In this document: positions 1-64,000 of the stretch, one piece after another | Layout: every line of letters begins with the position of its first letter | How positions within the stretch are numbered: position 1 is the first letter of the stretch | Assembly (NCBI GenBank): GCA_937922235.1 | Contig: CAKZVC010000059.1 | Location: 1 to 64,000, forward strand | From: an uncultured Acidimicrobiales bacterium | Lineage (GTDB): Bacteria > Actinomycetota > Acidimicrobiia > Acidimicrobiales > SHLQ01 | DNA length: 64,000 nt | Direction of reading: 5' to 3' | Notes under the pieces: generated by a model | Databases searched by the model: none | What the model was told of the DNA's origin: nothing | Seen by the model: only the letters and a program-made list of their open reading frames with translations | Position numbers and translations under genes: made by a program

Positions 1-26
1 GTCGCTGGCGTGGTGCCACCAAGCTG

Positions 27-833
27 CTAGGCATCGCCGCCGGCAAGTGCGTGCACCTGTCGGACAACGGCACCGGTGATCTGCTCATCGAGCGCGTCAG
101 GGTGCGGTGACGCAAACCTGCCGGCGTCGTTATCGAAGTAGTCGCCGGACGCTGACGCGAACTCGTCGGACAGCGCCGCACGCACCAAAACGTCGGCGCC
201 GATACCGATGTCGTTGCCGCTGACGCCAAAGCCGTCTTTGACCATCTTGGTGGCGAGAAGCGAACCTGGGTTCACCGCAATAACTGCTGGTCCGCTGTCA
301 CCGAGCGTTGCAGCGAGGTGGCGAGTCCACATGGTTATGGCGAGCTTGCTCTGCGCGTACGCGTCCATGTCGGCAAGGACCTTCCCACCGGCGAGTGCGT
401 TGAGATCCACCGATGCTTGTGCGGCCGATGAGAGGTTGACGACACGACCGTTCGAATCGAAGAGCTCCAGGAGCAAGCGTGTGAGCCGGTACGGGGCAAT
501 GGTGTTCACCACGAATCGGACGTCGTGCCCGTTGCCCATCACGGGGTTCGCTGACTTGAGAACGCCAGCATTGTTGATGAGCACGTCGAGGTGACTGTGG
601 TCTTGCGTGATCGATAAGGCAAGGTCATCGACCTCTGACAGCACAGACAAGTCAGCGCGGTAGGTCTCGATCGCGGCAGTTGCAGAGCCGGAGCGCAGAC
701 GTTGTTCGACGGCCTCGAGCTTTGCGGGATTGCGGCCGTGCAGCAGCACGCGATGGCCAAGAGCGACGAGCCGTTCTGCCGTCTCAAGTCCAATGCCGTC
801 GGTTGCGCCGGTGACGAGAATGGTTTTGGTCAT
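27..833 (-). CDS. SDR-family short-chain dehydrogenase/reductase
   Basis: This is a 268-residue NAD(P)-dependent oxidoreductase of the classical SDR family. The Rossmann motif TGATDGIG lies at the N-terminus, NNAG follows in the middle and the catalytic Y-x-x-x-K occurs as YAQSK. The open frame extends upstream to 902, but ATG at 833 is preferred: it begins MTKTILVTG, the usual SDR N-terminus, and has AGGAG about 7 nt upstream. It follows the 2OG-oxygenase gene by 23 bp on the same strand, so the two are probably cotranscribed. The substrate cannot be read from the sequence. The remaining 26 bases at the left edge hold nothing I can assign. Confidence 0.88.
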   Translation of the reverse strand: MTKTILVTGATDGIGLETAERLVALGHRVLLHGRNPAKLEAVEQRLRSGSATAAIETYRADLSVLSEVDDLALSITQDHSHLDVLINNAGVLKSANPVMGNGHDVRFVVNTIAPYRLTRLLLELFDSNGRVVNLSSAAQASVDLNALAGGKVLADMDAYAQSKLAITMWTRHLAATLGDSGPAVIAVNPGSLLATKMVKDGFGVSGNDIGIGADVLVRAALSDEFASASGDYFDNDAGRFASPHPDALDEQITGAVVRQVHALAGGDA

Positions 834-856
834 AGTTGTTCTCCTGAACGTCGGAT

Positions 857-1768
857 CTAGAACGGGGCGAAGTCGTCTTTGGGGTCGGTCGGCACTACCC
901 ACCGTTGCTCTGGTTCGACCTCACCGAACGGAAGCCCCAGTGGACGCACGTGCCCGCTCGGTCCGTACAGCCACAACACCATGTTCGAGCGCGACCCGCT
1001 CGTGATCGGGTGAGCCACATGCGGAACACTTCCGCGGTGCATTACCGCAGTTCCTGGAGCGAACTCGAGATCGGCGATCGTGCCCGTCGACTGGTCGATG
1101 AACTGGACAGCCGATCCGGAATACTCTTCGTCTGGCAGGTTCAGATTGATGTTTAACGTCACTGCAGAAGCGTCGGAGTGAGGACGAATCGAGGTGTCTG
1201 TGTCAGGCCGATACCGGATTGAGAACCCGAACGTCTGGGTGTCGTACCCGATGACATCAGGAAGCAAGAGTCGGGCGATTGGACGCATGTAGCGGTCGAG
1301 CAGCGTTTCGTAGAGCGATTGGAATTCCGGAGCCGCTAGGTACCCGGGAGAACGGCGATCGAGCATCGCTCCTCCCCGGTTCAGCACGATCCCATACGGC
1401 GGTCGCAGCGGGATCTGAGAGTCAGCGGCCGCATCGAGAAACTGGCGAAGTAGAGAGAGACGTTCGGGGTCGAAGAACTGGGCGTGAAATACCCCCGGGA
1501 GAATCTCATCCCAAAGATCGCCGACCGCGGCTTCGGTGGAGGGATCCTCCCACGCGTGATCAACCGCTTTCTTGAGATCAGCGTCCAGGAGCGAATCGTC
1601 AAGAGGCGATGTATCGCTGCGTTCGCTGGTATTCCACTGATCCCAAGCAAGATGAAGCAATTGCCTGTTCGACTCCCAGAAGTGCTGCACCGAAGGGTCG
1701 CGATGGAGCATCTCCTCGCGCGACGGAAGCTTCAGGTCACGTGCTAATTCAAGTTGGTCTACCGACAT
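857..1768 (-). CDS. 2-oxoglutarate/Fe(II)-dependent dioxygenase-like protein
   Basis: This is a 303-residue protein whose C-terminal half carries the 2OG-Fe(II) facial triad. H197-x-D199 is followed by H250, and R260 in the H-x3-P-I-T-x-G-x-R context is the likely 2-oxoglutarate ligand. The N-terminal ~170 residues are helical with no recognised motif. Such enzymes hydroxylate or oxidatively modify small molecules or peptides; the substrate is unknown. AGGAG lies upstream of the ATG. It is first in a probable two-gene operon with the SDR gene and divergent from an HxlR regulator, which suggests a small inducible oxidative pathway. That suggestion is inference. Confidence 0.75.
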   Translation of the reverse strand: MSVDQLELARDLKLPSREEMLHRDPSVQHFWESNRQLLHLAWDQWNTSERSDTSPLDDSLLDADLKKAVDHAWEDPSTEAAVGDLWDEILPGVFHAQFFDPERLSLLRQFLDAAADSQIPLRPPYGIVLNRGGAMLDRRSPGYLAAPEFQSLYETLLDRYMRPIARLLLPDVIGYDTQTFGFSIRYRPDTDTSIRPHSDASAVTLNINLNLPDEEYSGSAVQFIDQSTGTIADLEFAPGTAVMHRGSVPHVAHPITSGSRSNMVLWLYGPSGHVRPLGLPFGEVEPEQRWVVPTDPKDDFAPF

Positions 1769-1865
1769 GCGTTGACGTGTCTCCTCGTAAGTGTGTGGCT
1801 TTCGTCGACTCTACCTAGTTAGTATCTGATGGCAATAAGGCACCCTTACGACTGGTAGGTACCCA
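1769..1865. promoter_or_regulatory. divergent promoter region between the oxygenase operon and the HxlR gene
   Basis: This 97-bp intergenic region separates two diverging transcription units, so it must hold both promoters. It contains inverted half-sites CTACCTA near the oxygenase side and TAGGTA just before the regulator start. HxlR regulators commonly bind such AT-rich inverted repeats in divergent promoters. The assignment as an operator rests on position and rough symmetry only. Confidence 0.4.
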
Positions 1866-2264
1866 ATGGAAACCATTAGTAGCGGCAGTCCGCAACCGGC
1901 GATCGGCGACCTGTACTCCGACGAATGCCCATGTCGGGAAATCCTGAATCTGGTTGCGTCGAAATGGGCGACGCTGATCATCGGCAGACTCGAAGATGGG
2001 CCTCTCCGCTTTGGCCAGCTCCGGCGCGCGATCGGTGGCATCACCCAAAAGATGCTTACCCAAACCCTTCGCCGCCTCGAACAAGACGGTCTCGTGCACC
2101 GCGAAGTTCTCGCCCACATGCGTCCGCCACAGGTCGAGTATTCGCTGACCGAGCTTGGTCAAAGTGTGACCGAGCCACTCGCAGCGATTCGCGACTGGTC
2201 CGAACAGCATCTCCCCGACGTGCAAGCTGCCCGGCAGCGCTTTGAGGAAATGCAACCCAGCTAG
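1866..2264 (+). CDS. HxlR-family winged-helix transcriptional regulator
   Basis: This 132-residue protein has the HxlR fold. A conserved Cys pair sits near the N-terminus (ECPC), followed by the helix-turn-helix and wing region (FGQLRRAIGGITQKMLTQTL, then LEQDGLVHR) and the family's PPQVEYSLTELG segment. HxlR proteins are small dimeric repressors or activators that often sense electrophiles, aldehydes or redox state through a conserved Cys. Its divergent placement next to the oxygenase-SDR pair suggests it controls those genes. The next gene starts 135 bp downstream and belongs to a different system. Confidence 0.9.
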   Translation: METISSGSPQPAIGDLYSDECPCREILNLVASKWATLIIGRLEDGPLRFGQLRRAIGGITQKMLTQTLRRLEQDGLVHREVLAHMRPPQVEYSLTELGQSVTEPLAAIRDWSEQHLPDVQAARQRFEEMQPS

Positions 2265-2355
2265 GCCAGATCCTCGAAGGGCCTTGGCCATTGATGTCGC
2301 TGCGGTAGACGGCACACCATTCCGCTCCACACGCGCCTGGAGCGCAACCTAGGCT

Positions 2356-2392
2356 GGTGCCCTTGTCCGTCAGGGCAAGCACCTCAGGAGGG
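2356..2392 (+). promoter_or_regulatory. leader hairpin and strong RBS of the amino acid ABC transporter operon
   Basis: A stem-loop lies directly in front of the Shine-Dalgarno site. GGTG pairs with CACC, and a 7-bp inner stem CTTGTCC/GGGCAAG has a GTCA loop and a 2-nt bulge (2356-2383). AGGAGGG follows at 2386-2392, 8 nt from the ATG at 2400. The placement would let the stem influence ribosome access, but no known riboswitch consensus is recognisable. Confidence 0.4.
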
Positions 2393-2399
2393 AAACCCC

Positions 2400-3254
2400 A
2401 TGACCAAGAAACTCTTCTTGCCACTTCTTGCGCTCGCCTTGTTGGCCGTCGCATGCGGCGGCAGCGACAGCACCGACAGCGCAAGCGGCGACTCCGGATC
2501 GTGCGACTCGGTCGTCACCAAGACCGATGGCACGCTCACCGTTGCGACCGGCGAAACCGTCTTCCCACCGTGGATGGGCGCTGGCGACGACGACTTCGAC
2601 GATCCAAGCACCGGCACCGGCTTCGAAGGCGCACTCGTCTTCGCCCTCGCTGACGAGCTCGGCATCGACACAGTCGAATTCGTACGCACCGGCTTTGACG
2701 AAGCGATCGCCCCTGGCGCCAAGGACTGGGACCTCAACATCCAGCAGTACTCGATCACCGCTGAACGCGATGAAGTCGTCGACTTCTCGAACGGCTACTA
2801 CCAGGTCGAGCAGGCCATCATCGGCGCTTCCGACAGCCCAGCAGCGACCGCTGGAAGCATCGACGGCTTGAAGGAGCTCCGCCTCGGCGCTGCCATCGGC
2901 ACGACCAGCCTCGACTACATCGACTCGAACATCGAGCCGAACGAGAAGGCCCAGGTGTACGACGACAATGCAGCAGCCAAGTCGGCGTTCGACGCTGGCC
3001 AGGTTGACGGCATCGTCTTCGACCTTCCAACCGCCTACTTCATCACGGCAGTAGAGATCACCGACGCTTCGATCATCGGTGTGCTGCCGCGCGTTGGCGA
3101 GCCCGAGGAGCTTGGCATGTTGTTCGAAGAGGGCAGCCCGCTCGTTCCGTGCGTGAACGATGCACTCGCAACCCTTCAGGACAACGGCACCATCGAGTCG
3201 CTTGAAGACCAGTGGCTCAACCAGGGTGGCTCCGTGCCAACGCTCTCGAACTAG
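2400..3254 (+). CDS. polar amino acid ABC transporter substrate-binding lipoprotein
   Basis: This 284-residue solute-binding protein of the HisJ/GlnH type (SBP_bac_3) captures an amino acid outside the membrane and delivers it to the permease. A lipoprotein signal is present: KK, a hydrophobic stretch, then lipobox LAVAC with the lipidated Cys near residue 19, followed by a Gly/Ser-rich linker. The mature part has the family pattern (DLNIQQYSIT, then ER...VDFS). The strong AGGAGG site fixes the start. It heads a three-gene operon with the permease 6 bp downstream. The ligand class follows from the family and the exact amino acid is not determined. Confidence 0.92.
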   Translation: MTKKLFLPLLALALLAVACGGSDSTDSASGDSGSCDSVVTKTDGTLTVATGETVFPPWMGAGDDDFDDPSTGTGFEGALVFALADELGIDTVEFVRTGFDEAIAPGAKDWDLNIQQYSITAERDEVVDFSNGYYQVEQAIIGASDSPAATAGSIDGLKELRLGAAIGTTSLDYIDSNIEPNEKAQVYDDNAAAKSAFDAGQVDGIVFDLPTAYFITAVEITDASIIGVLPRVGEPEELGMLFEEGSPLVPCVNDALATLQDNGTIESLEDQWLNQGGSVPTLSN

Positions 3255-3260
3255 CCAAGA

Positions 3261-4130
3261 GTGACCGAACCGAAGACGAAAACCAGCGGAGATCCGGCCG
3301 AACGCCGGGTCTCCGCGTCTTCGGCCTTCTTTGCTGAAGAAGGGGCGAAGACCGGCATTATCGCTGTCGCGTCCACCGTCATCTTCTTTGGTGGCGCCGC
3401 GCTGCTTATCAGCCGGAGCTCGAACTGGCCGAACGTCAAAGACCAGTTCTTCAACCCCGAGAACTTCTCCGAGAGTGCACCCGACGTCATCGATGGCTTC
3501 TGGCTGAACATTCAGCTCTTCTTTTGGGCAATGTTGATCATCCCGCTGTTGGCAATGATCGTGGCGGTCATGCGCAGCCTTCGGGGCCCGGCGTTCATGC
3601 CGCTGCGGTTGCTTGCGGTGATCTACACCGACTTGTTCCGAGGTATCCCGCTCTATCTCCTGATCGTGGTGCTGGGCTTCGGCGTGCCTGCGCTACAGAT
3701 CAATGGCCTCCCGACGAGCCCCGCGTTCTGGGGCATCGCTGCGCTATCGCTCAGCTATGCGGCGTACACCGCCGAGATCTACCGCTCGGGTATCGACGCG
3801 GTGCCAGAAAGCCAACGGTCGTCGGCCCGTGCGCTTGGCCTGACCCAGTGGCAGTCGTTGCGATTCGCCGTCTTACCGCAGGCAGTTCGCAACGTGGTGC
3901 CGGCGTTGATGAACACGGTTGTGAGCCTCCAGAAGGATGTGGCGCTCGTGTCGATCCTCGGTATCCGCGATGCTGTGCGTGAAGCCGAGATCTACAAGAC
4001 GCGAACGTTCAACTACACGTCATACATCGTGGCCACATTGCTGTTCTTGGCCATCAGCATTCCGCTGACCCGTTTTGTTGATTGGTACATCGCCCGAGAC
4101 CGGGCCGAACGATCGCAGTCCCAAGTATGA
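3261..4130 (+). CDS. amino acid ABC transporter permease
   Basis: This is a 289-residue integral membrane subunit of the HisM/GlnP family. It has an N-terminal cytoplasmic extension of about 35 residues, a first membrane span, a second group of spans, and the EAA loop that contacts the ATPase (EIYRSGIDAVPESQRSSARA, then LGLTQWQSLRFAVLPQA). It starts at GTG 6 bp after the binding protein stops. Its stop overlaps the ATPase start in an ATGA arrangement, so translation is probably coupled. A single permease gene suggests a homodimeric channel. Confidence 0.93.
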   Translation: MTEPKTKTSGDPAERRVSASSAFFAEEGAKTGIIAVASTVIFFGGAALLISRSSNWPNVKDQFFNPENFSESAPDVIDGFWLNIQLFFWAMLIIPLLAMIVAVMRSLRGPAFMPLRLLAVIYTDLFRGIPLYLLIVVLGFGVPALQINGLPTSPAFWGIAALSLSYAAYTAEIYRSGIDAVPESQRSSARALGLTQWQSLRFAVLPQAVRNVVPALMNTVVSLQKDVALVSILGIRDAVREAEIYKTRTFNYTSYIVATLLFLAISIPLTRFVDWYIARDRAERSQSQV

Positions 4131-4891
4131 CCAGCAAGCCAGGTGTTGCCAGCAAGCTCGAGCTCGACAATGTGCACAAGGCCTTTGGCGACAAGCACGT
4201 CCTCAATGGCATCAACCTCGCCATCGACGAGCACGAGGTCGTCTGCCTGATCGGTCCGAGCGGCTGCGGCAAGTCGACGTTGCTACGTTGCGTCGACCTG
4301 CTCGACACGATCGACCAGGGCGACATCCGCCTCGACGGCGACTCGATAACGGCCCGAGGTATCGACGGCAACGCCGTGCGCCGCCGCATCGGCATCGTGT
4401 TTCAGTCGTACAACCTGTTTCCGCACATGAGCGTGCTCGACAACGTCACCCTCGGCCCTCGGCGAGCACTTGGCATGGATCGATCCGAAGCCGAAGCCAA
4501 GGCGATGGAGCTCCTCGATCGCTTCGGACTTGCCGATAAAGCGCAGGACTACCCGAACCGCATTTCGGGCGGGCAGAACCAACGCGCTGCCATCGTACGG
4601 GCGCTCATTGGCGACCCAGAAATCCTGTTGCTCGATGAAGTGACGTCGGCACTCGACCCTGAGCTCGTCGGCGAAGTGCTCGGGGTCATTCGCGACCTTG
4701 CGAGCCGCGGCATGACGATGGTGTTGGCGACCCACGAGATGGGCTTTGCTCGCGACGTGGCGAACCGGGTTGCGTTCCTCCACGAAGGCAAAGTGCTCGA
4801 AACCGCTCCCCCAGCCGAGCTCTTCACCAACCCCACCGAAGAACGAACCAAACAGTTCCTGGCTCGGGTTATCGAAGCTGGCCGACTGTAA
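4127..4891 (+). CDS. amino acid ABC transporter ATP-binding protein
   Basis: This 254-residue GlnQ-type ATPase powers the importer. Walker A is GPSGCGKST, the signature is ISGGQNQRAAIVRA (a slight variant of LSGGQQQR), Walker B is LLLDEVTSALD, and the switch histidine lies in LATHEMGF. A longer frame opens at 4082, but ATG 4127 overlaps the permease TGA by 4 nt (ATGA) and gives the normal family length, so it is preferred. It closes the operon. Only 30 bp separate it from the convergent diiron gene and no obvious terminator is seen there. Confidence 0.95.
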   Translation: MTSKPGVASKLELDNVHKAFGDKHVLNGINLAIDEHEVVCLIGPSGCGKSTLLRCVDLLDTIDQGDIRLDGDSITARGIDGNAVRRRIGIVFQSYNLFPHMSVLDNVTLGPRRALGMDRSEAEAKAMELLDRFGLADKAQDYPNRISGGQNQRAAIVRALIGDPEILLLDEVTSALDPELVGEVLGVIRDLASRGMTMVLATHEMGFARDVANRVAFLHEGKVLETAPPAELFTNPTEERTKQFLARVIEAGRL

Positions 4892-4921
4892 TTCTCGATA
4901 GTTGTTGGAGTTGCAGTTTCG

Positions 4922-5785
4922 CTAGACAAAGAACGCGGCGTCGCGGACTTCCTGGGGCAGCATCTCGTAGTCGAACGTGGCAATGCCTTGACGTTCGTCT
5001 TCGGTAAAGCCCAGCGCCAACACCTCGGGGTTCATCTGATCTTGCGCCTTCGTGACCTGGTTTGCGAGTGGGCGGGCAAGCTTCACGCCCGTGTCGCTTA
5101 CCGCGATGCGGTTGAACGCGATGTGGCCAACCTCGTCGATGAGGATCTCGATCAGACGCTGCTCCATCGACTCCCGGATCTCTGGGTTGTTGGGGAAGAG
5201 CAGGTGCGTGCGTTCGAGCAACCAGTTGAACAGGAAGACGCCAGAGACTTCAGCACCCAGCAAGATCGGGTGAAACATCGCTGGTGGCGACTTGGCCAAG
5301 GCGAAGATCAGCACCTTGAGCGGAAGCGGCGGTTTCCAACCGTCCTCGAGGTCGAGGTTCTCGAAGTGCTGCGTAACTCCGAGGAGCAGGCGCGTGTGAT
5401 AGGTCTCCTCGTGGCCGAGCACCTTTTCGACTCGGCATATGGGTTCGTCGCGGGCGTGCAACTTGGCCCGAGCCTGTGTGGTGATTTCAACCCCGTACGC
5501 CTCACCGGCGTTGATCTTGGCAAACGCAAGGATCGCGACCTCTTCTTCGGTGAGCCCGGTGACGTTCTCGCCGGCATAGCTGCGATTGATCTTGACCGAA
5601 TCAACTGGGCGTTCGAACGTGCCGGGAAGCGACGCAAAGTCGTCCATACGTGCGTCGCGTATCTCGAACCCAGAGTCAACGTCGAGCGTGCCGTTTCGTT
5701 CGGCCAGATGCTGCTCGTACGCGAGCAGATGGTCCTCGGCTGCGTGACCTGATGGCACCAATGAGAAAAAGGAATTCGCTTTCAC
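4922..5785 (-). CDS. ferritin-like diiron protein of unknown substrate
   Basis: This 287-residue, largely helical protein has a four-helix diiron ligand pattern. A Glu in NAGEAYGVE is followed by E-x-x-H in GHEETYH, then a Glu in GAEVSGVF, and a second E-x-x-H in DEVGHIAFNR. The two ExxH motifs separated by about 80 residues are typical of ferritin-like diiron oxidases and N-oxygenases such as the AurF group. I cannot assign a subfamily. The gene stands alone, convergent with the amino acid importer and 30 bp from the EamA gene upstream. Confidence 0.65.
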   Translation of the reverse strand: MKANSFFSLVPSGHAAEDHLLAYEQHLAERNGTLDVDSGFEIRDARMDDFASLPGTFERPVDSVKINRSYAGENVTGLTEEEVAILAFAKINAGEAYGVEITTQARAKLHARDEPICRVEKVLGHEETYHTRLLLGVTQHFENLDLEDGWKPPLPLKVLIFALAKSPPAMFHPILLGAEVSGVFLFNWLLERTHLLFPNNPEIRESMEQRLIEILIDEVGHIAFNRIAVSDTGVKLARPLANQVTKAQDQMNPEVLALGFTEDERQGIATFDYEMLPQEVRDAAFFV

Positions 5786-5815
5786 GCCTCTTCATCGTCG
5801 AGTTCGGGATGCGGC

Positions 5816-6745
5816 TTAAGCACCCGGCTTTGGCAGTGGCGCTTTGGCCCGACTCACGAAGTAGGCGGCGAGCAAAATGAGGGCAAGGCCAGCGAGCTCA
5901 AGCGCGGTCACCGACTCGCCACGGAACGTCACCCCCAAGATGACAGCAACCACCGGCACGAAGTAGCCGACGAGGCCAGCACGCGGAGCTCCGGCGCGGC
6001 CGAGCAGTTGAGCGAACATCACCCGGGCCACGCCAGTTCCGAACACACCGAGCACGATCATGGCGCCCACTGCTTCCCACGAGAAGCTCGACCGACCAAG
6101 CCCGTAGGCGCCGTAGGGAAGCATCAGCAGCGAGCTGACCCCGATGGCACGGGCCATGATCGGCGCTGCGCCGTACTCCTGGACCATGGGCGGCAAGAGG
6201 TTGCTCGAGATCGAGTAGCAACACACTGCGAGAACGATGAGCGCCACACCGAGCGGTTCGGCTTCGCTGCCGGTCACGTTGGGTATGGCGAGCAAGATCG
6301 CACCCGCAAAGCCAATCGCAAGCCCCATCATCTGGATGGCTGCGGGCGTCTTGCGAGACAAGAAGATCGACATGGCGAGCGTGATGAGCGGCCCGATCGA
6401 GTTGATCATCCCGGCAACCGATGACTCGACCCACTGCTCGGCGAACGCAAAGAGCAACGCTGGTGCGATTGTTCCGCTCATTCCGATCACGGCAATCACC
6501 GGATAGGCACCACGGTCGACTGGCGTCCTTGCCGACTTCACCAACGAGATCGCAGCGGCACCGAGCGCAACCCGGATAAAGGCCAAAGCGCCGGGGTGCA
6601 GCACATCGAGGCCGATCTTGATCCACAAGAACGACGAACCCCAGATCAACGACGTGACGGTGAGCAGGCTCCATTCCGCCGGCCCGAACGCACCGCTGTT
6701 GGTGCCATCGGAGGTGACGAACCCCCGTCGGGTCGGTGCGGACAT
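5816..6745 (-). CDS. EamA/DMT-superfamily transporter
   Basis: This is a 309-residue membrane protein with about ten predicted spans arranged as two EamA repeats, the arrangement of drug/metabolite exporters such as RhaT and YdcZ relatives. The first repeat begins LLTVTSLIWGSSFLWIKIGL and the second begins with PLGVALIVLAVCCYSISSNL. A conserved Trp-Gly-Ser near the first helix and Pro residues in paired helices are family traits. The transported compound cannot be inferred. The start is the ATG at 6745, with only a weak upstream AGG. It is divergent from the next gene with a 61-bp gap. Confidence 0.88.
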   Translation of the reverse strand: MSAPTRRGFVTSDGTNSGAFGPAEWSLLTVTSLIWGSSFLWIKIGLDVLHPGALAFIRVALGAAAISLVKSARTPVDRGAYPVIAVIGMSGTIAPALLFAFAEQWVESSVAGMINSIGPLITLAMSIFLSRKTPAAIQMMGLAIGFAGAILLAIPNVTGSEAEPLGVALIVLAVCCYSISSNLLPPMVQEYGAAPIMARAIGVSSLLMLPYGAYGLGRSSFSWEAVGAMIVLGVFGTGVARVMFAQLLGRAGAPRAGLVGYFVPVVAVILGVTFRGESVTALELAGLALILLAAYFVSRAKAPLPKPGA

Positions 6746-6806
6746 CGCTTGAGCCTACGCGTGACTACTCGGTTAAGACGGCCCAGCAACTGGACGATCA
6801 CCAGGT

Positions 6807-7427
6807 ATGCGATCGGATCTTCCAGCTCCCACCGATGGGCGCCAACGATGGATCCTGCACTCCCAGGGCAGCTACACCGTGTGGGCGCGCACGCCCGAAA
6901 CGATGTTTGTGGTTGAAGGCGACGTCGCCACCAAGAACGAAATGGAACGAGCTATACGACGAAGTGTGATGCGGGAAGATGACTGGCCGCTCTACGACGT
7001 GCCAGGCGTTCGCCACTTCCCTATCGAAGGCACGACGCTGGAGTACGTGCCGACGCAAAAGCGGGTTGAGGTCCGGACCTCCACTAGCGCCGAGTTCTTC
7101 CCGATGTGGCAGCACGCATTTGAGGGCCTCACCGATTGCTTCAGTGTCGGCCCGCCTCACCCGTCGCGCTATCGAGCCAGCCGATTCGAACTACACCGCT
7201 TCAAGTGGCTTGTGTTCGCCGCATTCGCTTGGTTAACCCCAATGGCGGCGCGGCAATCGCCAGACAGCAGAGTAACTACCGACCTCCTCGAACGGGTTCC
7301 GTCGAATGCCGCTGCTACGGCTGCGATCATTCTTGCGGTGCTGGCGATCGCGTATGCCGTGGAGCCACGTGTGCGATCGGCCCGATCGTGGATTCTCACT
7401 CGAAACGAGCGTGAGCTCGGCCGCTAG
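6807..7427 (+). CDS. hypothetical membrane protein
   Basis: This is a 206-residue protein that I do not recognise. The first ~130 residues are soluble, of mixed charge and rich in aromatics (VEYVPTQKRVEV-like strands). Two hydrophobic segments follow, around residues 133-149 (FKWLVFAAFAWLTP) and 170-186 (ATAAIILAVLAIAYAVE), with a basic C-terminal tail. This suggests an N-terminal cytoplasmic domain on a membrane hairpin. It ends convergently, overlapping the stop of the dimethylformamidase-like gene by 4 bp. Confidence 0.6.
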   Translation: MRSDLPAPTDGRQRWILHSQGSYTVWARTPETMFVVEGDVATKNEMERAIRRSVMREDDWPLYDVPGVRHFPIEGTTLEYVPTQKRVEVRTSTSAEFFPMWQHAFEGLTDCFSVGPPHPSRYRASRFELHRFKWLVFAAFAWLTPMAARQSPDSRVTTDLLERVPSNAAATAAIILAVLAIAYAVEPRVRSARSWILTRNERELGR

Positions 7428-8983
7428 CCGAGCCGATCGAGCACGTTTCGGGTTACCTGCTGCGCCGCAGCATCGCTGGCGAGAGCGAAGACCCAGTCGG
7501 TGGTGCCGATCGTGACGACCTCACCTCCGGCGTCGCCGAATGGCCGACACGTCAACATGACGGCGTTTCCGAATCGGGCTTTGCGAAGTGCGTCGGGGTC
7601 GTCTGCGAAGATGCGCTCGGCAATGAACTCGAGGTCGCCCTGGTCACTGAGCGCCGCGATCGACTTCGGGTACTCGCCCACGCCTAGGTTGCTCGATGGC
7701 ACGCAGCCGACGATCTCAGCATTCGCGGGCACACCGGCCTCGATCGCAAAGGCGTTTGGAATCGGCAGCTGGAGCTCGTCGAGGGTGATCGGGCATCCAA
7801 CGGTTTCGTAGCCGACTGCGCCCTCATCTCGCCCGAGAACATCGCCATAGCGCAGTCCGGTCGAGTCCAGCAGCCAGTGGTCTTCTCGGTAGACGATGAA
7901 GCCTCCGACTCCCTGCGCCGTGGCCTGGCCAAACCGATGGTAGAGCCCGAACGCTGAGCCAGCGCCGAGCAAGGTCCACTCCGGCCGACCGACCGACGGG
8001 TCGGCCCACATGCCCGTCACCAGCGTGTCCGGGTCGTCGTTTGCCGGGTCGTCCGCTCTCCCGGCGTACTTGTGGCACACCATCGTTGTCCCGTGGGTGG
8101 CAGGTTCGATGCGCACGTGCCAGAACATGGTGTTGCCCGAGAACGACGACAACGAGCCACCGCTCTCGACGTGCGCCTCGACCGCTGTTCGCTCGGGTTC
8201 GGTCCAGTACTCGTCGTGACCGACGAGGAGCACGTTCTCATAGTCATCGAGAATCCCGGGTGTATCGAGATCGGCCGAGACCGCGTAGTCGAACTCGTAG
8301 CCCTCGCCTTCGGCCCACTCGATGAACCGTCGGCCGTGGGTGAACCAGCCGGTCGACCCAATGCCTGATGGATAGGCGTTCGTCGTTCGGTACTCCTGAA
8401 AGATCAGCCCGTCGGCATCGGGCGTTTCGCCAAAGCGTGTTGGCCTGGCTTTGCGATCGTCACGCTCGACTTCGGGACGGCTGAGAAAGCCGCGAACGAA
8501 CGGCCGGTGGAACGAGACTTGCGTGCCGCCGGTGTACAGACTCTTGCCGCCCCAGGTGTTGTAGGCGTTCCAGGTGTTTGTCGGAAGCACGTAGAGCGTC
8601 GACCGTTTTGCGTCGCTAGCCGCTGGCCGGATGACGAACCCGGCGTGGGCGACCGTGCGACAGGGGTCAGACCCCGATCCCCTTGCGGTCATCGTCACGA
8701 GATAGAACCCCGACCGCCAGCCACTCTCGGCGGGGATGCTGGCGCTTACGGGCCAGCCACAACCGTTGGCGTCGGCATCGTCGGGCGGCGGGGTGAACAC
8801 GCCAGGCAGTCCCGACGCGGACCAGACGAGCTCGCGCTCGGCGCCCCAACGCTCGACGGTGATATCGAAGGTGTCGGCGTGTGTAGACACATGGAGCTCG
8901 ACAGTGTCGCCCGCGGCATAACTCAACGCACCGCAGTAGCCCTCAATCACATCGTGAAACGTCTGGTCATCGGCGTTCGTCAT
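7424..8983 (-). CDS. N,N-dimethylformamidase large-subunit-like protein
   Basis: This 519-residue protein resembles the large (beta) subunit of N,N-dimethylformamidase, an iron-dependent amidohydrolase that cleaves DMF to dimethylamine and formate. Family hallmarks visible are the NTWNAYNTWGGKSLY segment, GHDEYWTEPER, and the SGGSLSSFSGNTMFWHVR stretch. An N-terminal beta-sandwich (about residues 20-125) precedes this catalytic-like region. No small-subunit gene is adjacent, so true DMF hydrolysis is not assured; many actinobacterial homologues have unknown substrates. It follows the acyl-CoA ligase gene by 9 bp and is probably cotranscribed with it. Confidence 0.75.
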   Translation of the reverse strand: MTNADDQTFHDVIEGYCGALSYAAGDTVELHVSTHADTFDITVERWGAERELVWSASGLPGVFTPPPDDADANGCGWPVSASIPAESGWRSGFYLVTMTARGSGSDPCRTVAHAGFVIRPAASDAKRSTLYVLPTNTWNAYNTWGGKSLYTGGTQVSFHRPFVRGFLSRPEVERDDRKARPTRFGETPDADGLIFQEYRTTNAYPSGIGSTGWFTHGRRFIEWAEGEGYEFDYAVSADLDTPGILDDYENVLLVGHDEYWTEPERTAVEAHVESGGSLSSFSGNTMFWHVRIEPATHGTTMVCHKYAGRADDPANDDPDTLVTGMWADPSVGRPEWTLLGAGSAFGLYHRFGQATAQGVGGFIVYREDHWLLDSTGLRYGDVLGRDEGAVGYETVGCPITLDELQLPIPNAFAIEAGVPANAEIVGCVPSSNLGVGEYPKSIAALSDQGDLEFIAERIFADDPDALRKARFGNAVMLTCRPFGDAGGEVVTIGTTDWVFALASDAAAQQVTRNVLDRLG

Positions 8984-8992
8984 GGGCGAGTC

Positions 8993-10531
8993 CTACTCGA
9001 ACTGCGAGCGAAGCTCGCGCTTGAGCATCTTGCCTGACGCGTTGTGCGGGATCTCGTCGACGATTTCGAGACGGGTTGGCAGCTTGTAGCGAGCGAGTGA
9101 GCCACCAGCGAAGTCCCGCAGCTCCTCGAGCGTCAGCGTCGCGTTGGGCACGAGGTCGACCACGGCGGTCACCGACTCGCCCCACCGCTCCGACGGGGTA
9201 CCGATCACGGCCACCTCGCCGATTGCGGGGTGCGCAAGCAATATCTCTTCGACCTCGGCGGGGTAGACGTTCTCGCCGCCGCTGATGACCATGTCTTTCA
9301 CCCGATCGACGACGAAGTAGAAGCCGTCCTCATCGACGTAGCCTGCGTCTCCGGTGTGGAACCAGCCGTTGGGGTCGATGGCGTCGGCGGTGGCTTCGGG
9401 GCGGTTCCAATACCCCTTCATGATGTTCGGGCCCTTCGCACAGATCTCGCCCTTGACGAACGGTTCAGTGACGGTGGCTCCTTCCTCGTCGACGAGCTTC
9501 ATGTCCATGAAGAAGACGGGCTGGCCCGCTGAGCCCAGTTTCTGCTCGCCGAACTCCTTTGCCAGCACGGTGAGTGACGGAGAGGTCTCGGTCAGGCCGT
9601 AGCCCTGTTGGAACGGCACGCCGACGCCTCGGTATCGCTTCTGCAACGGCTCGGGCACCGGGGCACCTCCACAGATCGTGATGTTGATCGACGTCAGGTC
9701 GGCCGTGTCGAACTCGGGTGCCTGGCTCATGAACAAGAACATCGCTGGCACGCCAAACACCGACGTCACACGATGCGCTTCGATTGCTTCGAGCGCAGCC
9801 TCCGGGTCGAAGTGGCGGTGCAAGATCACGTGCCCGCCTCGCTGCATCACCACGAGCGTGGTCACGTTCAGGCCGCCGATATGGAACAGCGGTGCCATCA
9901 CCAGCGTGACTTCGGCGTCGGTGTACTCACCGGTCATCATCGTGCCTGTGTTACACCACCAGATATTCGCATGGGTCAACATGGCGCCCTTCGGGCGACC
10001 GGTCGTACCCGAGGTGTACATGATGAGCGCGGTGTCGTCAGGGTCGATGGTGGCGATCTCGTCGACCGTCGAGGCGGCAGCGACGAGTTCGTCGTACGCC
10101 TCCCAAATCGCTCCGTCTGCCCCAGCCGTGCCTTCGACGCCGATCCAGCGCTGCACCGGCACCTCAGCGCGGACGGCATCGAGGATCGGTCGGTGGTCTG
10201 GCCCGGCAATCATCGTCGACACACCGGCGTCGTCGAGCATGAACGCGAGCTCGGGGCCAGTCAGGCGGAAGTTCAGCGGCACGAAGATGGCGCCGATCCG
10301 GGCGCAGGCAAACATGCACTCGAGGAACGTGTGGTGGTTGAACGCCACGTACGCGACGCGGTCGCCCTGCTGCACCCCGCCCGAACGCAGGACATCGGCA
10401 ACCCGGGCGCAGCGATCGTGGAAGTCCGCGTAACTCCACGTGGCCCCCTCGAAGGTGAGGACCGGCCGATCGGGCGTCTGCCGTACGCGTCGCTCAAACC
10501 ACCCTGCTAGCGAAATGTCTGGTGCACCCAT
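8993..10531 (-). CDS. acyl-CoA synthetase (AMP-forming)
   Basis: This 512-residue adenylate-forming ligase activates a carboxylic acid to its CoA thioester through an acyl-AMP. Motifs are YTSGTTGRPKG (P-loop-like A3), GYGLTETSP (A5), the WFHTGD region (A7), DRVKDMVISGGENVYPAEVE (A8) and the catalytic Lys near the C-terminus in ASGKMLKRELR (A10). Length and motif set are those of FadD-type or aryl-CoA ligases. GGGGGA lies about 7 nt before the ATG. Pairing with the dimethylformamidase-like gene suggests an acid released from an amide or peptide bond is activated; that is inference. Confidence 0.92.
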   Translation of the reverse strand: MGAPDISLAGWFERRVRQTPDRPVLTFEGATWSYADFHDRCARVADVLRSGGVQQGDRVAYVAFNHHTFLECMFACARIGAIFVPLNFRLTGPELAFMLDDAGVSTMIAGPDHRPILDAVRAEVPVQRWIGVEGTAGADGAIWEAYDELVAAASTVDEIATIDPDDTALIMYTSGTTGRPKGAMLTHANIWWCNTGTMMTGEYTDAEVTLVMAPLFHIGGLNVTTLVVMQRGGHVILHRHFDPEAALEAIEAHRVTSVFGVPAMFLFMSQAPEFDTADLTSINITICGGAPVPEPLQKRYRGVGVPFQQGYGLTETSPSLTVLAKEFGEQKLGSAGQPVFFMDMKLVDEEGATVTEPFVKGEICAKGPNIMKGYWNRPEATADAIDPNGWFHTGDAGYVDEDGFYFVVDRVKDMVISGGENVYPAEVEEILLAHPAIGEVAVIGTPSERWGESVTAVVDLVPNATLTLEELRDFAGGSLARYKLPTRLEIVDEIPHNASGKMLKRELRSQFE

Positions 10532-10596
10532 ATGTCCCCCGTTGTCTGTGCCCGTTGCTCCCTGCCAATGTGCGCTGTGCCGGGCATGTCAGCGTG

Positions 10597-11091
10597 TTAC
10601 TCGTCCGACATCCGGTCTCGCAGGATCTGACCCTTTGTCCGAAACAGTTCCTTACCCTCGCCCAACAGGTCTAGTCGCTGGACGAAGAGCCACAGGACGG
10701 CAAGACCGATCAGTTCCATGACGATCAGGACAAACCCCGAGCGCTCGAACTCATTGACCCTCGACCCGCCGAGCACATCCGACACGCCGAGAAACGGCCA
10801 CCAAAACACCTTTGCTGACGCCCACGAACCGTCGAGCACCAGATGCATGAACATGCCGATCGGGAGGCCGAGCCACTGCCGGCGAACAAGACGGCGGTTC
10901 TGCGTGGTCAGCATCACGATGGTCATCACAACGACGGGGGCAAGCAGGGTGTGGAGCACCCACGGACCGCCAGCAAATCCCTCGATGGCGGGCAGGACAG
11001 CCCCGAGCATCACCATCCGGTAGTCGAGGGCCGGTGAGGAGAAGACGATAAGCACGCCCGCGAACGCGAGGCCAATAAACCAGAAAAACAT
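10597..11091 (-). CDS. small multi-pass membrane protein, YdjM/DUF457-like
   Basis: This is a 164-residue protein with about four predicted spans. Conserved-looking polar residues sit inside membrane context: a Pro-x-x-Glu (LPAIEGF), His in WVLHTLLAP, and His/Asp in MFMHLVLDGSW. This resembles membrane-bound metal-dependent hydrolases of the YdjM/DUF457 type, though the match is loose. The frame is open to 11241, but ATG 11091 starts immediately with the first hydrophobic helix and lies 4 nt after the zinc-ribbon gene's stop. I therefore treat the pair as an operon. Confidence 0.6.
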   Translation of the reverse strand: MFFWFIGLAFAGVLIVFSSPALDYRMVMLGAVLPAIEGFAGGPWVLHTLLAPVVVMTIVMLTTQNRRLVRRQWLGLPIGMFMHLVLDGSWASAKVFWWPFLGVSDVLGGSRVNEFERSGFVLIVMELIGLAVLWLFVQRLDLLGEGKELFRTKGQILRDRMSDE

Positions 11092-11095
11092 GTCG

Positions 11096-11815
11096 CTAAC
11101 TGGTCTTTGCGACCAATCGGCCGCAGTCAACGCACGGCTCGAGCGTTCCGGCGGGCAGATGCTTCCAGCGGTCGAGCTCGACGGCCGACATCGCCACGGG
11201 GCAACCGCCGTTGTGCGCTGGGTCGAATTCGACGACCGCATCTGGGCCGTACGTAATGCGCATCTTCCGGTAGAGCTCGAGGTTGTCTGGGTCGATGTCG
11301 CCTGCAGCGGTTTCCCGCTCGGCCTCGAGCTTCGCTATCTCGGCATCCAACTCGGCCGCATTTGCGTCGAGCGAGCTCTGCTGTTCGCCGCGCTTAGCCT
11401 CAAGTTCACCCTTTGCCGCCTCGGCCTGTACGAGCTGTTCGTCGAGCGGTTCGATCTCGAGCAGCAGCTCGATCGCCTGGGTCTCAAAGTCGCTTTGGCG
11501 AGCTTTGAGTCCGGTGATTTCGTCGCCGAGTGCAGTTGCTTCCTTCGGGCTCGTGACCGACCCGTCGTAGAGCTTGGCCTCAAGGCTGGCCGCCTTGGCC
11601 TCGACATCGGAGGCGTCGGTTTCGATGCTGCGCTGCTTGGTCCGGAGCTCGTCTCGAGCCGCCTCCGTAGTGGCCCGGGCCTTGTCGAGCGTGGCGAGCT
11701 CGGCATCGATCTCGGCGATTGCGGCGCGCTCAGGTAGATGCTCGTGTTTGAAGCGAAGCTGGTCGAGCGTGTTGTCGTGGCGTTGGACGGTCAGCAGTGC
11801 CACAAGTTCCGACAT
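11096..11815 (-). CDS. C4-type zinc-ribbon coiled-coil protein (DUF164/CT398-like)
   Basis: This 239-residue protein has an extended, charged coiled coil of about 170 residues (alternating Glu/Lys/Ala heptads). A C-terminal zinc ribbon follows, with a Cys in GGCPVAMS and a paired C-x-x-C in EPCVDCGRLV. This is the architecture of the DUF164 family found throughout Actinobacteria and in Chlamydia CT398, where links to secretion or RNA processing have been suggested. The role here is unknown. It precedes the small membrane protein gene in a compact unit. Confidence 0.85.
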   Translation of the reverse strand: MSELVALLTVQRHDNTLDQLRFKHEHLPERAAIAEIDAELATLDKARATTEAARDELRTKQRSIETDASDVEAKAASLEAKLYDGSVTSPKEATALGDEITGLKARQSDFETQAIELLLEIEPLDEQLVQAEAAKGELEAKRGEQQSSLDANAAELDAEIAKLEAERETAAGDIDPDNLELYRKMRITYGPDAVVEFDPAHNGGCPVAMSAVELDRWKHLPAGTLEPCVDCGRLVAKTS

Positions 11816-11897
11816 GGTTCCCCCGGTTAGGCGTGCACGTAACCTAGTCAGGCAATGCCCGGTACAGCGAGCTGGTTGGGCTAGTGCTGGTTAGTAG

Positions 11898-14348
11898 CTA
11901 CGGCGCGTTGGTGGATTCCGGCGCGGCTGTCGTCTCTGGAGCGGCCGTTGTTTCGGGTGCGGCCGTGGTCTCCGGAGCTGCTGTTGTTTCCGGTGCAGCG
12001 GTCGTTTCGGGAGCGGCCGTCGAGTCAGTAGTCGTATCGGTTGGCTCGGTTGTCTCGGTCGGAGCGACCGTTGTTTCTCCCTCGACTGTCGACGAGGTTT
12101 CTCCATCGACCACGCTCGACGTTGTCGTGTTCGGGTCGATCGCATTGGCCGGACGGATTCGAGCTACGCATCGATCTTTCTGGCCGTCGCCATCGCGGTC
12201 GACTGCCACCAACAAGGCCGGGCACGAACCGTTGTAGGCAACGCCACCGAGGTTGCGGCACCAGTCGACGTCGCCGTCGCCGTCTTGATCGACCTCAGCG
12301 TTTTGACCACCACATGGGCTGATGCGAACCACTTCAGGTTCCTCAAGGTCTGCGTCGGTCTTCAAGCGCACGGGTTGGCGTCGTGACCGGTCGGGCTCGA
12401 TGAAGTCGATGACCGGGAGACCAGCCATGTAGTCGTTCATGAACCGGCCCCACACGATTGCGGGCAGCGAACCGCCGGTGACGCCGGCATCGGCAAACTC
12501 ACCAAACGCCTGCACGTAGTCGGCCCGGATTTGGTCGGGATCGCGGCGGTCGTAGCGCATGGCGACCTGGCCTTCTTGGCCGCCGATCCACACGGCGGTT
12601 GCGAGCTGTGGGGTGTAGCCAACGAACCAGGCGTCGTAGTTGGACTGACCGGTTCCGGTCTTGCCGGCCGCACGGTGGCCCGAAACCTGAGCTCGTCGGC
12701 CAGTGCAGGCCTTCGGGCAGCTGACGTTCTTCTCGAGCACGTCGGTGACGAGGCGGGCGGTCTGTGGACGCACGGCACGGAACGGCTTGGGGTCGTGCTG
12801 GATGATTGTCTTGCCGCCCTGGTCGATGCGGGTGATGAGGTGCGGGTCGACTCGGATGCCGTCGTTGGCAAAGGTGGCGTAGGCGTTGGCCATTTCGAGA
12901 GGGGTGACGTCGTACACGCCGAGCGGCAACGCAAGAACCGGCTGGATCTCGGACTCGATGCCGAGCGCCTTGGCGGTGTCGACCACGTTGTTGAGGCCAA
13001 CGTTCTGGCTCAGACGGAGGTAGCCGCAGTTCGTCGAGCGGAGGGTGTGGTCTTCGATGCTGAGCGCACCACTTCGGCGTCCGCCGTTGTAATCGCCTGC
13101 TTCGTATGGGTTCGGAATACCGCCCGGGTTAGCGAACTCACATGGTGAACTGGCGTTGATGCTGTCGGTTGGGAGCAGGCCAGCGGTTTCAAACGCAGCG
13201 GCGAGCACGAACGGCTTAAACGATGAACCGGTAGGGCGACCCTTCTGGGTGGTCACGTTGAATTCGAACTCGTCGAAGCCTGGGCCACCGATCATTGCCC
13301 GGACGGCACCGCTACCAGGCTCAACCGACACGAGACCAGCGATGATCTTCAGGTTGTTGCGAGGGAACTCGGTGGCAACAGCGTTCTCGGCGAGGGCCTG
13401 AGCCACAGGGTCAAACGTGGTGTACACCTCAAGGCCGCCCTGGAAGACCTTGTTGATGCGGTCGGCGCGGGTCTCGCCAAGGCGTTCGTCGTCGAGCAGG
13501 CGACGCTTCACTTCCTCGACAAAGTAGGTGTCGAGGAACTGCGTGGTGTCGAGCTGGCGGTAACGAGGAAGTTCGCTGCGTTCCCAGATGCGACGCTCTT
13601 CCTCGTCGATGAACCCTTCAACCTGCAGTCGGCCAAGCGCGGTGCTGCGTCGGTTGAGTGCGTTGGTTGGACGGTAGACGGGGTCGTAAAGGCTTGGGTT
13701 GGAGATCACGCCAGCGAGCAGTGCCGCTTCGCCGTAGTTCAGTGAGCCTGCGTCCTTGTTGAAGTACAGCTCGGCTGCGGCCTGCACGCCGTAGGCGCCG
13801 CCACCGAAGTAGACCGCGTTGAGGTAACGCTCGAGGATCTCGTCCTTGGTCATCTGCTCTTCGAGACGCATTGCGATTGCAGCCTCAGGAAGCTTGCGGT
13901 CGAGGGTCTGCTCGCTCGTCAGAACACCGAGCTTGACGAGCTGCTGGGTGATCGTCGAACCACCCTGTTCAACGCCGCCCGCCGACACGTTCGTTACTGC
14001 GGCACGGGTGATCGCTGCAACGTTGACGCCCTTGTGCAGGTAGAACCGGTCGTCTTCTACGGACAGAACAGCCGAAACGACCTCAGGTGCGATCTGGTTG
14101 AGAGGGACATACTCACGGTCGATCTCGCCCTTGAGCTCGGCGATCAGCTGACCGTTGGCGTCGTAGATTGTCGTGGTCTGTTCGAGAATCGAAAGGTCGA
14201 CCTCGGTCGACACGGTCGTCTTCGCTCCCCACAAGTCGGAAAGCGACGGGGCGAGCGATGCAAGGGTGAACGCGAGCGCGCCACCGGCAACAGCCAAAAC
14301 AATGGCGAGCTGCATGACACTGAAAGCAGATCTGACGACAAGACGCAC
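11898..14348 (-). CDS. class A penicillin-binding protein (transglycosylase/transpeptidase)
   Basis: This bifunctional peptidoglycan synthase of 816 residues acts outside the membrane. A TM anchor lies near residues 12-30. The GT51 domain at about 70-250 has the catalytic Glu98 in SVEDDRFY and then QGGSTITQQL. The transpeptidase has S375-x-x-K378 (SSFK), S438-T-N and KTG at about 563. The C-terminus carries six near-identical TTAAPE repeats (11930-12020) after a Thr-rich linker. The frame continues upstream to 14594, but that part overlaps a hairpin RNA. GTG at 14348, giving fMRLVVRSAF just before the TM, is therefore the likely start; its SD is weak. Confidence 0.9.
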   Translation of the reverse strand: MRLVVRSAFSVMQLAIVLAVAGGALAFTLASLAPSLSDLWGAKTTVSTEVDLSILEQTTTIYDANGQLIAELKGEIDREYVPLNQIAPEVVSAVLSVEDDRFYLHKGVNVAAITRAAVTNVSAGGVEQGGSTITQQLVKLGVLTSEQTLDRKLPEAAIAMRLEEQMTKDEILERYLNAVYFGGGAYGVQAAAELYFNKDAGSLNYGEAALLAGVISNPSLYDPVYRPTNALNRRSTALGRLQVEGFIDEEERRIWERSELPRYRQLDTTQFLDTYFVEEVKRRLLDDERLGETRADRINKVFQGGLEVYTTFDPVAQALAENAVATEFPRNNLKIIAGLVSVEPGSGAVRAMIGGPGFDEFEFNVTTQKGRPTGSSFKPFVLAAAFETAGLLPTDSINASSPCEFANPGGIPNPYEAGDYNGGRRSGALSIEDHTLRSTNCGYLRLSQNVGLNNVVDTAKALGIESEIQPVLALPLGVYDVTPLEMANAYATFANDGIRVDPHLITRIDQGGKTIIQHDPKPFRAVRPQTARLVTDVLEKNVSCPKACTGRRAQVSGHRAAGKTGTGQSNYDAWFVGYTPQLATAVWIGGQEGQVAMRYDRRDPDQIRADYVQAFGEFADAGVTGGSLPAIVWGRFMNDYMAGLPVIDFIEPDRSRRQPVRLKTDADLEEPEVVRISPCGGQNAEVDQDGDGDVDWCRNLGGVAYNGSCPALLVAVDRDGDGQKDRCVARIRPANAIDPNTTTSSVVDGETSSTVEGETTVAPTETTEPTDTTTDSTAAPETTAAPETTAAPETTAAPETTAAPETTAAPESTNAP
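11920..12030 (-). repeat. 18-bp tandem repeats encoding (ETTAAP)n at the PBP C-terminus
   Basis: About six tandem 18-bp units, each encoding Glu-Thr-Thr-Ala-Ala-Pro, form the extreme C-terminus of the penicillin-binding protein. The copies differ mainly at synonymous third positions. Such in-frame low-complexity arrays commonly vary in number between strains and make flexible wall-spanning linkers. Confidence 0.85.
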
Positions 14349-14409
14349 AGCGATCAACCTAGTCGCCCGTTGTGGCCACGAGGCGTCACGCCAAGCCCGA
14401 AAAGGTAAA

Positions 14410-14516
14410 AATGAAAAACCCCGCCGAAGGGGGGAAACGGCGGGGTTCTTCGAAAGCCGTGTTTCTTGGGGGAAAGACTCACAGCGAGCGACGACTTTGC
14501 GTCGCTTCTTGGCATC
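14410..14516 (-). ncRNA. candidate 6C-type small RNA with intrinsic terminator
   Basis: On the minus strand a TACAAT -10 box (14517-14522) is followed by about 100 nt with two C-rich-loop hairpins. The first has stem UCUU/AAGA around a loop with five C (about 14465-14485). The second is a perfect 10-bp stem AACCCCGCCG/CGGCGGGGTT with six C in its loop (14417-14447) and runs into a short U-tract. Two hairpins with C-rich loops, the last acting as terminator, match the known actinobacterial 6C RNA (B11 in mycobacteria). The first loop has only five C, so the match is not perfect. The RNA lies in the gap before the PBP gene. Confidence 0.55.
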
Positions 14517-14581
14517 ATTGTACGCGAGCTCGTCATCCAAATGGGGTGCAGCTTTTGTGACGTCAGACACCGGAGAAGCCT

Positions 14582-15556
14582 GTGAAATCACCAAAGTTGG
14601 GGTCTGAGCGTTACTCAGGACCTCATCCGATCACGTGGCTGATGCTGTGCATCACAGCACTCGTGCTGTCGGCGTGCACCAGCGGTTCGAGCAATTCGGT
14701 TTTGCCCGCTGACGAACCCGATTCGCAGTCATCGAGCGAAGCCACGAACGATGGCGATTCGACCCCGATCAGCGACAGCCAGGCGGCTGCGATCTCACCG
14801 CCGGGAGACAGCCTTCCGATCACCATCACGCGAATCAGCGATGGCGACAGCGTTCGTGCGGACAGTGCCGAGGGCGACCTCGAAATTCGCCTGCTCGGCA
14901 TCAACGCTCCCGAACAAGATGAGTGTTTTGGTAGCGAGGCCAAGGCCGAGCTCGAACGGCTGCTCAACAGCGAAGACGTTCGCGTATCGCCATGGCCGCC
15001 CGAACGGGACGACTTCGGCCGCGAGCTCGGGTTCCTTATCGCCGATGGCATCTTTGTCAACTTGTCGCTCGTCGAGACAGGACACGTCGTTGCGAGGGCG
15101 CAAAGCGACCACGGGTTTGATCGAGAGTTTGAAGAAGCCGAACAGAAGGCGTCGGCCGCAGGTGTTGGTCTCTGGGCTCGCGATGCGTGCGGCACCCCGA
15201 CCGATGCTCAGCTCGTCATCGTCGAAGTCTTCGAGAACGCACCTGGCGATGACCGCGAGAACCCGAATGGCGAATATGTCGTCATCGAGAACGTTGGTGA
15301 CAACGCAGTCGACCTGAGCGAATGGGCGATCCGGGACGAGTCGACTCGCCACCGCCATACGTTCTCGTCGATCGAAATCGGGCCCGGCGACCAGGTTCGC
15401 TTGCGCACCGGATGCGGGAACAACGACCTGGGAAGTGACCCGATGGAAGTGTTCTGGTGCGACCCCGAGCCACCGGTATGGAACAACGGTGGAGACACGG
15501 CCTTTTTGCTTGACCCGAACGGTGCAATTGCCGACAACTTCGTAGTAGCTGGATAA
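14582..15556 (+). CDS. secreted lipoprotein: staphylococcal-nuclease-like domain plus lamin-tail domain
   Basis: This is a 324-residue exported lipoprotein with lipobox VLSAC (Cys32). After a Ser-rich linker, a thermonuclease-type SNase domain spans about residues 79-200: ITRISDGDSVR, the active-site Arg in RLLGINAPE, and EAKAELERLL. It probably cleaves nucleic acid phosphodiesters outside the cell. A lamin-tail (LTD) domain follows at about 208-320 (VIVEVFENAPG, then YVVIENVGDNAVDLSEW). It starts at GTG 14582 with GGAG 6 nt upstream. The gene is divergent from the PBP. Nutrient acquisition from extracellular DNA is a plausible role. Confidence 0.85.
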   Translation: MKSPKLGSERYSGPHPITWLMLCITALVLSACTSGSSNSVLPADEPDSQSSSEATNDGDSTPISDSQAAAISPPGDSLPITITRISDGDSVRADSAEGDLEIRLLGINAPEQDECFGSEAKAELERLLNSEDVRVSPWPPERDDFGRELGFLIADGIFVNLSLVETGHVVARAQSDHGFDREFEEAEQKASAAGVGLWARDACGTPTDAQLVIVEVFENAPGDDRENPNGEYVVIENVGDNAVDLSEWAIRDESTRHRHTFSSIEIGPGDQVRLRTGCGNNDLGSDPMEVFWCDPEPPVWNNGGDTAFLLDPNGAIADNFVVAG

Positions 15557-15637
15557 AAACCGTTTCTCGTTTTTCCAAATTCGGGCGACCTCAGTAGGTT
15601 TTTTCTAGCTGCCTGTGAAGGAGCAGAGTTACCGAAA

Positions 15638-16213
15638 ATGTCGACGAGCGATCTACGCCGAGGGCCTGGGTGGTGGATGGACCTTGATGGTTCATGGAAG
15701 CCACCTGAGGTATGGCCGGAGTCCTCTCCTCCCCTGCCCGGGTGGGTTCGGACTGGCAATGGCCAGTGGCAGGCGCCCGAGTTCGCCCCGGGCGAAACGA
15801 AGTCGATCAACCTCGACACGACTACGGCCCATACAGAAACCTTCGATGCGGACGCCGTCGATGCTGACGACGAAGCTGTTCCGGCGCAGCGCCCGGTCGC
15901 CGAGACTGAAGCAGCCACAACGCCCGCGCCAGGCGCGGAGCCCGCATCGGGGCCACAGCCTCCGGCAAAACCAGCTAGCGCACGGCAGAGACCTGCGCTC
16001 ACGTACTCCGCCGGCACACTGTCGCCGAGCCTGAGCGAGCAGAACGAGAAGGCGGCACCGCAGCTCACCCTTGCGCAAACCAGCGATGTTGTCGCTCTCC
16101 CGATCTTCGACGACCGGCAAGAACAGAATCGAGCGATCCGAGCAGCCGTTGTCGCCGGAATCTTGGCGGCCATTGTGGCCGGCGTCGTCGTGCTTGTGCT
16201 GGCTGCCCTCTAG
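15638..16213 (+). CDS. tail-anchored hypothetical protein with Trp-rich N-terminal repeats
   Basis: This 191-residue protein is not recognised as a named family. The N-terminus has two short Gly-Trp repeats ([14 protein letters not shown] and [14 protein letters not shown]), reminiscent of the DUF2510-type tryptophan motif of actinobacterial membrane proteins. An Ala/Pro/Glu-rich disordered middle follows, and a single strong C-terminal membrane span ([23 protein letters not shown]) lies at about residues 168-191. AAGGAG is present about 13 nt upstream. It lies just before the Nudix gene with only 2 bp between them, so cotranscription is likely. Confidence 0.65.
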
Positions 16214-16215
16214 CC

Positions 16216-16740
16216 ATGCCCTCTCTTCCCCGACCAGTCATGCGGGTGTTCCGCGCCCTGCCCGAGCCCGTCCGCCAGCGCGCCGTGCGGGCAGCGAGCC
16301 CGAGCTACACGCTCGGAGCTCAGGCGCGTATCGAGCGCGAGGACGGACGAGTGCTGCTCGTCAAGGCCGCCTACCGCTGGCGCTGGGGCATGCCGGGCGG
16401 GCTTATGGACGCTGGCGAAAGCCCAGAGGAGGCCGTTATTCGTGAGGTGAAGGAAGAGACCGGCCTCGACGTTGTCGTCGAACCCGACCCGATCGTGCTC
16501 GTTGAAACGTCGATGCAGCGGGTCAATTTCATCTACCGGGCAGCTCCTGCTCCAGGCGCAGATCCCGATGCGCTCCACGCCCAGGCGTCGGAGATTCTCG
16601 AGCTCGGCTGGTTCCACCCCGATGAGTTCCCCGAGACCAACCCGGACATGTCGGGCGAGGTAATGCTGACCGGCGCCGGCCCCGAACAGCCCCGTCTTAT
16701 GGTGACCAAGAGCATCGAGCCAGACAGTCCTCCGGACTGA
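16216..16740 (+). CDS. Nudix hydrolase
   Basis: This 174-residue protein has a clear Nudix box beginning near residue 60: [18 protein letters not shown] followed by KEETGL. It matches G-x5-E-x7-REU-x-EE-x-G-U, the Mg2+-binding helix that hydrolyses nucleoside diphosphates linked to another moiety. About 35 basic N-terminal residues precede the domain. The substrate is not predictable from sequence. It starts 2 bp after the tail-anchored protein with no clear SD and is followed by the tRNA-Val gene. Confidence 0.88.
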
Positions 16741-16794
16741 AGTTCTCCGAATGCTGACGCACCTGCGTCGAACACCGCTATCCTTATCGGTCCC

Positions 16795-16868
16795 GGGCGT
16801 TTAGCTCAGTTGGCTAGAGCATCTCGTTTACACCGAGAGGGTCGGGGGTTCAAGTCCCTCAACGCCCA
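16795..16868 (+). tRNA. tRNA-Val (anticodon TAC)
   Basis: A 74-nt cloverleaf. Acceptor GGGCGTT/AACGCCC, D-stem GCTC/GAGC, anticodon stem TCTCG/CGAGA around TTTACAC (anticodon TAC), and T-stem GGGGG/CCCTC with TTCAAGT. The discriminator is A and no CCA is encoded (the genome reads CCG after it). It stands between the Nudix gene and a strong terminator. Confidence 0.96.
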
Positions 16869-16877
16869 CCGAAAATC

Positions 16878-16905
16878 AAACCCCGCAACTTCGGTTGCGG
16901 GGTTT
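16878..16905. terminator. bidirectional intrinsic terminator
   Basis: A perfect 12-bp stem AAACCCCGCAAC/GTTGCGGGGTTT with a TTCG tetraloop. T-rich sequence follows on both strands, so it can end both tRNA-Val transcription and the convergent RTX-protein gene. Confidence 0.92.
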
Positions 16906-16924
16906 GTTCGTTCGCAGCTGGCGC

Positions 16925-19519
16925 TCAGTAGGAATATCGGTCTATAAACTCGGGATTCCGAGATATCCAGAACACGACGGCGCCCTGCGAGAGACCGTTG
17001 CGCATGCTCCGAAGCCAGTATTCCATTCCTTCCGCGTCTGGGTTTCGCTCTAGAACGTTCCGGTACACAAGATTGAGGAATTCCGTGTCGGACTTACCTG
17101 AATAGACGTTCTGAAACTCTTTGCTCGCTGTGAAGTGCTCCGAGATTTCCGTTACGGAACTTCCCTGATCGTAAATTCCCAACCAGTACTTCGCTCCGAC
17201 TAAGTCAGGGGCTCGATTCCAGTACGCGTGGTACAGCCGAAGAATCTGCGCATGCTCCTCTGTGTATTCAGGCCGGCTCATCAACTCGAAGATTGAGTTG
17301 ACGGTCGCCCACGGATCGGGCTTGGGATCCGGAAACGCGTCAAATGGAAGGTCGAATATCGATGTTGGTGGGTTTCCGTTCGAAATTGCATCGGCGAAGT
17401 CGTCGTACTGGCAGTTTCGATAGACCGAAGTAGCGCCACCGCCGTAGCAGAAGTCTTGGTCGGCCCCACCATCTAGAAGTGCGTCATCGACGGTATCGGT
17501 CGCAATCGCCGACTTTGTTACGGCATACAGAGAGTCAATTCCGTCTTGCCCAAAGATGCGGTCAATTCCAGTACCACCAATAACTGTGTCGTCGCCGCTG
17601 TTCCCTGAAACGACATCGTTCCCCGGCCCGCCGTCCACAAGGTCATCTCCGTCGCCTCCGAACAACCTGTCTTCACCGTCATCTCCGAAGATTTCGTCGC
17701 CCCCGCCGTAGCCGTAGATGGTGTCGTCGTCATCACCGCCGCGCAGGACATCGCGGCTTCGTTGAGAATCGGTGCCGTAGATGATGTCGTCGCCAGGCCC
17801 ACCCTTCAGTCCAACCCCGTAGACCTGGCCCCTCGATGCGCACAGAACGTCGTCGCCCGCCATGCCGTCGGCGCTCCAAGTCGCTAGGACTACATCGTCC
17901 GCACTCGAAATCTCAGAGTTAAAATCATGTCCAATTTTGTAATGTGTTACCGGATGAGATCCACACTTACCTAAAGAAGCCAGCAGCTCGAACTTGAGCC
18001 TCGAGAAGCACACCGCATTCTCATCATCGAGGCCGAGCGAGTTGATCACCTGACCGCCGGGCGAATCCGGGTTTCTCCACAAGAGTACGAGCTCAAGCTC
18101 AACGGGTGTCCCGGGTTGGACATCTCGGAATGACACGATCGGCTCGCCACTCCTCGTCATCGCATTTCGGTCTGCATCGAGAGCCCAGACCATTTCGTCA
18201 TCGAACGATGCGGTGGCACCCGATGCATCGATACTCAAAATTTCCATGTCCAGACCGGTATTTGGAAGGTATCGGTAGTCCAAGGCCATTCTTTCAACGT
18301 CAATCGTGTTCCCCGTCGCTCGATACAAGACGTTGGTTTCGCTCTGAACGCTAATGTCGGCGCACCTCGGAAAGTGCTTCTGCATTTGGGAGAGGGGATC
18401 CAATCCCAGCGCCTCTATCACGTCCGAAGGGTCAAGGGTCCCTCCGCGAGCAGTCATTACTGCGCCACCAAGATCGAAGACCAGGTCCGCGGTTGTTATC
18501 CAACCATCAAGGTCAGGACTGCTATCGAATCGATGCTTGTCGGTCTTGGCCCCGGTCCATCGGGGCTTTCCGTTCGTCCGCACGAAACTCTTCAAGTTGC
18601 CTGTGTACTCCCGAGGTCCCGAGAAGTCGGGAAAAAGCGCAGCATTCACGTTGGAACCGTCGAGCAACAAGCTGCTTAGGTCGAAGTCTCCCTCACTCTG
18701 GGGCACGACCGGAGCGTCGTTCGGAACGGTGGGCGCCGGAGCCACAGGTCCCGCAGGAGGCGCTCCACCTGCCGGCGTACAAAACGACGACTTCTCAGCA
18801 ATCTTGCCCTTTGAATCAATCGAAATCGCAAAGATCGAACCCAACGACTGAATCTTGGAACGCTGAGCCGTCATGACGGTGTTAGAACCCTGGAATTTAC
18901 CCAGCCACGAACCCCCACCATCACTCTTAGCCGCATACGACTGCACATCCGCAGCACCCGAACCAGTCCGAGAAATCGTCACCTCAGAACCCGACACCAA
19001 ATAGGTGCACGCAAAACCCTCCTGAGGCGCCGGAGCCGCAGGTCCCGCAGCATCGCCGAAATACTGGATCCAGCCGCCGCCACAACCGACGTGTTCAACC
19101 CGGCGACTGCCTTCGTCGCAGTTAGCAGTGAGCGAACTCCCACTAACCCAACTGCCCTTTGTGACGACACGAGGGTCTTCAGTTTGCATCCTGACATCGT
19201 CAACCTGCACCCAATCGACGTTCATCTGAAGATCACTTCCGCCCGATTCGAGTACCAGGCGGATGTCTCCCCCGTTGGCCTTTGTTGGATGAACAAAGGT
19301 GTAATCCTGCATCGCCCAGTTCGTCGTTGGAGGCGTCCATGTCTCCACTTTCTGGCCCTGGACAAAGAGAGACACCGACTCTCGCCCGGTCTTCACTGCC
19401 ATGCGGACGGTAATTACGGATCCGCCCTGGGCCGAAACAGTGGATACTGGCAACAATGCGCCGAGAACCACTAAGACAAGGGAAGCTCTCATGAAAGAAC
19501 CAAAGCGCCGCATTTTCAT
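16925..19519 (-). CDS. secreted RTX-repeat protein with CBM-like N-terminus and DUF4214 C-terminus
   Basis: This is an 864-residue exported protein. A Sec signal ends near VSTVSA. Residues about 33-110 resemble a Ca-dependent xylan-binding (CBM60/36-like) beta-sandwich with the paired-Trp pattern ending VDWVQVDD. A long unassigned beta-rich middle follows. At about 565-700 come RTX nonapeptides of the GGxGxDxxx type (GGPGDDIIYG, FGGDGDDLVDGG, SGNSGDDTVIGG) that fold on calcium. The C-terminal ~120 residues match DUF4214 (YHAYWNRAP, then YRNVLERNPDAEGMEYW). It is probably a calcium-stabilised surface or S-layer-like adhesin. Function is inferred from domains only. It ends in the shared terminator. 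Confidence 0.8.
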   Translation of the reverse strand: MKMRRFGSFMRASLVLVVLGALLPVSTVSAQGGSVITVRMAVKTGRESVSLFVQGQKVETWTPPTTNWAMQDYTFVHPTKANGGDIRLVLESGGSDLQMNVDWVQVDDVRMQTEDPRVVTKGSWVSGSSLTANCDEGSRRVEHVGCGGGWIQYFGDAAGPAAPAPQEGFACTYLVSGSEVTISRTGSGAADVQSYAAKSDGGGSWLGKFQGSNTVMTAQRSKIQSLGSIFAISIDSKGKIAEKSSFCTPAGGAPPAGPVAPAPTVPNDAPVVPQSEGDFDLSSLLLDGSNVNAALFPDFSGPREYTGNLKSFVRTNGKPRWTGAKTDKHRFDSSPDLDGWITTADLVFDLGGAVMTARGGTLDPSDVIEALGLDPLSQMQKHFPRCADISVQSETNVLYRATGNTIDVERMALDYRYLPNTGLDMEILSIDASGATASFDDEMVWALDADRNAMTRSGEPIVSFRDVQPGTPVELELVLLWRNPDSPGGQVINSLGLDDENAVCFSRLKFELLASLGKCGSHPVTHYKIGHDFNSEISSADDVVLATWSADGMAGDDVLCASRGQVYGVGLKGGPGDDIIYGTDSQRSRDVLRGGDDDDTIYGYGGGDEIFGDDGEDRLFGGDGDDLVDGGPGNDVVSGNSGDDTVIGGTGIDRIFGQDGIDSLYAVTKSAIATDTVDDALLDGGADQDFCYGGGATSVYRNCQYDDFADAISNGNPPTSIFDLPFDAFPDPKPDPWATVNSIFELMSRPEYTEEHAQILRLYHAYWNRAPDLVGAKYWLGIYDQGSSVTEISEHFTASKEFQNVYSGKSDTEFLNLVYRNVLERNPDAEGMEYWLRSMRNGLSQGAVVFWISRNPEFIDRYSY

Positions 19520-19800
19520 ACTCCATGTTCGGTTAGGAGGCGATCCTTAATCGTTCCGTGCGATCACGCCAAGCTTTGCTGTGATGCAAACTGCGCGGCC
19601 CCGGATCGCATGCCGAATAGCGACCCCGATTGAAGCTGAGGTCGGGGGCGCTGCGCACGAACAAGCAGCCAGATGACTGGGAACGGCTGGAGGGACTTAG
19701 TGAGCGCGCAAGGAGCGAGTCGTTCCAAAGACTGTGCAGTTCGCCACCCCAGCCGTGGTCACGTGCACACATTTTCACCACGCGTCGATAGAACAGACGC
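19520..19800. promoter_or_regulatory. 281-bp divergent intergenic region
   Basis: This region carries the promoters of the RTX-protein gene and of ppnP. A GGAG lies close to the RTX-protein start. One 6-bp inverted repeat CCCCGA/TCGGGG (19624-19647) with a 12-nt loop is visible. I see no gene, tRNA or known RNA motif here. Confidence 0.4.
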
Positions 19801-20082
19801 ATGCTGAATGTAAATGAGTACTTCGAAGGCAACGTGAAGTCGATCGGGTTCCAGGGTGACCCGCTGGCCTCGTCTGTGGGCGTGATGGCTCCGGGTGAGT
19901 ATGAGTTTGGAACGAGTCAGATCGAGGTCATGACGGTGATTTCTGGCGAGCTCGTCGTGTCGCTTCCTGGCTCGGACGATTTCGAGGCCTATCCGGCCGG
20001 AACATCATTCACCGTTGCGGCGAACGAGAAGTTCCAGCTGAAGGTTGCCTCCGAAACGGCCTACCTCTGCACCTACGAATAA
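19801..20082 (+). CDS. ppnP: pyrimidine/purine nucleoside phosphorylase PpnP (DUF1255)
   Basis: This 93-residue single-domain cupin matches the PpnP (YaiE) family across its length: N-terminal [17 protein letters not shown], the APGEYEFGT strand, the [10 protein letters not shown] core and the C-terminal YLCTYE. PpnP performs phosphorolysis of many nucleosides to the free base and (deoxy)ribose-1-phosphate, feeding salvage. It is full length for the family. The ATG has no strong Shine-Dalgarno site. It converges on the barstar-like gene with a 13-bp gap. Confidence 0.92.
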
Positions 20083-20095
20083 CGCGGCCGGGCGG

Positions 20096-21388
20096 TTAGC
20101 TCGCCCATATTCGAGAGATCTCGACCGTTGCCGGCCTCCCATCCTTTCGTGCAGGCTCGACGTACAGCAGGTACACGAAGCGTGGGTCAAGCTTTGGGAT
20201 CTGCAGGACGATCGGGTCGCTTCCGGCAACGACCTCAAGCTGTCGTTGCTCATCGCGCACGTTCGACAAAATCCCTTTGGGTCCGCTTCGTCGAGTTGAC
20301 CTAGAGGTCTTGCCTCCGAAGGTCATGGTCGAGCGGGTTGTCACGTACGCGTTGCTCGACTCGCGAAAGCCCGACAGGGCAACGAGCTCGCCGCGATAGC
20401 GACGAGGAGCAAGCTTCAGTGAAGCCCGGAGTCGAAGCCTTGTGACCCAGCCGACCTTCCAGTGTTTGGGTAGGCCAAGCGGGTCTCGTTTCGGAACGAC
20501 GAAGTCCGTCGGAAGAACATCGATCGTTCCCGTGCTATTGGCGAAGAGCAGGTCGTTGTGACGAGACGTAACGGCGAAGCTGTGCACCTTCTTATTGACA
20601 ACGAGAAGCCTGACCCATGGCCGCAACTCATCCCCGTCCGACATCTCGGCGAGGACATCCTTGGTAGGTCCGATCGATCCATCTGTTGTGATCATCCGAA
20701 GGGCGTCATCATCGAGCGCGATGTTCAGTGGATCGCTGCGATGCACCTGACTGGAATCAGGCGGCACCCCGGACAGCACATCAACCATTGCACTCCTGGG
20801 GCCAACTCCAGACAGGACACGGTGGCCTGAAGGTGTCGTCTCGCCGTGCCGACGTCGCTGACGAAGCGCAGCAAGGCCGATGCCAATTCCAGCGACGATC
20901 GCACTTGAACCCACCCACTGCAATGCTCCAGTGAATGTCACAACGCCGAACGGCAGGAAGCTGAAGAGATACCCGAGCTCGAATCGCGGCATCTTCGTGT
21001 ACTCAACGACAACACGAGCATCCACCGATATGACGATTGGCGCCTGCCGCCACACGCCCGCGGGTTCGGGCGCTTCCAGCCGGCGCTGCACCGACACCAG
21101 CACATCGTCGAGCAACTCGAACTCCTGACGATTGACATTGCGCAGGATCTCGGCGTTCTTCCAATACAGCGCTACATCGCCCACCGCTTCGAGGCGACGC
21201 TCGACGGACTCGGCGAGCTCATCGAGCGTCGGCGAATCCGGCAGTGGATCGTCGCTTGGCAGGGCCCGCTCGAGCTCTGCCACGAACGACGGTCGATCGC
21301 TGATCTGCCTACCGTCGATCGTCAACACTTCGGTTCCTAGGGCGTCGAGCTCAGCGAGAATCTCGTGCGCCCGCGAAGAGTGAATCAC
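20096..21388 (-). CDS. membrane protein with barstar-like N-terminal domain
   Basis: This 430-residue protein has an N-terminal region of about 15-108 with a barstar-type pattern: VLTIDGRQISDRPSFVAELE, a DELAESVERRL helix, VALYWKNAEIL and then FELLDDVLVSV. Barstar binds and blocks barnase-type ribonucleases. A hydrophobic hairpin at about 138-175 follows, then a ~250-residue C-terminal domain rich in beta strands that I cannot assign. No barnase-like or polymorphic-toxin gene is adjacent. The barstar assignment rests on pattern similarity only, and an alternative is an unrelated alpha/beta domain. Confidence 0.5.
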   Translation of the reverse strand: MIHSSRAHEILAELDALGTEVLTIDGRQISDRPSFVAELERALPSDDPLPDSPTLDELAESVERRLEAVGDVALYWKNAEILRNVNRQEFELLDDVLVSVQRRLEAPEPAGVWRQAPIVISVDARVVVEYTKMPRFELGYLFSFLPFGVVTFTGALQWVGSSAIVAGIGIGLAALRQRRRHGETTPSGHRVLSGVGPRSAMVDVLSGVPPDSSQVHRSDPLNIALDDDALRMITTDGSIGPTKDVLAEMSDGDELRPWVRLLVVNKKVHSFAVTSRHNDLLFANSTGTIDVLPTDFVVPKRDPLGLPKHWKVGWVTRLRLRASLKLAPRRYRGELVALSGFRESSNAYVTTRSTMTFGGKTSRSTRRSGPKGILSNVRDEQRQLEVVAGSDPIVLQIPKLDPRFVYLLYVEPARKDGRPATVEISRIWAS

Positions 21389-21467
21389 CTCGCCAAGAGT
21401 ACGCGAGGTGTTCCTGTCGGATGGCTATGGCCGCCTCGCTGTTCAACTTCTCGAGCGTGTCACACCC

Positions 21468-21483
21468 TCGAACTAGTGTTCTA
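21468..21483 (+). promoter_or_regulatory. SOS box (predicted LexA operator)
   Basis: The 16-mer TCGAACTAGTGTTCTA matches the actinobacterial LexA operator TCGAAC-N4-GTTCGA at all but one position (the T in place of G near the end). It lies 4 bp before ATG 21487 and 25 bp before ATG 21508. In mycobacteria, related DUF222/13E12-repeat genes are known to have SOS boxes, so DNA-damage induction of the downstream gene is likely. Confidence 0.65.
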
Positions 21484-21486
21484 TCT

Positions 21487-22794
21487 ATGGAGTTGCGAGC
21501 CGCATCGATGATTGAACAGAGCGAGGTGGCGGACGCTGTCGATGCCGTCTCTCGGTCGCTGTTTCGCTTGTCATCGACCGGCGTCACGCCAGCGAACGCA
21601 CGCGACGCAATCACCTGCATTCGTGAGTTTGAGAGCCTCAAGCGACAGGTGGACGTGATCGTCGTCGACTTGCAGTCGCAGATCGCCGAGAACTGCTTTC
21701 ATGTGCCCGACGGGCATGGGTCCGCCAAGGCCATGGTGGCGCACTACGCCAAGCTCTCGGGCGCCGAAGCAGCTGGCCGCGAGAAGGCCCGCAGGGTCAT
21801 GGACGAGATGCCCGAGGTTGCAGCCGCCTACCGTGCTGGAGATATCGGCACCGAACAGATGCGAGTCCTCGGCCGTATTCACGCCAACCCACGAGTCCGC
21901 CACAAGATGCGTGACGACCAAGCGTGGTTCCTCGCTCGGGCGAAGAAACTGCCGTTCAGTGACTTTGCCGTCAAGGCCATCGAATGGATGAACCTCATCG
22001 ATGACAACGGTCCATCGCCTGCTGCCGAACGGACCCACGAGCGCCGTGACGCCAAGCTCACACAAGATTTCGACAAGTCGTGGAGCCTCATTGGCGGCTT
22101 TGGGGCATTCCAAGGCACGGCCATGCACGAGATTTTCGAGAAATACGTCGAAGCCGAAACTCTGGCCGACTGGCAGAAGGCACGAGCCGAGCTCGGCGAC
22201 GACGCTACCTATTCCGACCTTCCTCGTTCGGTTCAGCAGCGTCGCGCAGACGCACTATGGCAGCTGTTCCGAGACGCCGCAGCATCACCTCATGGCGCCG
22301 TGCCTCCCGACTTCGTGCACAACATCGTGTGGTCGAAAAAGACCTTCGAAGAGATGGCTCGGCGGGTCGCTACTGGCGAGATCGAGCCGATCGACCCCGA
22401 GCTCTTCCGATGCGCCACCATCGACGGCGTCCAGATCGACCCCTATGAAGCATTTGCTTCGGCGTTGAACTCCCGAATACGCCGGGTGCTCATCGATTCG
22501 TCGAGTGTCGTCATCGACCTTGGCGAGGCCAGGTTCTTCACCGGGTTGGCCCGTCATGCCGTGAAGCTTGGCTTCACCGAATGCGTGTGGGTGGGCTGCC
22601 ACGTCCCGTCCCGGCAGTGCGAAGCCGATCATCTGGTTGAGCATTCCCGGCGAGGCAGAACCAACCCCGGCAACGGGGCGCCACTGTGTGGGAGACATAA
22701 CCGTTGGAAACAGAAAGGGTTCTCGGTTCACCGAGACCAAGCCGGTGGGTGGCATACCTACCGGCCCGACGGAACAGAAGTCCCCGCTGCTTAG
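21487..22794 (+). CDS. DUF222 domain HNH-endonuclease-like protein (13E12-type)
   Basis: This protein of about 435 residues has an N-terminal DUF222 helical region and a C-terminal HNH nuclease motif: C-x4-C in VWVGCHVPSRQCEADH, then DH at the first catalytic position, GNGAPLCGRHN and a final His-Arg segment. The open frame begins at 21421, but a predicted SOS operator at 21468-21483 means transcription probably starts later. ATG 21487 or 21508 is therefore preferred; I list the first. DUF222-HNH proteins are abundant multicopy genes of Actinobacteria with unknown targets. A small 6-bp inverted repeat overlaps the stop (22794-22807). Confidence 0.82.
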   Translation: MELRAASMIEQSEVADAVDAVSRSLFRLSSTGVTPANARDAITCIREFESLKRQVDVIVVDLQSQIAENCFHVPDGHGSAKAMVAHYAKLSGAEAAGREKARRVMDEMPEVAAAYRAGDIGTEQMRVLGRIHANPRVRHKMRDDQAWFLARAKKLPFSDFAVKAIEWMNLIDDNGPSPAAERTHERRDAKLTQDFDKSWSLIGGFGAFQGTAMHEIFEKYVEAETLADWQKARAELGDDATYSDLPRSVQQRRADALWQLFRDAAASPHGAVPPDFVHNIVWSKKTFEEMARRVATGEIEPIDPELFRCATIDGVQIDPYEAFASALNSRIRRVLIDSSSVVIDLGEARFFTGLARHAVKLGFTECVWVGCHVPSRQCEADHLVEHSRRGRTNPGNGAPLCGRHNRWKQKGFSVHRDQAGGWHTYRPDGTEVPAA

Positions 22795-22861
22795 CGAGCC
22801 TGCTCGCCCCCGTGCGCCCAAACCGATCGATCCTTGTTGCCTGCGATAAGTTGCCGGGCGT

Positions 22862-23473
22862 ATGTCCACGCCCGCACGCAAGATCGCGTTTATTGGTTCG
22901 CATTCGGTGCGAAAGACCAACGCCGTGCACTCCTTTGCCGGCGTTGTTGGCCAAAGCGGTCGCAGTGTTGAGGTGGGCCGAGAGGTCGTTCGGTTTAATC
23001 CGCTCGGGCTCAATGAAGGCGCCACACCTGAAGCGCAACTTTGGGTGCTGATGACCCAGATCCAGCAAGAGCTTGAGCTCCGCAACCGTGCAGAAGTCGT
23101 GATCACCGATCGGGCGGTCATCGACAACTTCGCTTACATGCTCCGAGTCACCAACGGCGAAGACCCATTCGACGTGTTGCCACTGGTGCGCAATTGGTCA
23201 GGTACCTATGACCTCTACGTCCGGCTCCGCCCCGACACTCCCCTACTCGCCGACGGCGTGCGCAGCACCAACGACGAGTTCCGAGACGAGATCGAGGAGA
23301 TCCTCGACGAGATCATCCCGCGCTGCGTCGACCCGAATCGACTCATTGACATCAGCGCATCCGAGATTGGCGAGTCGTTCAACTGGACGGGGCTGCTCGA
23401 GCGACTGTGCGGCCCTACTGACTCCGGCTCTGCGCCGAAGCCAGTCACGTTGCGGCCACGCCTATTCGAATAG
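22862..23473 (+). CDS. P-loop NTPase of the AAA_28/NadR-Ttd14 kinase-like type
   Basis: This 203-residue protein has a first strand and P-loop reading IAFIGSHSVRKTN. The spacing fits Walker A (G-x4-x-K-T), but the Gly before Lys is replaced by Arg. A DR motif (VVITDRAVIDNFAYM) and a LYVRLRPDTPL strand resemble nucleoside or nucleotide kinases of the NadR/Ttd14-like AAA_28 group. Substrate unknown; the altered P-loop could mean weakened ATP hydrolysis or a binding role. It is monocistronic, followed by a strong inverted repeat and then serB. Confidence 0.65.
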   Translation: MSTPARKIAFIGSHSVRKTNAVHSFAGVVGQSGRSVEVGREVVRFNPLGLNEGATPEAQLWVLMTQIQQELELRNRAEVVITDRAVIDNFAYMLRVTNGEDPFDVLPLVRNWSGTYDLYVRLRPDTPLLADGVRSTNDEFRDEIEEILDEIIPRCVDPNRLIDISASEIGESFNWTGLLERLCGPTDSGSAPKPVTLRPRLFE

Positions 23474-23500
23474 ATAGGCCCAAACCGAATCGCCCCCGAC

Positions 23501-23534
23501 ACGCATCGCTCAATCGAATTGATAGGCGATGCGT
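23501..23534. terminator. long inverted repeat, probable terminator
   Basis: Outer arms ACGCATCGC and GCGATGCGT pair perfectly. Inside them TCAAT/ATTGA close a CGA loop with a 3-nt bulge. There is no U-tract. The position, 27 bp after the kinase-like gene stop and 100 bp before serB, fits a transcript end or an mRNA-protecting hairpin. Confidence 0.45.
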
Positions 23535-23633
23535 ATCGATTCGAACGATCACCGTTAAAGGTGCGTTAACAAACCGTGCCTAACCGGTCACACCGGTCGG
23601 GTTACCCACGGGTCAACCGCCTAGTGTCGTTTG

Positions 23634-24485
23634 ATGCGCTGGCCAGCATCCGATGTGGTCGCCTTTGACTGCGACTCCACCCTCACCACCGTCGAGGGCA
23701 TCGACGAGCTCGCCGCGAATCTCGACATGGCCGCTGAGGTTGCTGCCCTCACCAATGCAGCAATGGACGGAAGTATCGACCTCAGCGACGTGTACGGCGC
23801 TCGGTTGCAGCTTCTTGAGCCCACGCTCAACGATGTCCGGAGTGTTCGCGATACCTACAAACGCAATGCGATACCCGATGCCCGCGATGTCATCGCAGCG
23901 CTCCACACCCACGACGTTCGCACCGCTGTTGTGAGCGGCGGCCTGTACGAGCCCGTCCTCGACTTCTCGACCTGGCTCGGTATCGATCCCGCCGATGTTC
24001 GAGCGGTGAACTCCAACTACAACCCCCTCGTTGGCAGCTGGTGGGCGAACGGTGGCGACGAGCGATATCTCGACTACCACAGCTACCTGGGCTACCAAGA
24101 AGGCCCGCTCACAAAGACGAGGGGCAAGGGCGAGCTGGTCGACGAGCTCTTCGACGGCACTGCTCGACGCTCGACCATGATCGGCGACGGTGTCAGCGAC
24201 CTCGAGGCTGCCGATTCTGTTGACCTCTTTGTTGGGTATGCCGGTGTGGTTGACCGACCTGCGGTAACCAAAGCAGCACCCGTCGTCATTCGATCTCGCG
24301 AGCTGGCGCCGCTGCTTGCTCTGACGCTTGGGCCCTGCCTTGTTGGCGAGCTCACCGACCACGACGAGCTCGGCCAGGTGGCCAGCTCCTGCATCGACCT
24401 CGTGCGGAGCGGCGCACTCACGTTCAACGACGCCGAACTGGCGCAAACCTTCGAATCAGCAACCAACCACAACTGGGAGAGCTAA
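23634..24485 (+). CDS. serB: phosphoserine phosphatase-like HAD hydrolase
   Basis: This HAD-superfamily phosphatase of about 283 residues would release serine from phosphoserine. Motif I is FDCDSTLT, motif II is VVSGGLYE, the motif III Lys lies in TKTRGKGELVDEL and motif IV is GDGVSDLEAA. A C2-type cap lies between motifs I and II. The frame can start at TTG 23631, but the adjacent ATG 23634 is more natural. It sits 3 bp upstream of serA, which supports serine biosynthesis (steps 3 and 1 together). Its C-terminal ~50 residues (after LALTLGP) are an extension of unclear purpose. Confidence 0.85.
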   Translation: MRWPASDVVAFDCDSTLTTVEGIDELAANLDMAAEVAALTNAAMDGSIDLSDVYGARLQLLEPTLNDVRSVRDTYKRNAIPDARDVIAALHTHDVRTAVVSGGLYEPVLDFSTWLGIDPADVRAVNSNYNPLVGSWWANGGDERYLDYHSYLGYQEGPLTKTRGKGELVDELFDGTARRSTMIGDGVSDLEAADSVDLFVGYAGVVDRPAVTKAAPVVIRSRELAPLLALTLGPCLVGELTDHDELGQVASSCIDLVRSGALTFNDAELAQTFESATNHNWES

Positions 24486-24488
24486 GCA

Positions 24489-26102
24489 ATGCACCGAATA
24501 CTCGTTTCCGACAAACTCGGAGCCGCCGGGCTCGACCTCTTGGAGGCAGCGGACGATGTCGACTTCGAGATGCGAACCGACCTCTCCCCCGACGACCTCG
24601 TCGGGGCGATCGGCGAGTACGACGCGCTGATCATCCGGTCAGGAACCACCGTCACCAGCGATGTGCTCGAAGCGGGCACCAACCTGAAGGTAGTTGGACG
24701 TGCAGGCGTTGGCATCGACAACGTCGACGTTGAGGCAGCCACCCGACAGGGTGTAATCGTTTTGAACACCCCGGCGGCGAACACGATCGCAACGGCCGAA
24801 CATGCAATGGCGCTTATGCTTGCCGCAGCTCGCAACTTGGCCCTGGCGCACACGGCGCTTACAAACGGACGGTGGGAGCGCTCGAACTACACCGGTATCG
24901 AGTTGCGGGGCAAGACACTTGGCATCCTCGGCTTCGGGCGCATCGGCCGCGCGGTGGCCGAACGAGCTCAGGCATTCGGCATGCGCATTGCGGCCTACGA
25001 CCCGTTCGTGTCGGAGTCGGTAGCGCGAGATGCTGGAGTTGAGCTCCTCGACCTCGATGATCTTCTCGCCACGTCGGACTTCTTCACCCTCCACATGGCC
25101 CTTACCGCCGAAACCAAGCACCTCATGAACGACGAGACGCTGGCGAAGATCAAGCCGGGCGCCGTGCTGGTCAATGCCGCGCGCGGTGGACTTGTCGATG
25201 AGCAGGCCGTTGCCACGGCACTCGACAACGGCAACCTGCGGGCATTTGCCACCGATGTGTACTCCTCGGAGCCGCCGCCGGAAGATCACCCACTGGTAGG
25301 GCACCCCGCAGTCACCCACACGCCACACTTGGGAGCAAGCACCGTCGAAGCTCAGCGCGACGTCGCCGTACAGGTTGTTGAACAGGTGCTTGCTGCGCTT
25401 CGCGACGAACCCTTGGCGAGCAGCATCAACGTGGCGAGCTCAGGTGGAACCGGCGCGGGGAGCGAACTCCTTGCGCCGTTCATTGCACTCGCCGAGAAGA
25501 TCGGTCGGTTGCAGCTGGCCATGGCGGACGGGCGCATCGAGTCGGTTGAGGTCGAGGTGCAGTCGACGCATGCCGACGACATCATCCGACCAGTCGCCGC
25601 GGGCCTCTTGAAGGGCCTCCTCGAGACCGTTGTGGATGGCCGGGTCAACATGGTCAACGCACCCCTGCTCGCCGAACAGCGTGGCATCAAGATCTCTCGG
25701 TCGGTCTCCGTGGGTAACGGCGACCACCAGAACATGGTGTCGTGCCGAGTTCGCTGGGCGACTGAAGACGCGGGAGAAGCTGACAAAGAGCGCACCGTGT
25801 CGGGTGCCATCTTCGGCGAGGGCTTGCCACGAATCGTCCGGATCTCGAGCTACACGTTCGAGGCAGATCCCAACGGCACCGTGCTGCTGATGCTCAACAA
25901 CGACGTACCTGGCGTGATTGGCGAGGTCGGTACGGTCCTTGGCCAGCACGGCGTCAACATTGCTGAATGGCGCCTCGGTCGCAACGAGGAACGCCACGAG
26001 GCCCTGAGCTTCATCAACCTCGACTCGGTCCCAACCGGCGATGCGTTGACCGCGCTTCGGCTGCTGCCAGCGGTCACCAAGGCGCTCCTCGTCGAGCTCT
26101 AG
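24489..26102 (+). CDS. serA: D-3-phosphoglycerate dehydrogenase
   Basis: This 537-residue SerA of the long actinobacterial type catalyses the first, NAD-dependent step of serine synthesis. A substrate-binding N-terminus (ALIIRSGTTV) is followed by the Rossmann NAD site LGILGFGRIGRAVAE, the DEQAVATALD and HTPHLGAST catalytic region, an intervening (ASB) domain, and a C-terminal ACT domain (LLMLNNDVPGVIGEVGTVLG) that usually binds serine for feedback inhibition. GGGAG lies upstream of the ATG, 3 bp after serB. Length and domain order match the M. tuberculosis-type enzyme. Confidence 0.95.
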   Translation: MHRILVSDKLGAAGLDLLEAADDVDFEMRTDLSPDDLVGAIGEYDALIIRSGTTVTSDVLEAGTNLKVVGRAGVGIDNVDVEAATRQGVIVLNTPAANTIATAEHAMALMLAAARNLALAHTALTNGRWERSNYTGIELRGKTLGILGFGRIGRAVAERAQAFGMRIAAYDPFVSESVARDAGVELLDLDDLLATSDFFTLHMALTAETKHLMNDETLAKIKPGAVLVNAARGGLVDEQAVATALDNGNLRAFATDVYSSEPPPEDHPLVGHPAVTHTPHLGASTVEAQRDVAVQVVEQVLAALRDEPLASSINVASSGGTGAGSELLAPFIALAEKIGRLQLAMADGRIESVEVEVQSTHADDIIRPVAAGLLKGLLETVVDGRVNMVNAPLLAEQRGIKISRSVSVGNGDHQNMVSCRVRWATEDAGEADKERTVSGAIFGEGLPRIVRISSYTFEADPNGTVLLMLNNDVPGVIGEVGTVLGQHGVNIAEWRLGRNEERHEALSFINLDSVPTGDALTALRLLPAVTKALLVEL

Positions 26103-26170
26103 GGCGAGATTCGCGTTAGGACCGAACGAAATGTTCGTGCCATGCTGGAGGGACGTCTAGGGGGATCACG

Positions 26171-27616
26171 TTGAATATTGCGGGGAGTATCGAACAACAC
26201 GACCCAGGTCGTGCTGCGCTGGTCGATGGCGATATCACCGTCACGTACGGCGAGCTCTCGGCAAACGCTGCGCTCGTTCGAAGTGCCTTGGCTGCTCGCA
26301 GCATCCAACCCGACGATCGAGTTGCCGTGCTGTGCGGCAACGAGCCCCTGTTCATCTCCGCTGCGCTCGGCGCGCTCGGCGTTGGGGCTCGGGTAATTCC
26401 GATGAAGGCATCGAATCCGCTGCCCGAGCTCGAGCGCAAGCTTGCTGTCATCAAGCCGTCGGTGATCCTCGTGGGCGAAGATGCCCAGTGGATTCACGAG
26501 CATGGCGAGACGCTTGGGGTGCCGCTGCTCGATCTCGGTCGTGTCGCTAGTACCCCGGCCTCCGCGGATGCACCGCCACTGGTCGATCGGGATGCCAACG
26601 ACGTGGCGTTCATGATGCTCACGAGCGGTGTCTCGGGCGATCCGAAGGTCGCCATGTTGTCTCATGGCAACCTCGATGCTGGACAAGCTGCCATCTCTAC
26701 CGGCGTAGAGGATGGACTGAAGCCCGAAGATGTCGTCCTCGGGGCTCTACCGGTGGCCCACATCTTTGGCCTGAACGCTGTTCTCCTGACGGCGCTCCGG
26801 GTTGGTGCGCTGATCGTGCTTGAACGCCGGTTCGACCTCGAACGAAGCCTCGGCCTTATTCGCCAGCACCAGATCACGGTGCTTGCCGGAGCGCCACCGA
26901 TGTGGCGGTTGTGGAGCCAGATCGAAGCTCCCGAGGGAACCTTTGCATCCGTTCGTATTGCGTTGTCGGGCGCAGCAGCGCTGCCAACCGATGTGTACGA
27001 GGCAATGCTCGACCGGCATGGCGTGAGCGTCGAAGAGGGATATGGCATGACCGAAACGGCGGGTGTTCTGACGACCAGCCGCGGCGCGCCAATGAAGCAA
27101 CGATCGGTCGGCCGAGCGGTCCCCGGAATCGACATCGTCCTGGTCGACGATGACGGCACCCCCGTCGAGACGGGCGATTCGGGGGAGATCGTCGTGCGGG
27201 GCCCGGGCATCTTCTGCGGCTACTACGACGATCAAGAGACCACCGATCATGTCCTAACCGACGATGGGTGGTTCTGGACTGGCGATGTCGGTGTCTTTGA
27301 TGACGAGGGCTACCTGTTCATCGTCGACCGAGTGAAAGACCTCATCATCGTGTCGGGATTCAACGTGTACCCCGCCGAGGTTGAGAACATTCTGCGTGAA
27401 CATCCAGGCGTCGACGGTGCTGTGGTCGTTGGCGGCGAGAGCATCGAGACCGGTGAAACGGTTATTGCGCACATTTGCGGCACTGCTGACCTGGACGAGC
27501 TCGACGCGTTCGCGAAAGCACGGCTCACCCGATACAAATGCCCGACCGAATATCGAGTGGTCGACGAATTACCGGTGGCGCCAACCGGCAAGATCATCCG
27601 ACGGGAGCTTCGCTGA
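26171..27616 (+). CDS. AMP-forming acyl-CoA ligase/synthetase
   Basis: This 481-residue adenylate-forming enzyme has MLTSGVSGDPKVAMLSHGN (A3, slightly degenerate), GYGMTETAG (A5), WFWTGD (A7), DRVKDLIIVSGFNVYPAEVE (A8) and the catalytic Lys in PTGKIIRREL. It probably activates a fatty acid. The start is TTG at 26171 with AGGGGG 6-7 nt upstream; no in-frame ATG gives a complete N-terminus. Its TGA overlaps the ATG of plsC by one base. The pair therefore looks like acyl activation feeding phospholipid acylation, which is inference from context. Confidence 0.9.
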   Translation: MNIAGSIEQHDPGRAALVDGDITVTYGELSANAALVRSALAARSIQPDDRVAVLCGNEPLFISAALGALGVGARVIPMKASNPLPELERKLAVIKPSVILVGEDAQWIHEHGETLGVPLLDLGRVASTPASADAPPLVDRDANDVAFMMLTSGVSGDPKVAMLSHGNLDAGQAAISTGVEDGLKPEDVVLGALPVAHIFGLNAVLLTALRVGALIVLERRFDLERSLGLIRQHQITVLAGAPPMWRLWSQIEAPEGTFASVRIALSGAAALPTDVYEAMLDRHGVSVEEGYGMTETAGVLTTSRGAPMKQRSVGRAVPGIDIVLVDDDGTPVETGDSGEIVVRGPGIFCGYYDDQETTDHVLTDDGWFWTGDVGVFDDEGYLFIVDRVKDLIIVSGFNVYPAEVENILREHPGVDGAVVVGGESIETGETVIAHICGTADLDELDAFAKARLTRYKCPTEYRVVDELPVAPTGKIIRRELR

Positions 27617-28455
27617 TGTCCTCGCTCCCCGATTTCCGATTCGAAGACGCCCCCGACCTTCCGGGCAGCGAACATCTGTCGAAGTACGGCGTTGCTGGCC
27701 TTCGCCGCCTCGTCCATCGCCTGTGGGACATCGAGGTCACCGGCCGCGAACACATCCCAGCGGTCGGGCCCGCAATCCTCTGCCCAAATCACCTGTCGTT
27801 CTGCGACTCGGTGTTCGTGCCGCTCACCTTGCCCCGACGCATTTGGGCCATTGGCAAGGGTGAATACCTCGATGACTGGAAGACCAAGCATCTGTTCCCC
27901 GCGTTCGGCATGATCCCGGTTGATCGATCTGGCGGCGATGCTGCCCAAGAAGCCCTCGACACGGCTGCACGCGTACTTGATGGCGGACACCTGTTCATGA
28001 TCTACCCCGAAGGCACTCGCTCACGAAGCGGCAACCTGCACAAAGCACGCACCGGAGCGGCTCGGCTAGCGCTGCGGTGCAACGCTCCGATCATCCCAGT
28101 GGGACACTCGGGCACACTCGAGGTCCAACCCCCTGACCAGTTCATGATGAAGCCTGGCCTCCCGGTGAAGGTGAACTTCGGGGCACCGATGTACATCGAC
28201 GACCACGGCGATCCAACCGACCCTCGGACGATTCGGACCTTCGCCGATGCGGTGATGTTCGAAATTGCGCAGTTGAGCGGCCAGAAGTACGTGAACACGT
28301 ATGCAACCTCGGACGACAAACCAGATTCGTCGGCGCCGACCAGCCCGACCTCCTCGCCATCACAGCCAACGAGCTCGCCGTCGGTTCCGTCCAAGCCCAC
28401 CCGCCCGCCGTTGCGGCTGCCACCCAACCGAACCGTCGACGCAGCATTCGCCTAG
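27616..28455 (+). CDS. plsC: 1-acyl-sn-glycerol-3-phosphate acyltransferase family protein
   Basis: This 279-residue lysophosphatidate acyltransferase-type enzyme acts at the inner membrane face. It has the H-x4-D motif (NHLSFCD), the EGTRS glycerophosphate-binding motif (YPEGTRSRSG) and an INPVD-type segment (FGMIPVDRSGG). The C-terminal 55 residues are Ser/Pro/Thr-rich and look disordered. An upstream in-frame ATG at 27538 is rejected because ATG 27616 overlaps the ligase TGA and gives the usual N-terminus. Several paralogues are common in Actinobacteria, so the acceptor may not be lysophosphatidate. Confidence 0.88.
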   Translation: MSSLPDFRFEDAPDLPGSEHLSKYGVAGLRRLVHRLWDIEVTGREHIPAVGPAILCPNHLSFCDSVFVPLTLPRRIWAIGKGEYLDDWKTKHLFPAFGMIPVDRSGGDAAQEALDTAARVLDGGHLFMIYPEGTRSRSGNLHKARTGAARLALRCNAPIIPVGHSGTLEVQPPDQFMMKPGLPVKVNFGAPMYIDDHGDPTDPRTIRTFADAVMFEIAQLSGQKYVNTYATSDDKPDSSAPTSPTSSPSQPTSSPSVPSKPTRPPLRLPPNRTVDAAFA

Positions 28456-28542
28456 AACGCATAGAAATAGCGCGAGTAGGCCAAACGAATCACCTTTTCG
28501 GCAGGACCTACATCACAAGTGATACCTCTCCGATAGAGGGGA

Positions 28543-31233
28543 ATGAAAAGCGCCAGCCGTTTACCGAGCATCACGATCTTGCTCAGCATCATTGGCGCTG
28601 CCCTTTTGCTGCCGCTCGGCTCGATCGCTATTACCCAATGGCAACAGGCTGAGCATCGCTACGACGCGGCAGTGCAAGTGGGTGAAAGCGCCGACCGACT
28701 CGACTCGCTGATCCGTCTTGCTCCAGCGATAGACCGAGAAAACCGCTCAACAACATGGAACTCGGGCGGCGAAAAGCTCCTCGGCGACCTTCCCCCAGAC
28801 ATCGTCGGCGTTCTCGGCACCGACTATGGCGCCTCGATGATGGACGATCGCGCCGCTGTCGATGCCCTCGTTTCTTGGTTGGGTGATGATGCACTTATGG
28901 CCGAGCTCGCCGATGTGCGCCGAAGCGCCGACGCTGGCAACCTTGGACTCTTCGATTCGGCTGCACGCTTTGACGTGGTGGGCGCCGAGGTCGAAACGCA
29001 GATTCACAACGAACTGACCCGACTTGGTCTGACGGCTGCGGACGCAGGCGACGATTCCATTGCCGAGGCGGCACGGGTGGCCGAAGCCACTGCTGCACTG
29101 CAGATAGCGGCATCTGGCCAACACGACAAATGGTCGCAGCTTCGAGTGAGCGAGTTTCTTGCTCCTGCGCCTTCAGATGTCACCAGCTTCGCGACCAACG
29201 TTGGCCTCCTCCGGGACCGCATGAGCGCGGTCGACCAAGTGATCGACCCCAACTCAGCCGCTGGCCAAAACTGGGAAGCCCTCCGCTCAAGCCCTGAAAC
29301 CGCCGAGTTGTTCGAGCTCTACGACGCAACGATTCTCAACTTCACGCTCAATGGCCTCCCAGCAAGTGACGTCCAGGCCGAACAGCTCGATCTCACGAAC
29401 GTTGCGATTACCGACCTGCTGGCCGTTGCGGTCGAGGTCAATACCAGCCGGACGACCGCCGAGTCATTCGATGCTCAGCTTGCGACTGTTGGCGAGCTGA
29501 CGCTTAACGAGCTCGACGCCGCTGGCAAGGCTGGACTCGATGATGCCCAAGCCGATCGCAACCGAACACTTCTCTGGTTGCTCACCGCCGCCGGGCTTGT
29601 CGTGCTCGGCGTTGTTGCCCTTGTCGTGCTCATTGCCCGACCAGTGCGCAAGATGGCCGATGTGGCCGAGCAGCTCAGCGTGGGCCAGCTCGACGTCCAT
29701 CTCGAAGAATCAGGTCCGACGGAAATCCGCAATAGCGCACGAGCCATGAACCAAGCGCTCGAGTCGTTGCGCAACACCGAAGCCCAAGCGGTCGCGCTCG
29801 CCGAAGAACGCCTCGACGACCCCATTCTCGAAGCTCGTTCGGTGGGAGGAATCGGCGAATCGCTCCAAACCGCAGTTGCCAGACTCGCAACCTCGCTTAC
29901 CGAACGCGAGAGCTTCCAGCAGAAGCTCGCACACGAGGCCGCTCACGACGGCCTCACCAAAATCTCAAATCGCAACGCGATCCTTCGCCACCTCGACGCG
30001 GCACTCGCTCGAACCCGTCGCTCGTCGTCATCGCTTGCAATTCTGTTCCTCGATATCGACGACTTCAAGACCATCAACGATGTGCACGGACATCAGGCTG
30101 GCGACGCCGTCCTACGAAACGTCGCTACTCGCCTGGTTGGAGTCATTCGCGACGGAGACCTCGCGGGACGTATGGGCGGCGACGAATTCGTGGTTGTCGC
30201 TGAAGCGGTTGAGGACATCGATGAGGCACTTCGTCTCAGCGACCGGATCGTCAGCGCAATTAGCGAGCCCGTCACGTTCGACGGTGGCACGTTCGAGCCG
30301 AGCCTCAGCATCGGTGTCGCTATCGCCGATGGCGAGCTGTCGGCCGACGAGCTGCTGCGCGATGCCGACCTGGCCGTCTACCGAGCAAAGTCACTCGGCA
30401 AGGGCCGTACAGAAGTTTGCGACGAGGATCTCCGCGGTGAGGTGCGCGAACGCGAGACGATCGAACGCGAGCTCGAGGCCGCAATCGATGATGGCCAGTT
30501 CGTGTTGCACTTCCAACCATCGGTGGATGCCATCAACCACAAGATCACGTCGTTTGAGGCACTCATCCGTTGGAACCATCCAACACGCGGCGTTGTTGGA
30601 CCTATGGAGTTCATCCCAATCGCCGAGCGAACCAATTTGATTGCTCGCATTGATCGCTGGGTCCTCGACGCCGCATCAGCGCAACTCGCCGCGTGGACCG
30701 ACCACCCAGACTTCGGCAGCCATCCAGTGGCCGTCAACATTTCGGGCCGACACCTCGGTAGCGGCACGCTCACCGACGACGTGTTGGACGCACTGAACGA
30801 TCACGAGGTCGACCCACGCCGCATGCTTCTCGAAGTCACCGAGACGGCGCTGCTCGCCGATCTCGTCACTGCGGGCCGCGAGCTCACCCTTCTGCGTGAG
30901 GCCGGGGTTCGTGTGGCACTCGACGACTTTGGTACCGGGTACATGTCGCTCTCGCACTTGCGGGGCCTACCGGTTGATGTGCTCAAGATCGACCAAACGT
31001 TCATTGCCGAAATGGCCGATGACAGCGATCATCCACTGATCAGGCTCATTATCGACACGGGCCACTTGCTCGGTGTGGACGTCACAGCCGAGGGTGTCGA
31101 AACCTCGACACAAGCCTCGACCCTTACCGCAATGGGCGTCGACAGCCTGCAGGGCTTCCTCTTTGGACGGCCGGTCGATTCCACCTCGGTCAAGGCTGAC
31201 GCTGACACGGTTTCCCCTCAGTTAGAGGCCTAA
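28543..31233 (+). CDS. membrane GGDEF-EAL cyclic-di-GMP turnover protein
   Basis: This 896-residue protein is anchored by TM helices at about 8-28 and 344-366, flanking a ~310-residue extracytoplasmic helical sensor of nitrate-sensor-like type. A HAMP-like linker follows. The GGDEF domain has an intact GGDEF at about 546 and the inhibitory I-site RDGD five residues before it. The EAL domain has FEALIRWNHP at about 672, VTETALL and DDFGTGYMSL. Both domains keep their signature residues, so synthesis and hydrolysis are both possible. AGAGGGGA precedes the ATG. It is the first of the c-di-GMP genes in this window. Confidence 0.93.
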   Translation: MKSASRLPSITILLSIIGAALLLPLGSIAITQWQQAEHRYDAAVQVGESADRLDSLIRLAPAIDRENRSTTWNSGGEKLLGDLPPDIVGVLGTDYGASMMDDRAAVDALVSWLGDDALMAELADVRRSADAGNLGLFDSAARFDVVGAEVETQIHNELTRLGLTAADAGDDSIAEAARVAEATAALQIAASGQHDKWSQLRVSEFLAPAPSDVTSFATNVGLLRDRMSAVDQVIDPNSAAGQNWEALRSSPETAELFELYDATILNFTLNGLPASDVQAEQLDLTNVAITDLLAVAVEVNTSRTTAESFDAQLATVGELTLNELDAAGKAGLDDAQADRNRTLLWLLTAAGLVVLGVVALVVLIARPVRKMADVAEQLSVGQLDVHLEESGPTEIRNSARAMNQALESLRNTEAQAVALAEERLDDPILEARSVGGIGESLQTAVARLATSLTERESFQQKLAHEAAHDGLTKISNRNAILRHLDAALARTRRSSSSLAILFLDIDDFKTINDVHGHQAGDAVLRNVATRLVGVIRDGDLAGRMGGDEFVVVAEAVEDIDEALRLSDRIVSAISEPVTFDGGTFEPSLSIGVAIADGELSADELLRDADLAVYRAKSLGKGRTEVCDEDLRGEVRERETIERELEAAIDDGQFVLHFQPSVDAINHKITSFEALIRWNHPTRGVVGPMEFIPIAERTNLIARIDRWVLDAASAQLAAWTDHPDFGSHPVAVNISGRHLGSGTLTDDVLDALNDHEVDPRRMLLEVTETALLADLVTAGRELTLLREAGVRVALDDFGTGYMSLSHLRGLPVDVLKIDQTFIAEMADDSDHPLIRLIIDTGHLLGVDVTAEGVETSTQASTLTAMGVDSLQGFLFGRPVDSTSVKADADTVSPQLEA

Positions 31234-31335
31234 AAAGTCGCCACCACAATTGGCACTCTCCGGATTGGTCGTTGCCACTCCAAGTGAACAACACTTGAAG
31301 CTGCAGCGGTCATAGTCACCAAGAGAGGCGATCTT

Positions 31336-32568
31336 GTGGGATCAGTTCGACGTCCAGCGGGCATTGCGTGCATTCTCAGCGCACTCATCCTGTTGTTGCT
31401 CAATAGCCCAGCGTTCGCGCAGGCCACCATCACCGTTATCGACTCGGGTGGTTCCGATGAGCTTGTAGCCCCGCCCGAGCCGAGGTGTGACGATCTGGTC
31501 TTCATCACCGAGGTCACGTTCAACGCTGCAGGCGTGCCAGTTGGCGTCCCACGCCTTGGTGTTGGCCCCGACCTCGTGACCAGCTTCGTCGTGCCCGACT
31601 TTGAACCGATCGGGCCCAGCATCATTGCCCTGAATGAAGTCATTACGTTCGATGGGCATGCCGGTCGCGACATTTGGCCCGCACAGCTCAACGAGCGGGT
31701 CCAGTTCGAGTTTCTGCTCGACGGCGAGGTTCAGGCAGTCACCCCGTTCACTCCCGATCTTCCCGACGACACCGTGTCGGCATGGCTTGATCTCGACCTG
31801 GGCACCTATGAACTTCCCAAGGGAGCCGATGCCCTTCGCATCGTCCACTTCGGAGACCCCAACAACACCGACTCAGTGGTTGTCTCGGCCCTTTGTGGCA
31901 CGACGATCGACATCCCGACGGAAACAACGACGACCGTTGTTCCAGACACAACCGTTTGCCCAGAGACACCAGCGTCTCCTGACGGCGACGACCCGGACAC
32001 CACCGTTGCGCCTGGCACGGATTGCCCGGACACCACGGTTGTGCCCGATCGGACCGATTGTCCAGGGACCCCGGCTTCGCCGGACGATACGAGCGATCCG
32101 GACGGCATTGTTGAGCTAGACGGCACCGATTGCCCGGACACCACGGTTGTGCCCGAGACGACGGTCGCTCCAGAAACGACAGTTGCTCCAGACACCACGG
32201 TCCAGCCCACGGTGGCCCCGACGACGATCGTGCGGGACACCGTTGCCCCTGAGACAACAGTGGCTCCTGAGACGACAGTGGCTCCGGAAACGACTGTTGC
32301 ACCTACAACGTCCGAGGCTCCAACCACGACTGCTGCTCCTACAACAACCGCAGCGCCGACGACCACGACCGCCCCAACAACGACAGCCGTAGCTGACCCT
32401 GAGGTGGAGGTAGAGGTTGAGGGTGTCGTCGAGACACGTAGTGGCGATCTGCTCGCCGCAACCGGTTCATCGCACGACCTTGGCATCTCGTTCATTGCCG
32501 CTGGCCTTGTACTTCTCGGATGCGCATTGCTGCTTCAGTCGAAAGATCCCGAGGAGCTGTTCAGCTAG
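31336..32568 (+). CDS. Thr/Pro-rich cell-wall-anchored surface protein (LAATG sorting signal)
   Basis: This 410-residue exported protein has a signal peptide ending in SPAFAQA and a beta-rich domain of about 160 residues. A Thr/Pro/Val/Ala stalk with repeats of the VAPETT and PTTTAA kinds (residues about 195-350) follows. The C-terminal sorting signal is LAATG at 373-377, a hydrophobic span and a short charged tail. LAxTG is the class E sortase motif of high-GC Gram-positives. The start is GTG 31336 with GAGAGG upstream. No sortase gene is in the window. The short folded domain on a long stalk suggests a surface-display role. Confidence 0.8.
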   Translation: MGSVRRPAGIACILSALILLLLNSPAFAQATITVIDSGGSDELVAPPEPRCDDLVFITEVTFNAAGVPVGVPRLGVGPDLVTSFVVPDFEPIGPSIIALNEVITFDGHAGRDIWPAQLNERVQFEFLLDGEVQAVTPFTPDLPDDTVSAWLDLDLGTYELPKGADALRIVHFGDPNNTDSVVVSALCGTTIDIPTETTTTVVPDTTVCPETPASPDGDDPDTTVAPGTDCPDTTVVPDRTDCPGTPASPDDTSDPDGIVELDGTDCPDTTVVPETTVAPETTVAPDTTVQPTVAPTTIVRDTVAPETTVAPETTVAPETTVAPTTSEAPTTTAAPTTTAAPTTTTAPTTTAVADPEVEVEVEGVVETRSGDLLAATGSSHDLGISFIAAGLVLLGCALLLQSKDPEELFS

Positions 32569-32594
32569 GGCGTAGCCCGGCTAGCGTCGGCGCC

Positions 32595-33836
32595 GTGTCA
32601 CGGCTCGATTCACTTCGCTCACTCCAACAGCATCTGCCGCCGGCAGTCGTCGACCGCCTGCGACCTGCAGTCCAGTCTGCTCGTCGAGTCGTCGGGGCGC
32701 GGGTTCCGACGACTCCGCCCGGTCCATCGCCCTACGTCCAATGGCATGGCCCTGATGCCACCTCGAGTACACCGGCGCTCGCGTGTACTCCCATTGCCGA
32801 CATCGTGCTGCTGCAAGGCCGAGCACCGGCCAGCAGCGTTGTCGAGATCGAGCTTTCCGACGGCCGCCGGCTTGCAGCCAGTCATCGCTTTTTGCACCCG
32901 GATGCTGCAGGCCATGGCCCCGCCGACTTCTTCGAGCTCACGCTCGACCATCACGTGCTCACGTCCGGCGATCCAACGAGCTATCCCCAACACGCAACAC
33001 TGATCGTTGACGGAACGGCAACCCCGCACAGCGTCGAGATCCCCGGGGTTCCATCGCCTGCGGCCATCGTCGGGGTCGAACACCTCAACGAGTGCCCTGC
33101 GTGCTCACACGACATCATGATGCCGACCGGGCGACGTCAGTTCCTGGAAATGAAGACCTGCCAGCAGTGCGCGCTCGTAATGACATCGCCACGGCCTGCC
33201 GAAGACCACACCCTGGTGCGCTACAGCGAGCGCTATTTCGAAGAGGAATACCTGCCCTCGCAACAGCTGAGTGCTTCGCTCACGGCGCACATCGATTCGA
33301 TCCTCGATCGGGTCGAGGCTGCCAAGGCAATCTCCCCGATGTTGTTCGAGCTCGGTGTCGGCGGCGGGAACCTGTCAGCGCGCGCAACAGAGCGAGGCTG
33401 GACTGTCCGTGGCACCGATGTCAACCCGGCGTCGGTTCAGCATGCAACCGCTCGGGGGCTCGACGTTTGGCTCGAGAACGTTGATCACGCCGATTCGCTC
33501 GGTGGCGCCTACGGAGCGATCGTGTCGGAGATGTCGATCGAACACGTACGTCACCCCGAGCACTTCTGCGCCCTCGCGGCTGACGCGCTTGTGCCCGGAG
33601 GTCAGCTCGTCGTCTACACCGTGAGCGCTGAGGGTCAATCGTTCGAACACTCGGGCATGGCTTCACCGTTGGTTGGGCCAGCCGAGCACCTGTTTTTGTA
33701 TAGCGCTGGGTCGCTCGTGGCGCTGTGCGAGCGCAACGGGTTGCGGGTCGATCTGGTGTGGCGCAACCACTCCGCCGACGAGATCGGCATCGTGGCGTCC
33801 AAACGCACCGACGTGGCCAACCCAGCAATTCGCTAG
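32595..33836 (+). CDS. class I SAM-dependent methyltransferase with zinc ribbon
   Basis: This is a protein of about 413 residues. An N-terminal beta-rich region (about 60-160) precedes a four-Cys ribbon (NECPACSHDIM, then TCQQCALVMTSPRP) and a Methyltransf_23-type domain with motif I ELGVGGGNLSARA and a post-I acidic strand (VRGTDVNP). The ribbon-plus-methyltransferase layout is seen in sugar or surface-glycan methyltransferases. The open frame begins at 32520, inside the upstream gene; GTG 32595, 26 bp after that stop, is the likely start. No clear SD. The acceptor is unknown. Confidence 0.78.
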   Translation: MSRLDSLRSLQQHLPPAVVDRLRPAVQSARRVVGARVPTTPPGPSPYVQWHGPDATSSTPALACTPIADIVLLQGRAPASSVVEIELSDGRRLAASHRFLHPDAAGHGPADFFELTLDHHVLTSGDPTSYPQHATLIVDGTATPHSVEIPGVPSPAAIVGVEHLNECPACSHDIMMPTGRRQFLEMKTCQQCALVMTSPRPAEDHTLVRYSERYFEEEYLPSQQLSASLTAHIDSILDRVEAAKAISPMLFELGVGGGNLSARATERGWTVRGTDVNPASVQHATARGLDVWLENVDHADSLGGAYGAIVSEMSIEHVRHPEHFCALAADALVPGGQLVVYTVSAEGQSFEHSGMASPLVGPAEHLFLYSAGSLVALCERNGLRVDLVWRNHSADEIGIVASKRTDVANPAIR

Positions 33837-33845
33837 CCACGAGCG

Positions 33846-34592
33846 TTAGTGGGCGGCACGAATCGCCTTGAGCTGCTGCAGCGTGGCGGCATCATGAGCC
33901 ACGACAGGTGTTCGCCTGGCCGTGTGGTCGAGGTGGACGAGCGGCCGGTCGAAGGCATCGACGATCGGCACGCCAAGCTCCTGACACACCAAGTACGCGC
34001 CGAGGTAGTCCCACACACCATGGGCTTCATCATCGAAGTCGATGTAGGCGTCGAGAGCTCCGAGTGCGACGTAGCTGATGTCGAGCGCTGAGGCTCCGAG
34101 CGTACGGAACTGGGCCCACGGGCGTTCGATCGGCGGGTTGCCGTTGATGCCAACAACGCCAGCGCTGATCGGGCCTGGAGTTGGGGCGGCCATCGGGGTT
34201 CCGTTGTAGGTCGCGCCGCCTCCGCGAATGGCTTCAAACCGCTCGCCAGTCACATGGTTCTCGACCAAGGCCACGAGCGGACCAGCATCGTCGAGGATGG
34301 CGATGCTCGTGGCGAACCATGGAATGCCTCTCGACGCGTTCGTCGAACCATCGACCGGGTCGACAACGGCGGTCAGTGCGCGATCGGGCTCGATCACCCC
34401 GGCCTCTTCAGATAGCACGCCAATTCCTGCGTCGAGCAGCGACTGCACGAGCGGCTCGTCCACGACCAAGTCGAGCGCATACTGATCGTCGCGGGTCCCG
34501 CCGGCACGCCGGTCTGCTACTTCGGCCAACCGGGCTACTGCCTCGTTGGTGACACCTCGAAGTAACGCTTGCAAACGGTCGGTATCGGCCAC
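33846..34592 (-). CDS. inositol monophosphatase family protein
   Basis: This 248-residue Mg2+-dependent, Li+-sensitive-type phosphatase has the metal site EEAG, then DPVDGSTNASRGIPWFATS, and C-terminal WDYLGAYLVCQELG (the WD-x-A-A-like motif). The family includes inositol-1-phosphatase, HisN histidinol-phosphatase and fructose-1,6-bisphosphatase, and sequence alone does not choose between them. GTG 34592 is preferred over the open ATG 34661 because AGGAG lies 6 nt before it. It converges on the methyltransferase with a 9-bp gap. Confidence 0.85.
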   Translation of the reverse strand: MADTDRLQALLRGVTNEAVARLAEVADRRAGGTRDDQYALDLVVDEPLVQSLLDAGIGVLSEEAGVIEPDRALTAVVDPVDGSTNASRGIPWFATSIAILDDAGPLVALVENHVTGERFEAIRGGGATYNGTPMAAPTPGPISAGVVGINGNPPIERPWAQFRTLGASALDISYVALGALDAYIDFDDEAHGVWDYLGAYLVCQELGVPIVDAFDRPLVHLDHTARRTPVVAHDAATLQQLKAIRAAH

Positions 34593-34726
34593 GGGTCTCC
34601 TGAAACGGGTTGGGGGTGGAATGTACGGAGCGGGTGGAATGTGCTCGGTGCTGTGGGACACGGTAGCCTGCGCTCGATCGTCAGCTCACCACTGATGGTC
34701 GTTGCGCTTCGTTTGAAGGAAACACG

Positions 34727-35299
34727 TTGGCGATAATCGACATTGCAGGTTTCATCACCGACCTGAAGGACCACGCGACCCACCACGGATTTCACGTGCA
34801 TGACGAACGCCATTTCGTCGAGACCTATTCGATGCGCCAGGCCTTCGAAGTTGACCTGCATCCCGAGCACGCCTGCGGCGGTCCACTCGACCTGCACTTG
34901 TCACTCGAGATCGACCCGCGGATGATGCTGGCGTTCGAGGACGAGGTGTACGCACTCCCCGACCCGGGCGAGTCCCCATCGGAGGACCTGCGGTTTCCGC
35001 TGCTGTTCACCTGGAGCCTCCCGCCACTGGTCAATGGCCCGGACCTGCTGGTGCTCGCCACAGAACTTGCCGGTGTCGGCGGCCCAGATCTTCCGCTCGA
35101 TATCAGCGCCGTCGATGGGTTTGCCGCAGTCACTGACGCCCCTGAACGAAGCCTGAACGTGGTTGCCCGAGTCGAGCTTCCTCTCGCCCGTATTTATCTC
35201 GGCGAAGACGACCTCTGCGATGTACTCGATCGATGCCACGCCGTGAGCGACTACCTCCTCGACCGGGCTGCAATGTGGCTTGGCGAAGGCCTCGCGTAG
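34727..35299 (+). CDS. hypothetical protein, mixed alpha/beta
   Basis: This is a 190-residue soluble protein that I do not recognise. It is acidic, with alternating strands and helices (FEVDLHPEHACGGPLDLHLS, then LLFTWSLPPLV, and RVELPLARIYLGEDDLCD), and no signal peptide or TM. It starts at TTG 34727 with AAGGAAA at proper spacing. It is divergent from the phosphatase gene. Confidence 0.65.
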   Translation: MAIIDIAGFITDLKDHATHHGFHVHDERHFVETYSMRQAFEVDLHPEHACGGPLDLHLSLEIDPRMMLAFEDEVYALPDPGESPSEDLRFPLLFTWSLPPLVNGPDLLVLATELAGVGGPDLPLDISAVDGFAAVTDAPERSLNVVARVELPLARIYLGEDDLCDVLDRCHAVSDYLLDRAAMWLGEGLA

Positions 35300-35502
35300 C
35301 AACATCACGAACCACAGGCAAGAAGTGGCAGACCCACTACTCTGCGCGCGTATAGTTCGAAAGAATTGCCCTTTCGTTTCAATTCAGTGACATCGGACGA
35401 AATCAACCTCACGCTCAGCGCAAAACAGGTACGTTAAGTACTGCCGAGCGCAACACATAGGTGGGTGGACATCACTGTGGGTGCCGGCGGAGGAGCAAAA
35501 GC

Positions 35503-35718
35503 GTGACAATCACTGCACCAGTTGATGTTGAACTGCAACACGATGGCCTTGACAACGATGGCATTCAGATCATCGATGACGACATTATGATCATCCCCGA
35601 TGTTGCAGCGGCGGCTCTTGCAACATCCCCCGAGCGAGAGCCACTACTGCCCTTCCTCGTACTCGGCACGATTAGCCTCATCGCAACCTTCGTTGTTGCC
35701 ATGTTGCTCGCTCTCTAG
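35503..35718 (+). CDS. small single-span membrane protein
   Basis: This is a 71-residue protein. The first ~45 residues are acidic and rich in Asp/Ile (DGIQIIDDDIMIIPD), and the C-terminal ~22 residues form a membrane span (LPFLVLGTISLIATFVVAML) ending almost at the stop, giving a tail-anchored topology. The open frame reaches 35461, but GTG 35503 has GGAGGAG 8 nt upstream and is clearly the start. A 200-bp leader (35300-35502) contains a TATAGT box. The gene ends in hairpin A and converges on the HD-GYP protein gene. Function unknown. Confidence 0.7.
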   Translation: MTITAPVDVELQHDGLDNDGIQIIDDDIMIIPDVAAAALATSPEREPLLPFLVLGTISLIATFVVAMLLAL

Positions 35719-35722
35719 CCAA

Positions 35723-35773
35723 AGATTTGTACCGACTTTCAGACCCATAGGGTCAGAAATTCGTCACAAAAAC
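35723..35773 (+). terminator. hairpin element A (AGATTTGT...ACC-N5-GGT...ACAAAA family)
   Basis: An imperfect ~20-bp stem with the five-base loop CATAG. It begins 4 bp after the stop of the small membrane protein gene, with TTTGT pairing with ACAAA at the base and GACC/GGTC closing the loop. Its left arm is almost the same 20-mer as the arm of element B read on the other strand. There is no U-run after the 3' arm, so any terminator function would be non-canonical. Confidence 0.6.
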
Positions 35774-35783
35774 TGGCACGCGA

Positions 35784-35833
35784 GATTTGTGCAGATTCTC
35801 ATACCGTTACGGTCTGAAAGTCTGTACAAAACC
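35784..35833 (-). terminator. hairpin element B (same family)
   Basis: A ~20-bp stem with two mismatches and the five-base loop GTTAC (plus-strand reading). It is inverted relative to A and lies 12 bp after the stop of the minus-strand HD-GYP gene. Read from that gene, its arm TTTGTACAGACTTTCAGACC differs from element A's arm at one position. Confidence 0.6.
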
Positions 35834-35844
35834 CGGTTCGGGAG

Positions 35845-38490
35845 TTACCAGCAGCTCGGCTGTGAAGTAGACGAACCGTTCGGGCAGATCGTTTGGTTGT
35901 AGATCGCGTTTTCTGGCTCTGCTGGCCTACCTGTCGCGTTCGTGAACGAGGCTGACGTCAGATTGGCCGACACGATCCACAGCCCACCATTCCCAAGCTG
36001 GGTCTCGTGAAGCGCGCTGCCCTTAGCGTTCGCACTTCGGATCGACGAGTCGACGAACGACGAGCCGTTGAAGGTGGTGTTCTGAATGCTGGCGGCGTTG
36101 AAGTCCCAGTTTCGGAACTCGACGCCACGGAACGAGCTCTTGTCGAGGGATGCAGTGATCATTGTGCCGTCTGCCATCGTTGACCCGTCGAACACCGCCG
36201 GACCCGTCGTCTCGGTCATGTTGATGTTCTGCATCGTGGTGTTCGAGAAGCTCGCGTTGGTGATGCGCGCTTGGTAGAAGTCACCATCGATGATCTTCGC
36301 CGAGGCAAACGTGGCATTGGTGAGGTCTGAATAGGCGAACGTTGCTTCATTGAGCGTCGTTCCGTCGAACTTTGCGGTCATGAGGCCAGCACCGTCGAAA
36401 CCAACGCGTGTGATTTGCGCGTTTGTCGCAATCAAGCCATTCGCGGGGACATTCAAGAAGTTCGACGTCGTGATGGTCGAACCAGCGATGCTGACATTGT
36501 TCATCTTGGAACCGCTGAAGCCAACGTTTGTAATCGTGGAAAAGCTGAGGTCAGCGTTTGGCATCGTCGCGGAGATTCCAGTGTCCGTAATCGTTGCGCC
36601 GCGGAAGACTGCTCGTGTCATGTTCACCGAGTTGAGGCCCGTTCTCTTGATCTCTGCATCGGTAAACACCGCATCGGTGAGATCGACCGAGTTGAAGACC
36701 GCCCCGTCGATCGTCGCAAAGGAAAAATCGGCGCCGACGAAGCTACCGCCGTCAAAGACCGTGCCGTCACCAAATGTTGTCCGACTGAGGTTTGCCCCGC
36801 GAAAGTCGGCGTTGACGAACTTCACCCCGACCAGGTCGCAGCTGCTGAGATTCGCTCCACTGAGCTCCAAATCGCCAGATCGGGCCCGTTCACAGTCGCT
36901 CGGTGGGGTGATCGTCGTCGTGGCCGTTTGCTGCAGTGTCGTCGTTGTGTCCCGGCGCGTGATCGTGGTGGAGGTAGCGGTGGTTGTTGTTGTGGTAACC
37001 CGAGGGGCAACGGTGACTCGAGGAGCGTTGGAAACTCGAGGTGCCGTAGTGATACGCGGGGCATTCGGGCTGTTGTCTGCAGGGTGCACAACCGCACCTG
37101 ACGCTGGGGAGTTCACCGTCGTTGTCGTCTCTGTTTCAAGCGAGCTCGTCGTCGACTCCGGGGCCGGGGATGGTGCGCGGCCTTCCACAGCAGCCGGGGC
37201 GGTCGTGACAACGATGGTTGTTGGAGTTGGCCCGCCGTCCTCGATGGCCACCACCTCTATGCCCGCGGCGGGAAACTCCGGCTGCTCGACTTCAGCCACG
37301 GGTACGTCATTGATAGGGGTATCGTCCACAAGGGCAATGGCCTCGGGCTGATCGTCGAACACAACGAAGCCATCGGTGACAACCGTGGCGCCAGTAGCCG
37401 TTGCTAGGGTTACGACAGTTGCCGCGACGGTCTGCGCTATCGGGGTCGTCACCGCGGTTCCGAGGAAGGGAATCTGAGCGGCCCACGACAGGGGCCACAT
37501 CGCTCGACGCAACCGACCGAGGCTGATGCTCATGAAGGCACGAACAACGTCGGGGTCGAACTGCGTGCCCGCGTTGTCGGCGAGCTCCTGCCGGGCAAAC
37601 TCCGGGGGCAACGGCTTCTTGTACGAGCGTGCTGCGGTGATCACGTCGTACGCGTCTGCCACCGACACAATTCGACCGGCCAGACTGATATCGGTACCCG
37701 CAAGACCCTTGGGATATCCCCCACCATCGAACCGTTCATGGTGCTCGCCAATCGCACCGATCCACTCACCGAGGTACTCCGCGAGCGGTGCGGCGATCTT
37801 CATCCCCTCATCGGGGTGCGTCTTGATGATGTCGACCTCTTCATCGGTGAGCCGACCAGGCTTGGTCAGGATCCCTTCATCGATCCGAAGCTTGCCAACG
37901 TCGTGGATGAGGCCGGCCCACTGCAGCTTGTTGCTGTCCTCGGGGCTGAGCTTCATCTCCTCAGCAATCAGCGCGGTGAAAGCCCTGACGCGCTCGGAAT
38001 GCCCTCGAGTCAACCTGTCGTGCTCAGAAAGTAGCGCCGCAAGTTCAACAATACGCGTGGCCGCTTCGGCTTCAGTGCCTGAGAACTCTCCCGCCTCAGC
38101 TTCACGTAACCGCTGTTCGAGCTTCTTCGTGTTACCGGAACGAAGGGCCACCGCAAAGCGAGATGGAGCCTGATCGGGGAAGACCAACGACAGGCGGAAC
38201 AACGTCGCGAGCGGCAAGAACTTCCGGGCTCCCTTATCGGCATAGTGAGCCACAGCAAGAGCAATAACCGCCAAGACACCGAATCGGCCAAGCGCGCCAG
38301 GAACCGTTGCCGGCACTGGCCACCTACTGGCCAACATCCACGTGACGACGAGACTCAGGAGAATCGGGATGAGGAACACGATCGTTCGAACACCAAAGGC
38401 AAGCCACGGGCTATCGCCCCAGCTGTTTGCGTCACCGCCAGACGCTCGGCTTTTCTCCTCGACGGTCGCCGTCGGTGGCACTTCACTCAC
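35845..38490 (-). CDS. HD-GYP domain membrane protein with extracytoplasmic pentapeptide-repeat solenoid
   Basis: This is an 881-residue protein. Two N-terminal TM helices (about 35-53 and 68-83) put an HD-GYP domain in the cytoplasm: HSERV near 164, H196-D197 in LIHDVGK, H250-H251-E and GGGYP at 256-260. These residues support c-di-GMP (or related dinucleotide) hydrolysis. A third hydrophobic segment (about 338-375) crosses out, followed by a Thr/Pro-rich stalk (about 420-530). About 320 residues of pentapeptide repeats then form a predicted right-handed beta-helix (SGANLSSCDLVGVKFVNADF style). The C-terminus has two Cys. The outside solenoid on an intracellular phosphodiesterase is unusual. 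Confidence 0.85.
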   Translation of the reverse strand: MSEVPPTATVEEKSRASGGDANSWGDSPWLAFGVRTIVFLIPILLSLVVTWMLASRWPVPATVPGALGRFGVLAVIALAVAHYADKGARKFLPLATLFRLSLVFPDQAPSRFAVALRSGNTKKLEQRLREAEAGEFSGTEAEAATRIVELAALLSEHDRLTRGHSERVRAFTALIAEEMKLSPEDSNKLQWAGLIHDVGKLRIDEGILTKPGRLTDEEVDIIKTHPDEGMKIAAPLAEYLGEWIGAIGEHHERFDGGGYPKGLAGTDISLAGRIVSVADAYDVITAARSYKKPLPPEFARQELADNAGTQFDPDVVRAFMSISLGRLRRAMWPLSWAAQIPFLGTAVTTPIAQTVAATVVTLATATGATVVTDGFVVFDDQPEAIALVDDTPINDVPVAEVEQPEFPAAGIEVVAIEDGGPTPTTIVVTTAPAAVEGRAPSPAPESTTSSLETETTTTVNSPASGAVVHPADNSPNAPRITTAPRVSNAPRVTVAPRVTTTTTTATSTTITRRDTTTTLQQTATTTITPPSDCERARSGDLELSGANLSSCDLVGVKFVNADFRGANLSRTTFGDGTVFDGGSFVGADFSFATIDGAVFNSVDLTDAVFTDAEIKRTGLNSVNMTRAVFRGATITDTGISATMPNADLSFSTITNVGFSGSKMNNVSIAGSTITTSNFLNVPANGLIATNAQITRVGFDGAGLMTAKFDGTTLNEATFAYSDLTNATFASAKIIDGDFYQARITNASFSNTTMQNINMTETTGPAVFDGSTMADGTMITASLDKSSFRGVEFRNWDFNAASIQNTTFNGSSFVDSSIRSANAKGSALHETQLGNGGLWIVSANLTSASFTNATGRPAEPENAIYNQTICPNGSSTSQPSCW

Positions 38491-38603
38491 TTAGATGTGA
38501 TCGGCGACATTTCGTTTCCGGAAAATGGGCCATTTGCCCTCAGGCCTGCGGAAATCGCTAGATCATGCGCGCACAGCCCGCCACATCGCGGGAAGACACC
38601 AAG

Positions 38604-38676
38604 TAGGCCCGGTGAGAATTGAACTCACGACCGAGCGATTATGAGTCGCCTGCTCTAACCACTGAGCTACGGGCCC
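38604..38676 (-). tRNA. tRNA with CAT anticodon, probably tRNA-Ile2
   Basis: A 73-nt cloverleaf on the minus strand. Acceptor GGGCCCG/CGGGCCT, D-arm TAGCTCAGTGGTTAGAGC, anticodon stem GGCGA/TCGCT with loop CTCATAA, and T-arm GTGAG/CTCAC. The D-arm and anticodon arm resemble E. coli tRNA-Ile2 (ileX) more than elongator Met, so a lysidine-modified Ile reading AUA is likely. Elongator Met cannot be fully excluded. The 112 bp to its right-hand-lower neighbour (38491-38603) hold no gene. Confidence 0.85.
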
Positions 38677-38826
38677 GCACAGCGAGGTTCGTGAACCACC
38701 ATGCGCAAGTGAAGTCTATTGCTGCGGCAAAGCGACTGCTCAACCATGAGGCAAGAGAGACCGACAAGATCATTCGGTGTAGCGGACGGTGTTTTGCCGT
38801 TCGCTTGCTAGCATGCATCGAGTCAA

Positions 38827-38899
38827 TCCGGGGTAGCTCAGCTGGCAGAGCAACTGACTGTTAATCAGTAGGTCGTGAGTTCGAGCCTCACCCCCGGAG
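38827..38899 (+). tRNA. tRNA-Asn (anticodon GTT)
   Basis: A 73-nt cloverleaf. Acceptor TCCGGGG/CCCCGGA, D-stem GCTC/GAGC, anticodon stem ACTGA/TCAGT around CTGTTAA (anticodon GTT), T-stem GTGAG/CTCAC with TTCGAGC, and discriminator G. No CCA is encoded. It is followed by an intrinsic terminator. Confidence 0.96.
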
Positions 38900-38908
38900 C
38901 ACGAAAGC

Positions 38909-38948
38909 AAGGGCCGCCCGCCAGCATGGGCGGCTCTTGTGCTTTTTG
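38909..38948. terminator. intrinsic terminator after tRNA-Asn
   Basis: Arms AAGGGCCGCCC and GGGCGGCTCTT pair with a 7-nt loop, and a T-run (38943-38947) follows 5 nt later on the plus strand. It also lies 32 bp beyond the stop of the convergent sigma factor gene. Confidence 0.85.
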
Positions 38949-38980
38949 CCGTTCCGCACCGAGCAAGCTCGGAGACCGAA

Positions 38981-40006
38981 CTAGTCGACCAAGTAACCCT
39001 TGAGATGTTCGCTTCGCTGGGGGTGGCGCAGCTTCGCAAGCGTCTTTGCTTCGATCTGGCGAATCCGCTCGCGGGTCACACCGAAGGTGCGACCGACCTC
39101 TTCGAGGGTGCGAGGGCGGCCATCTTCGAGGCCGAAGCGCAGGCGGACAACTTCTTGTTCACGAGGTGAGAGCGAACACAGCACCTTGGAGACTTCGACG
39201 CCGAGCATCTTGCGAGTTGCCGCGTCGGCCGGGCGGACGGCCTGAGAGTCCTCAACAAAGTCGGCGAGGCTGGTGTCTTCCTCGTTACCGACCGGAGTAT
39301 CGAGCGACAGCGGGTCTTGAGCGATCTTCAGAAGCTCCTCAACGCGCTGTGCCGTGAGGTCGCAGCATTCGGCGAGCTCTTCCATGGTGGGCTCTCGACC
39401 GAGCTCCTGGGTCATACGGCGCTGTTCTCGCCGCACGCGGCTCATGATCTCGACCATGTGCACGGGAATGCGGATCGTGCGGGCCTGGTCGGCGATCGCA
39501 CGAGTGATGGCCTGGCGAATCCACCAGGTGGCGTACGTCGAGAATTTGAAGCCCTTTTGATGATCGAACTTTTCGACTGCTCGCATCAGCCCGAGGTTTC
39601 CCTCTTGGATCAGATCGAGGAGTGGGATGCCACGGCCGCCGTAGCGCTTCGCGATCGACACGACGAGACGGAGGTTGGCCTGGGTGAGATCGCCCTTGGC
39701 GGCGTCGCCGGCTCGGACCTGACGTTCGAGCAGCGAGCGTCGCGACGGCTCGACCGAATCGAGCGTTTCCGCAGCAGCGTGAAGCGCAAGCTCTTCAGAC
39801 GCCTTCATGCCGAGGGCCACCTTCTCGGCCAGTCGAACTTCTTCGGGACCGGTGAGAAGGGGGACCCGGCCGATTTCCTTGAGGTACACGCGCGTTGAGT
39901 CGGTCGAGACGCTCGATCGGTCGCCAGCGAGCGAGTGGGTCCGTTCGCGTCGCTTTCGCGCCGCGGCTACTTCGTCCTTCTCAATCGGCTTTGCGGCGTC
40001 ACTCAT
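38981..40006 (-). CDS. sigA: primary RNA polymerase sigma factor (sigma-70 family, RpoD/SigA)
   Basis: This sigma factor of 341 residues has no long N-terminal region 1.1. Region 1.2/2 carries [13 protein letters not shown], then [21 protein letters not shown] and the 2.4 segment [17 protein letters not shown]. Region 3 begins IRIPVHMVE. Region 4.2 has the helix-turn-helix [19 protein letters not shown], and the end is [12 protein letters not shown]. It directs housekeeping transcription. ATG 40006 is chosen because it overlaps the dnaG stop by 8 nt, giving translational coupling. The dnaG-sigma pair reflects the old rpsU-dnaG-rpoD order. Confidence 0.95.
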
Positions 40007-41786
40007 GGGACTCACCGCTTGTGTGCGCATCCCGCATAGCTATCCAATCGGCAAGTGGAGCCAATTCCGTAAGGTCTGATCGTGGCTCACGGAGATCGAT
40101 CACCCACTGGCGCAAAAACTTGACGTCAGGAAGCAACTCCTCGACGTTGCCCGTGACTCGAGCCTCAGATTCCAGCTCACGAGCAAGGCGATCAGCGGCC
40201 TTGCTGACGAGCCGAGATGCAACCGCAGGCGCGTCGAGATCTTCTTCTGACGTCGCCGCCAGTTCGATCAAGAGATTGCCTTCGTCGGCACCAAGCATGT
40301 CTACAGCTTCGCGCACAGACGGCGCTTCGATCAGCGCATGGTAAATTTCTCGCCGCATCGGGGTGACGAACAACGGGTCGGAGAAGATCGCTATCGCCTC
40401 CTGGTCGCCGCCGATGACGAGCTGCAACGCTTGATCTTCGACGTGATCTGAGCCCTTTTGCGGCATCGGGATGACCGGGGCAGCTTCGGCGACAGGTTGC
40501 CCACGCCGCTTCGTTGGGTTGCGGACCATTTCACGCAGCCGGTCGGCATCCATGCGGCACCGGTCGGCAATGGTCATCACGTACTGGTCGCGTACCAGTG
40601 CGTTTGGATGTTGGGCCACCAACGCAAGTGCGTCTTCGGCGGCGCGGGCCCGATGCTCGATCGAATCCATCGAGTGCTTGGCGAGCTCTCGCTCAAGCCG
40701 GAACTCGAGGAACGACAGCGCCTTCGTGATCGATTCGGCGAGGCGCTCTGGGTCTTCCCGAGACAGGTCGTCGGGGTCGACGCCGGGGGGAAGGTCGGCG
40801 ACCATCACTTCGATCTCGTACTTCTGCTCCCACTCATACACTCGCTCGGCCGCGGCTTTGCCGGCGTCGTCGGCGTCGAATGCCAGAACCAGTCGGTTCG
40901 TGAAGCGCTTGAGCAACTTCAGGTGATCGTCGGTGAGAGCGGTGCCACAGGTAGCAACAGCGTTGAGAATGCCCGCTCTGCCAAACCCAGTGACGTCGGT
41001 GTAGCCCTCGCAGATAATGGCCTCACCCGACGACACGATGTGTTCCTTCGCCCAGTTGAGCCCGTAAAGCACTCGGCTCTTCGAGTACACCGTGCATTCC
41101 TGGCTGTTGATGTACTTCGCTCCTTCGCCACCGGGCATGATGCGGCCACCAAACCCGACCGCGTCACCACGTTCGTCGAACACTGGGAAGACGATTCGCC
41201 CACGCTGCCAGTCCATTTGCCCGCCGCGACTGTTGAGCTTGCCAAGACCCGAATCGGCCAGGTCACGATCACTGATGCGCAGCCGCTTCGCGAGAAAGTC
41301 CCATCCCTCGGGGGCCATGCCGACCTTGTACTGTCGAACCATCTCGCTATCGAAGCCGCGGGCCCGTAGATAGCTTCGGGCCTCCTTGGCTTTGGGCGAG
41401 CTCAGCAGTTCTTCGTGGTAGATGTCAACGGCCTTGTTGACGTGGCCGATGAGCTGCTTCTTTCGAGTGCGGACGGCGCCCTCGTTGGCGTCGGTGTAGC
41501 GAAGCGTGATCCCTGAGCGTCGGGCCAGATGTTCGATCGCACCGGGGAAGTCGAGGTGCTCGAGCTCGCGGACGAAGGTGATCGCATCGCCCGACTTTTT
41601 GCAGCCAAAGCAGTGATACAGCCCCTCCTCGCCATTGACCGAGAACGAGCCGGTCTTTTCATTGTGAAATGGGCAAAGACCGCTCCACCGACGCCCGACG
41701 CGCTTGAGCTGGGTGTGCTCGGAAATGAGCTTGACGATGTCCGTCGATTGACGGACTCGCTCAACGTCTTCGTCGACGATCCCCAT
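39999..41786 (-). CDS. dnaG: DNA primase
   Basis: This 595-residue DnaG makes RNA primers for the lagging strand. The N-terminal CHC2 zinc site is [16 protein letters not shown] with [10 protein letters not shown]. The TOPRIM core has the catalytic Glu in [11 protein letters not shown] and the acidic pair in [16 protein letters not shown]-terminal helicase-binding region of about 150 residues follows. Domain order and length are normal. It precedes the sigma factor gene with overlap and is divergent from the giant surface protein gene. Confidence 0.96.
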
Positions 41787-42000
41787 ACGAAGAACCTAGT
41801 GCCGGACGATGACATTTGGGTAGGCGAGCCCTATGGGGCATCTCGACGTCCGAAACTTCCCCAATTTTGGAGGGTCCCAAAATTGGTGGCCTTGGTAAAG
41901 CCAGCTTCGTTGGGCCCGATGTCCACAAGTAGGCGGCGGCCTACCGAACTACCAATAGGCCGATCACGAACGCTGTGATCAGGTCTGTTTACACGAAGGA
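41787..42000. promoter_or_regulatory. divergent promoter region with three inverted repeats
   Basis: This 214-bp gap between dnaG-sigA and the giant surface protein gene holds three inverted repeats. CCAATTTTGG/CCAAAATTGG (41861-41886) has a 6-bp spacer. GTAGGC/GCCTAC (41929-41944) has a 4-bp loop. GATCAC/GTGATC (41962-41980) has a 7-bp spacer and is centred about 30 bp before the surface gene start. The last looks like a protein operator. No known riboswitch or gene is seen. Confidence 0.5.
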
Positions 42001-45000
42001 ATGGACCAAACCGTGGTGAGCACCCTGAACTCCCGACTCGCTCACACATTCGTCGCTGCACTTGCGCTGGCGTTGATGTCAACAGCAATCGCAACCGTGC
42101 CAGTTGCGGCTGCACCCGGCGATGCGCCGGTAACCGGTTCGTTCTTTGTCGATACCAGTCGCGATGGAGCGCTCGACCCGGGTGAAGCCGTAGCCGACAC
42201 CGACCCACTGTTTCCACCGAACGGCGTTTCAGTCACTGCATATGACGGCGAGGGCAACAGCGTCGTTGGCGCAGTTACTCCGGGCACTCCCCCGACGTAC
42301 AGCATTGACCCGTCAAGCCTCGATGGGCAGGGTTACCGCCTCGAGTTCGAGCTCAATCCTGCCGATGTGACTGCCGGTTGGGCGTTCACAGTGCACGGCC
42401 CCGACTCGGCATCAAGCACGCAGTTTGTAGACGCCGGTGACATCGCCGACATCGGCGTGGTCCCGCCATCGAGTTGCCGGGGCGGGGATGGTTCGCTCAT
42501 GTTCAGTTGTTTCGCCCTCGATGGCCTCGTCGACACGCTCGTCACAAGCGACTACGACACCGGAAACAAAGTCAACAACGCACTCGAAGGCGACACCGGT
42601 TCGGTGTGGGGCGTGGCCTACGACGAGTGGACCGATCGTCTATTCACGTCGGCGGTGATTCGCAATCCGTTCGACTTGGGATCGCAGGGACCTGCTGGCC
42701 TGTACATCCAGACCGCTGGAGGAGCTTGGAGCGGATTCGACCTGGGCGCTGTCTTTCTGAATGGCTATGACCCGTCGACGGCGAGCGTCGAAGACGCTGC
42801 ATCAGCAACAGCGCGAATCGGAATTGGCGATATCGACCTCTCCGACGATGGACGAACACTGTTCGTCTCGAACATCGCCACCAGTTCAATTCATGTTTAC
42901 GACGTATCGACTGGCGTGCCTGTTCAGCAAACGGTCGTACCCGTGGGCGACCCCGGGTGCGCCGCCGGTGACTCGCACCGAATTTGGGCCACCAAGTCGT
43001 TGTCGAGCACATCGTTGTTGGTCGGTGCTGTCTGCACCGCCGAGGTCACCAACAATGCTGCCAACCTCACCGGGCACATTCTCGAAGTCTCGACCGCCGG
43101 AACCGTCACGCCCGTTCCGGGTCTGTCGCCAATCCCGCTGAACTATCAGCGTGGTTGCGCTACTCAAGGAGCAGGGTGCTCGGGGGTCTTCGAACCATGG
43201 ACCGATTCATCGGCCTACATTCGCTCCGAGGCCATCGGCCCATTCTTTGGCGCCGAGTGGAACAACGTGCAGCAGCCAATGATCAGCGACATCGAGGTGA
43301 GCGAATCGGGCGACATCCTTGTTGGCATCTCTGACCGCACCGCGTACCAACATCTGCAAGGCACCATGTGGGATGACTCGTCGACCCCAGGAGTCAACGA
43401 GGGCGACCTCGGCCCAATGGCGATGGGCAGCGGCGGCGACCTGCTGTTCATGGAGAACACGGGCACCGTGGCGGCACCAAGCTACGTTCTTGATCCAGCT
43501 ATCTCCGTTGGCGGCGGAAGCGAGTATTTCAGCTGGGACGTCTCGCAATACAACATTCACCGCGAGATCACATCGGGTGCTGCATGGGTTCACCCGGCGA
43601 AGAACGAGGTGGTCGCCACCGTCATGGATCCAATCGTCGTGAACACGATGGGCCTCATCACCTCGAACCTTGATTCGGCATCGAAGGTCAACGCTTACGA
43701 GGTTGGTGGAAACGCTCGCGTGTACAAGGCCGGCGGCCTTGGCGATATCGAGGGCTGCTTTAAGCCAATCGAGATCGGTGACCGGGTGTGGCTCGATCTC
43801 GACAACGACGGTGTCCAAGACCCAGATGAGCTAGCGCTCGCAGGAGTTACGGTCACCATCACCGGCCCTGGGCTGCCAGCGGGCGGCGTCACCGCGGTGA
43901 CCAATGCAGATGGCATCTGGACGTTCGATTCGATCGATGGGCTACTCCCATCGACGGCATACACCGTGACGGTCGACGTATCGACAAACACCACCGCCCT
44001 ACCTCCGGGGTTCACAAACGCCGATCTGTTTGAGACAGTAGCGAATTCCACCGCACCCGGGGGCAACGGAGAAAACGACTCCAACGTCTCGGGCGGCACG
44101 ATGACGGTCACCACACCAGCAGCTGGATCGAACGACCACAGTTTCGACGCGGGCTACTCGTTGCCATTCGATCAGGCGCTCGAGAAGACGCTGACGAGCT
44201 TCGATATCGATACCCGAACCGCAGTGTTCGAGATCGAGGTCACCAACCAGGGTGCGCCGATCGAGACCTTCTCGGTCACCGACTACCTCGGTGCCCCGAC
44301 AGCGGGCATGTGGGAAGACTTCAACGGAACTGCCAACCCGGCTGGCACGACGGGTGGCGACCAAGCACTTCCGTACACCTGGGATGGAAGCGTTGCTCAA
44401 GCTCCGGTGGTCTCGGTTAGCGGCGGCCTCGGCACGGGCGAATCCGTCACCATTCCGATCACCCTGAGATGGACCGACCCGCTGCCAACTGGAGCGGCCA
44501 TCAACAACTGGGCCGAGATCTCGAACTTCGACGATGACAACAACCCGTCGAACGGTGATGCCTCCTCAGGCGACCTGACCGACGCCGACTCGACCCCTGA
44601 TGGAGACCAGACAAACGACGCTCAGCCAGCTGCTGCTGGCGACCCAACCGATGGCGTTATCGACAACACCGCAGGCGACGAAGACGACCATGACGTTGCT
44701 GGCGTTCAATGGTGGGACCTCACCCTCATCAAGGAGCGTTCAGCGAGCCAGCCCTACGTTGTCGACTACACCACAACTCCCCCGACGATCAGCTTCGATA
44801 TCACCGTTGCGAACCAAGGCACCGAAACCGCCACCGCGATCGGCGTGACCGACTACCTCCCTGCAGGCACCGTCTACACCACAGGTACCGCACCGGCCAT
44901 GCCGGCAGGTGTCACCGACAACGGTGATGGCACGTTCGACATCGCCACGCTCGACCCCGGCGACGCTGTCACCTTCTCGATCGTGCTCGACATCACTGAC

Positions 45001-48000
45001 CTTTCTGCACCGTTGTTCACCAACGGCGCAGAAATCGACTCGTTCCTCGATGTAAACGGCAACCCACAGCCCGATATCGATTCGACACCCGATGCAGTCA
45101 ACTCGGATCCGATCATCTCGAACCCGGCAGACCTCGACGATCCCACCAACAGTCACAACGACATCGACTACGACCCCGATGCCGACGGCAACCTCAGCGA
45201 GCCAACTCCTGGCGATGAGGATGATCACGACATCGAGACGGTTGTGCCGCCCTTCGATCAGGCTCTGCAGAAGACGCTCGATGCGTTCCAGCCGAGCTTG
45301 GCCGATGGCGTTCAGGTCGGCGACCTAGTGACGTACACGCTGACCGTGACCAACCAGGGTGCGCCGATTCAGCTCGTCGAAGTCATCGACTACCTGCCGA
45401 CGGGGCTTAGCTATTCTTCTGCGAACCAGTCGACCGCGCCTCTCACTGACTCGGGTGACGGCGACAGCTTCGCCATTGCCTGGGACGGCACTGACCCGAT
45501 CGCGACGCTCACCGGCGACAGCTTTGACCCCCTCGAGACCCTCGTCATTCCGCTCGTCCTCGAGGTGGATGCATCGTGGAGCGGCCTCGACCTCGTGAAC
45601 TGGGCGGAGATCTCGAACTTCGACGACGACCAGAACCCAGCAAACGGTGACGCCGCCAGCGGCGACCTCGTCGATAGCGACTCCACTCCCGACGCCACCG
45701 ACGGCAACGACCCAGCACCGGCAGCGCCAAATGCTCCTGGCGACAACACGATCACCGGTAATGGCGACGGAACCGACCCGGTCACCGGCGATGAAGACGA
45801 CCACGACGTCGCAGGTCTCCCAGTGTGGGATCTCAGCCTGATCAAGGAACGCTCGGCAAGCCAGCCCTACGTTGTCGACTACACGACCACTCCCCCGACG
45901 ATCAGCTTCGATATCACCGTGGTGAATCAGGGCTCGGAAGTCGCTACTGCAATCGGCGTGACCGACTACCTCCCTGCAGGCACCGTCTACACCACAGGTA
46001 CGGCACCGGCCATGCCGGCAGGTGTCACCGACAACGGTGACGGCACGTTCGACATCGCCACGCTCGACCCCGGCGACACCGTGACCTTCACGTTGATCCT
46101 CGACGTTGTCGACTACACCCAAACGGTGTTCGTTAACGGCGCCGAGATCGACAGCTTCCTCGACGTCAACGGCACCCCACAGCCCGACTCGGACTCGACC
46201 CCGGATGCGACGAACACCGATCCGATCAGCACCGATCCGGCAAATGTCGACAATCCGGACAACAGCCATAACGACCCGTGGTTCGACCCAGATGGCGATG
46301 GCAACCACAACGAAGCCACGCCGGGAGACGAGGACGACCACGACATCGAAGTTGTGGTTGCCCCGTACGACCTCGCCTTGGCCAAGACCATCGACCTGAA
46401 CCAGCCGGCGCTTGCCGACGGCGTGCAGCAGGGTGACATCATCGTCTGGGATCTCACGATCACGAACCAGGCAGCACCGGTGCAAACAATCGATATCACC
46501 GACTACCCACCTGCCGGGCTCACGTTCGCACAAGCCGATCAAGCGGCCGCCCCGGTGACCGACTCCGGCAACGCCGAGTCGTTCACGGTGACATGGGATG
46601 CGGCCAACCCGGTTGTCACCCTTGCCGGTGACAGCCTCGACTTTGGCGAATCGGTCACGGTGCCGATCGCACTTGAGGTCGGTCCCGCATGGGATGGCAG
46701 CGCCATCATCAACTGGGCCGAAATCTCGAACTTCGACACCGATCAGAACCCGGCAAACGGTGACGCTGCATCTGGCGATCTTGCCGATATCGATTCGACA
46801 CCCGACGATACTCAGGCAAACGATACCCAGCCGACGGGGCCGAACGCTCCTGGAGATAACGAGATCACCGGTAACGGCGACGGCACCGACCCCGTCACCG
46901 GCGACGAAGACGACCACGACGTTGCGGGAATCCCGTTCTGGGATCTCTCCCTCATCAAGGAACGCTCAGCGGGCCAGCCATACGTTGTTGACTACACCGT
47001 CTCGCCTCCGACGATCAGCTACGACATCACGGTCACCAACCAAGGCTCTGAAGTCGCCACGGCAATCGGTGTAACCGACTACCTGCCAACGGGCACGGCG
47101 TACACCGCCGGGACCGCCCCGACGATGCCAGCCACAACCGACGGTGGAGCGGCAGTCGTCATCACCGACAACGGTGACGGCACCTTCGCTATCGACACCC
47201 TTGACCCCGGTGACATGGTGACCTTCACGATGATTCTGGACGTCACCGACCTCACCCAGGACGAGTTCGTCAACGGTGCCGAGATCGACAGCTTCCTCGA
47301 CGTCAACGGCAACCCACAGCCCGACTCGGACTCAACCCCTGACGCCATCAACGACGATGACGTTCTTGACGACCCGACGAACGCTGACAACCCAGCGAAC
47401 TCACACAACGACCCGGCATACGACCACGACGGCGACGGCAACGTCAACGAAGCCACACCCGGCGACGAAGACGATCACGACGTTGAAGTTGTTGTTCCGC
47501 CGTACGACCTCGCGTTGAGCAAGGTTGTTGATACGGCAGCGACGGTCTTCCCGCTTGCTCCAGGCGATCCGGTGACGTTTACGATCACCGTGACCAACCA
47601 GGGCCGAAGCGTGACCGACTTCGATGTCACCGACTACATCGACACGACCCTGTGGGATGCGTTCGACCCAGCAGTGAACCCGGCCGCGACCACGACTGGC
47701 GACGTCGCCTTGCCGTTCACCTGGCTGGCAACCGACCCGGCGAACCCTGTTGCGAAGGTGACTGGTCAGCTCTTGCCGACCCAGTCGATCAGTATTCCAG
47801 TGACGCTCACGATCCGAGCCGACTACTCGGCGTCGAATGGCAGCGCCCTCGAGAACTGGGCCGAGATCTCGTCGTTCGACGATGACGGTAACCCAGCAAC
47901 TCCTGGCCCAACTGATGTCGACTCGACGCCTGATGGAACGCAATCCGACGACGCCCAGCCAGCTGGCCCAGGCGAACCTGGAGACGACGTCATCACCGGC

Positions 48001-50190
48001 AACGGCGATGGCACCGACCCGGTCACTGGCGACGAAGACGACCACGATGTCGCTGGAGTCGAGATCTTCGACCTTGCGCTGCTCAAGACGCTCAACCCGG
48101 CAACGACCTTGCCGGTCGTCCATGGAGCCCCCGTCACGTTCGACATCACGGTGATCAACCAAGGTTCGGTTCACGCAACAAACATCTCGGTCATCGACTA
48201 CGTCGATCTCGCCATGTGGGACGCATTCGATGCCTCGATCAACCCCGCCGGAACGACCACTGGAGACCAGGCCCTCGCGTATGCGTGGACCGCTGCTGGT
48301 ACCGATGGTTCGGTTGCGCTCACGGGATCGCTGGCACCGGGTGGCTCGGTGACAATCCCGGTCACGCTGACCATTCAGCCGACCGCCGACCTGCAAACGC
48401 TCATCAACACTGCGGAGGTCTCTGCGGCTGATGCAGTCGATGCAACCGGAGTCACCGTGACGAACCCAGACGGGTCGCCCCTGACCGACATCGACTCGGT
48501 TCCCGACACCACAAACTCCGATCCTCAGCCGCAGAACCCTGGCGATCCAACCGACAACGTCGTCGATAACTCCGATGGGGACGAAGACGACCACGACATT
48601 GCGTCCGTGGTCCCACCGACATACAGCCTCGGCAACCAGGTCTGGTTCGATGCGGACAACAACGGTCTTGTCGATCCCGGCGAAGCGCCTGCTTCGGGTG
48701 TTGTGGTCGAGCTTTGGGAAGACACCGATGGCGATGGCCAACCCGACGCCCTTGTTGGAACCATGACCACCGACACCAGCGGCCTGTACCTGTTTGATGG
48801 CTTGGAGCCCGGCGACTACGTAGTTGTTCTTCCCGAGTCCAACTTTGCTGACGGTGGACCGCTTGAGAACTGGTGGTCATCGACCCCAACGTCGACTGAC
48901 CCGAACGATGGTGTTGATCAGGACGACAATGGCATTGACCAGACAAGCCCAACCGGCGACTACTTCGTGCAGTCCGGCGCCGTGGCTGTCGGACCGTTCT
49001 CGCCAACCAGCGAAGCCGGCCCGGACAACGACCCGACGACGCCGGACAATCATGAGAACCTGACGGTCGACTTCGGCTTCACACAGTTCAGCTTGGGCAA
49101 CCAGGTATGGGCCGACGAGAACAACGACGGTGTGCTCGACCCAACCGAGGATCCGATCTCGGGCGTGCTCGTTCACCTCTTCACCGACGCTGATGGCGAT
49201 GGCGAAGCGGACGACACGAACGGCGACGGCGTCATCGACGCTACGGATGCTCTGGCAACGGACACGACCGATGCTGACGGTGGCTATCTGTTCACCGGGC
49301 TTCCGACTGGCGACTACATCGTCGGTATCGCTCCGGAGAACTGGGCGTCAGGTGGAGCACTCGAGAACATGCTGTCGTCGGATCCGACCGAGACCGACCC
49401 GAACACCGATGTCGATGATGATGACAACGGCGTTCCATGCAACTGCCCCGATGCCTACGTCTTCTCCGGACCGACCACGCTGGCGGGCGGTGAGCCGACC
49501 AACGAACCAGGTCTTGGCAACGACTCCGCCACATTCGATGGCAACTCGAACCTGACGGTCGACTTCGGATTCCACCAGCCGACGTTCGATCTTGCGTTGA
49601 AGAAGACGTTGCTCGACGGCACGAACACGGCAACGGTCAACGTTGGTGACGTCGTGACCTTCACGATCACCGTCTACAACCAGGGCAACGTGACAGCTGA
49701 GAACATCGAGGTCGTCGACTACCTGCCGAGCGGTCTTGAACTCTCCGATGGAGACTGGACCCTCGACACCAACGGCAATGCCCGTACGACCTTGGCAGGC
49801 CCAATTGCGCCAGGTGCCTCCGTCGACGTCGACCTGACCGCAAGGGTGCTCCCATCGGGAGAGCTTGGCAACATCGCCGAGATTGCCGGAGCGACTCCGT
49901 TGAACCCAGACGGAACCACGATGGTTCTGCCGAGCGGGGCATTGTTCCCTGACGCAGACTCAGTGGCCGACGACAGCAACTCCGAGACCCCAGTGGACGA
50001 CGAGATCAACAACGCCAGTGGCGACGAGGACGACCATGACGGTGCAACTCTTGTACTCGCTGCGACAACGTCGACTCCGCTCGCCTTCACCGGCTCCGAC
50101 AGCCGCACCCTTGCGCTGCAGGCGCTGATGCTGATCGTGCTGGGCGGCTCGCTGGCAGTCTTCGGATCCCGACGCCGCCGAGAGATCTAA
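42001..50190 (+). CDS. giant cell-wall-anchored surface protein with DUF11 and SdrD B-like repeats
   Basis: This 2729-residue exported protein has a signal peptide ending in VPVAAA. The N-terminal ~500 residues look like a beta-propeller (repeated GDIDLSDDGRTLFVSN-like strands). SdrD B-like Ca-binding domains lie at about 597-720 and 2210-2530 (GDRVWLDLDNDGVQDP, GNQVWFDADNNGLVDP, GNQVWADENNDGVLDP). Between them are about eight DUF11 domains, each ending in GDEDDHD-type linkers. One further DUF11 domain follows. LAFTG at 2694-2698, a hydrophobic span and RRRR form a class E sortase signal. ATG 42001 abuts AAGGA; GTG 42013 or 42016 are alternatives. Probably an adhesin or wall stalk. Confidence 0.85.
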   Translation: MDQTVVSTLNSRLAHTFVAALALALMSTAIATVPVAAAPGDAPVTGSFFVDTSRDGALDPGEAVADTDPLFPPNGVSVTAYDGEGNSVVGAVTPGTPPTYSIDPSSLDGQGYRLEFELNPADVTAGWAFTVHGPDSASSTQFVDAGDIADIGVVPPSSCRGGDGSLMFSCFALDGLVDTLVTSDYDTGNKVNNALEGDTGSVWGVAYDEWTDRLFTSAVIRNPFDLGSQGPAGLYIQTAGGAWSGFDLGAVFLNGYDPSTASVEDAASATARIGIGDIDLSDDGRTLFVSNIATSSIHVYDVSTGVPVQQTVVPVGDPGCAAGDSHRIWATKSLSSTSLLVGAVCTAEVTNNAANLTGHILEVSTAGTVTPVPGLSPIPLNYQRGCATQGAGCSGVFEPWTDSSAYIRSEAIGPFFGAEWNNVQQPMISDIEVSESGDILVGISDRTAYQHLQGTMWDDSSTPGVNEGDLGPMAMGSGGDLLFMENTGTVAAPSYVLDPAISVGGGSEYFSWDVSQYNIHREITSGAAWVHPAKNEVVATVMDPIVVNTMGLITSNLDSASKVNAYEVGGNARVYKAGGLGDIEGCFKPIEIGDRVWLDLDNDGVQDPDELALAGVTVTITGPGLPAGGVTAVTNADGIWTFDSIDGLLPSTAYTVTVDVSTNTTALPPGFTNADLFETVANSTAPGGNGENDSNVSGGTMTVTTPAAGSNDHSFDAGYSLPFDQALEKTLTSFDIDTRTAVFEIEVTNQGAPIETFSVTDYLGAPTAGMWEDFNGTANPAGTTGGDQALPYTWDGSVAQAPVVSVSGGLGTGESVTIPITLRWTDPLPTGAAINNWAEISNFDDDNNPSNGDASSGDLTDADSTPDGDQTNDAQPAAAGDPTDGVIDNTAGDEDDHDVAGVQWWDLTLIKERSASQPYVVDYTTTPPTISFDITVANQGTETATAIGVTDYLPAGTVYTTGTAPAMPAGVTDNGDGTFDIATLDPGDAVTFSIVLDITDLSAPLFTNGAEIDSFLDVNGNPQPDIDSTPDAVNSDPIISNPADLDDPTNSHNDIDYDPDADGNLSEPTPGDEDDHDIETVVPPFDQALQKTLDAFQPSLADGVQVGDLVTYTLTVTNQGAPIQLVEVIDYLPTGLSYSSANQSTAPLTDSGDGDSFAIAWDGTDPIATLTGDSFDPLETLVIPLVLEVDASWSGLDLVNWAEISNFDDDQNPANGDAASGDLVDSDSTPDATDGNDPAPAAPNAPGDNTITGNGDGTDPVTGDEDDHDVAGLPVWDLSLIKERSASQPYVVDYTTTPPTISFDITVVNQGSEVATAIGVTDYLPAGTVYTTGTAPAMPAGVTDNGDGTFDIATLDPGDTVTFTLILDVVDYTQTVFVNGAEIDSFLDVNGTPQPDSDSTPDATNTDPISTDPANVDNPDNSHNDPWFDPDGDGNHNEATPGDEDDHDIEVVVAPYDLALAKTIDLNQPALADGVQQGDIIVWDLTITNQAAPVQTIDITDYPPAGLTFAQADQAAAPVTDSGNAESFTVTWDAANPVVTLAGDSLDFGESVTVPIALEVGPAWDGSAIINWAEISNFDTDQNPANGDAASGDLADIDSTPDDTQANDTQPTGPNAPGDNEITGNGDGTDPVTGDEDDHDVAGIPFWDLSLIKERSAGQPYVVDYTVSPPTISYDITVTNQGSEVATAIGVTDYLPTGTAYTAGTAPTMPATTDGGAAVVITDNGDGTFAIDTLDPGDMVTFTMILDVTDLTQDEFVNGAEIDSFLDVNGNPQPDSDSTPDAINDDDVLDDPTNADNPANSHNDPAYDHDGDGNVNEATPGDEDDHDVEVVVPPYDLALSKVVDTAATVFPLAPGDPVTFTITVTNQGRSVTDFDVTDYIDTTLWDAFDPAVNPAATTTGDVALPFTWLATDPANPVAKVTGQLLPTQSISIPVTLTIRADYSASNGSALENWAEISSFDDDGNPATPGPTDVDSTPDGTQSDDAQPAGPGEPGDDVITGNGDGTDPVTGDEDDHDVAGVEIFDLALLKTLNPATTLPVVHGAPVTFDITVINQGSVHATNISVIDYVDLAMWDAFDASINPAGTTTGDQALAYAWTAAGTDGSVALTGSLAPGGSVTIPVTLTIQPTADLQTLINTAEVSAADAVDATGVTVTNPDGSPLTDIDSVPDTTNSDPQPQNPGDPTDNVVDNSDGDEDDHDIASVVPPTYSLGNQVWFDADNNGLVDPGEAPASGVVVELWEDTDGDGQPDALVGTMTTDTSGLYLFDGLEPGDYVVVLPESNFADGGPLENWWSSTPTSTDPNDGVDQDDNGIDQTSPTGDYFVQSGAVAVGPFSPTSEAGPDNDPTTPDNHENLTVDFGFTQFSLGNQVWADENNDGVLDPTEDPISGVLVHLFTDADGDGEADDTNGDGVIDATDALATDTTDADGGYLFTGLPTGDYIVGIAPENWASGGALENMLSSDPTETDPNTDVDDDDNGVPCNCPDAYVFSGPTTLAGGEPTNEPGLGNDSATFDGNSNLTVDFGFHQPTFDLALKKTLLDGTNTATVNVGDVVTFTITVYNQGNVTAENIEVVDYLPSGLELSDGDWTLDTNGNARTTLAGPIAPGASVDVDLTARVLPSGELGNIAEIAGATPLNPDGTTMVLPSGALFPDADSVADDSNSETPVDDEINNASGDEDDHDGATLVLAATTSTPLAFTGSDSRTLALQALMLIVLGGSLAVFGSRRRREI
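44704..48041 (+). repeat. three 1113-bp in-frame tandem repeats inside the giant surface gene
   Basis: The KERSA(S/G)QPY codons recur at 44731, 45844 and 46957, an exact 1113-bp (371-residue) spacing. Each unit encodes two DUF11 domains and two GDEDDHD linkers. A 123-bp tract (from about 44842 and 45955) differs at only two bases between copies 1 and 2, both synonymous. This indicates recent duplication or gene conversion. A fourth, degenerate unit follows with altered spacing. Confidence 0.85.
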
Positions 50191-50243
50191 GGATTTCTGC
50201 CCCGTTTCAGACCTGGTGGGTCTGAAACGGGGCAGAGAAATCC
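50191..50243 (+). terminator. hairpin element D (same family)
   Basis: Begins directly after the TAA of the giant surface gene. A 17-bp perfect stem CTGCCCCGTTTCAGACC/GGTCTGAAACGGGGCAG has the five-base loop TGGTG, and GGATTT/AAATCC extends it below a 2-nt bulge. TTTCAGACC and the ACC-N5-GGT tip match elements A and B. No U-tract. Confidence 0.75.
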
Positions 50244-50259
50244 GGCCGCCTTCTCAAAC

Positions 50260-50303
50260 TTTCGTGGTTTGCACACATCAGGTGTGTTTAAACCACGAAA
50301 TCT
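50260..50303 (-). terminator. hairpin element E (related)
   Basis: Lies directly after the stop of glyS on the minus strand, where it reads AGATTTCGTGG. An 11-bp stem TTTCGTGGTTT/AAACCACGAAA is followed by an inner ACACA/TGTGT stem and the five-base loop TCAGG. It shares the AGATTT start and 5-nt loop with the family but closes the loop with ACA/TGT instead of ACC/GGT. Confidence 0.65.
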
Positions 50304-51626
50304 CTATTTGGGCAGGCGCTCGCTGAGGTAGTTGACCAGCTGGTCGATGGCGACACGGTCTTGGGCCATAGTGTCGCGGTCACGGACCGTGACGGCTTTG
50401 TCCTCGAGCGTGTCGAAGTCGACCGTGACGCAGTACGGCGTGCCGATTTCGTCCTGGCGGCGATAGCGGCGACCGATGGCCTGGGTCTCGTCGTAATCGG
50501 TCATCCAATGGCCCTTGACCATGTCGAATACCTCGTGGGCGGTCGGCGTGAGGGTGTCCTTCTTCGACAACGGCAGAACGGCGACCTTGTACGGTGCGAG
50601 ACGCGGGTCGAGACGGAGCACCGTGCGGGTGTCGTCGTTGACGGTCTCTTCGTCGTAGGCCGCCAGCAAGAACGCGAACGCGGTGCGGGTGGCGCCGGCT
50701 GCAGGCTCGATGACGTGCGGGATCCACTTCTCCCCCGCTTGCTGGTCGAAGTACTCGATGCGTTCGCCTGAGTGCTTCGCATGTTGCGTGAGGTCGTAGT
50801 CGCCGCGGTTGGCAACGCCTTCGAGCTCGTCCCATCCCCACGGGAAGAGGTATTCGACGTCGGCGGTACCCGAGCTGTAGTGGCTGAGCTCGTCAGCGTC
50901 GTGCTCGCGCATGCGGATGGCGTCTTCGGGCATGCCGAGGTCGAGGTACCAGGCCATACGCTCGGCCTTCCAGTACTCGTACCACTGCTGGCTCTCTTCG
51001 GGCGGAACGAAGTACTCCATTTCCATCTGTTCGAACTCGCGGGTTCGGAAGACGAAGTTGCCGGGGGTGATTTCGTTGCGGAAGCTCTTGCCGATCTGCG
51101 CAATGCCGAACGGCGGCTTCTTACGGCTGGTGTTCAGCACGTTCATGAAGTCGACGAACATGCCCTGCGCAGTTTCGGGGCGTAGGTACACCTCGTGGCC
51201 GGAGCCTTCGACTGGGCCTGCGTGGGTCTTGAACATGAGGTTGAATGCACGTGGTTCGGTGAACTTGCCCGACTCGCCACATTCGGGGCACGTGTTCGGG
51301 TCGTCGAGCTTGTCGAGGCGGTGACGGGTGTTGCAGTTGGTGCAATCGACGAGCGGATCGCTGAAGTTCGCAAGATGGCCCGAGGCCTCCCAAACCGCTG
51401 GAGGCGAAAGAATTGCTGCATCGAGACCAACGACGTCGTGGCGCATCTGCACCATGGAACGCCACCAGGCGTCCTTGACATTGCGAAGCAAGAGCACACC
51501 GATTGGCCCGTAGTCGTAGGTCGAGCGGAAACCGCCGTAGATCTCGGCGGACTGAAACACGATTCCCCGTCGCTTGGACAGGTTCACGATCTTGTCGAAC
51601 AGTTCTGGATCAGGGGTTGCGCTCAT
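50304..51626 (-). CDS. glyS: glycyl-tRNA synthetase (class II, single-chain dimeric type)
   Basis: This 440-residue enzyme charges tRNA-Gly. It starts with the family's [18 protein letters not shown], then [19 protein letters not shown] and a zinc site (CTNCNTRH with CPECG). Class II motif 2 is [21 protein letters not shown] and motif 3 lies near the C-terminus. It is of the bacterial alpha2 type found in Actinobacteria. Monocistronic here, ending in hairpin E opposite the giant surface gene. Confidence 0.96.
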
Positions 51627-51741
51627 CTCGAAAGGCTAGCCACCACACTGCATTGATCAGCTCCACTTCGCCTGTGATCTTCACAACATCGCACTACGGT
51701 CGTTGGGAGAGCCCGCAGTACGTCCAGCAAAGGATGATCAG

Positions 51742-52353
51742 ATGAGTGACCAACCGACTCCGATGCCCGACGGACCAGCGACCGACTCCGATCGCCAGCT
51801 GACGGTCGAGCTCGTGCAGCGGGCAATGGCAGCCGAGGCCGTCTCGTTCGAGGAGATCGACGACCGATTCGCAGCGGTCTACCGAGCCGAGACAAAGGCA
51901 GAGCTCGCCGAGGTGGTCGCTGATCTGCCCCAACCCCCAGCACCCGTTCCTGCTGTGCGGGGACACATTCTTCCTCGGGCGGAAACCTCGATCATCGGCG
52001 ACATCAAGGTCGGTGGCTGGATCGATGTCGAAGGAGACCTGCAATACACCGCTCTCCTGGGTGACCTCGTCATCGATCTGTCGTCGGCCGACCTGCCGTC
52101 GGAACTGCGCATCACGTGCAACTCGATTGTCGGCGATACAACAATCATCCTCCCTGATGGCGTTCGCACCAGCGTCGAGACGACGTGCATTATCGGCGAT
52201 CGGAAGAGCGATCTTGCCCCAGCACTAGCAAGTGGCCCGACCGTTCGTATCACCGGCCGGAGCCTCGTCGGCGACGTCAAGGTCTACTCGCTCTCACGTG
52301 TGCCCGAAGGAAAGTTCCGCAAGCTCTGGAAGGCGCTCCGCTCCGGTCAATAG
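51742..52353 (+). CDS. DUF1707 protein with LiaF-like C-terminal domain
   Basis: This is a 203-residue soluble protein. An N-terminal DUF1707 helix pair (RQLTVELVQRAMAAEAVSFE, then EIDDRFAAVYRAETKAELAEVVADLP) precedes a beta-helical domain of the cell-wall-active antibiotic response type (SIIGDIKVGGWIDVEG, then LLGDLVIDLSSADLP and SIVGDTTIILPDG). Related proteins sense envelope stress. There is no TM segment, unlike many relatives. ATG 51742 is preferred over 51703 because AAAGGATG lies upstream. The 115 bp before it hold the divergent promoters with glyS. Confidence 0.85.
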   Translation: MSDQPTPMPDGPATDSDRQLTVELVQRAMAAEAVSFEEIDDRFAAVYRAETKAELAEVVADLPQPPAPVPAVRGHILPRAETSIIGDIKVGGWIDVEGDLQYTALLGDLVIDLSSADLPSELRITCNSIVGDTTIILPDGVRTSVETTCIIGDRKSDLAPALASGPTVRITGRSLVGDVKVYSLSRVPEGKFRKLWKALRSGQ

Positions 52354-52442
52354 AAGTTCTGGTCAAGAGAAACTAGGGAAGCGACGTCTCGAACGGCAGC
52401 TGGCGTTGGAGCGGGCTAGGTGCCCCAGGCTGGTCGCCTACG

Positions 52443-53045
52443 ATGAGGACCATGATCGACCAGGCGACAGCGCCCTTCAGTCCTCCCGACCAGTCGGCAT
52501 CAGTCATCGCCGTACACCGAGCCCCCGAGTATCAGTTCTCGAAGGACACCGCCGCGTCGATCACGCTGATCGCTGGCCTTGGGGTAGAAGGTGACGCGCA
52601 CTCGGGAGCGACTGTGCAACACCGTTCTCGGGTAGCGAAGGACCCGAACCAGCCGAACTTGCGCCAAGTGCATCTCGTAATGTCGGAGCTTCTCGATGAG
52701 GTTCGGGCGACGGGCGCCGAGATTGACGAAGGCCAGCTTGGGGAGAACATCACGACCTCGGGCGTTGATCTCATTGGCTTGCCCGTCGGGTCGGTCCTTC
52801 GCATTGGCGAGGACGCGCTCGTGGCGCTCACTGGGCTTCGGAACCCGTGCAAGCAGATCCACGATGTTGGCGATGGCGTGTTGAAGATGATGTTCGTCGA
52901 CGGCGCAAAGTACGGGCGACCGGGCGAGCAGGTGGGACGTACCGGCGTGATGGGCGTCGTGCTTGCCGGCGGAGAGGTTCGCAGTGGTGACACGATCGAC
53001 ATCCGTTACCCCGCTGGGCCACCCACACCAATGCGGCGGGTGTAA
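52443..53045 (+). CDS. MOSC domain protein
   Basis: This 200-residue protein matches the MOSC (molybdenum cofactor sulfurase C-terminal) domain: GVEGDAHSG, RQVHLVMSELLDE, LGENITTSGVDL and a conserved Cys in LTGLRNPCKQI. MOSC proteins carry sulfur or hydroxylaminate-type substrates at a Mo cofactor, but stand-alone bacterial forms are mostly uncharacterised. ATG 52443 and ATG 52452 are both possible starts. It ends convergently 21 bp from recO. Confidence 0.88.
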   Translation: MRTMIDQATAPFSPPDQSASVIAVHRAPEYQFSKDTAASITLIAGLGVEGDAHSGATVQHRSRVAKDPNQPNLRQVHLVMSELLDEVRATGAEIDEGQLGENITTSGVDLIGLPVGSVLRIGEDALVALTGLRNPCKQIHDVGDGVLKMMFVDGAKYGRPGEQVGRTGVMGVVLAGGEVRSGDTIDIRYPAGPPTPMRRV

Positions 53046-53066
53046 CCGCCGCCAGTTACGAACTCG

Positions 53067-53810
53067 TTAGGCCTGTTCGAGCACCGTTGATGAGCGGAGC
53101 CGTCGTTCAAGGTTGTGCTCGAGCAGCCGCTGGCACAGCGAGTCGAACTCGCGGGTCGCTGGCGATGGGGGCTGGTTGAGTACCGCGCCGAGCTGTCCTC
53201 GTAGTGCGAGGTGCAACAAGGCCGAGGCATCGACACTGATCGGGAAGCCCGTGCGGCAACTTCCACACGAGCTACCGCCATCGATGATCGAAAAGTGTGT
53301 GAGGTCGGTTTCGGAGCCACACAGCACGCAGACATCGAGCGAGGGCGACAGCCCTTCCTGGGAGAGCAACTTCAAGAAGAACCCGGCAACGACAAGATGG
53401 CTCTCGGAGTTCGACACAGTGTGCATTGCGCGAGCGAGCATCGTATATAGCGCTTCGTTTGGCTCACGATCTTGTGCGACGACTTCGACCGCTTCGAGCA
53501 TCGATGACGCCCGCGCGAACAGTTCGAGGTCTTGGCGCAGTACGGGGAACCGGTCGATGCTCTCAACCTGGGTCAGCGTGTCGAGTTCCCCCTTGCCTCG
53601 GTACAACTGCACTTGCAGGTGGTTCGTGGGCTCGACCCGAGATCCGAAGCGGCTCTTGGTCTTGCGAGCTCCTTTGGCCACACAACGGACTTTGCCGTTC
53701 TGTTGCGTCATCAGGCTGACGATGCGGTCAGATTCGCCGAGCTTCCACGTGCGAAGCACTACCGCATTGTCTCGGTACAGGCCGATGCCGCGATCGCGCG
53801 GGGCGCTCAT
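53067..53810 (-). CDS. recO: DNA repair protein RecO
   Basis: This 247-residue recombination mediator loads RecA in gap repair with RecR. It has an N-terminal OB fold (YRDNAVVLRTWKLGESDRIVSLMT) and a helical part. The zinc site is C-x2-C (CVLCG) with CGSC about 25 residues later. Full length. It starts 10 bp after uppS stops and is probably cotranscribed with it. In many Actinobacteria recO precedes uppS, so the order here is reversed. Confidence 0.94.
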   Translation of the reverse strand: MSAPRDRGIGLYRDNAVVLRTWKLGESDRIVSLMTQQNGKVRCVAKGARKTKSRFGSRVEPTNHLQVQLYRGKGELDTLTQVESIDRFPVLRQDLELFARASSMLEAVEVVAQDREPNEALYTMLARAMHTVSNSESHLVVAGFFLKLLSQEGLSPSLDVCVLCGSETDLTHFSIIDGGSSCGSCRTGFPISVDASALLHLALRGQLGAVLNQPPSPATREFDSLCQRLLEHNLERRLRSSTVLEQA

Positions 53811-53820
53811 CGGGTACCGA

Positions 53821-54534
53821 TCACGCGGTGACGCCGCCGTAGCGCCGCGACCGGTTTTGGTAGTCGTAGACCGCCTGGGTCATGTGGGTTCGGTTGAAGT
53901 CGGGCCACAACGTATCGGTGAACCACATTTCGGAGTACGCAAGCTGCCACAGCAAGAAGTTCGATGTGCGAAACTCACCCGACGTGCGAATCATCAGGTC
54001 GACCTCGGGCATCTTCGGGTCGTACAGATGACTGGCAATCAGCTTCTCGTTGACCTTGTCGGGAGAGACACCCGACTTCATCAGGCTCTTGACGGCGTCG
54101 GCGATCTCGGCTCGGCCGCCGTAGTTGAACGCGATAGTGAAGATGAGCTTGCGGTTGTTCTTGGTGAGCTCTCGGGCCTCGTCCATACGCTTGGTGAGGC
54201 GCTTGGGTACTCGCCAGTCGTTGCGGCCAACGAATCGGATCTGGACGCCCATGTCATGGAGCTCGTCTTGACGACGTTGCAGAATGTCCTCATTGAAACC
54301 GATCAGGAACTTCACCTCGTCCGGCGGGCGTTTCCAGTTCTCGGTGCTGAAGGCATAGACAGTGAGCCATTCGATTCCGAGCTCGAGTGCTCCTTCGATC
54401 GCTTCGATGAGCGAGTGTTCACCCATCTTGTGCCCCTCGATACGGGCCAGCCCGCGCTGTTCTGCCCAACGGCCATTGCCGTCCATCACACACGCAACGT
54501 GTTTGGGCACCGCTTTAGGGTCAATCGAAACCAT
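53821..54534 (-). CDS. uppS: isoprenyl (undecaprenyl-type) diphosphate synthase
   Basis: This 237-residue cis-prenyltransferase makes the polyprenyl carrier for peptidoglycan and other wall polymers. Motifs are HVACVMDGNGRWAEQRGLAR (catalytic Asp), GHKMGEHSL, LTVYAFSTENWKRP, FNYGGRAEIADA and PEVDLMIRTSGEFRTSNFLL, plus WPDF near the end. The frame extends to 54636, but ATG 54534 starts at the usual position; the extension would run into the repeat array. No good Shine-Dalgarno site is visible. Confidence 0.94.
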   Translation of the reverse strand: MVSIDPKAVPKHVACVMDGNGRWAEQRGLARIEGHKMGEHSLIEAIEGALELGIEWLTVYAFSTENWKRPPDEVKFLIGFNEDILQRRQDELHDMGVQIRFVGRNDWRVPKRLTKRMDEARELTKNNRKLIFTIAFNYGGRAEIADAVKSLMKSGVSPDKVNEKLIASHLYDPKMPEVDLMIRTSGEFRTSNFLLWQLAYSEMWFTDTLWPDFNRTHMTQAVYDYQNRSRRYGGVTA

Positions 54535-54956
54535 CAGCTGCAAACTACTACTACTACTCGACACTTCCGGTCGAGATCCGCGGAAATCGCTGCGTACTTC
54601 TCGACACTTCCGGTCGAGATCCGCAAAAACCCACATGGTCGCTCCGCGAGCTCCGCTCCCCTAACGGCTCGTTGACACTTCGGGTCGGTTCCGCCGGCCA
54701 CACATCGCTTTCAGAAAGCGCTGAAGGGGAGGGAGCGGAGCGGACGACCATGTCGGCTTCCGCGGATCTGGGCGGAAGTCGTATCGGCTCAGCCCTGGCG
54801 GGCTTCCCCGAACTCGAGTTTGCCGCTGACGCTTCAAACATCGCTTTCAGGGAGCGCTCTGGGGGAGGAAGCAGAGCGGGGAACCATGTCGGCTTCCGCG
54901 GATCTGGGCGGAAGTCCCAGCATGTAACTGTCAGTGCCCGGCCGTAGATTGATCGC
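54535..54956. repeat. degenerate repeat array between uppS and the helicase gene
   Basis: This 422-bp gap contains no gene but is built from related repeats. A 25-bp direct repeat occurs at 54557-54581 and 54600-54624. Two ~80-bp imperfect direct copies lie at 54701-54780 and 54837-54916, sharing an identical last 33 bp with a GGCTTCCGC/GCGGAAGTC hairpin. An inverted degenerate copy occurs at about 54600-54665 and a further fragment at about 54673. The helicase promoter must lie at the right end. Confidence 0.7.
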
Positions 54957-56852
54957 ATGGGGCTTAGCGAGCGCGCTGCTTCCGCGCTTGCGGTGGTGGC
55001 TGAACAACTTCCAGGGGGCGGCGAAGACCGTCCGGGCCAGCGAGAGATGACGGTTGCTGTCGCCGATGCGATTAGCAACAACACCCATCTCATTGCCGAG
55101 GCAGGCACGGGCACCGGCAAGTCGTTGGCGTACTTGGTACCGGCGATACTTAGTGGCAAGCGCACGGTGATTGCTACGGCTACGAAGGCGCTGCAGGACC
55201 AGCTAGCCAATAAAGATCTGCCGTTTCTTGAGGACCATCTCGACGTGCCGTTCGAGTTCGCTGTGCTCAAGGGCCGAGGCAACTATGTGTGCCGCCAACG
55301 CCTCTACGAGCTCGATCTCGAAGGCGAACAGCTCGGGCTCGACGTGGGCGATAGCGCAAACGTCGATACCGAAGACCTCGAACAGATCGTCGCTTGGTCA
55401 AAGACAACCGGCACGGGCGACCGCGCCGAGCTTCCGTTCGAACCGTCGGGTCGAACGTGGGCCGCGGTCAGCGTTGGACCAACCGACTGCCCGGGCCAGT
55501 CGAAGTGCCCTATGGGCGGAACGTGCTTTGCCGAGATGGCCCGTGAGCGGTCTCGCGAGGCTGATGTGGTTGTGGTCAACACCCACCTGTATGCGATCGA
55601 CTTGGTGAGTGAAGGCGCCATCTTGGGCGAACACGAAGTGGCGATCATCGATGAGGCCCACCAGATCGAAGACATCGTCGCGAATGCGGCGGGCTTCGAG
55701 CTCACGGGCGGTCGCCTTCGCAACTTGGCGAACACGATCAAGGCAATCATTGCTGACGATGATCTCATCACTGACCTCCACGACATCTCCGATCAGCTGT
55801 CGCTCGACCTCGAGCCCTACATGGGCAAGCGGGTGGACGATCACGAGTTCGACGACGACCTGTTGCGCTCGCTCAACCGGGCCCGCGACCGGGCGAACCG
55901 TGCCCTCGACGCGCTTCGCAAAATCCCCAAGGAATCATCACCCGAGGTCATCGGCCGTAAAGAGCGGGCCACAAACGCCGCAACGCATCTCGTGGTGGAC
56001 ATCGACTTGGCTCTCGACATGACGACCGACCAGGTCGCCTGGGTCGACGGCCAGCGCAACCCTGCGCTGAAGGTGGCATCGATCGACGTGACCGACGTCC
56101 TCTCGGAAAACCTGTTCGCCGAGCGGGCCGCCATCCTGACAAGCGCCACCATCCCGCCGAATATGCCAGCGCGAGTCGGCCTGGACGCCCACCCCCACGA
56201 CGTCATCGATGTGGGCAGCCCGTTCGACTTCGAGAACGCCGGCATTCTCTATTGCGCTGCACACATGCCTGACCCACGGTCGGACGACTATCGCGATGCT
56301 GTCCACAACGAGATCGAAGCGCTCGTGATGGCGGCAGGCGGACGCACGATGGCGCTGTTCACCTCGTGGCGGTCGATGAACCTGGCCAAGGAGTACCTCC
56401 TCGATCGACTCCCCTACGAGCTGTTAGTGCAAGGCGATGCGCCAAAGCAGGTCCTCGTCGACTCGTTCATGGAGAACGAAGAGTCGGTGCTGCTGGCCAC
56501 GATGAGCTTCTGGCAAGGCGTCGACATTCCCGGGCCAGCGCTGAGTTGTGTAATCATCGACCGGCTGCCATTCCCCCGCCCCGACGATCCACTGCTCGGC
56601 GCCCGACGCGACCTCGTCGGCGCCGCAGCGTTCCGAGAGATCGATCTGCCTCGGGCATCGATGCTCCTTGCCCAGGGCGCGGGCCGGCTGATCCGCTCTG
56701 CCGACGACAAAGGTGTTGTGGCGATTCTCGATAGCCGTCTGGCGACATCGAAGAGCTACCGGTGGGACCTCATCAAGGCACTACCGCCACTCAAGCGAAC
56801 AAAAAGTCGAGACGAAGCAATCGAGTTCCTGAAAACGATCCGCGACGCCTGA
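54957..56852 (+). CDS. DinG/XPD-family ATP-dependent DNA helicase
   Basis: This 631-residue superfamily 2 helicase has Walker A in AEAGTGTGKSLAYLVP and the iron-sulfur cluster cysteines in NYVCRQRL and TDCPGQSKCPMGGTCF (four Cys). The DEAH box is IIDEAHQIEDI, and the C-terminal motifs IV-VI include LLATMSFWQGVDIPG and QGAGRLIRSADD. No N-terminal exonuclease domain is present. It would unwind D-loops, R-loops or flapped DNA. The ATG has almost no SD. It ends in hairpin C, convergent with an ABC-2 permease. Confidence 0.92.
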   Translation: MGLSERAASALAVVAEQLPGGGEDRPGQREMTVAVADAISNNTHLIAEAGTGTGKSLAYLVPAILSGKRTVIATATKALQDQLANKDLPFLEDHLDVPFEFAVLKGRGNYVCRQRLYELDLEGEQLGLDVGDSANVDTEDLEQIVAWSKTTGTGDRAELPFEPSGRTWAAVSVGPTDCPGQSKCPMGGTCFAEMARERSREADVVVVNTHLYAIDLVSEGAILGEHEVAIIDEAHQIEDIVANAAGFELTGGRLRNLANTIKAIIADDDLITDLHDISDQLSLDLEPYMGKRVDDHEFDDDLLRSLNRARDRANRALDALRKIPKESSPEVIGRKERATNAATHLVVDIDLALDMTTDQVAWVDGQRNPALKVASIDVTDVLSENLFAERAAILTSATIPPNMPARVGLDAHPHDVIDVGSPFDFENAGILYCAAHMPDPRSDDYRDAVHNEIEALVMAAGGRTMALFTSWRSMNLAKEYLLDRLPYELLVQGDAPKQVLVDSFMENEESVLLATMSFWQGVDIPGPALSCVIIDRLPFPRPDDPLLGARRDLVGAAAFREIDLPRASMLLAQGAGRLIRSADDKGVVAILDSRLATSKSYRWDLIKALPPLKRTKSRDEAIEFLKTIRDA

Positions 56853-56902
56853 GATTTGTGAAGGATTTGGAACCTGTCAGGTATCAAATCCTTCACAAAA
56901 CT
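56851..56902. terminator. hairpin element C (same family), shared by convergent genes
   Basis: Starts within the helicase TGA and ends within the stop of the minus-strand permease. TTTGTGAAGGATTTG pairs perfectly with CAAATCCTTCACAAA; above a G-T and an A-A pair, ACC/GGT closes the five-base loop TGTCA. It is the only transcription-ending structure at this junction, so it must serve both strands. Confidence 0.75.
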
Positions 56903-57713
56903 AGACGCCGAGCAGTCGCGCCCGGGTTACAGACTTCACGCCTCGGTTGAGGCTAAACAGCGCAATCGCCCACGCAATGGCGCCGAGCACGATCGGTACC
57001 CAACCGGCGCCGAGCAAGGCGCCGGTCGCTTGCCCGTAGGCGATCATGATCAGTGGAAGACTGATGAGGCCCGACGCCTGCTGGGCGGCGGCGGTCGACT
57101 TCACCTTGGCGGACAGACGCAACACTAAGCTCAGGCAGATCGCTAGGAACGGTGGCAGGACCCAGAGGATCATGACCCACCACTGCGCTGTCGGGAAGAA
57201 CCATCCGCCGACTTCGGGGCCAACCGTCAGATTGACGACAAGCGAGTAGAGCGTAAAGCCGATCACGGTCGTCATGTATCCGGGGATCAGGCTGGCGATG
57301 AGCTTGCCAATGAATATCTCTCGGACTCCGGCCGGCGAGTTGGCTAGGAATTCACCCGTACCTCGTTCGCGTTCGCCGACGATGGTGGCAGCGCCGACGG
57401 CGGTCGAGATGGTGAGCGGAACCACGACGGCAACCGGAGCAAACAGGAACACCGCAAGGGCGTACCCGGTGCGCCCCTGGGGCGTGTCACCTTGGATCTG
57501 ACTCTGGCTGTTCTCGGGGAGCACCTCGAGCGTCGATGCGATCTGCTCGAGCGGGCCAACGGTGCCCACGCTTGTGATCATCACCAGCAAGATCGTCGGG
57601 ACGACGAGAAAGAACAACAAGCCGAGCGCCGCCATGGGCATCCAAAAGTCCTTTGCCTGAGCGAGTTGTTTGAGGTCGGTGCGCATGACCGTGAACGTTC
57701 GTGACCAGTTCAT
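56901..57713 (-). CDS. ABC-2 type transporter permease
   Basis: This is a 270-residue membrane protein with about six spans and the ABC-2 pattern, including the cytoplasmic conserved RERGTGEFLANSPAG region after the second span and helices such as FWMPMAALGLLFFLVVPTIL. The frame is open to 57950, but ATG 57713 starts MNWSRTFTVMRTDL and has AGGAC upstream. It lies 58 bp after the ATPase gene on the same strand. Together they form an exporter of unknown substrate. Confidence 0.88.
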   Translation of the reverse strand: MNWSRTFTVMRTDLKQLAQAKDFWMPMAALGLLFFLVVPTILLVMITSVGTVGPLEQIASTLEVLPENSQSQIQGDTPQGRTGYALAVFLFAPVAVVVPLTISTAVGAATIVGERERGTGEFLANSPAGVREIFIGKLIASLIPGYMTTVIGFTLYSLVVNLTVGPEVGGWFFPTAQWWVMILWVLPPFLAICLSLVLRLSAKVKSTAAAQQASGLISLPLIMIAYGQATGALLGAGWVPIVLGAIAWAIALFSLNRGVKSVTRARLLGV

Positions 57714-57771
57714 GAGAAGTCCTATGGGCTCGGTGGGTGAGTACGTTGGTTGGGGAGGCGGTGAGTGGCTG

Positions 57772-58782
57772 CTAGGCCGCGGCTGCGGTGTCGATGCGGT
57801 TGGGGCGACCTGACGAGCCACCCGGCGGCTCGAGCTCGCCCTCAACCGAGCCGTTCTCACGGCGGATGGCGAAGTAGAGGTCTTCGAGCGACGGCACGAC
57901 GGGTACGACGCTCCCGATCGGCACGTTGTGCTTGACGAGCTCGGCGACAAGTCCAGGAACTACCGCCATGTCTTCGACATCGAGCAGCACCCCATCCGTT
58001 GTCTGCTCGAACTTCATCACGCTGTCGCTGCGCTCTAGACGTTTCAGGCCTTCAGGAATCGGCGACGTAATTCGTACCTGTTCAACCGGCCAATAGCTCC
58101 GGATCAGATCCTTCGGCGTGCCGGCCTTCAGGCTCGTGCCCGTTTGCATTACGACGATCTCGTCGGCGAGGCCCTCAGCTTCGAGCAACAGGTGCGTACA
58201 CATCAGCACGGTCTGACCTTCGCTCGTCATCCCACGGATGAGTTCGAGCACGGCGAGGGCCGACTCGGGATCGAGCCCTGAGGTTGGTTCGTCGAGCAGG
58301 AGAAGCTCAGGGCCATGCAGAATGGCCCGAGCAAGCGCCAATCGAGTCTTCATGCCCGTCGAATACCCACCAACCTTCTGGTCGAGTGCAGGCTCGATCG
58401 CGAACACTGATGCAGCGTCGCGGATGCGGGCATCAGCGGTCGAACCCTTGCCAAGTCCGTAGAGCTCGGCGGCGTAGCGGAGGTTGTCCCACCCGCTCAG
58501 ACGGTCGTACAGCGATGGCTTGGCGGTCACGACACCACAGTTGGCCCGGACCTGTTCGCCGTCGGGTCCAGCGGGATCCACGCCGAACACGCGAGAGCGG
58601 CCTTCATCAGGCGAGAGTGCTCCGGTGATCATGCGAATGGCGGTGGTCTTGCCGGCGCCGTTCGGGCCAAGCAGAACAGTGATCGCGCCTGGTCGGGCGG
58701 TGAGGTCGAGGTGCGAAAGGGCCTTCACCTCGCCAAACGATTTGGATGCGTCCTGAATATCGATCGTCAATGCAGAATCCAC
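57772..58782 (-). CDS. ABC transporter ATP-binding protein (ABC-2 exporter)
   Basis: This 336-residue ATPase of the DrrA/NatA type has Walker A GPNGAGKTT, signature YSTGMKTRLALARA, Walker B LLLLDEPTSGLD and switch His in CTHLLLEAE. About 110 extra C-terminal residues resemble the regulatory tail of DrrA-type proteins. It energises the adjacent permease. It is divergent from the lipoprotein gene across 79 bp. Confidence 0.93.
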   Translation of the reverse strand: MDSALTIDIQDASKSFGEVKALSHLDLTARPGAITVLLGPNGAGKTTAIRMITGALSPDEGRSRVFGVDPAGPDGEQVRANCGVVTAKPSLYDRLSGWDNLRYAAELYGLGKGSTADARIRDAASVFAIEPALDQKVGGYSTGMKTRLALARAILHGPELLLLDEPTSGLDPESALAVLELIRGMTSEGQTVLMCTHLLLEAEGLADEIVVMQTGTSLKAGTPKDLIRSYWPVEQVRITSPIPEGLKRLERSDSVMKFEQTTDGVLLDVEDMAVVPGLVAELVKHNVPIGSVVPVVPSLEDLYFAIRRENGSVEGELEPPGGSSGRPNRIDTAAAA

Positions 58783-58861
58783 GTCTTACTATCGGCAGAA
58801 CTGGCGAAATCTCAACGGTCTGTTACCTCAACTCACAGGGCCATCCAACCGATGGCCGGAT

Positions 58862-60187
58862 ATGGGTGCACACCGCAACCGAGCCCGAACCTTCGCGCTT
58901 GCGTTGATGACCGCGCTCGTTGCGACTTCGTGCGCGTCGAGCAGCGATCAGTTGCGCTCCGAAACCGTCGAGATCGGTACCGCCGAGCTCGGCGCTGCCG
59001 CTCCTGACGCCCTCCTGCTGTCCGAAAGTCCAGGCGGCGAGGTCGAGCGCTTCTTGAGCGAGGCAACTCAAGCGCTCAGCGACGGCACGATCTCGTTCGA
59101 TGCGCACTTCTCTCGGCGGTGCAACCAGCTCGAAGGTGTCCATAGCCCCGTCGATCCGTTGATGGCCGAGCTCGATCGGTTCTACACCACGATGCTGTCC
59201 GACCACTTCCAACTGCCAGAAGCAACGACGATCTCGGTAGTTGACGCAACCCCTGAAGCCGCAACCGTGAACGTGACCCGAGATGACGGCGATACAAACA
59301 GTCTCGAGTTGGCCTTCCAATCAGGAGCGTGGCGATTCGACAGTTGCGATGTCCTCGACACATACGATCATCGCAAGTCGCTCTTGGCAGATGGGACGCC
59401 AGTGGTCACGGTAGAGAGCGGAACGCTCGTCCCCGTCGACCGGGCCAACGCCATGATCGACTCGTGGGCGGCCGGACATTCGAGCTACTACCCGTGGCTC
59501 TCGATGCGATGTCGGGCCGAGTTCACTGCGCAGTTCAGTCCGTCAATTGCCTTCGATCTCATGACCGCGAACGGACCAGATGGATTCACGGCGAAAGACG
59601 CCCAGACAGCTGCAGCGACCGGCGAGGTACTCGACTCGCTTGCGAAAGATCGGGAGAACCTGCTCCTCCCATTGCTGCTGCAACTGAAACTCGGATCGGC
59701 TGGCGCCGATGCTGTCACCGAGGACGAAGTGACCGTGTGGGTCACGGTCGGCGACGACCAAGAAGAGTTCACGACTCGTTGGGTCGAAGAAGCAGGCAAC
59801 CTCTACAACGACGAGTGCAACTGGATCGGTGCCGACGAAGTGCTCGATGGCGACTTCGATCCGAGCGCCGAGATTCAACTCGTGCTGTCAGAGCTGAGCG
59901 CCGAGGTCGAGAGCAACCAACTCAACGTCTTTGACCGGTTCACGTCGAGGTGTCGGGCAATGGAGAACCTCACCGATCCCGAAGACCCTCGGCTTTCGAC
60001 GCTGAGCCTCGGCTACGCCGACAAGCTCCGGGCAACCGGATTGGTTCCGCCCTTTGCTTCGACGATCGTGAGCGCCGATGAAGATCGGGTTGTGGTCCAG
60101 CTCGGTAGCGAACCTACAGATGACTCGGTGATCGCCTTTGCCTTCGAAGGCGGCGAGTGGCGCGTCGACAGCTGCGCCGACGGCTAG
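58862..60187 (+). CDS. putative lipoprotein with three NTF2-like repeats
   Basis: This 441-residue exported protein has a signal segment ending in LVATSC (lipid-modified Cys24). Three ~100-residue repeats follow, each with an RC motif (SRRCNQLEG, MRCRAEF, SRCRAMEN). The first and third end in a near-identical strand W-R-(F/V)-D-S-C (GAWRFDSCD, GEWRVDSC). Paired Cys in each suggest disulfides outside the cell. The repeats look like SnoaL/NTF2-type cone folds. Function unknown. It converges on era with a 4-bp overlap. Confidence 0.7.
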   Translation: MGAHRNRARTFALALMTALVATSCASSSDQLRSETVEIGTAELGAAAPDALLLSESPGGEVERFLSEATQALSDGTISFDAHFSRRCNQLEGVHSPVDPLMAELDRFYTTMLSDHFQLPEATTISVVDATPEAATVNVTRDDGDTNSLELAFQSGAWRFDSCDVLDTYDHRKSLLADGTPVVTVESGTLVPVDRANAMIDSWAAGHSSYYPWLSMRCRAEFTAQFSPSIAFDLMTANGPDGFTAKDAQTAAATGEVLDSLAKDRENLLLPLLLQLKLGSAGADAVTEDEVTVWVTVGDDQEEFTTRWVEEAGNLYNDECNWIGADEVLDGDFDPSAEIQLVLSELSAEVESNQLNVFDRFTSRCRAMENLTDPEDPRLSTLSLGYADKLRATGLVPPFASTIVSADEDRVVVQLGSEPTDDSVIAFAFEGGEWRVDSCADG

Positions 60188-61155
60188 TAGCCGAGGCGGT
60201 CGAGGATGCTGGCTTCGGTTTGCCAGTTCTTTGACACCTTCACTTGCAACTCAAGGTAGGTACCTTCGCGAAGCTGCTTGCGGGCTTCGGTTCCGACATG
60301 TTTGATAACGGCGCCCTTCTTGCCGATCACGATCCCCTTTTGGCTGTCGCGCTCAACAAGGATCTCGCACCGGATATGTGGCCATGCCATGTCGGTGACT
60401 CTGGTGGCGATCGAATGCGGGATCTCGTCTCGAAGAACATCGAGTAGCTGTTCGCGGACGAGCTCGGCAACCCAAAAAGCATCGGCAGCATCGTGCACCA
60501 TGTCTTCGGGGTAGTAGGGCGGACCCTCCGGCATGAGGCCCGCGACGTGTTCGACGAGCTCAGGCACGCCCTCGCCGGTGAGGGCAGATACTGGGAAGTA
60601 TGCGTTCAGATCGAATTCGGCGGCGTTGGTGAGCTGACCGAGCACCTGCTCGGGATTCGCCTTGTCAGTTTTGTTCACGACAAGGATCGCGTCCTTCGGG
60701 CACCGCTCGACGACCCAACGGTCGCCGGGCCCGATCGGCATCGTGGCATCGATCAGCACCAATACCGCATCAACATCGCCGATCGTTGACTCCGCTGACG
60801 TGTTCAGGCGCTTTCCAAGCGGACCACGAGGCTTATGAATGCCAGGCGTATCAACGAACACCATCTGGAGGTTCTCTTGATGAAGAACACCTCGGACCTG
60901 GGTGCGCGTCGTCTGTGGCTTATCGGAGACGATCGACACCTTCTCGCCAAGGATCTTGTTCAACAACGTCGACTTGCCGACGTTTGGACGTCCAACGAGG
61001 GTCACGAAGCCCGAGCGGAAGCCGCCAAAGTCTTGCGTCAGGGGATCCACTGGTCCCTCCGAGCCATCGGACTCATCGCGTAGTTCGGAGTCATCGTGCA
61101 GTTCGGAGTCATCGTGCAGTTCGGACTCATCGCGTGGTTCAGGCAGGTCAGTCAT
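60184..61155 (-). CDS. era: GTPase Era
   Basis: This 323-residue Era has an N-terminal extension of about 45 acidic residues. G1 is GRPNVGKST, G2 is in DKPQTTRTQ, G3 is DTPG, G4 is NKTD, and the C-terminal KH domain has GKKGAVIKHVGTEARKQL. Era binds 16S rRNA and chaperones 30S assembly. The extension is built of six-residue SEL(H/R)D(D/E) units encoded by an 18-bp tandem repeat. It overlaps the CorC-like gene stop by 8 nt. It ends in a 4-bp convergent overlap. Confidence 0.95.
   Translation of the reverse strand: MTDLPEPRDESELHDDSELHDDSELRDESDGSEGPVDPLTQDFGGFRSGFVTLVGRPNVGKSTLLNKILGEKVSIVSDKPQTTRTQVRGVLHQENLQMVFVDTPGIHKPRGPLGKRLNTSAESTIGDVDAVLVLIDATMPIGPGDRWVVERCPKDAILVVNKTDKANPEQVLGQLTNAAEFDLNAYFPVSALTGEGVPELVEHVAGLMPEGPPYYPEDMVHDAADAFWVAELVREQLLDVLRDEIPHSIATRVTDMAWPHIRCEILVERDSQKGIVIGKKGAVIKHVGTEARKQLREGTYLELQVKVSKNWQTEASILDRLGY
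61083..61136 (-). repeat. 18-bp tandem repeat encoding the Era N-terminal acidic extension
   Basis: Three consecutive 18-bp units with one or a few differences, plus a degenerate fourth on the left (about 61065-61082). Each encodes Asp-Ser-Glu-Leu plus a His/Arg and an acidic residue. Copy number may vary by slippage without breaking the frame. Confidence 0.85.
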
Positions 61156-62437
61156 TGTGGGCCAACTCCGGAGGGGGAACAGTGTCGTCGGCGGTCACCC
61201 GCACGGCGCGGACGCGGGTGATCCGGCGTCCTTCGATTGCTTCGACGGTGAAGGCAAAGCCCCCGGTCGTCACGGTCTCGCCAACCTTGGGCACGCGCCC
61301 GATGCCGTCGAAGATCAGCCCGCCGAGGGTGTCCCAGTCATCATCGGGCAGGTCGGCGCCGATGAACTCGTTGAACTCATCGATCGGAATTCGACCATGT
61401 ACGAGCCACTCGCCGGCGCTCAGCGTCTCGAGTAGCGGCTCTTCGATCGCATCGAACTCGTCGACGATCTCGCCAAGGAACTCTTCGATCAGGTCTTCCA
61501 TCGTGACGATTCCGGCCATGCCGCCGTATTCGTCGATCACAACAACCAGGCTCGTCGGAACACCTTTGAGCTCACGGAGCAGGTCGGCAGCCCGCTTGGT
61601 TTCGGGAACGAACATCGGTTGGCGCTGGGCAATTGAGACGAAGTGACTACCGCGACCGCGCTGCACGCGAGCAAAGAGGTCTTTGATGTGTACGACGCCC
61701 TGCACATCATCGATGTCTTCGTTGAAGATCGGCATTCGAGAGACGCCTCGGTCGACGAGCAGAGCGATCGCTTCGTCAACTGTCGTCTCCGATGAAACCG
61801 CCAAGACGTCGGGACGCGGAACCATGACCTCACGGATAATCGTGTCACCGAAGTCCACTACCGACTGGATGATCTCGCCCTCGTCTTCGTCGAGGACATC
61901 GGCTGCGACAGCAGCATCGGTGATTGCGACGATCTCTTCTTCGGAGGTCACTGCACCAGAGCTTCGGCTGGTGTTACGCAGCAGCCCGGTAGCAACGCCA
62001 CCCAGTAGCGGCAAAATCCATCGCAGAGGCGGGATCGCTCGAACGAAACGACTGAGCCGAACCGCTCCCGGCGCAACCCGATCGATGTTTCGCATCGCCC
62101 AGGTCTTTGGCACCGTTTCGGTGACGACGAACATCACGCAAACCATGACCAGCAGGCCAACCGGGATCCAGGCCTCGCTAAACCATCGCTCGACGACCAT
62201 TGCCGTAATCGCACCAAGAGAGAGCTGAGCTCCGAGCGACACCGCCAGAATCGGGGCGAGCACGCGTCGCCGGTCAGCGAGGTCAGAGACAAGTTCGGCA
62301 GCGCCCGCAACACCATCTTCTTCGAGTGCTTCGGCTCGAGATCGGCTCATGCCGTTGAGTGCTGACTCGGCCGCGGCGAGCCCGACCAGCAATCCAACCA
62401 GCACCAGGCTGATCACGATCGCAAAGATATCGCTCAC
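61148..62437 (-). CDS. CorC/HlyC-type CNNM-domain protein with CBS pair
   Basis: This is a 429-residue membrane protein with an N-terminal DUF21/CNNM transmembrane module of about 170 residues ([20 protein letters not shown] onward). Two CBS domains follow ([12 protein letters not shown], then [20 protein letters not shown] and [20 protein letters not shown]), then a C-terminal CorC_HlyC domain ([15 protein letters not shown]). CNNM relatives export Mg2+ or modulate its transport. Its ATG overlaps the ybeY stop by 4 nt. Confidence 0.92.
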
Positions 62438-62883
62438 GATTTTCGCCAGGCCGCGAGATGACGCTGTTCCGCTGCCTTCATCTCCGCCTCCTCTTCCGGG
62501 TCTTGATGGTCCATACCCAAGATGTGCAGCACCCCGTGCACAACCATCAGCGCCATCTCATCATCGGGATCGCCAGGAGCTTGTTTGGCGACGACCTCTG
62601 GGCAGATCAACACGTCGCCAAGCAGCCGCGGCTGATCGTCGAAAACCACGTCATCAGAATCGTCGAGCGGAAACGACAACACGTCGGTTGGACCGTCGCC
62701 GTCCATGTGCTCGCGGTTGAGCTCGGTCATCTCGTCAACGCCGATAAAGGTGAGGTTCAACTCGCTGCCCACGCCAACACCTTCGGCGACGAGAACATCG
62801 CTGGCAAGTGCTCCCCAGCGTTCGGTAAGAATCGATCGGGGCTCTTGCTCGTCGAGCACCACGACAGATGGTTGACCACTCAC
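62434..62883 (-). CDS. ybeY: endoribonuclease YbeY
   Basis: This 149-residue metal-dependent RNase acts in 16S 3' maturation and ribosome quality control. The zinc motif H-x3-H-x5-H is HGVLHILGMDH, preceded by the family segment LNREHMDGDGPTDVLSFPLD. It is full length. Its start overlaps the phoH stop by 4 nt and its stop overlaps the CorC-like gene start, showing a tight operon. Confidence 0.96.
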   Translation of the reverse strand: MSGQPSVVVLDEQEPRSILTERWGALASDVLVAEGVGVGSELNLTFIGVDEMTELNREHMDGDGPTDVLSFPLDDSDDVVFDDQPRLLGDVLICPEVVAKQAPGDPDDEMALMVVHGVLHILGMDHQDPEEEAEMKAAEQRHLAAWRKS

Positions 62884-63857
62884 GATCCGTTGCGCTCCTT
62901 GGCGGCCGCTTTCTCGCTATCGGACACTTCGTAGGCATCGACGATCGCCTGCACGATCGAGTGCCTGACGACGTCCTTGCTGCCAAGACGAACAAACGCC
63001 AGCCCATCGATGCCGCCAAGGATCTTCTCGAGGCCACCGAGGCCGGTACGACCGCCCTGAACGTCGACCTGGGAGATATCGCCAGTGACGACTGCACGAG
63101 AACCAAAGCCGATGCGGGTGAGGAACATCTTCATCTGCTCGGGTGTGGTGTTCTGTGCTTCGTCGAGAATGATGAACGCATTGTTGAGCGTACGGCCACG
63201 CATGAATGCGAGCGGGGCAACCTCAACGGTCCCCTTCTCCATTAGGCGGGTAACGCCCTCGCTGTCGGTCATGTCGTAGAGCGCGTCGTAGAGGGGACGC
63301 AGGTACGGATCGACCTTCTGCAACAGATCGCCAGGCAGGAAACCAAGGCGCTCGCCGGCTTCAACCGCCGGGCGGGTGAGGATGATGCGCTCGACCTTGT
63401 CGGCCTGCAGGGCTTGAAGCGCCATGGCAACTGCGAGCCAGCTCTTGCCGGTTCCGGCCGGGCCGATGCCGAAGGTGATGACGTTCTCGGCAATGGCTTC
63501 GAGGTACTTCTGCTGGCCAGCGGACTTTGGCCGGATGACCCGGCCCGAGCTGGTGCGGATGGTGTTCGAGTTGAAGACCTGGGACGGACGCTCGTCTTCT
63601 TCGACGAGGTCGACAGTGCGGCCAACGATGCGCGGGTCGAGAACCTGTCCGGCTTCGAGCATCAGCACGAGCTCTTCGACGACCTTCCCGGCTTCGGTGG
63701 CGCGCTGACCAGAGATGCTGACCTGGTTACCGCGAACGTGAAGCTCCGTATTCGGAAAGCGGTCTTCGACCACTCGCAGATACGCATCTCGTTCGCCCAA
63801 CAAGGCAGTCATCAAGTGATTGCCGGCGACATGAATTGTGACGGTTTGTTCTGACAC
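62880..63857 (-). CDS. PhoH family ATPase
   Basis: This 325-residue PhoH-like protein has an N-terminal KH-like region, then Walker A in GIGPAGTGKSWLAVAMAL, LTRPAVEAGERLGFLPG, Walker B in AFIILDEAQNTTPEQMKMFL and sensor TGDISQVD. It probably acts on RNA near ybeY. It heads the phoH-ybeY-corC-era operon. The final 143 bases (63858-64000) hold its promoter and show no gene. Confidence 0.94.
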   Translation of the reverse strand: MSEQTVTIHVAGNHLMTALLGERDAYLRVVEDRFPNTELHVRGNQVSISGQRATEAGKVVEELVLMLEAGQVLDPRIVGRTVDLVEEDERPSQVFNSNTIRTSSGRVIRPKSAGQQKYLEAIAENVITFGIGPAGTGKSWLAVAMALQALQADKVERIILTRPAVEAGERLGFLPGDLLQKVDPYLRPLYDALYDMTDSEGVTRLMEKGTVEVAPLAFMRGRTLNNAFIILDEAQNTTPEQMKMFLTRIGFGSRAVVTGDISQVDVQGGRTGLGGLEKILGGIDGLAFVRLGSKDVVRHSIVQAIVDAYEVSDSEKAAAKERNGS

Positions 63858-64000
63858 GTTCTGCTACTTCAAAGGTGATCTGACCACTTGCGTGGCGGCG
63901 AACTCTCCATCGTACCACCGCCCACATGTTCAGAGTCAGCGGTTGTTCACAGCAGTTGTTCAGGTGCGTCACCATCACTCAACACATCCGGTCAGACCGA

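Follow-up and report, generated by a model that had tools for sequence, protein, structure and literature searches.

The window, the whole 64,000-nucleotide stretch of Acidimicrobiales DNA analyzed here, probably carries a free-standing gene for a trans-acting small RNA of the 6C type, about 110 nt long and presumably under CRP-type control, with the gene for a class A penicillin-binding protein (PBP) as its neighbour. Judged from the sequence, the hairpins of this locus look like a real, conserved small-regulatory-RNA gene of the 6C type, which most likely works like 6C and, being a borderline member by strict tests, is treated here as a variant. The conserved structure, the promoter elements, the genomic position, the helical phasing of an upstream dyad and the PBP gene's own -10 box were all obtained by computation.

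All elements of the small-RNA locus lie on the minus strand. The TACAAT box described in the earlier note is present ahead of the hairpins at 14522-14517 (feature 14517..14522), with a transcription start predicted near 14510. Three hairpins follow downstream of the box, namely P0 (14487..14506; AGCGACG/CGTCGCT), identified by folding and compensatory changes, and P1 (14456..14485) and P2 (14413..14451), both identified by folding and covariation, with a C5 loop in P1 (C run 14472-14468) and a C6 loop in P2 (C run 14434-14429). P2 is the presumed intrinsic-terminator stem, and a T-rich tail (14400..14412) was read in the sequence 3′ of it. The two consecutive C-rich-loop hairpins (C5, C6) reported earlier are therefore present, and they recur in related genomes with compensatory changes; the count of two holds for the C-loop hairpins but is incomplete, as P0, located between the box and P1, had been missed. 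Two consecutive stem-loops with C-run loops are a 6C feature, while the first loop, with five C, falls short of at least six C per loop. C-runs of 5–7 were observed in both loops of all 12 sequences checked. With -47.5 kcal/mol, the locus folds more stably than every one of 200 dinucleotide shuffles, which average -27.4 kcal/mol (sd 3.5; z = -5.8). The consensus promoter scan of 14000-15000 did not report the TACAAT promoter, a -35-like hexamer being absent, and the consensus terminator scan of the same interval, limited to loops of 8 nt, did not list P2, which has its stem and T-rich tail but a loop of 11 nt.

The position of the RNA directly upstream of the PBP gene (11898..14348, minus strand; Pfam PF00912 Transgly and PF00905 Transpeptidase), on the same strand, was confirmed. 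The five closest named relatives of this PBP are from Acidimicrobiales MAGs, which places the locus in Actinomycetota, as for 6C RNAs. A PBP orthologue (E <1e-199) was found in 15 of the 19 family genomes searched, and 14 of these 15 carry the RNA upstream of it, with eight from g1, the genus of the window, four from g4, and one each from g5 and g6. The RNA is farther from the PBP gene in g5 and g6, with one gene between them, which is of PNPOx type by Pfam in g6 and similar by eye in g5. In the remaining genome, G012, the RNA was not found in the available PBP flank. G006 is nearly the same as G008 (99.6% identity over 230 nt), and the contig of G007 ends 142 nt after the RNA. TANNNT stands at the same place in all eight PBP-linked g1 loci, and also in the dyad-bearing loci of g4, g6, f56, f17 and f54.

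Beyond this family, the RNA was located just upstream of a PBP gene in two genomes of the family f17 (G034 and G122), whereas the next gene after it in the family f56, with the same orientation, is CT398-like (by Pfam in L069), and a homologue of that gene follows the PBP gene in the window (11099-11815, Pfam). A 6C–PBP pairing as an order-wide rule was rejected, as none of the 27 best-scoring PBP relatives from other families had such an RNA within about 1.3 kb upstream, some of these flanks being cut by contig ends; G122, which does carry the RNA, lies outside those 27. More C-loop RNAs occur at other loci of the order. Double C-loop 6C-like RNAs near a divergent LysR-type regulator gene were seen at L015:1501-1571, L064:1501-1597 and L071:1501-1611, in three families (f17, f23 and f52), with MurT (L064) and an HAD-acyltransferase (L015) downstream on the same strand. 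G008 and G006 harbor a second 6C-like RNA at another locus (L013:1501-1587 and L014:1501-1586; 36.5 and 37.2 bits), and the L013 copy has no dyad.

Covariation was counted in alignment A4, which holds 14 sequences of g1, g4, g5 and g6 and was built with a model trained on nine g1 sequences; six of the 14 lie outside the training set, and the alignment, being fitted to the model structure, leans towards it. The MAFFT alignment A1 was excluded from the counts because P1 of g4 was misaligned in it. In A4, 89% of the cells are paired, and double-sided changes were observed in 26 of the 31 pairs and in 91 cells, compared with 15.9 pairs and 29.2 cells (sd 4.8) in shuffles, and with at most 11 pairs and 19 cells when the structure was slid along the alignment. 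By hairpin, compensatory changes affect four of the six pairs of the P0 main helix (81% of cells paired), while all ten pairs of P1 and 11 of the 14 pairs of P2 are changed on both sides in some sequence. A comparison independent of any alignment, in which the arms were swapped between species, gave average energies of -14.6 (native) vs -8.9 kcal/mol (swapped) for P1 and -28.2 vs -17.8 kcal/mol for P2, with up to seven of 22 swaps as good as native in single species. The loops keep five to seven Cs while the surrounding stems change, which fits the C-runs being the functional part. The same position in related genomes together with the compensatory changes shows that the locus is more than a chance arrangement.

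The identification as 6C RNA made in the earlier note stands on architecture, conservation and the top 6C match of the genome, and is weakened by the score. The full-length covariance-model match to Rfam RF01066 (14409..14488, minus strand) reached 36.3 bits (E 0.0023 in the 341 bases searched), and the window copy therefore did not attain the expected score above threshold, the gathering cut-off being 47. Among all Rfam families, 6C has the highest bit score at the locus, followed by Scr3202 (34.6 bits vs a cut-off of 52; E 0.002) and, more weakly, by ar14 (25.7 bits) and anti-hemB (18.6). The score below the Rfam cut-off, the C5 run in P1 and the slight lead of Scr3202 by E-value (0.002 vs 0.0023) speak against the 6C-type reading. 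With gathering cut-offs applied, Rfam finds three tRNAs in the window and nothing else. Within its genome, the window copy ranks first for 6C (E 0.007), ahead of a match of 19.3 bits, among the 150 of 439 first-look candidates that were scored.

The wider survey, in which searches of more than 40 genomes used stricter filters that lose weak matches, gave 6C matches at E <=1 in 11 of 59 genomes (the relatives and the window's own), one of which, the syntenic copy of G003 from the same genus, is the only one to pass the cut-off (47.5 bits), and matches at E <=0.01 in 37 of 396 genomes drawn from the phylum, 19 of which pass. One genus of 6–10 Mb genomes in the phylum straddles the cut-off, from 51.5 to 43.4 bits (46.0 in G602), and the 6C RNA of the control genome Corynebacterium glutamicum was found below it; this RNA was seen on Northern blots according to the available part of the report (PMC4046766). 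Since 6C copies of that genus and of C. glutamicum also miss the cut-off, its being missed here carries little weight, and the Rfam 6C cut-off overlooks such copies. Conversely, the weak 6C score alone would not carry the claim, because at E <=10 a 6C match is obtained in 14 control genomes, three of them from outside the actinobacteria.

C-rich-loop small RNAs arose in other phyla as well, and it is conceivable, though unlikely, that a C-loop small RNA with 6C-like function arose independently in Acidimicrobiales. Such an origin would agree with the score below the Rfam cut-off, with the weak matches to the other C-loop families named above, and with the further C-loop RNAs at other loci of the order. 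It would also agree with the genomic neighbours, which in the window are the PBP gene and a gene encoding an SNase and lamin-tail domain protein, and which differ from the mycobacterial and Streptomyces 6C locus, placed near the Ms1/6S RNA gene in the accessible portion of PMC6582537. Against it, 6C gives the top bit score and a full-length match, the one syntenic copy of G003 passes the cut-off, and an extra hairpin 5′ of the two C-loop hairpins was predicted, by our own reading of the folds, in 15 of the 16 6C loci of the phylum that were folded.

Upstream of the small RNA, a CRP/GlxR-like dyad, GTGTCTGACGTCAC (GTGNC-N4-GNCAC; 14557..14570, minus strand), lies 48 nt upstream of the -10 box, counted from first base to first base. 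The half-site of the CRP/GlxR consensus is TGTGA. GTGTCTGACGTCAC contains the GTG-N8-CAC core of such a site, while TGTGA is not present on both sides, since the right half, TCACA, matches and the left, GGTGT, does not. Of 27 6C-like loci examined in the order, 19 have the dyad upstream, with 0.155 expected from shuffles, the 19 loci not being independent and representing six lineages. The -10 box in this set was taken as a TANNNT located between -40 and +10 nt relative to the model start, and the dyad stands at a distance of 48 or 49 nt from it in g1, g4 and g6, 47 in f56, 38 in f17 and 58 in f54; these shifts equal one helical turn, as would hold for an activator that must face the polymerase. 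Among the eight loci without it, L034 (g5) has ATG for GTG, L071 has GTGAACACGTTCAC, which is the core without the inner C/G, and the six others have none.

The set of 27 comprises eight loci of g1, four of g4, one of g5, one of g6, L011, L013, L015 and ten of the 20 loci L063-L082, these ten being kept for two C-run hairpins visible by eye, sometimes weakly. Left out were L065, L066, L067, L072, L073, L075, L076, L077, L079 and L082, as well as L010, L012, L016, L017 and L002, and also L004 and L014 as near-copies of L005 and L013. Eleven further loci were fetched after the dyad had been noticed, and five of them carry it (three of f56 at 47 nt and two of f17 at 38 nt). These five are among the six later loci with two C-runs, and have the expected spacing; L186 is the sixth, without a dyad, and the others lacking it have one C-run (L185, L192) or none (L182, L189, L191). 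The later loci are partly kin to one another or to the first set, as L183 is identical over 228 nt to L080, which was already in it, L184 is 90% identical to L080, and L187 and L188 are 94% identical. The spacing rule, kept in five of the six later two-C-run loci including the one identical to an earlier locus, provides a specific and testable promoter hypothesis. As a 6C feature of the whole phylum, the dyad was rejected, for it is absent within 170 nt upstream of all 30 6C loci examined elsewhere in the phylum, in two of which (L100 and L106) a bare GTG-N8-CAC core lies 158 and 120 nt upstream. A narrower form of the dyad, GTGNCNNANGTCAC, is not enriched genome-wide, with five matches vs five for the backward control.

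In the window, only 11 nt separate the dyad from the start codon of a divergent gene for an SNase and lamin-tail domain protein (14582..15556, plus strand; ORF, Pfam PF00565 and PF00932), and the dyad could also serve that gene. That it serves this gene or another regulator and not the small RNA is improbable; the short distance to the SNase start codon in the window is in its favor, but in f56, f17 and f54 as well the dyad stays at a constant distance from the -10 box of the small RNA, or at one shifted by a helical turn. The start of the SNase/lamin-tail protein appeared lipoprotein-like by eye.

A candidate for the protein that would bind the dyad is the best CRP-type protein of the genome, which has 219 aa and is of the conserved CRP/FNR type. 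Its nearest solved relatives are 3mzh and 3d0s (about 5.5e-34), both annotated as probable CRP/FNR-family regulators, and 4byy and 4cyd (about 9e-33); we take the first two to be the CRP of M. tuberculosis and the latter two to be GlxR of C. glutamicum. The alignment extends through the recognition helix (ASRERVNKA vs ASRETVNKA). The gene of this protein (C23:262-918) starts with ATG at C23:262, and a dyad, GTGGCTCATGTCAC, is present at C23:233-246, directly before a TAGTAT box. In one CRP-family gene (L055:233-264), which seems to be leaderless, TAGTAT ends 9 nt before the ATG with the dyad immediately upstream. The dyad was found just upstream of the CRP-type gene in all eight g1 genomes examined, a count without G001 and G005 (gene split between contigs) and without G007, which gave no match, and a GTTACACATGTCAC-like variant of the GTTAC type was found in all four g4 genomes. 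In the window genome, this dyad overlaps the start of a divergent ORF, so its conservation may be partly coding. A dyad at the CRP gene as a feature of the whole order was rejected, since among the 17 other loci, beyond g1 and g4, only L165 has a match (83 nt upstream), with bare cores in L164 and L174.

These sites suggest autoregulation by the same CRP-type protein in g1. We further propose, tentatively and as a possibility rather than a probability, that a CRP/GlxR-type global regulator directly activates the 6C-type RNA of Acidimicrobiales by way of the helically phased dyad, that in the window's genus it controls its own gene as well through the same dyad, and that the CRP-to-6C connection is an old axis of Actinomycetota. 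The age of the axis would follow from the dyad of Acidimicrobiales together with the 6C RNA of C. glutamicum, which the available parts of two reports place in the network of GlxR, a CRP-type regulator (PMC4046766, PMC6582537). If true, the axis would pass carbon or energy status to translation through C-loop pairing.

The earlier note had also raised the possibility that the RNA acts as a leader of the PBP gene whose terminator must be read through, a proposal that was not borne out. The start codon of the PBP gene was placed at GTG 14348-14346 by comparison with orthologues, and the gene has a -10 box of its own, TAGGTT (14356..14361, minus strand), 7 nt before it. Fifteen PBP genes were tested, 14 of the family and that of G034 from another family, and in 14 of them a TANNNT box ends 6–8 nt ahead of the start codon, the exception being G034; the G012 gene (L038) was excluded for its unclear start codon. 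When the same test was slid upstream by 10 to 40 nt, each of seven positions gave the box in zero or one of the 15 genes. In thirteen of the 15, none of the cores GGAG, GAGG, AGGA and GGGG occurs within the 18 nt before the start. From the box 6–8 nt before the start in 14 genes, PBP probably has a leaderless mRNA that is made from a separate promoter and begins downstream of the 6C terminator.

Transcription starting at TACAAT with conditional read-through of P2, by which the element would be a cis-acting leader or attenuator of PBP, is accordingly very improbable, even though RNA and PBP gene share a strand, their order is kept in two families, and in the window no stop codon interrupts the frame of PBP within the element (ORF 11898-14594). 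Besides the PBP gene's own box, the gap between the two is not conserved, as 74 to 274 nt lie between the second C-run and the start of PBP in g1 and g4 and 836 nt in g6 (L034 and L035, in which a later C-run was picked, are omitted). Another gene intervenes in g6, and by eye in g5, the RNA is upstream in none of the 27 best-scoring PBP relatives of other families, and in f56 it precedes the CT398-like gene instead. A coding extension of PBP through the element is disfavored by the covariation and the variable gap. Although P2 alone is a good terminator stem, it is highly improbable that the locus just terminates transcription strongly, that its other hairpins are incidental and that it does not act as a small RNA, given the conserved promoter, the covarying P0 and P1 upstream of P2, and the C-runs kept in both loops of every sequence checked.

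Two side observations were made around the PBP gene. A run of TTAAPE-like repeats occupies the C-terminus of the protein in the window (11898-12010, minus strand). In g4–g6, a conserved GC-rich hairpin, GGCGCGCCCAGGG ... GGGG ... GTGGGCGCGCC, was seen by eye between the 6C RNA and the PBP gene in both orientations (L032, L034, L036 and L037, and reversed in L033 and L035), with no Rfam match in the five loci scanned (L032, L034, L035, L036 and L037).

For the free-standing 6C-type RNA, we infer how it is transcribed and terminated, how it pairs with targets, and whether CRP binds and in which direction it regulates, as follows. RNA polymerase would start about 7 nt after TACAAT, transcribe P0, P1 and P2, and stop at P2. 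The exposed C5 and C6 loops would then pair with G-runs, mainly in the ribosome-binding regions of mRNAs encoded elsewhere in the genome, and the pairing would lower the translation or stability of the target mRNAs, an effect that has been reported for 6C/B11 of mycobacteria. Transcription is probably activated by a CRP/GlxR-type protein bound to the dyad, about 53 bp upstream of the start. The downstream PBP gene would be a stable neighbour, expressed from a promoter of its own as a leaderless mRNA.

Work on 6C RNAs covers mycobacteria, corynebacteria and Streptomyces. In the literature searched, which excluded most subscription journals, we found no report of a 6C RNA in Acidimicrobiales, and none linking 6C RNA with Crp or with a position upstream of a penicillin-binding protein gene. 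The present locus would extend the 6C kind to uncultured actinobacteria of the Acidimicrobiales, for which no published report was found, and the phased CRP-like dyad is the part that a specialist may find new. The RNA is described as widespread in Actinobacteria in the consulted part of one report (PMC9569102), its loops as "typically" having six C in another (PMC4046766, in part), and the mycobacterial form as having three helices and two C-rich loops in the accessible text of a third (PMC6582537). For B11 of M. marinum, the C-run of loop 3, located in the terminator, is given as the seed, and repression came back, though less strongly, when this terminator loop carried compensatory mutations (PMC12395582, available in part). 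B11 of M. abscessus represses a reporter whose 5′ UTR contains a G6 tract, for which either C-loop suffices (PMC10470900, available in part).

Compared with these systems, so far as the accessible descriptions go, the window locus shares with 6C RF01066/B11 the three hairpins, of which the last two have C-run loops and the last is the terminator (presumed here), the length of about 100 nt and the -10-like box upstream. It differs in its score below the cut-off, the C5 of its first loop, its PBP and SNase neighbours, and the CRP-like dyad, which none of the 30 6C loci examined in the phylum has within 170 nt upstream. With the 6C RNA of C. glutamicum, it has in common the reported GlxR-network link and a score below the Rfam cut-off, whereas the two C-runs of that RNA are both C8 according to the available part of PMC4046766, against C5 and C6 in the window. 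Scr3202 (RF02833), a small RNA of Streptomyces, has similar C-loop hairpins and came second in bits and first in E-value; however, the window lies 17 bits below its cut-off, and the second stem of its model is longer (10 + 9 pairs), with an outer part that is unformed here.

Follow-up and report, generated by a model that had tools for sequence, protein, structure and literature searches.

A putative HD-GYP phosphodiesterase with a pentapeptide-repeat ectodomain from an Acidimicrobiales bacterium, a member of a large ectodomain-swapping family

The HD-GYP proteins PmGH (4MCW), PA4781 (4R8Z) and V-cGAP3 (5Z7C) have a common fold and share the metal ligands H...HD...H...HH...D and the GYP motif. 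HD-GYP proteins usually carry their sensor at the N-terminus; PmGH has a GAF sensor and an eighth ligand, E185. To our knowledge, PA4781 and V-cGAP3 are without a fused extracytoplasmic domain. An N-terminal output followed by a transmembrane (TM) segment and an extracellular C-terminal sensor is found in the PknB-type receptor kinases of Actinomycetota, in which the output is a kinase and the sensor consists of PASTA domains. The RsgI anti-sigma factors of Clostridium thermocellum combine a conserved N-terminal cytoplasmic output, which is an anti-sigma domain, with a TM segment, a trans-wall linker and divergent C-terminal sensors (including CBMs); they occur as multiple paralogs per genome and signal by autocleavage and RseP (PMC12203970). 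How surface contact leads to a change in c-di-GMP in bacteria is an open question, and most of the known devices have small or separate sensors. DvhD of Desulfovibrio and LapD are membrane proteins with a cytoplasmic c-di-GMP module and are tied to surface adhesion. Both are catalytically dead (DvhD has SQ instead of HD), have a small dCache or LapD/MoxY periplasmic domain, and work with a separate adhesin and protease; DvhD is itself an HD-GYP protein (PMC13090378). A pentapeptide-repeat protein that is located outside the cytoplasm is YjbI of Caulobacter. It is secreted in free form, has a signal peptide of its own and a charged tail at the C-terminus, and two Cys pairs flank its quadrilateral beta-helix (PMC12864828).

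The protein described here, P0001 (881 amino acids), is specified by a single open frame at 35845..38490 on the minus strand of the window, the 64,000-nucleotide stretch of DNA from an uncultured Acidimicrobiales bacterium that was analysed. It starts with GTG; GTG1 and GTG4 are both candidates, given a stop codon immediately upstream and the lack of a clear ribosome site. A tRNA-Met gene (38603..38676, minus strand) is located directly upstream and does not belong to the system. Pfam assigns HD_5 to residues 151-315 (E 1.4e-34) and the pentapeptide families PF00805/PF13599 to the region from residue 543 onward (E about 1e-24). The layout resembles that of the PknB-type kinases and that of RsgI, in that P0001 has its predicted dinucleotide phosphodiesterase output at the N-terminus and its putative sensor at the extracytoplasmic C-terminus; an anti-sigma N-terminal domain was not matched by Pfam in P0001. 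The same architecture, for which the sequence-only reading had suggested a search in relatives, is entirely retained in the proteins L045 and L046 of two other genomes. These are considered orthologs on the basis of synteny, which involves a methyltransferase, an inositol-monophosphatase-like gene and a 190-amino-acid gene. A chance fusion or an assembly artefact can thus be dismissed. The N-terminal parts of the two orthologs are 76% and 64% identical to that of P0001, against only 38% and ~27% for the ectodomains, which fits a constrained enzyme with an outer part that tracks a changing partner.

A protein search revealed many further occurrences per genome of the first ~370 residues of P0001, followed by different C-termini. 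P0001 belongs to a large family whose members swap ectodomains, a point that had escaped the sequence-only reading and that we regard as the more important finding. The common part, here called the chassis, is a membrane HD-GYP unit of ~350 residues. An alignment of its N-terminal membrane part only (A2), from which the HD-GYP domain was excluded, served as a specific probe. Matches to A2 were obtained in all 19 genomes of the family to which the window belongs (1-12 copies each), in 30 of 247 sampled genomes of the class, and in 21 of 296 genomes of the phylum, in the latter mostly with one to three copies and including 3 marginal matches at E about 1e-3. Among named records, the full chassis occurred in MAGs labelled Acidimicrobiales or Acidimicrobiaceae, Actinomycetes/Actinomycetota, Thermoleophilia and 'Dormiibacterota'. 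A family in which one membrane enzyme is joined to many outer domains has apparently not been described before. Descriptions of HD-GYP domains fused to pentapeptide repeats or cadherin, or present in Acidimicrobiia/Ilumatobacter, were not found in the open-licence literature, which is weak evidence, and the main text of a recent review on sensory inputs of c-di-GMP proteins does not contain the word 'pentapeptide' (PMC8846402).

From 80 fetched stretches, 85 chassis proteins were recovered, with ectodomains of ~130 to 2,154 residues; the classes given below rest in part on Pfam and in part on motifs of our own, and frames truncated by MAG assembly were flagged and left out of most class counts. 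The 23 giant ectodomains contain cadherin-like and Big_9 domains, together with LTD in 10, FG-GAP in 3 and CshA repeats in 4 of them. Among the 60 shorter ones are Big_9 (16), pentapeptide (5), LTD (4), CBM6 and CBM35 (3 each) and PKD (1) ectodomains, and NHL beta-propellers also occur on the chassis. About eleven further ectodomains share a domain of ~150 residues with two Cys residues, mostly ending in a RIFTAC-like motif (carried by, e.g., L042, L062, L075, L076, L083, L089, L078, L114 and L124). It gave no Pfam match in L042, the one member that was scanned singly, and is possibly a new extracytoplasmic domain. In some members, such as L119 and L102, the ectodomain consists of a linker only. 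The genome of the window itself specifies, on contig C3, a 2,530-residue frame (L041:3129-10718, plus strand) in which at least 11 cadherin stretches and lamin-tail domains come after the chassis; the ectodomain of this putative phosphodiesterase has ~2,150 residues. Other chassis frames in this genome are L040 (860 residues, cadherin-like) and three shorter ones (L039, L042 and L043). Like the RsgI factors, the family thus has one membrane chassis that bears variable extracellular domains, the putative sensors, at its C-terminus.

On a tree of 89 chassis sequences the ectodomain class changes at least 25 times, a count that uses coarse classes and a quick tree with 23 open forks, whereas 47-57 changes were obtained with shuffled labels. 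The ectodomains are therefore inherited, though often exchanged. The 5 pentapeptide members do not form one clade (AU p = 0.0014), and one of them, L072, falls into a clade made up of Ig-like and RIFTAC members. As judged from these sequences, pentapeptide ectodomains have been gained at least twice.

The HD-GYP domain of P0001 (residues 151-315; 37546..38040, minus strand) was delimited by Pfam and was modelled by AlphaFold, from a 28-row alignment, with a pLDDT mostly above 90. Foldseek matches of the enzyme domain include DvhD, PmGH, 9rbz and PA4781 (4r8z; E 6e-10, TM 0.74 (TMt)), and a profile match to 5z7c had an E of 6e-62. In an alignment with PmGH, seven of its eight metal ligands are present. 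H164, H196, D197, H225, H250 and H251 are invariant in 41 of 41 diverse relatives and D279 is present in 40 of them. The GYP motif (HHExxDGxGYP) reads HHERFDGGGYP at residues 250-260. The signature residues that had been called intact from the sequence (H196-D197, H250-H251-E252 and GGGYP at 256-260) are all where they had been placed. Retention of the catalytic ligands over 41 diverged relatives points to selection for turnover, and the half of P0001 inside the cell looks like a working c-di-GMP-degrading enzyme. The eighth ligand, the Glu of the trinuclear subclass, is replaced by Leu160, and this position is mostly Leu, Arg or Met across the chassis family. Where this Glu is absent, the HD-GYP domain is dinuclear, and hydrolysis is presumed to stop after its first step (PMC8177086). 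P0001 is thus predicted to be of the dinuclear class and to yield pGpG from c-di-GMP. A further residue, H157 (at about 38020-38022), located 7 residues before the metal ligand H164, is invariant in 41 of 41 chassis proteins; it is specific to this lineage and is not conserved in ordinary HD-GYP domains.

Hydropathy peaks of P0001 are located at residues ~28-56, ~62-85 and ~345-375. The first two correspond to TM1 (residues 28-56; 38323..38409, minus strand) and TM2 (residues 63-90; 38221..38304, minus strand), both predicted as helices of exactly these limits by AlphaFold. TM2 is followed by a basic cytoplasmic loop, and the chassis signature FLPLATLFRLSLVFPDQAPSRFAVALRSGNT with its flanks (residues ~81-117; 38140..38250, minus strand) is conserved across the paralogs in A2. 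TM3 (residues ~350-372; 37375..37443, minus strand) is rich in Ala, Thr and Val and weakly hydrophobic, with a maximum 19-residue mean of 1.5; it has a basic inside and an acidic outside flank. AlphaFold gives a low-confidence helix at 350-366, disorder at 367-528 and a beta-helix from ~540. The Thr/Pro-rich linker (residues 391-530; 36901..37320, minus strand), predicted to be disordered, forms a stalk of ~140 residues, with 34 Thr in the segment 400-530. The third TM segment and the Thr-rich stalk of the sequence-only reading were both recovered in this way.

A cytoplasmic HD-GYP domain and extracytoplasmic pentapeptide repeats, as had been proposed before, are well supported by sequence features of P0001 and its relatives. 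All 4 Cys residues of P0001 are located in the ectodomain and residues 1-532 contain none. In 67 complete chassis proteins, frames truncated by the assembly having been left out, the Cys number was even in 48 of the 49 Cys-bearing ectodomains, the sole exception (L094 4361-5695) looking like a frameshifted gene; the cytoplasmic chassis of the same proteins had an even number in 12 and an odd number in 34 cases. As the proteins are related, the ectodomains were also clustered, which gave 14 even and 0 odd clusters and 8 without Cys. In 89 relatives taken together, 121 K/R and 49 D/E lie in the 25 residues preceding TM3, against 38 K/R and 380 D/E in the 25 that follow it. In addition, two proteins of a sister genus, without an HD-GYP domain, combine lipoprotein-like starts with a Cys-capped pentapeptide end of the same kind, and the secreted YjbI has two such flanking Cys pairs. 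A location of the repeats in the cytoplasm, which would have overturned the earlier proposal, is contradicted by the Cys placement and parity, by the charges around TM3, and by the lipoprotein-like proteins.

The pentapeptide domain (residues 533-880; 35851..36894, minus strand) is, according to Pfam and AlphaFold, a beta-helix of ~310 residues with the A(D/N)LXX repeats of four-sided beta-helices. Modelled alone and without an alignment, the ectodomain again gave a four-sided beta-helix, whose first ~240 residues had a mean pLDDT of about 70-96; the model is unreliable in the C-terminal third. Foldseek matches of the ectodomain include HetL (3du1; E 2e-6), Qnr, AlbG and designed pentapeptide solenoids. 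The Cys residues form the pairs 533/551 and 869/880, one at each end of the solenoid, and L045, L046, L047 and L072 likewise have 4 ectodomain Cys residues each. P0001 shares the two flanking pairs with YjbI, but here the pentapeptide domain is tethered to an HD-GYP domain, lies behind an internal TM helix and has ...QPSCW as its C-terminus, without a secretion signal of its own or a charged C-terminal tail. Weak NCBIfam hits to Qnr/MfpA (gyrase protection in the cytoplasm) and hits to the type III effectors PipB2/SopA were rejected, as their scores are far below the cut-offs and the topology is wrong; the effectors have only the repeat type in common with P0001.

We consider P0001 to be a receptor-type c-di-GMP phosphodiesterase with an N-terminal output and a C-terminal sensor, in which binding on the outside alters hydrolysis, with a probability of roughly 0.58; its activity, its ligand and the direction of signalling are inferred. 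TM1, TM2 and TM3 would hold the HD-GYP domain, which lies between TM2 and TM3, on the cytoplasmic face, and the Thr-rich stalk would let the disulfide-capped solenoid reach across the cell wall or past it. In the pentapeptide version, the flexible stalk would bear a rigid rod of about 15 coils and about 7 nm, assuming 20 residues and 0.48 nm per coil. The ectodomain may bind a polysaccharide, a wall component, a surface or a neighbour. Such binding would change how the TM helices and the HD-GYP dimer are packed and in this way alter the hydrolysis of c-di-GMP to pGpG. With many ectodomains on one chassis, different outside contacts could feed the same second messenger; contact with a surface or polysaccharide would fit the adhesin-like and carbohydrate-binding ectodomains. 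That sensing or attachment is coupled to dinucleotide turnover had already been proposed for P0001 itself, and the idea gains support from the family, in which cadherin, CBM, PKD, CshA-type and beta-propeller ectodomains all occur on one chassis. More tentatively, the family may represent lineage-expanded one-piece receptors of Actinomycetota, in which an HD-GYP chassis has been refitted with adhesin-like or carbohydrate-binding ectodomains of up to ~2,150 residues to convert contact into c-di-GMP hydrolysis, with the motif PPxAIAF behind TM3 as a coupling or cleavage element. Several points speak against the receptor reading: TM3 is weak, a conformational signal would be poorly transmitted by a long disordered linker, the linker-only members argue against a folded sensor being required in every case, and the motif following TM3 could be a processing site that uncouples the two halves.

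Signalling could also run in the opposite direction, the HD-GYP domain sensing (and degrading) c-di-GMP and thereby controlling how an adhesive ectodomain is presented, clustered or released, in the way of LapD and DvhD. Many of the ectodomains are indeed adhesin-like (cadherin-like, CshA repeat, Big_9), and the HD-GYP receptor DvhD acts inside-out on adhesins (PMC13090378). Both model proteins are catalytically dead, however, and P0001 differs from them in its intact ligands, kept throughout the diverged relatives, which makes this explanation unlikely. P0001 also differs from both in its large fused ectodomain.

A further explanation is a proteolytic switch at the motif behind TM3. In P0001 this motif reads PEAIALVD (residues 382-389; 37324..37347, minus strand), a relaxed form, with Leu replacing Phe, of the consensus PPxA[IVL]A[FY]x[DE] that is found about 10-20 residues past TM3 in most members of the order, whatever their ectodomain. 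It is strongly conserved within an otherwise fast-changing linker and could be a coupling element or a protease site. Cleavage at this site, constitutive or regulated, would shed a surface protein and change the enzyme, as in signalling of the RsgI/RseP type or processing by signal peptidase. The strict core [ILVPQ]A[FY] is present in 50 of 89 relatives, against a mean of 7.7 and a maximum of 16 upon shuffling, and the motif accompanies every main ectodomain type. It also shows A-x-A where a signal-peptidase site might lie, behind a weak TM segment, but a Phe directly after Ala is unusual for signal peptidase I. An autocleavage domain like that of RsgI, with which the chassis family shares its general layout (PMC12203970), was not detected, and several outgroup members are without the motif. 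Nor did ~710 kb of sequence from the same genome support a general sorting signal of Thr-rich membrane proteins: among 10 other frames with a TM segment and a Thr-rich region, the only automatic hit was LAF inside a hydrophobic stretch of L217, and L198 has PLAF after its TM segment. A proteolytic switch is therefore improbable in our opinion. Least credible of all is a merely structural or anchoring outer part, fused to a constitutive phosphodiesterase without any meaning for signalling: some members do lack a folded ectodomain and the ectodomains diverge fast, but a neutral fusion would hardly explain the repeated independent joining of diverse folded ectodomains and the 1-12 copies in every genome of the family.

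In this family a putative contact domain and its enzyme are present on one polypeptide in many natural versions, so that their coupling could be tested by domain swaps. The family would also provide the poorly studied Actinomycetota with a c-di-GMP sensory layout in which the output comes first and the sensor last.

The organism very probably makes c-di-GMP, as its genome specifies 32 GGDEF domains. One of these is part of a GGDEF-EAL protein with an extracytoplasmic sensor region (28543-31233, plus strand), 5 kb from the HD-GYP gene; a GGDEF protein is also present on the contig of the ortholog L045 (G007:C30). Downstream of the GGDEF-EAL gene, the window specifies a secreted Thr-rich protein (31336-32568, plus strand) with a C-terminal LAATG-like motif plus a TM segment, which resembles a sortase substrate. 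The 190-amino-acid gene in the syntenic region (34727-35299, plus strand) has no assigned function. Its product is 96-97% identical in two relatives, in which the proteins beside it are only 58-77% identical, and is thus unusually conserved.
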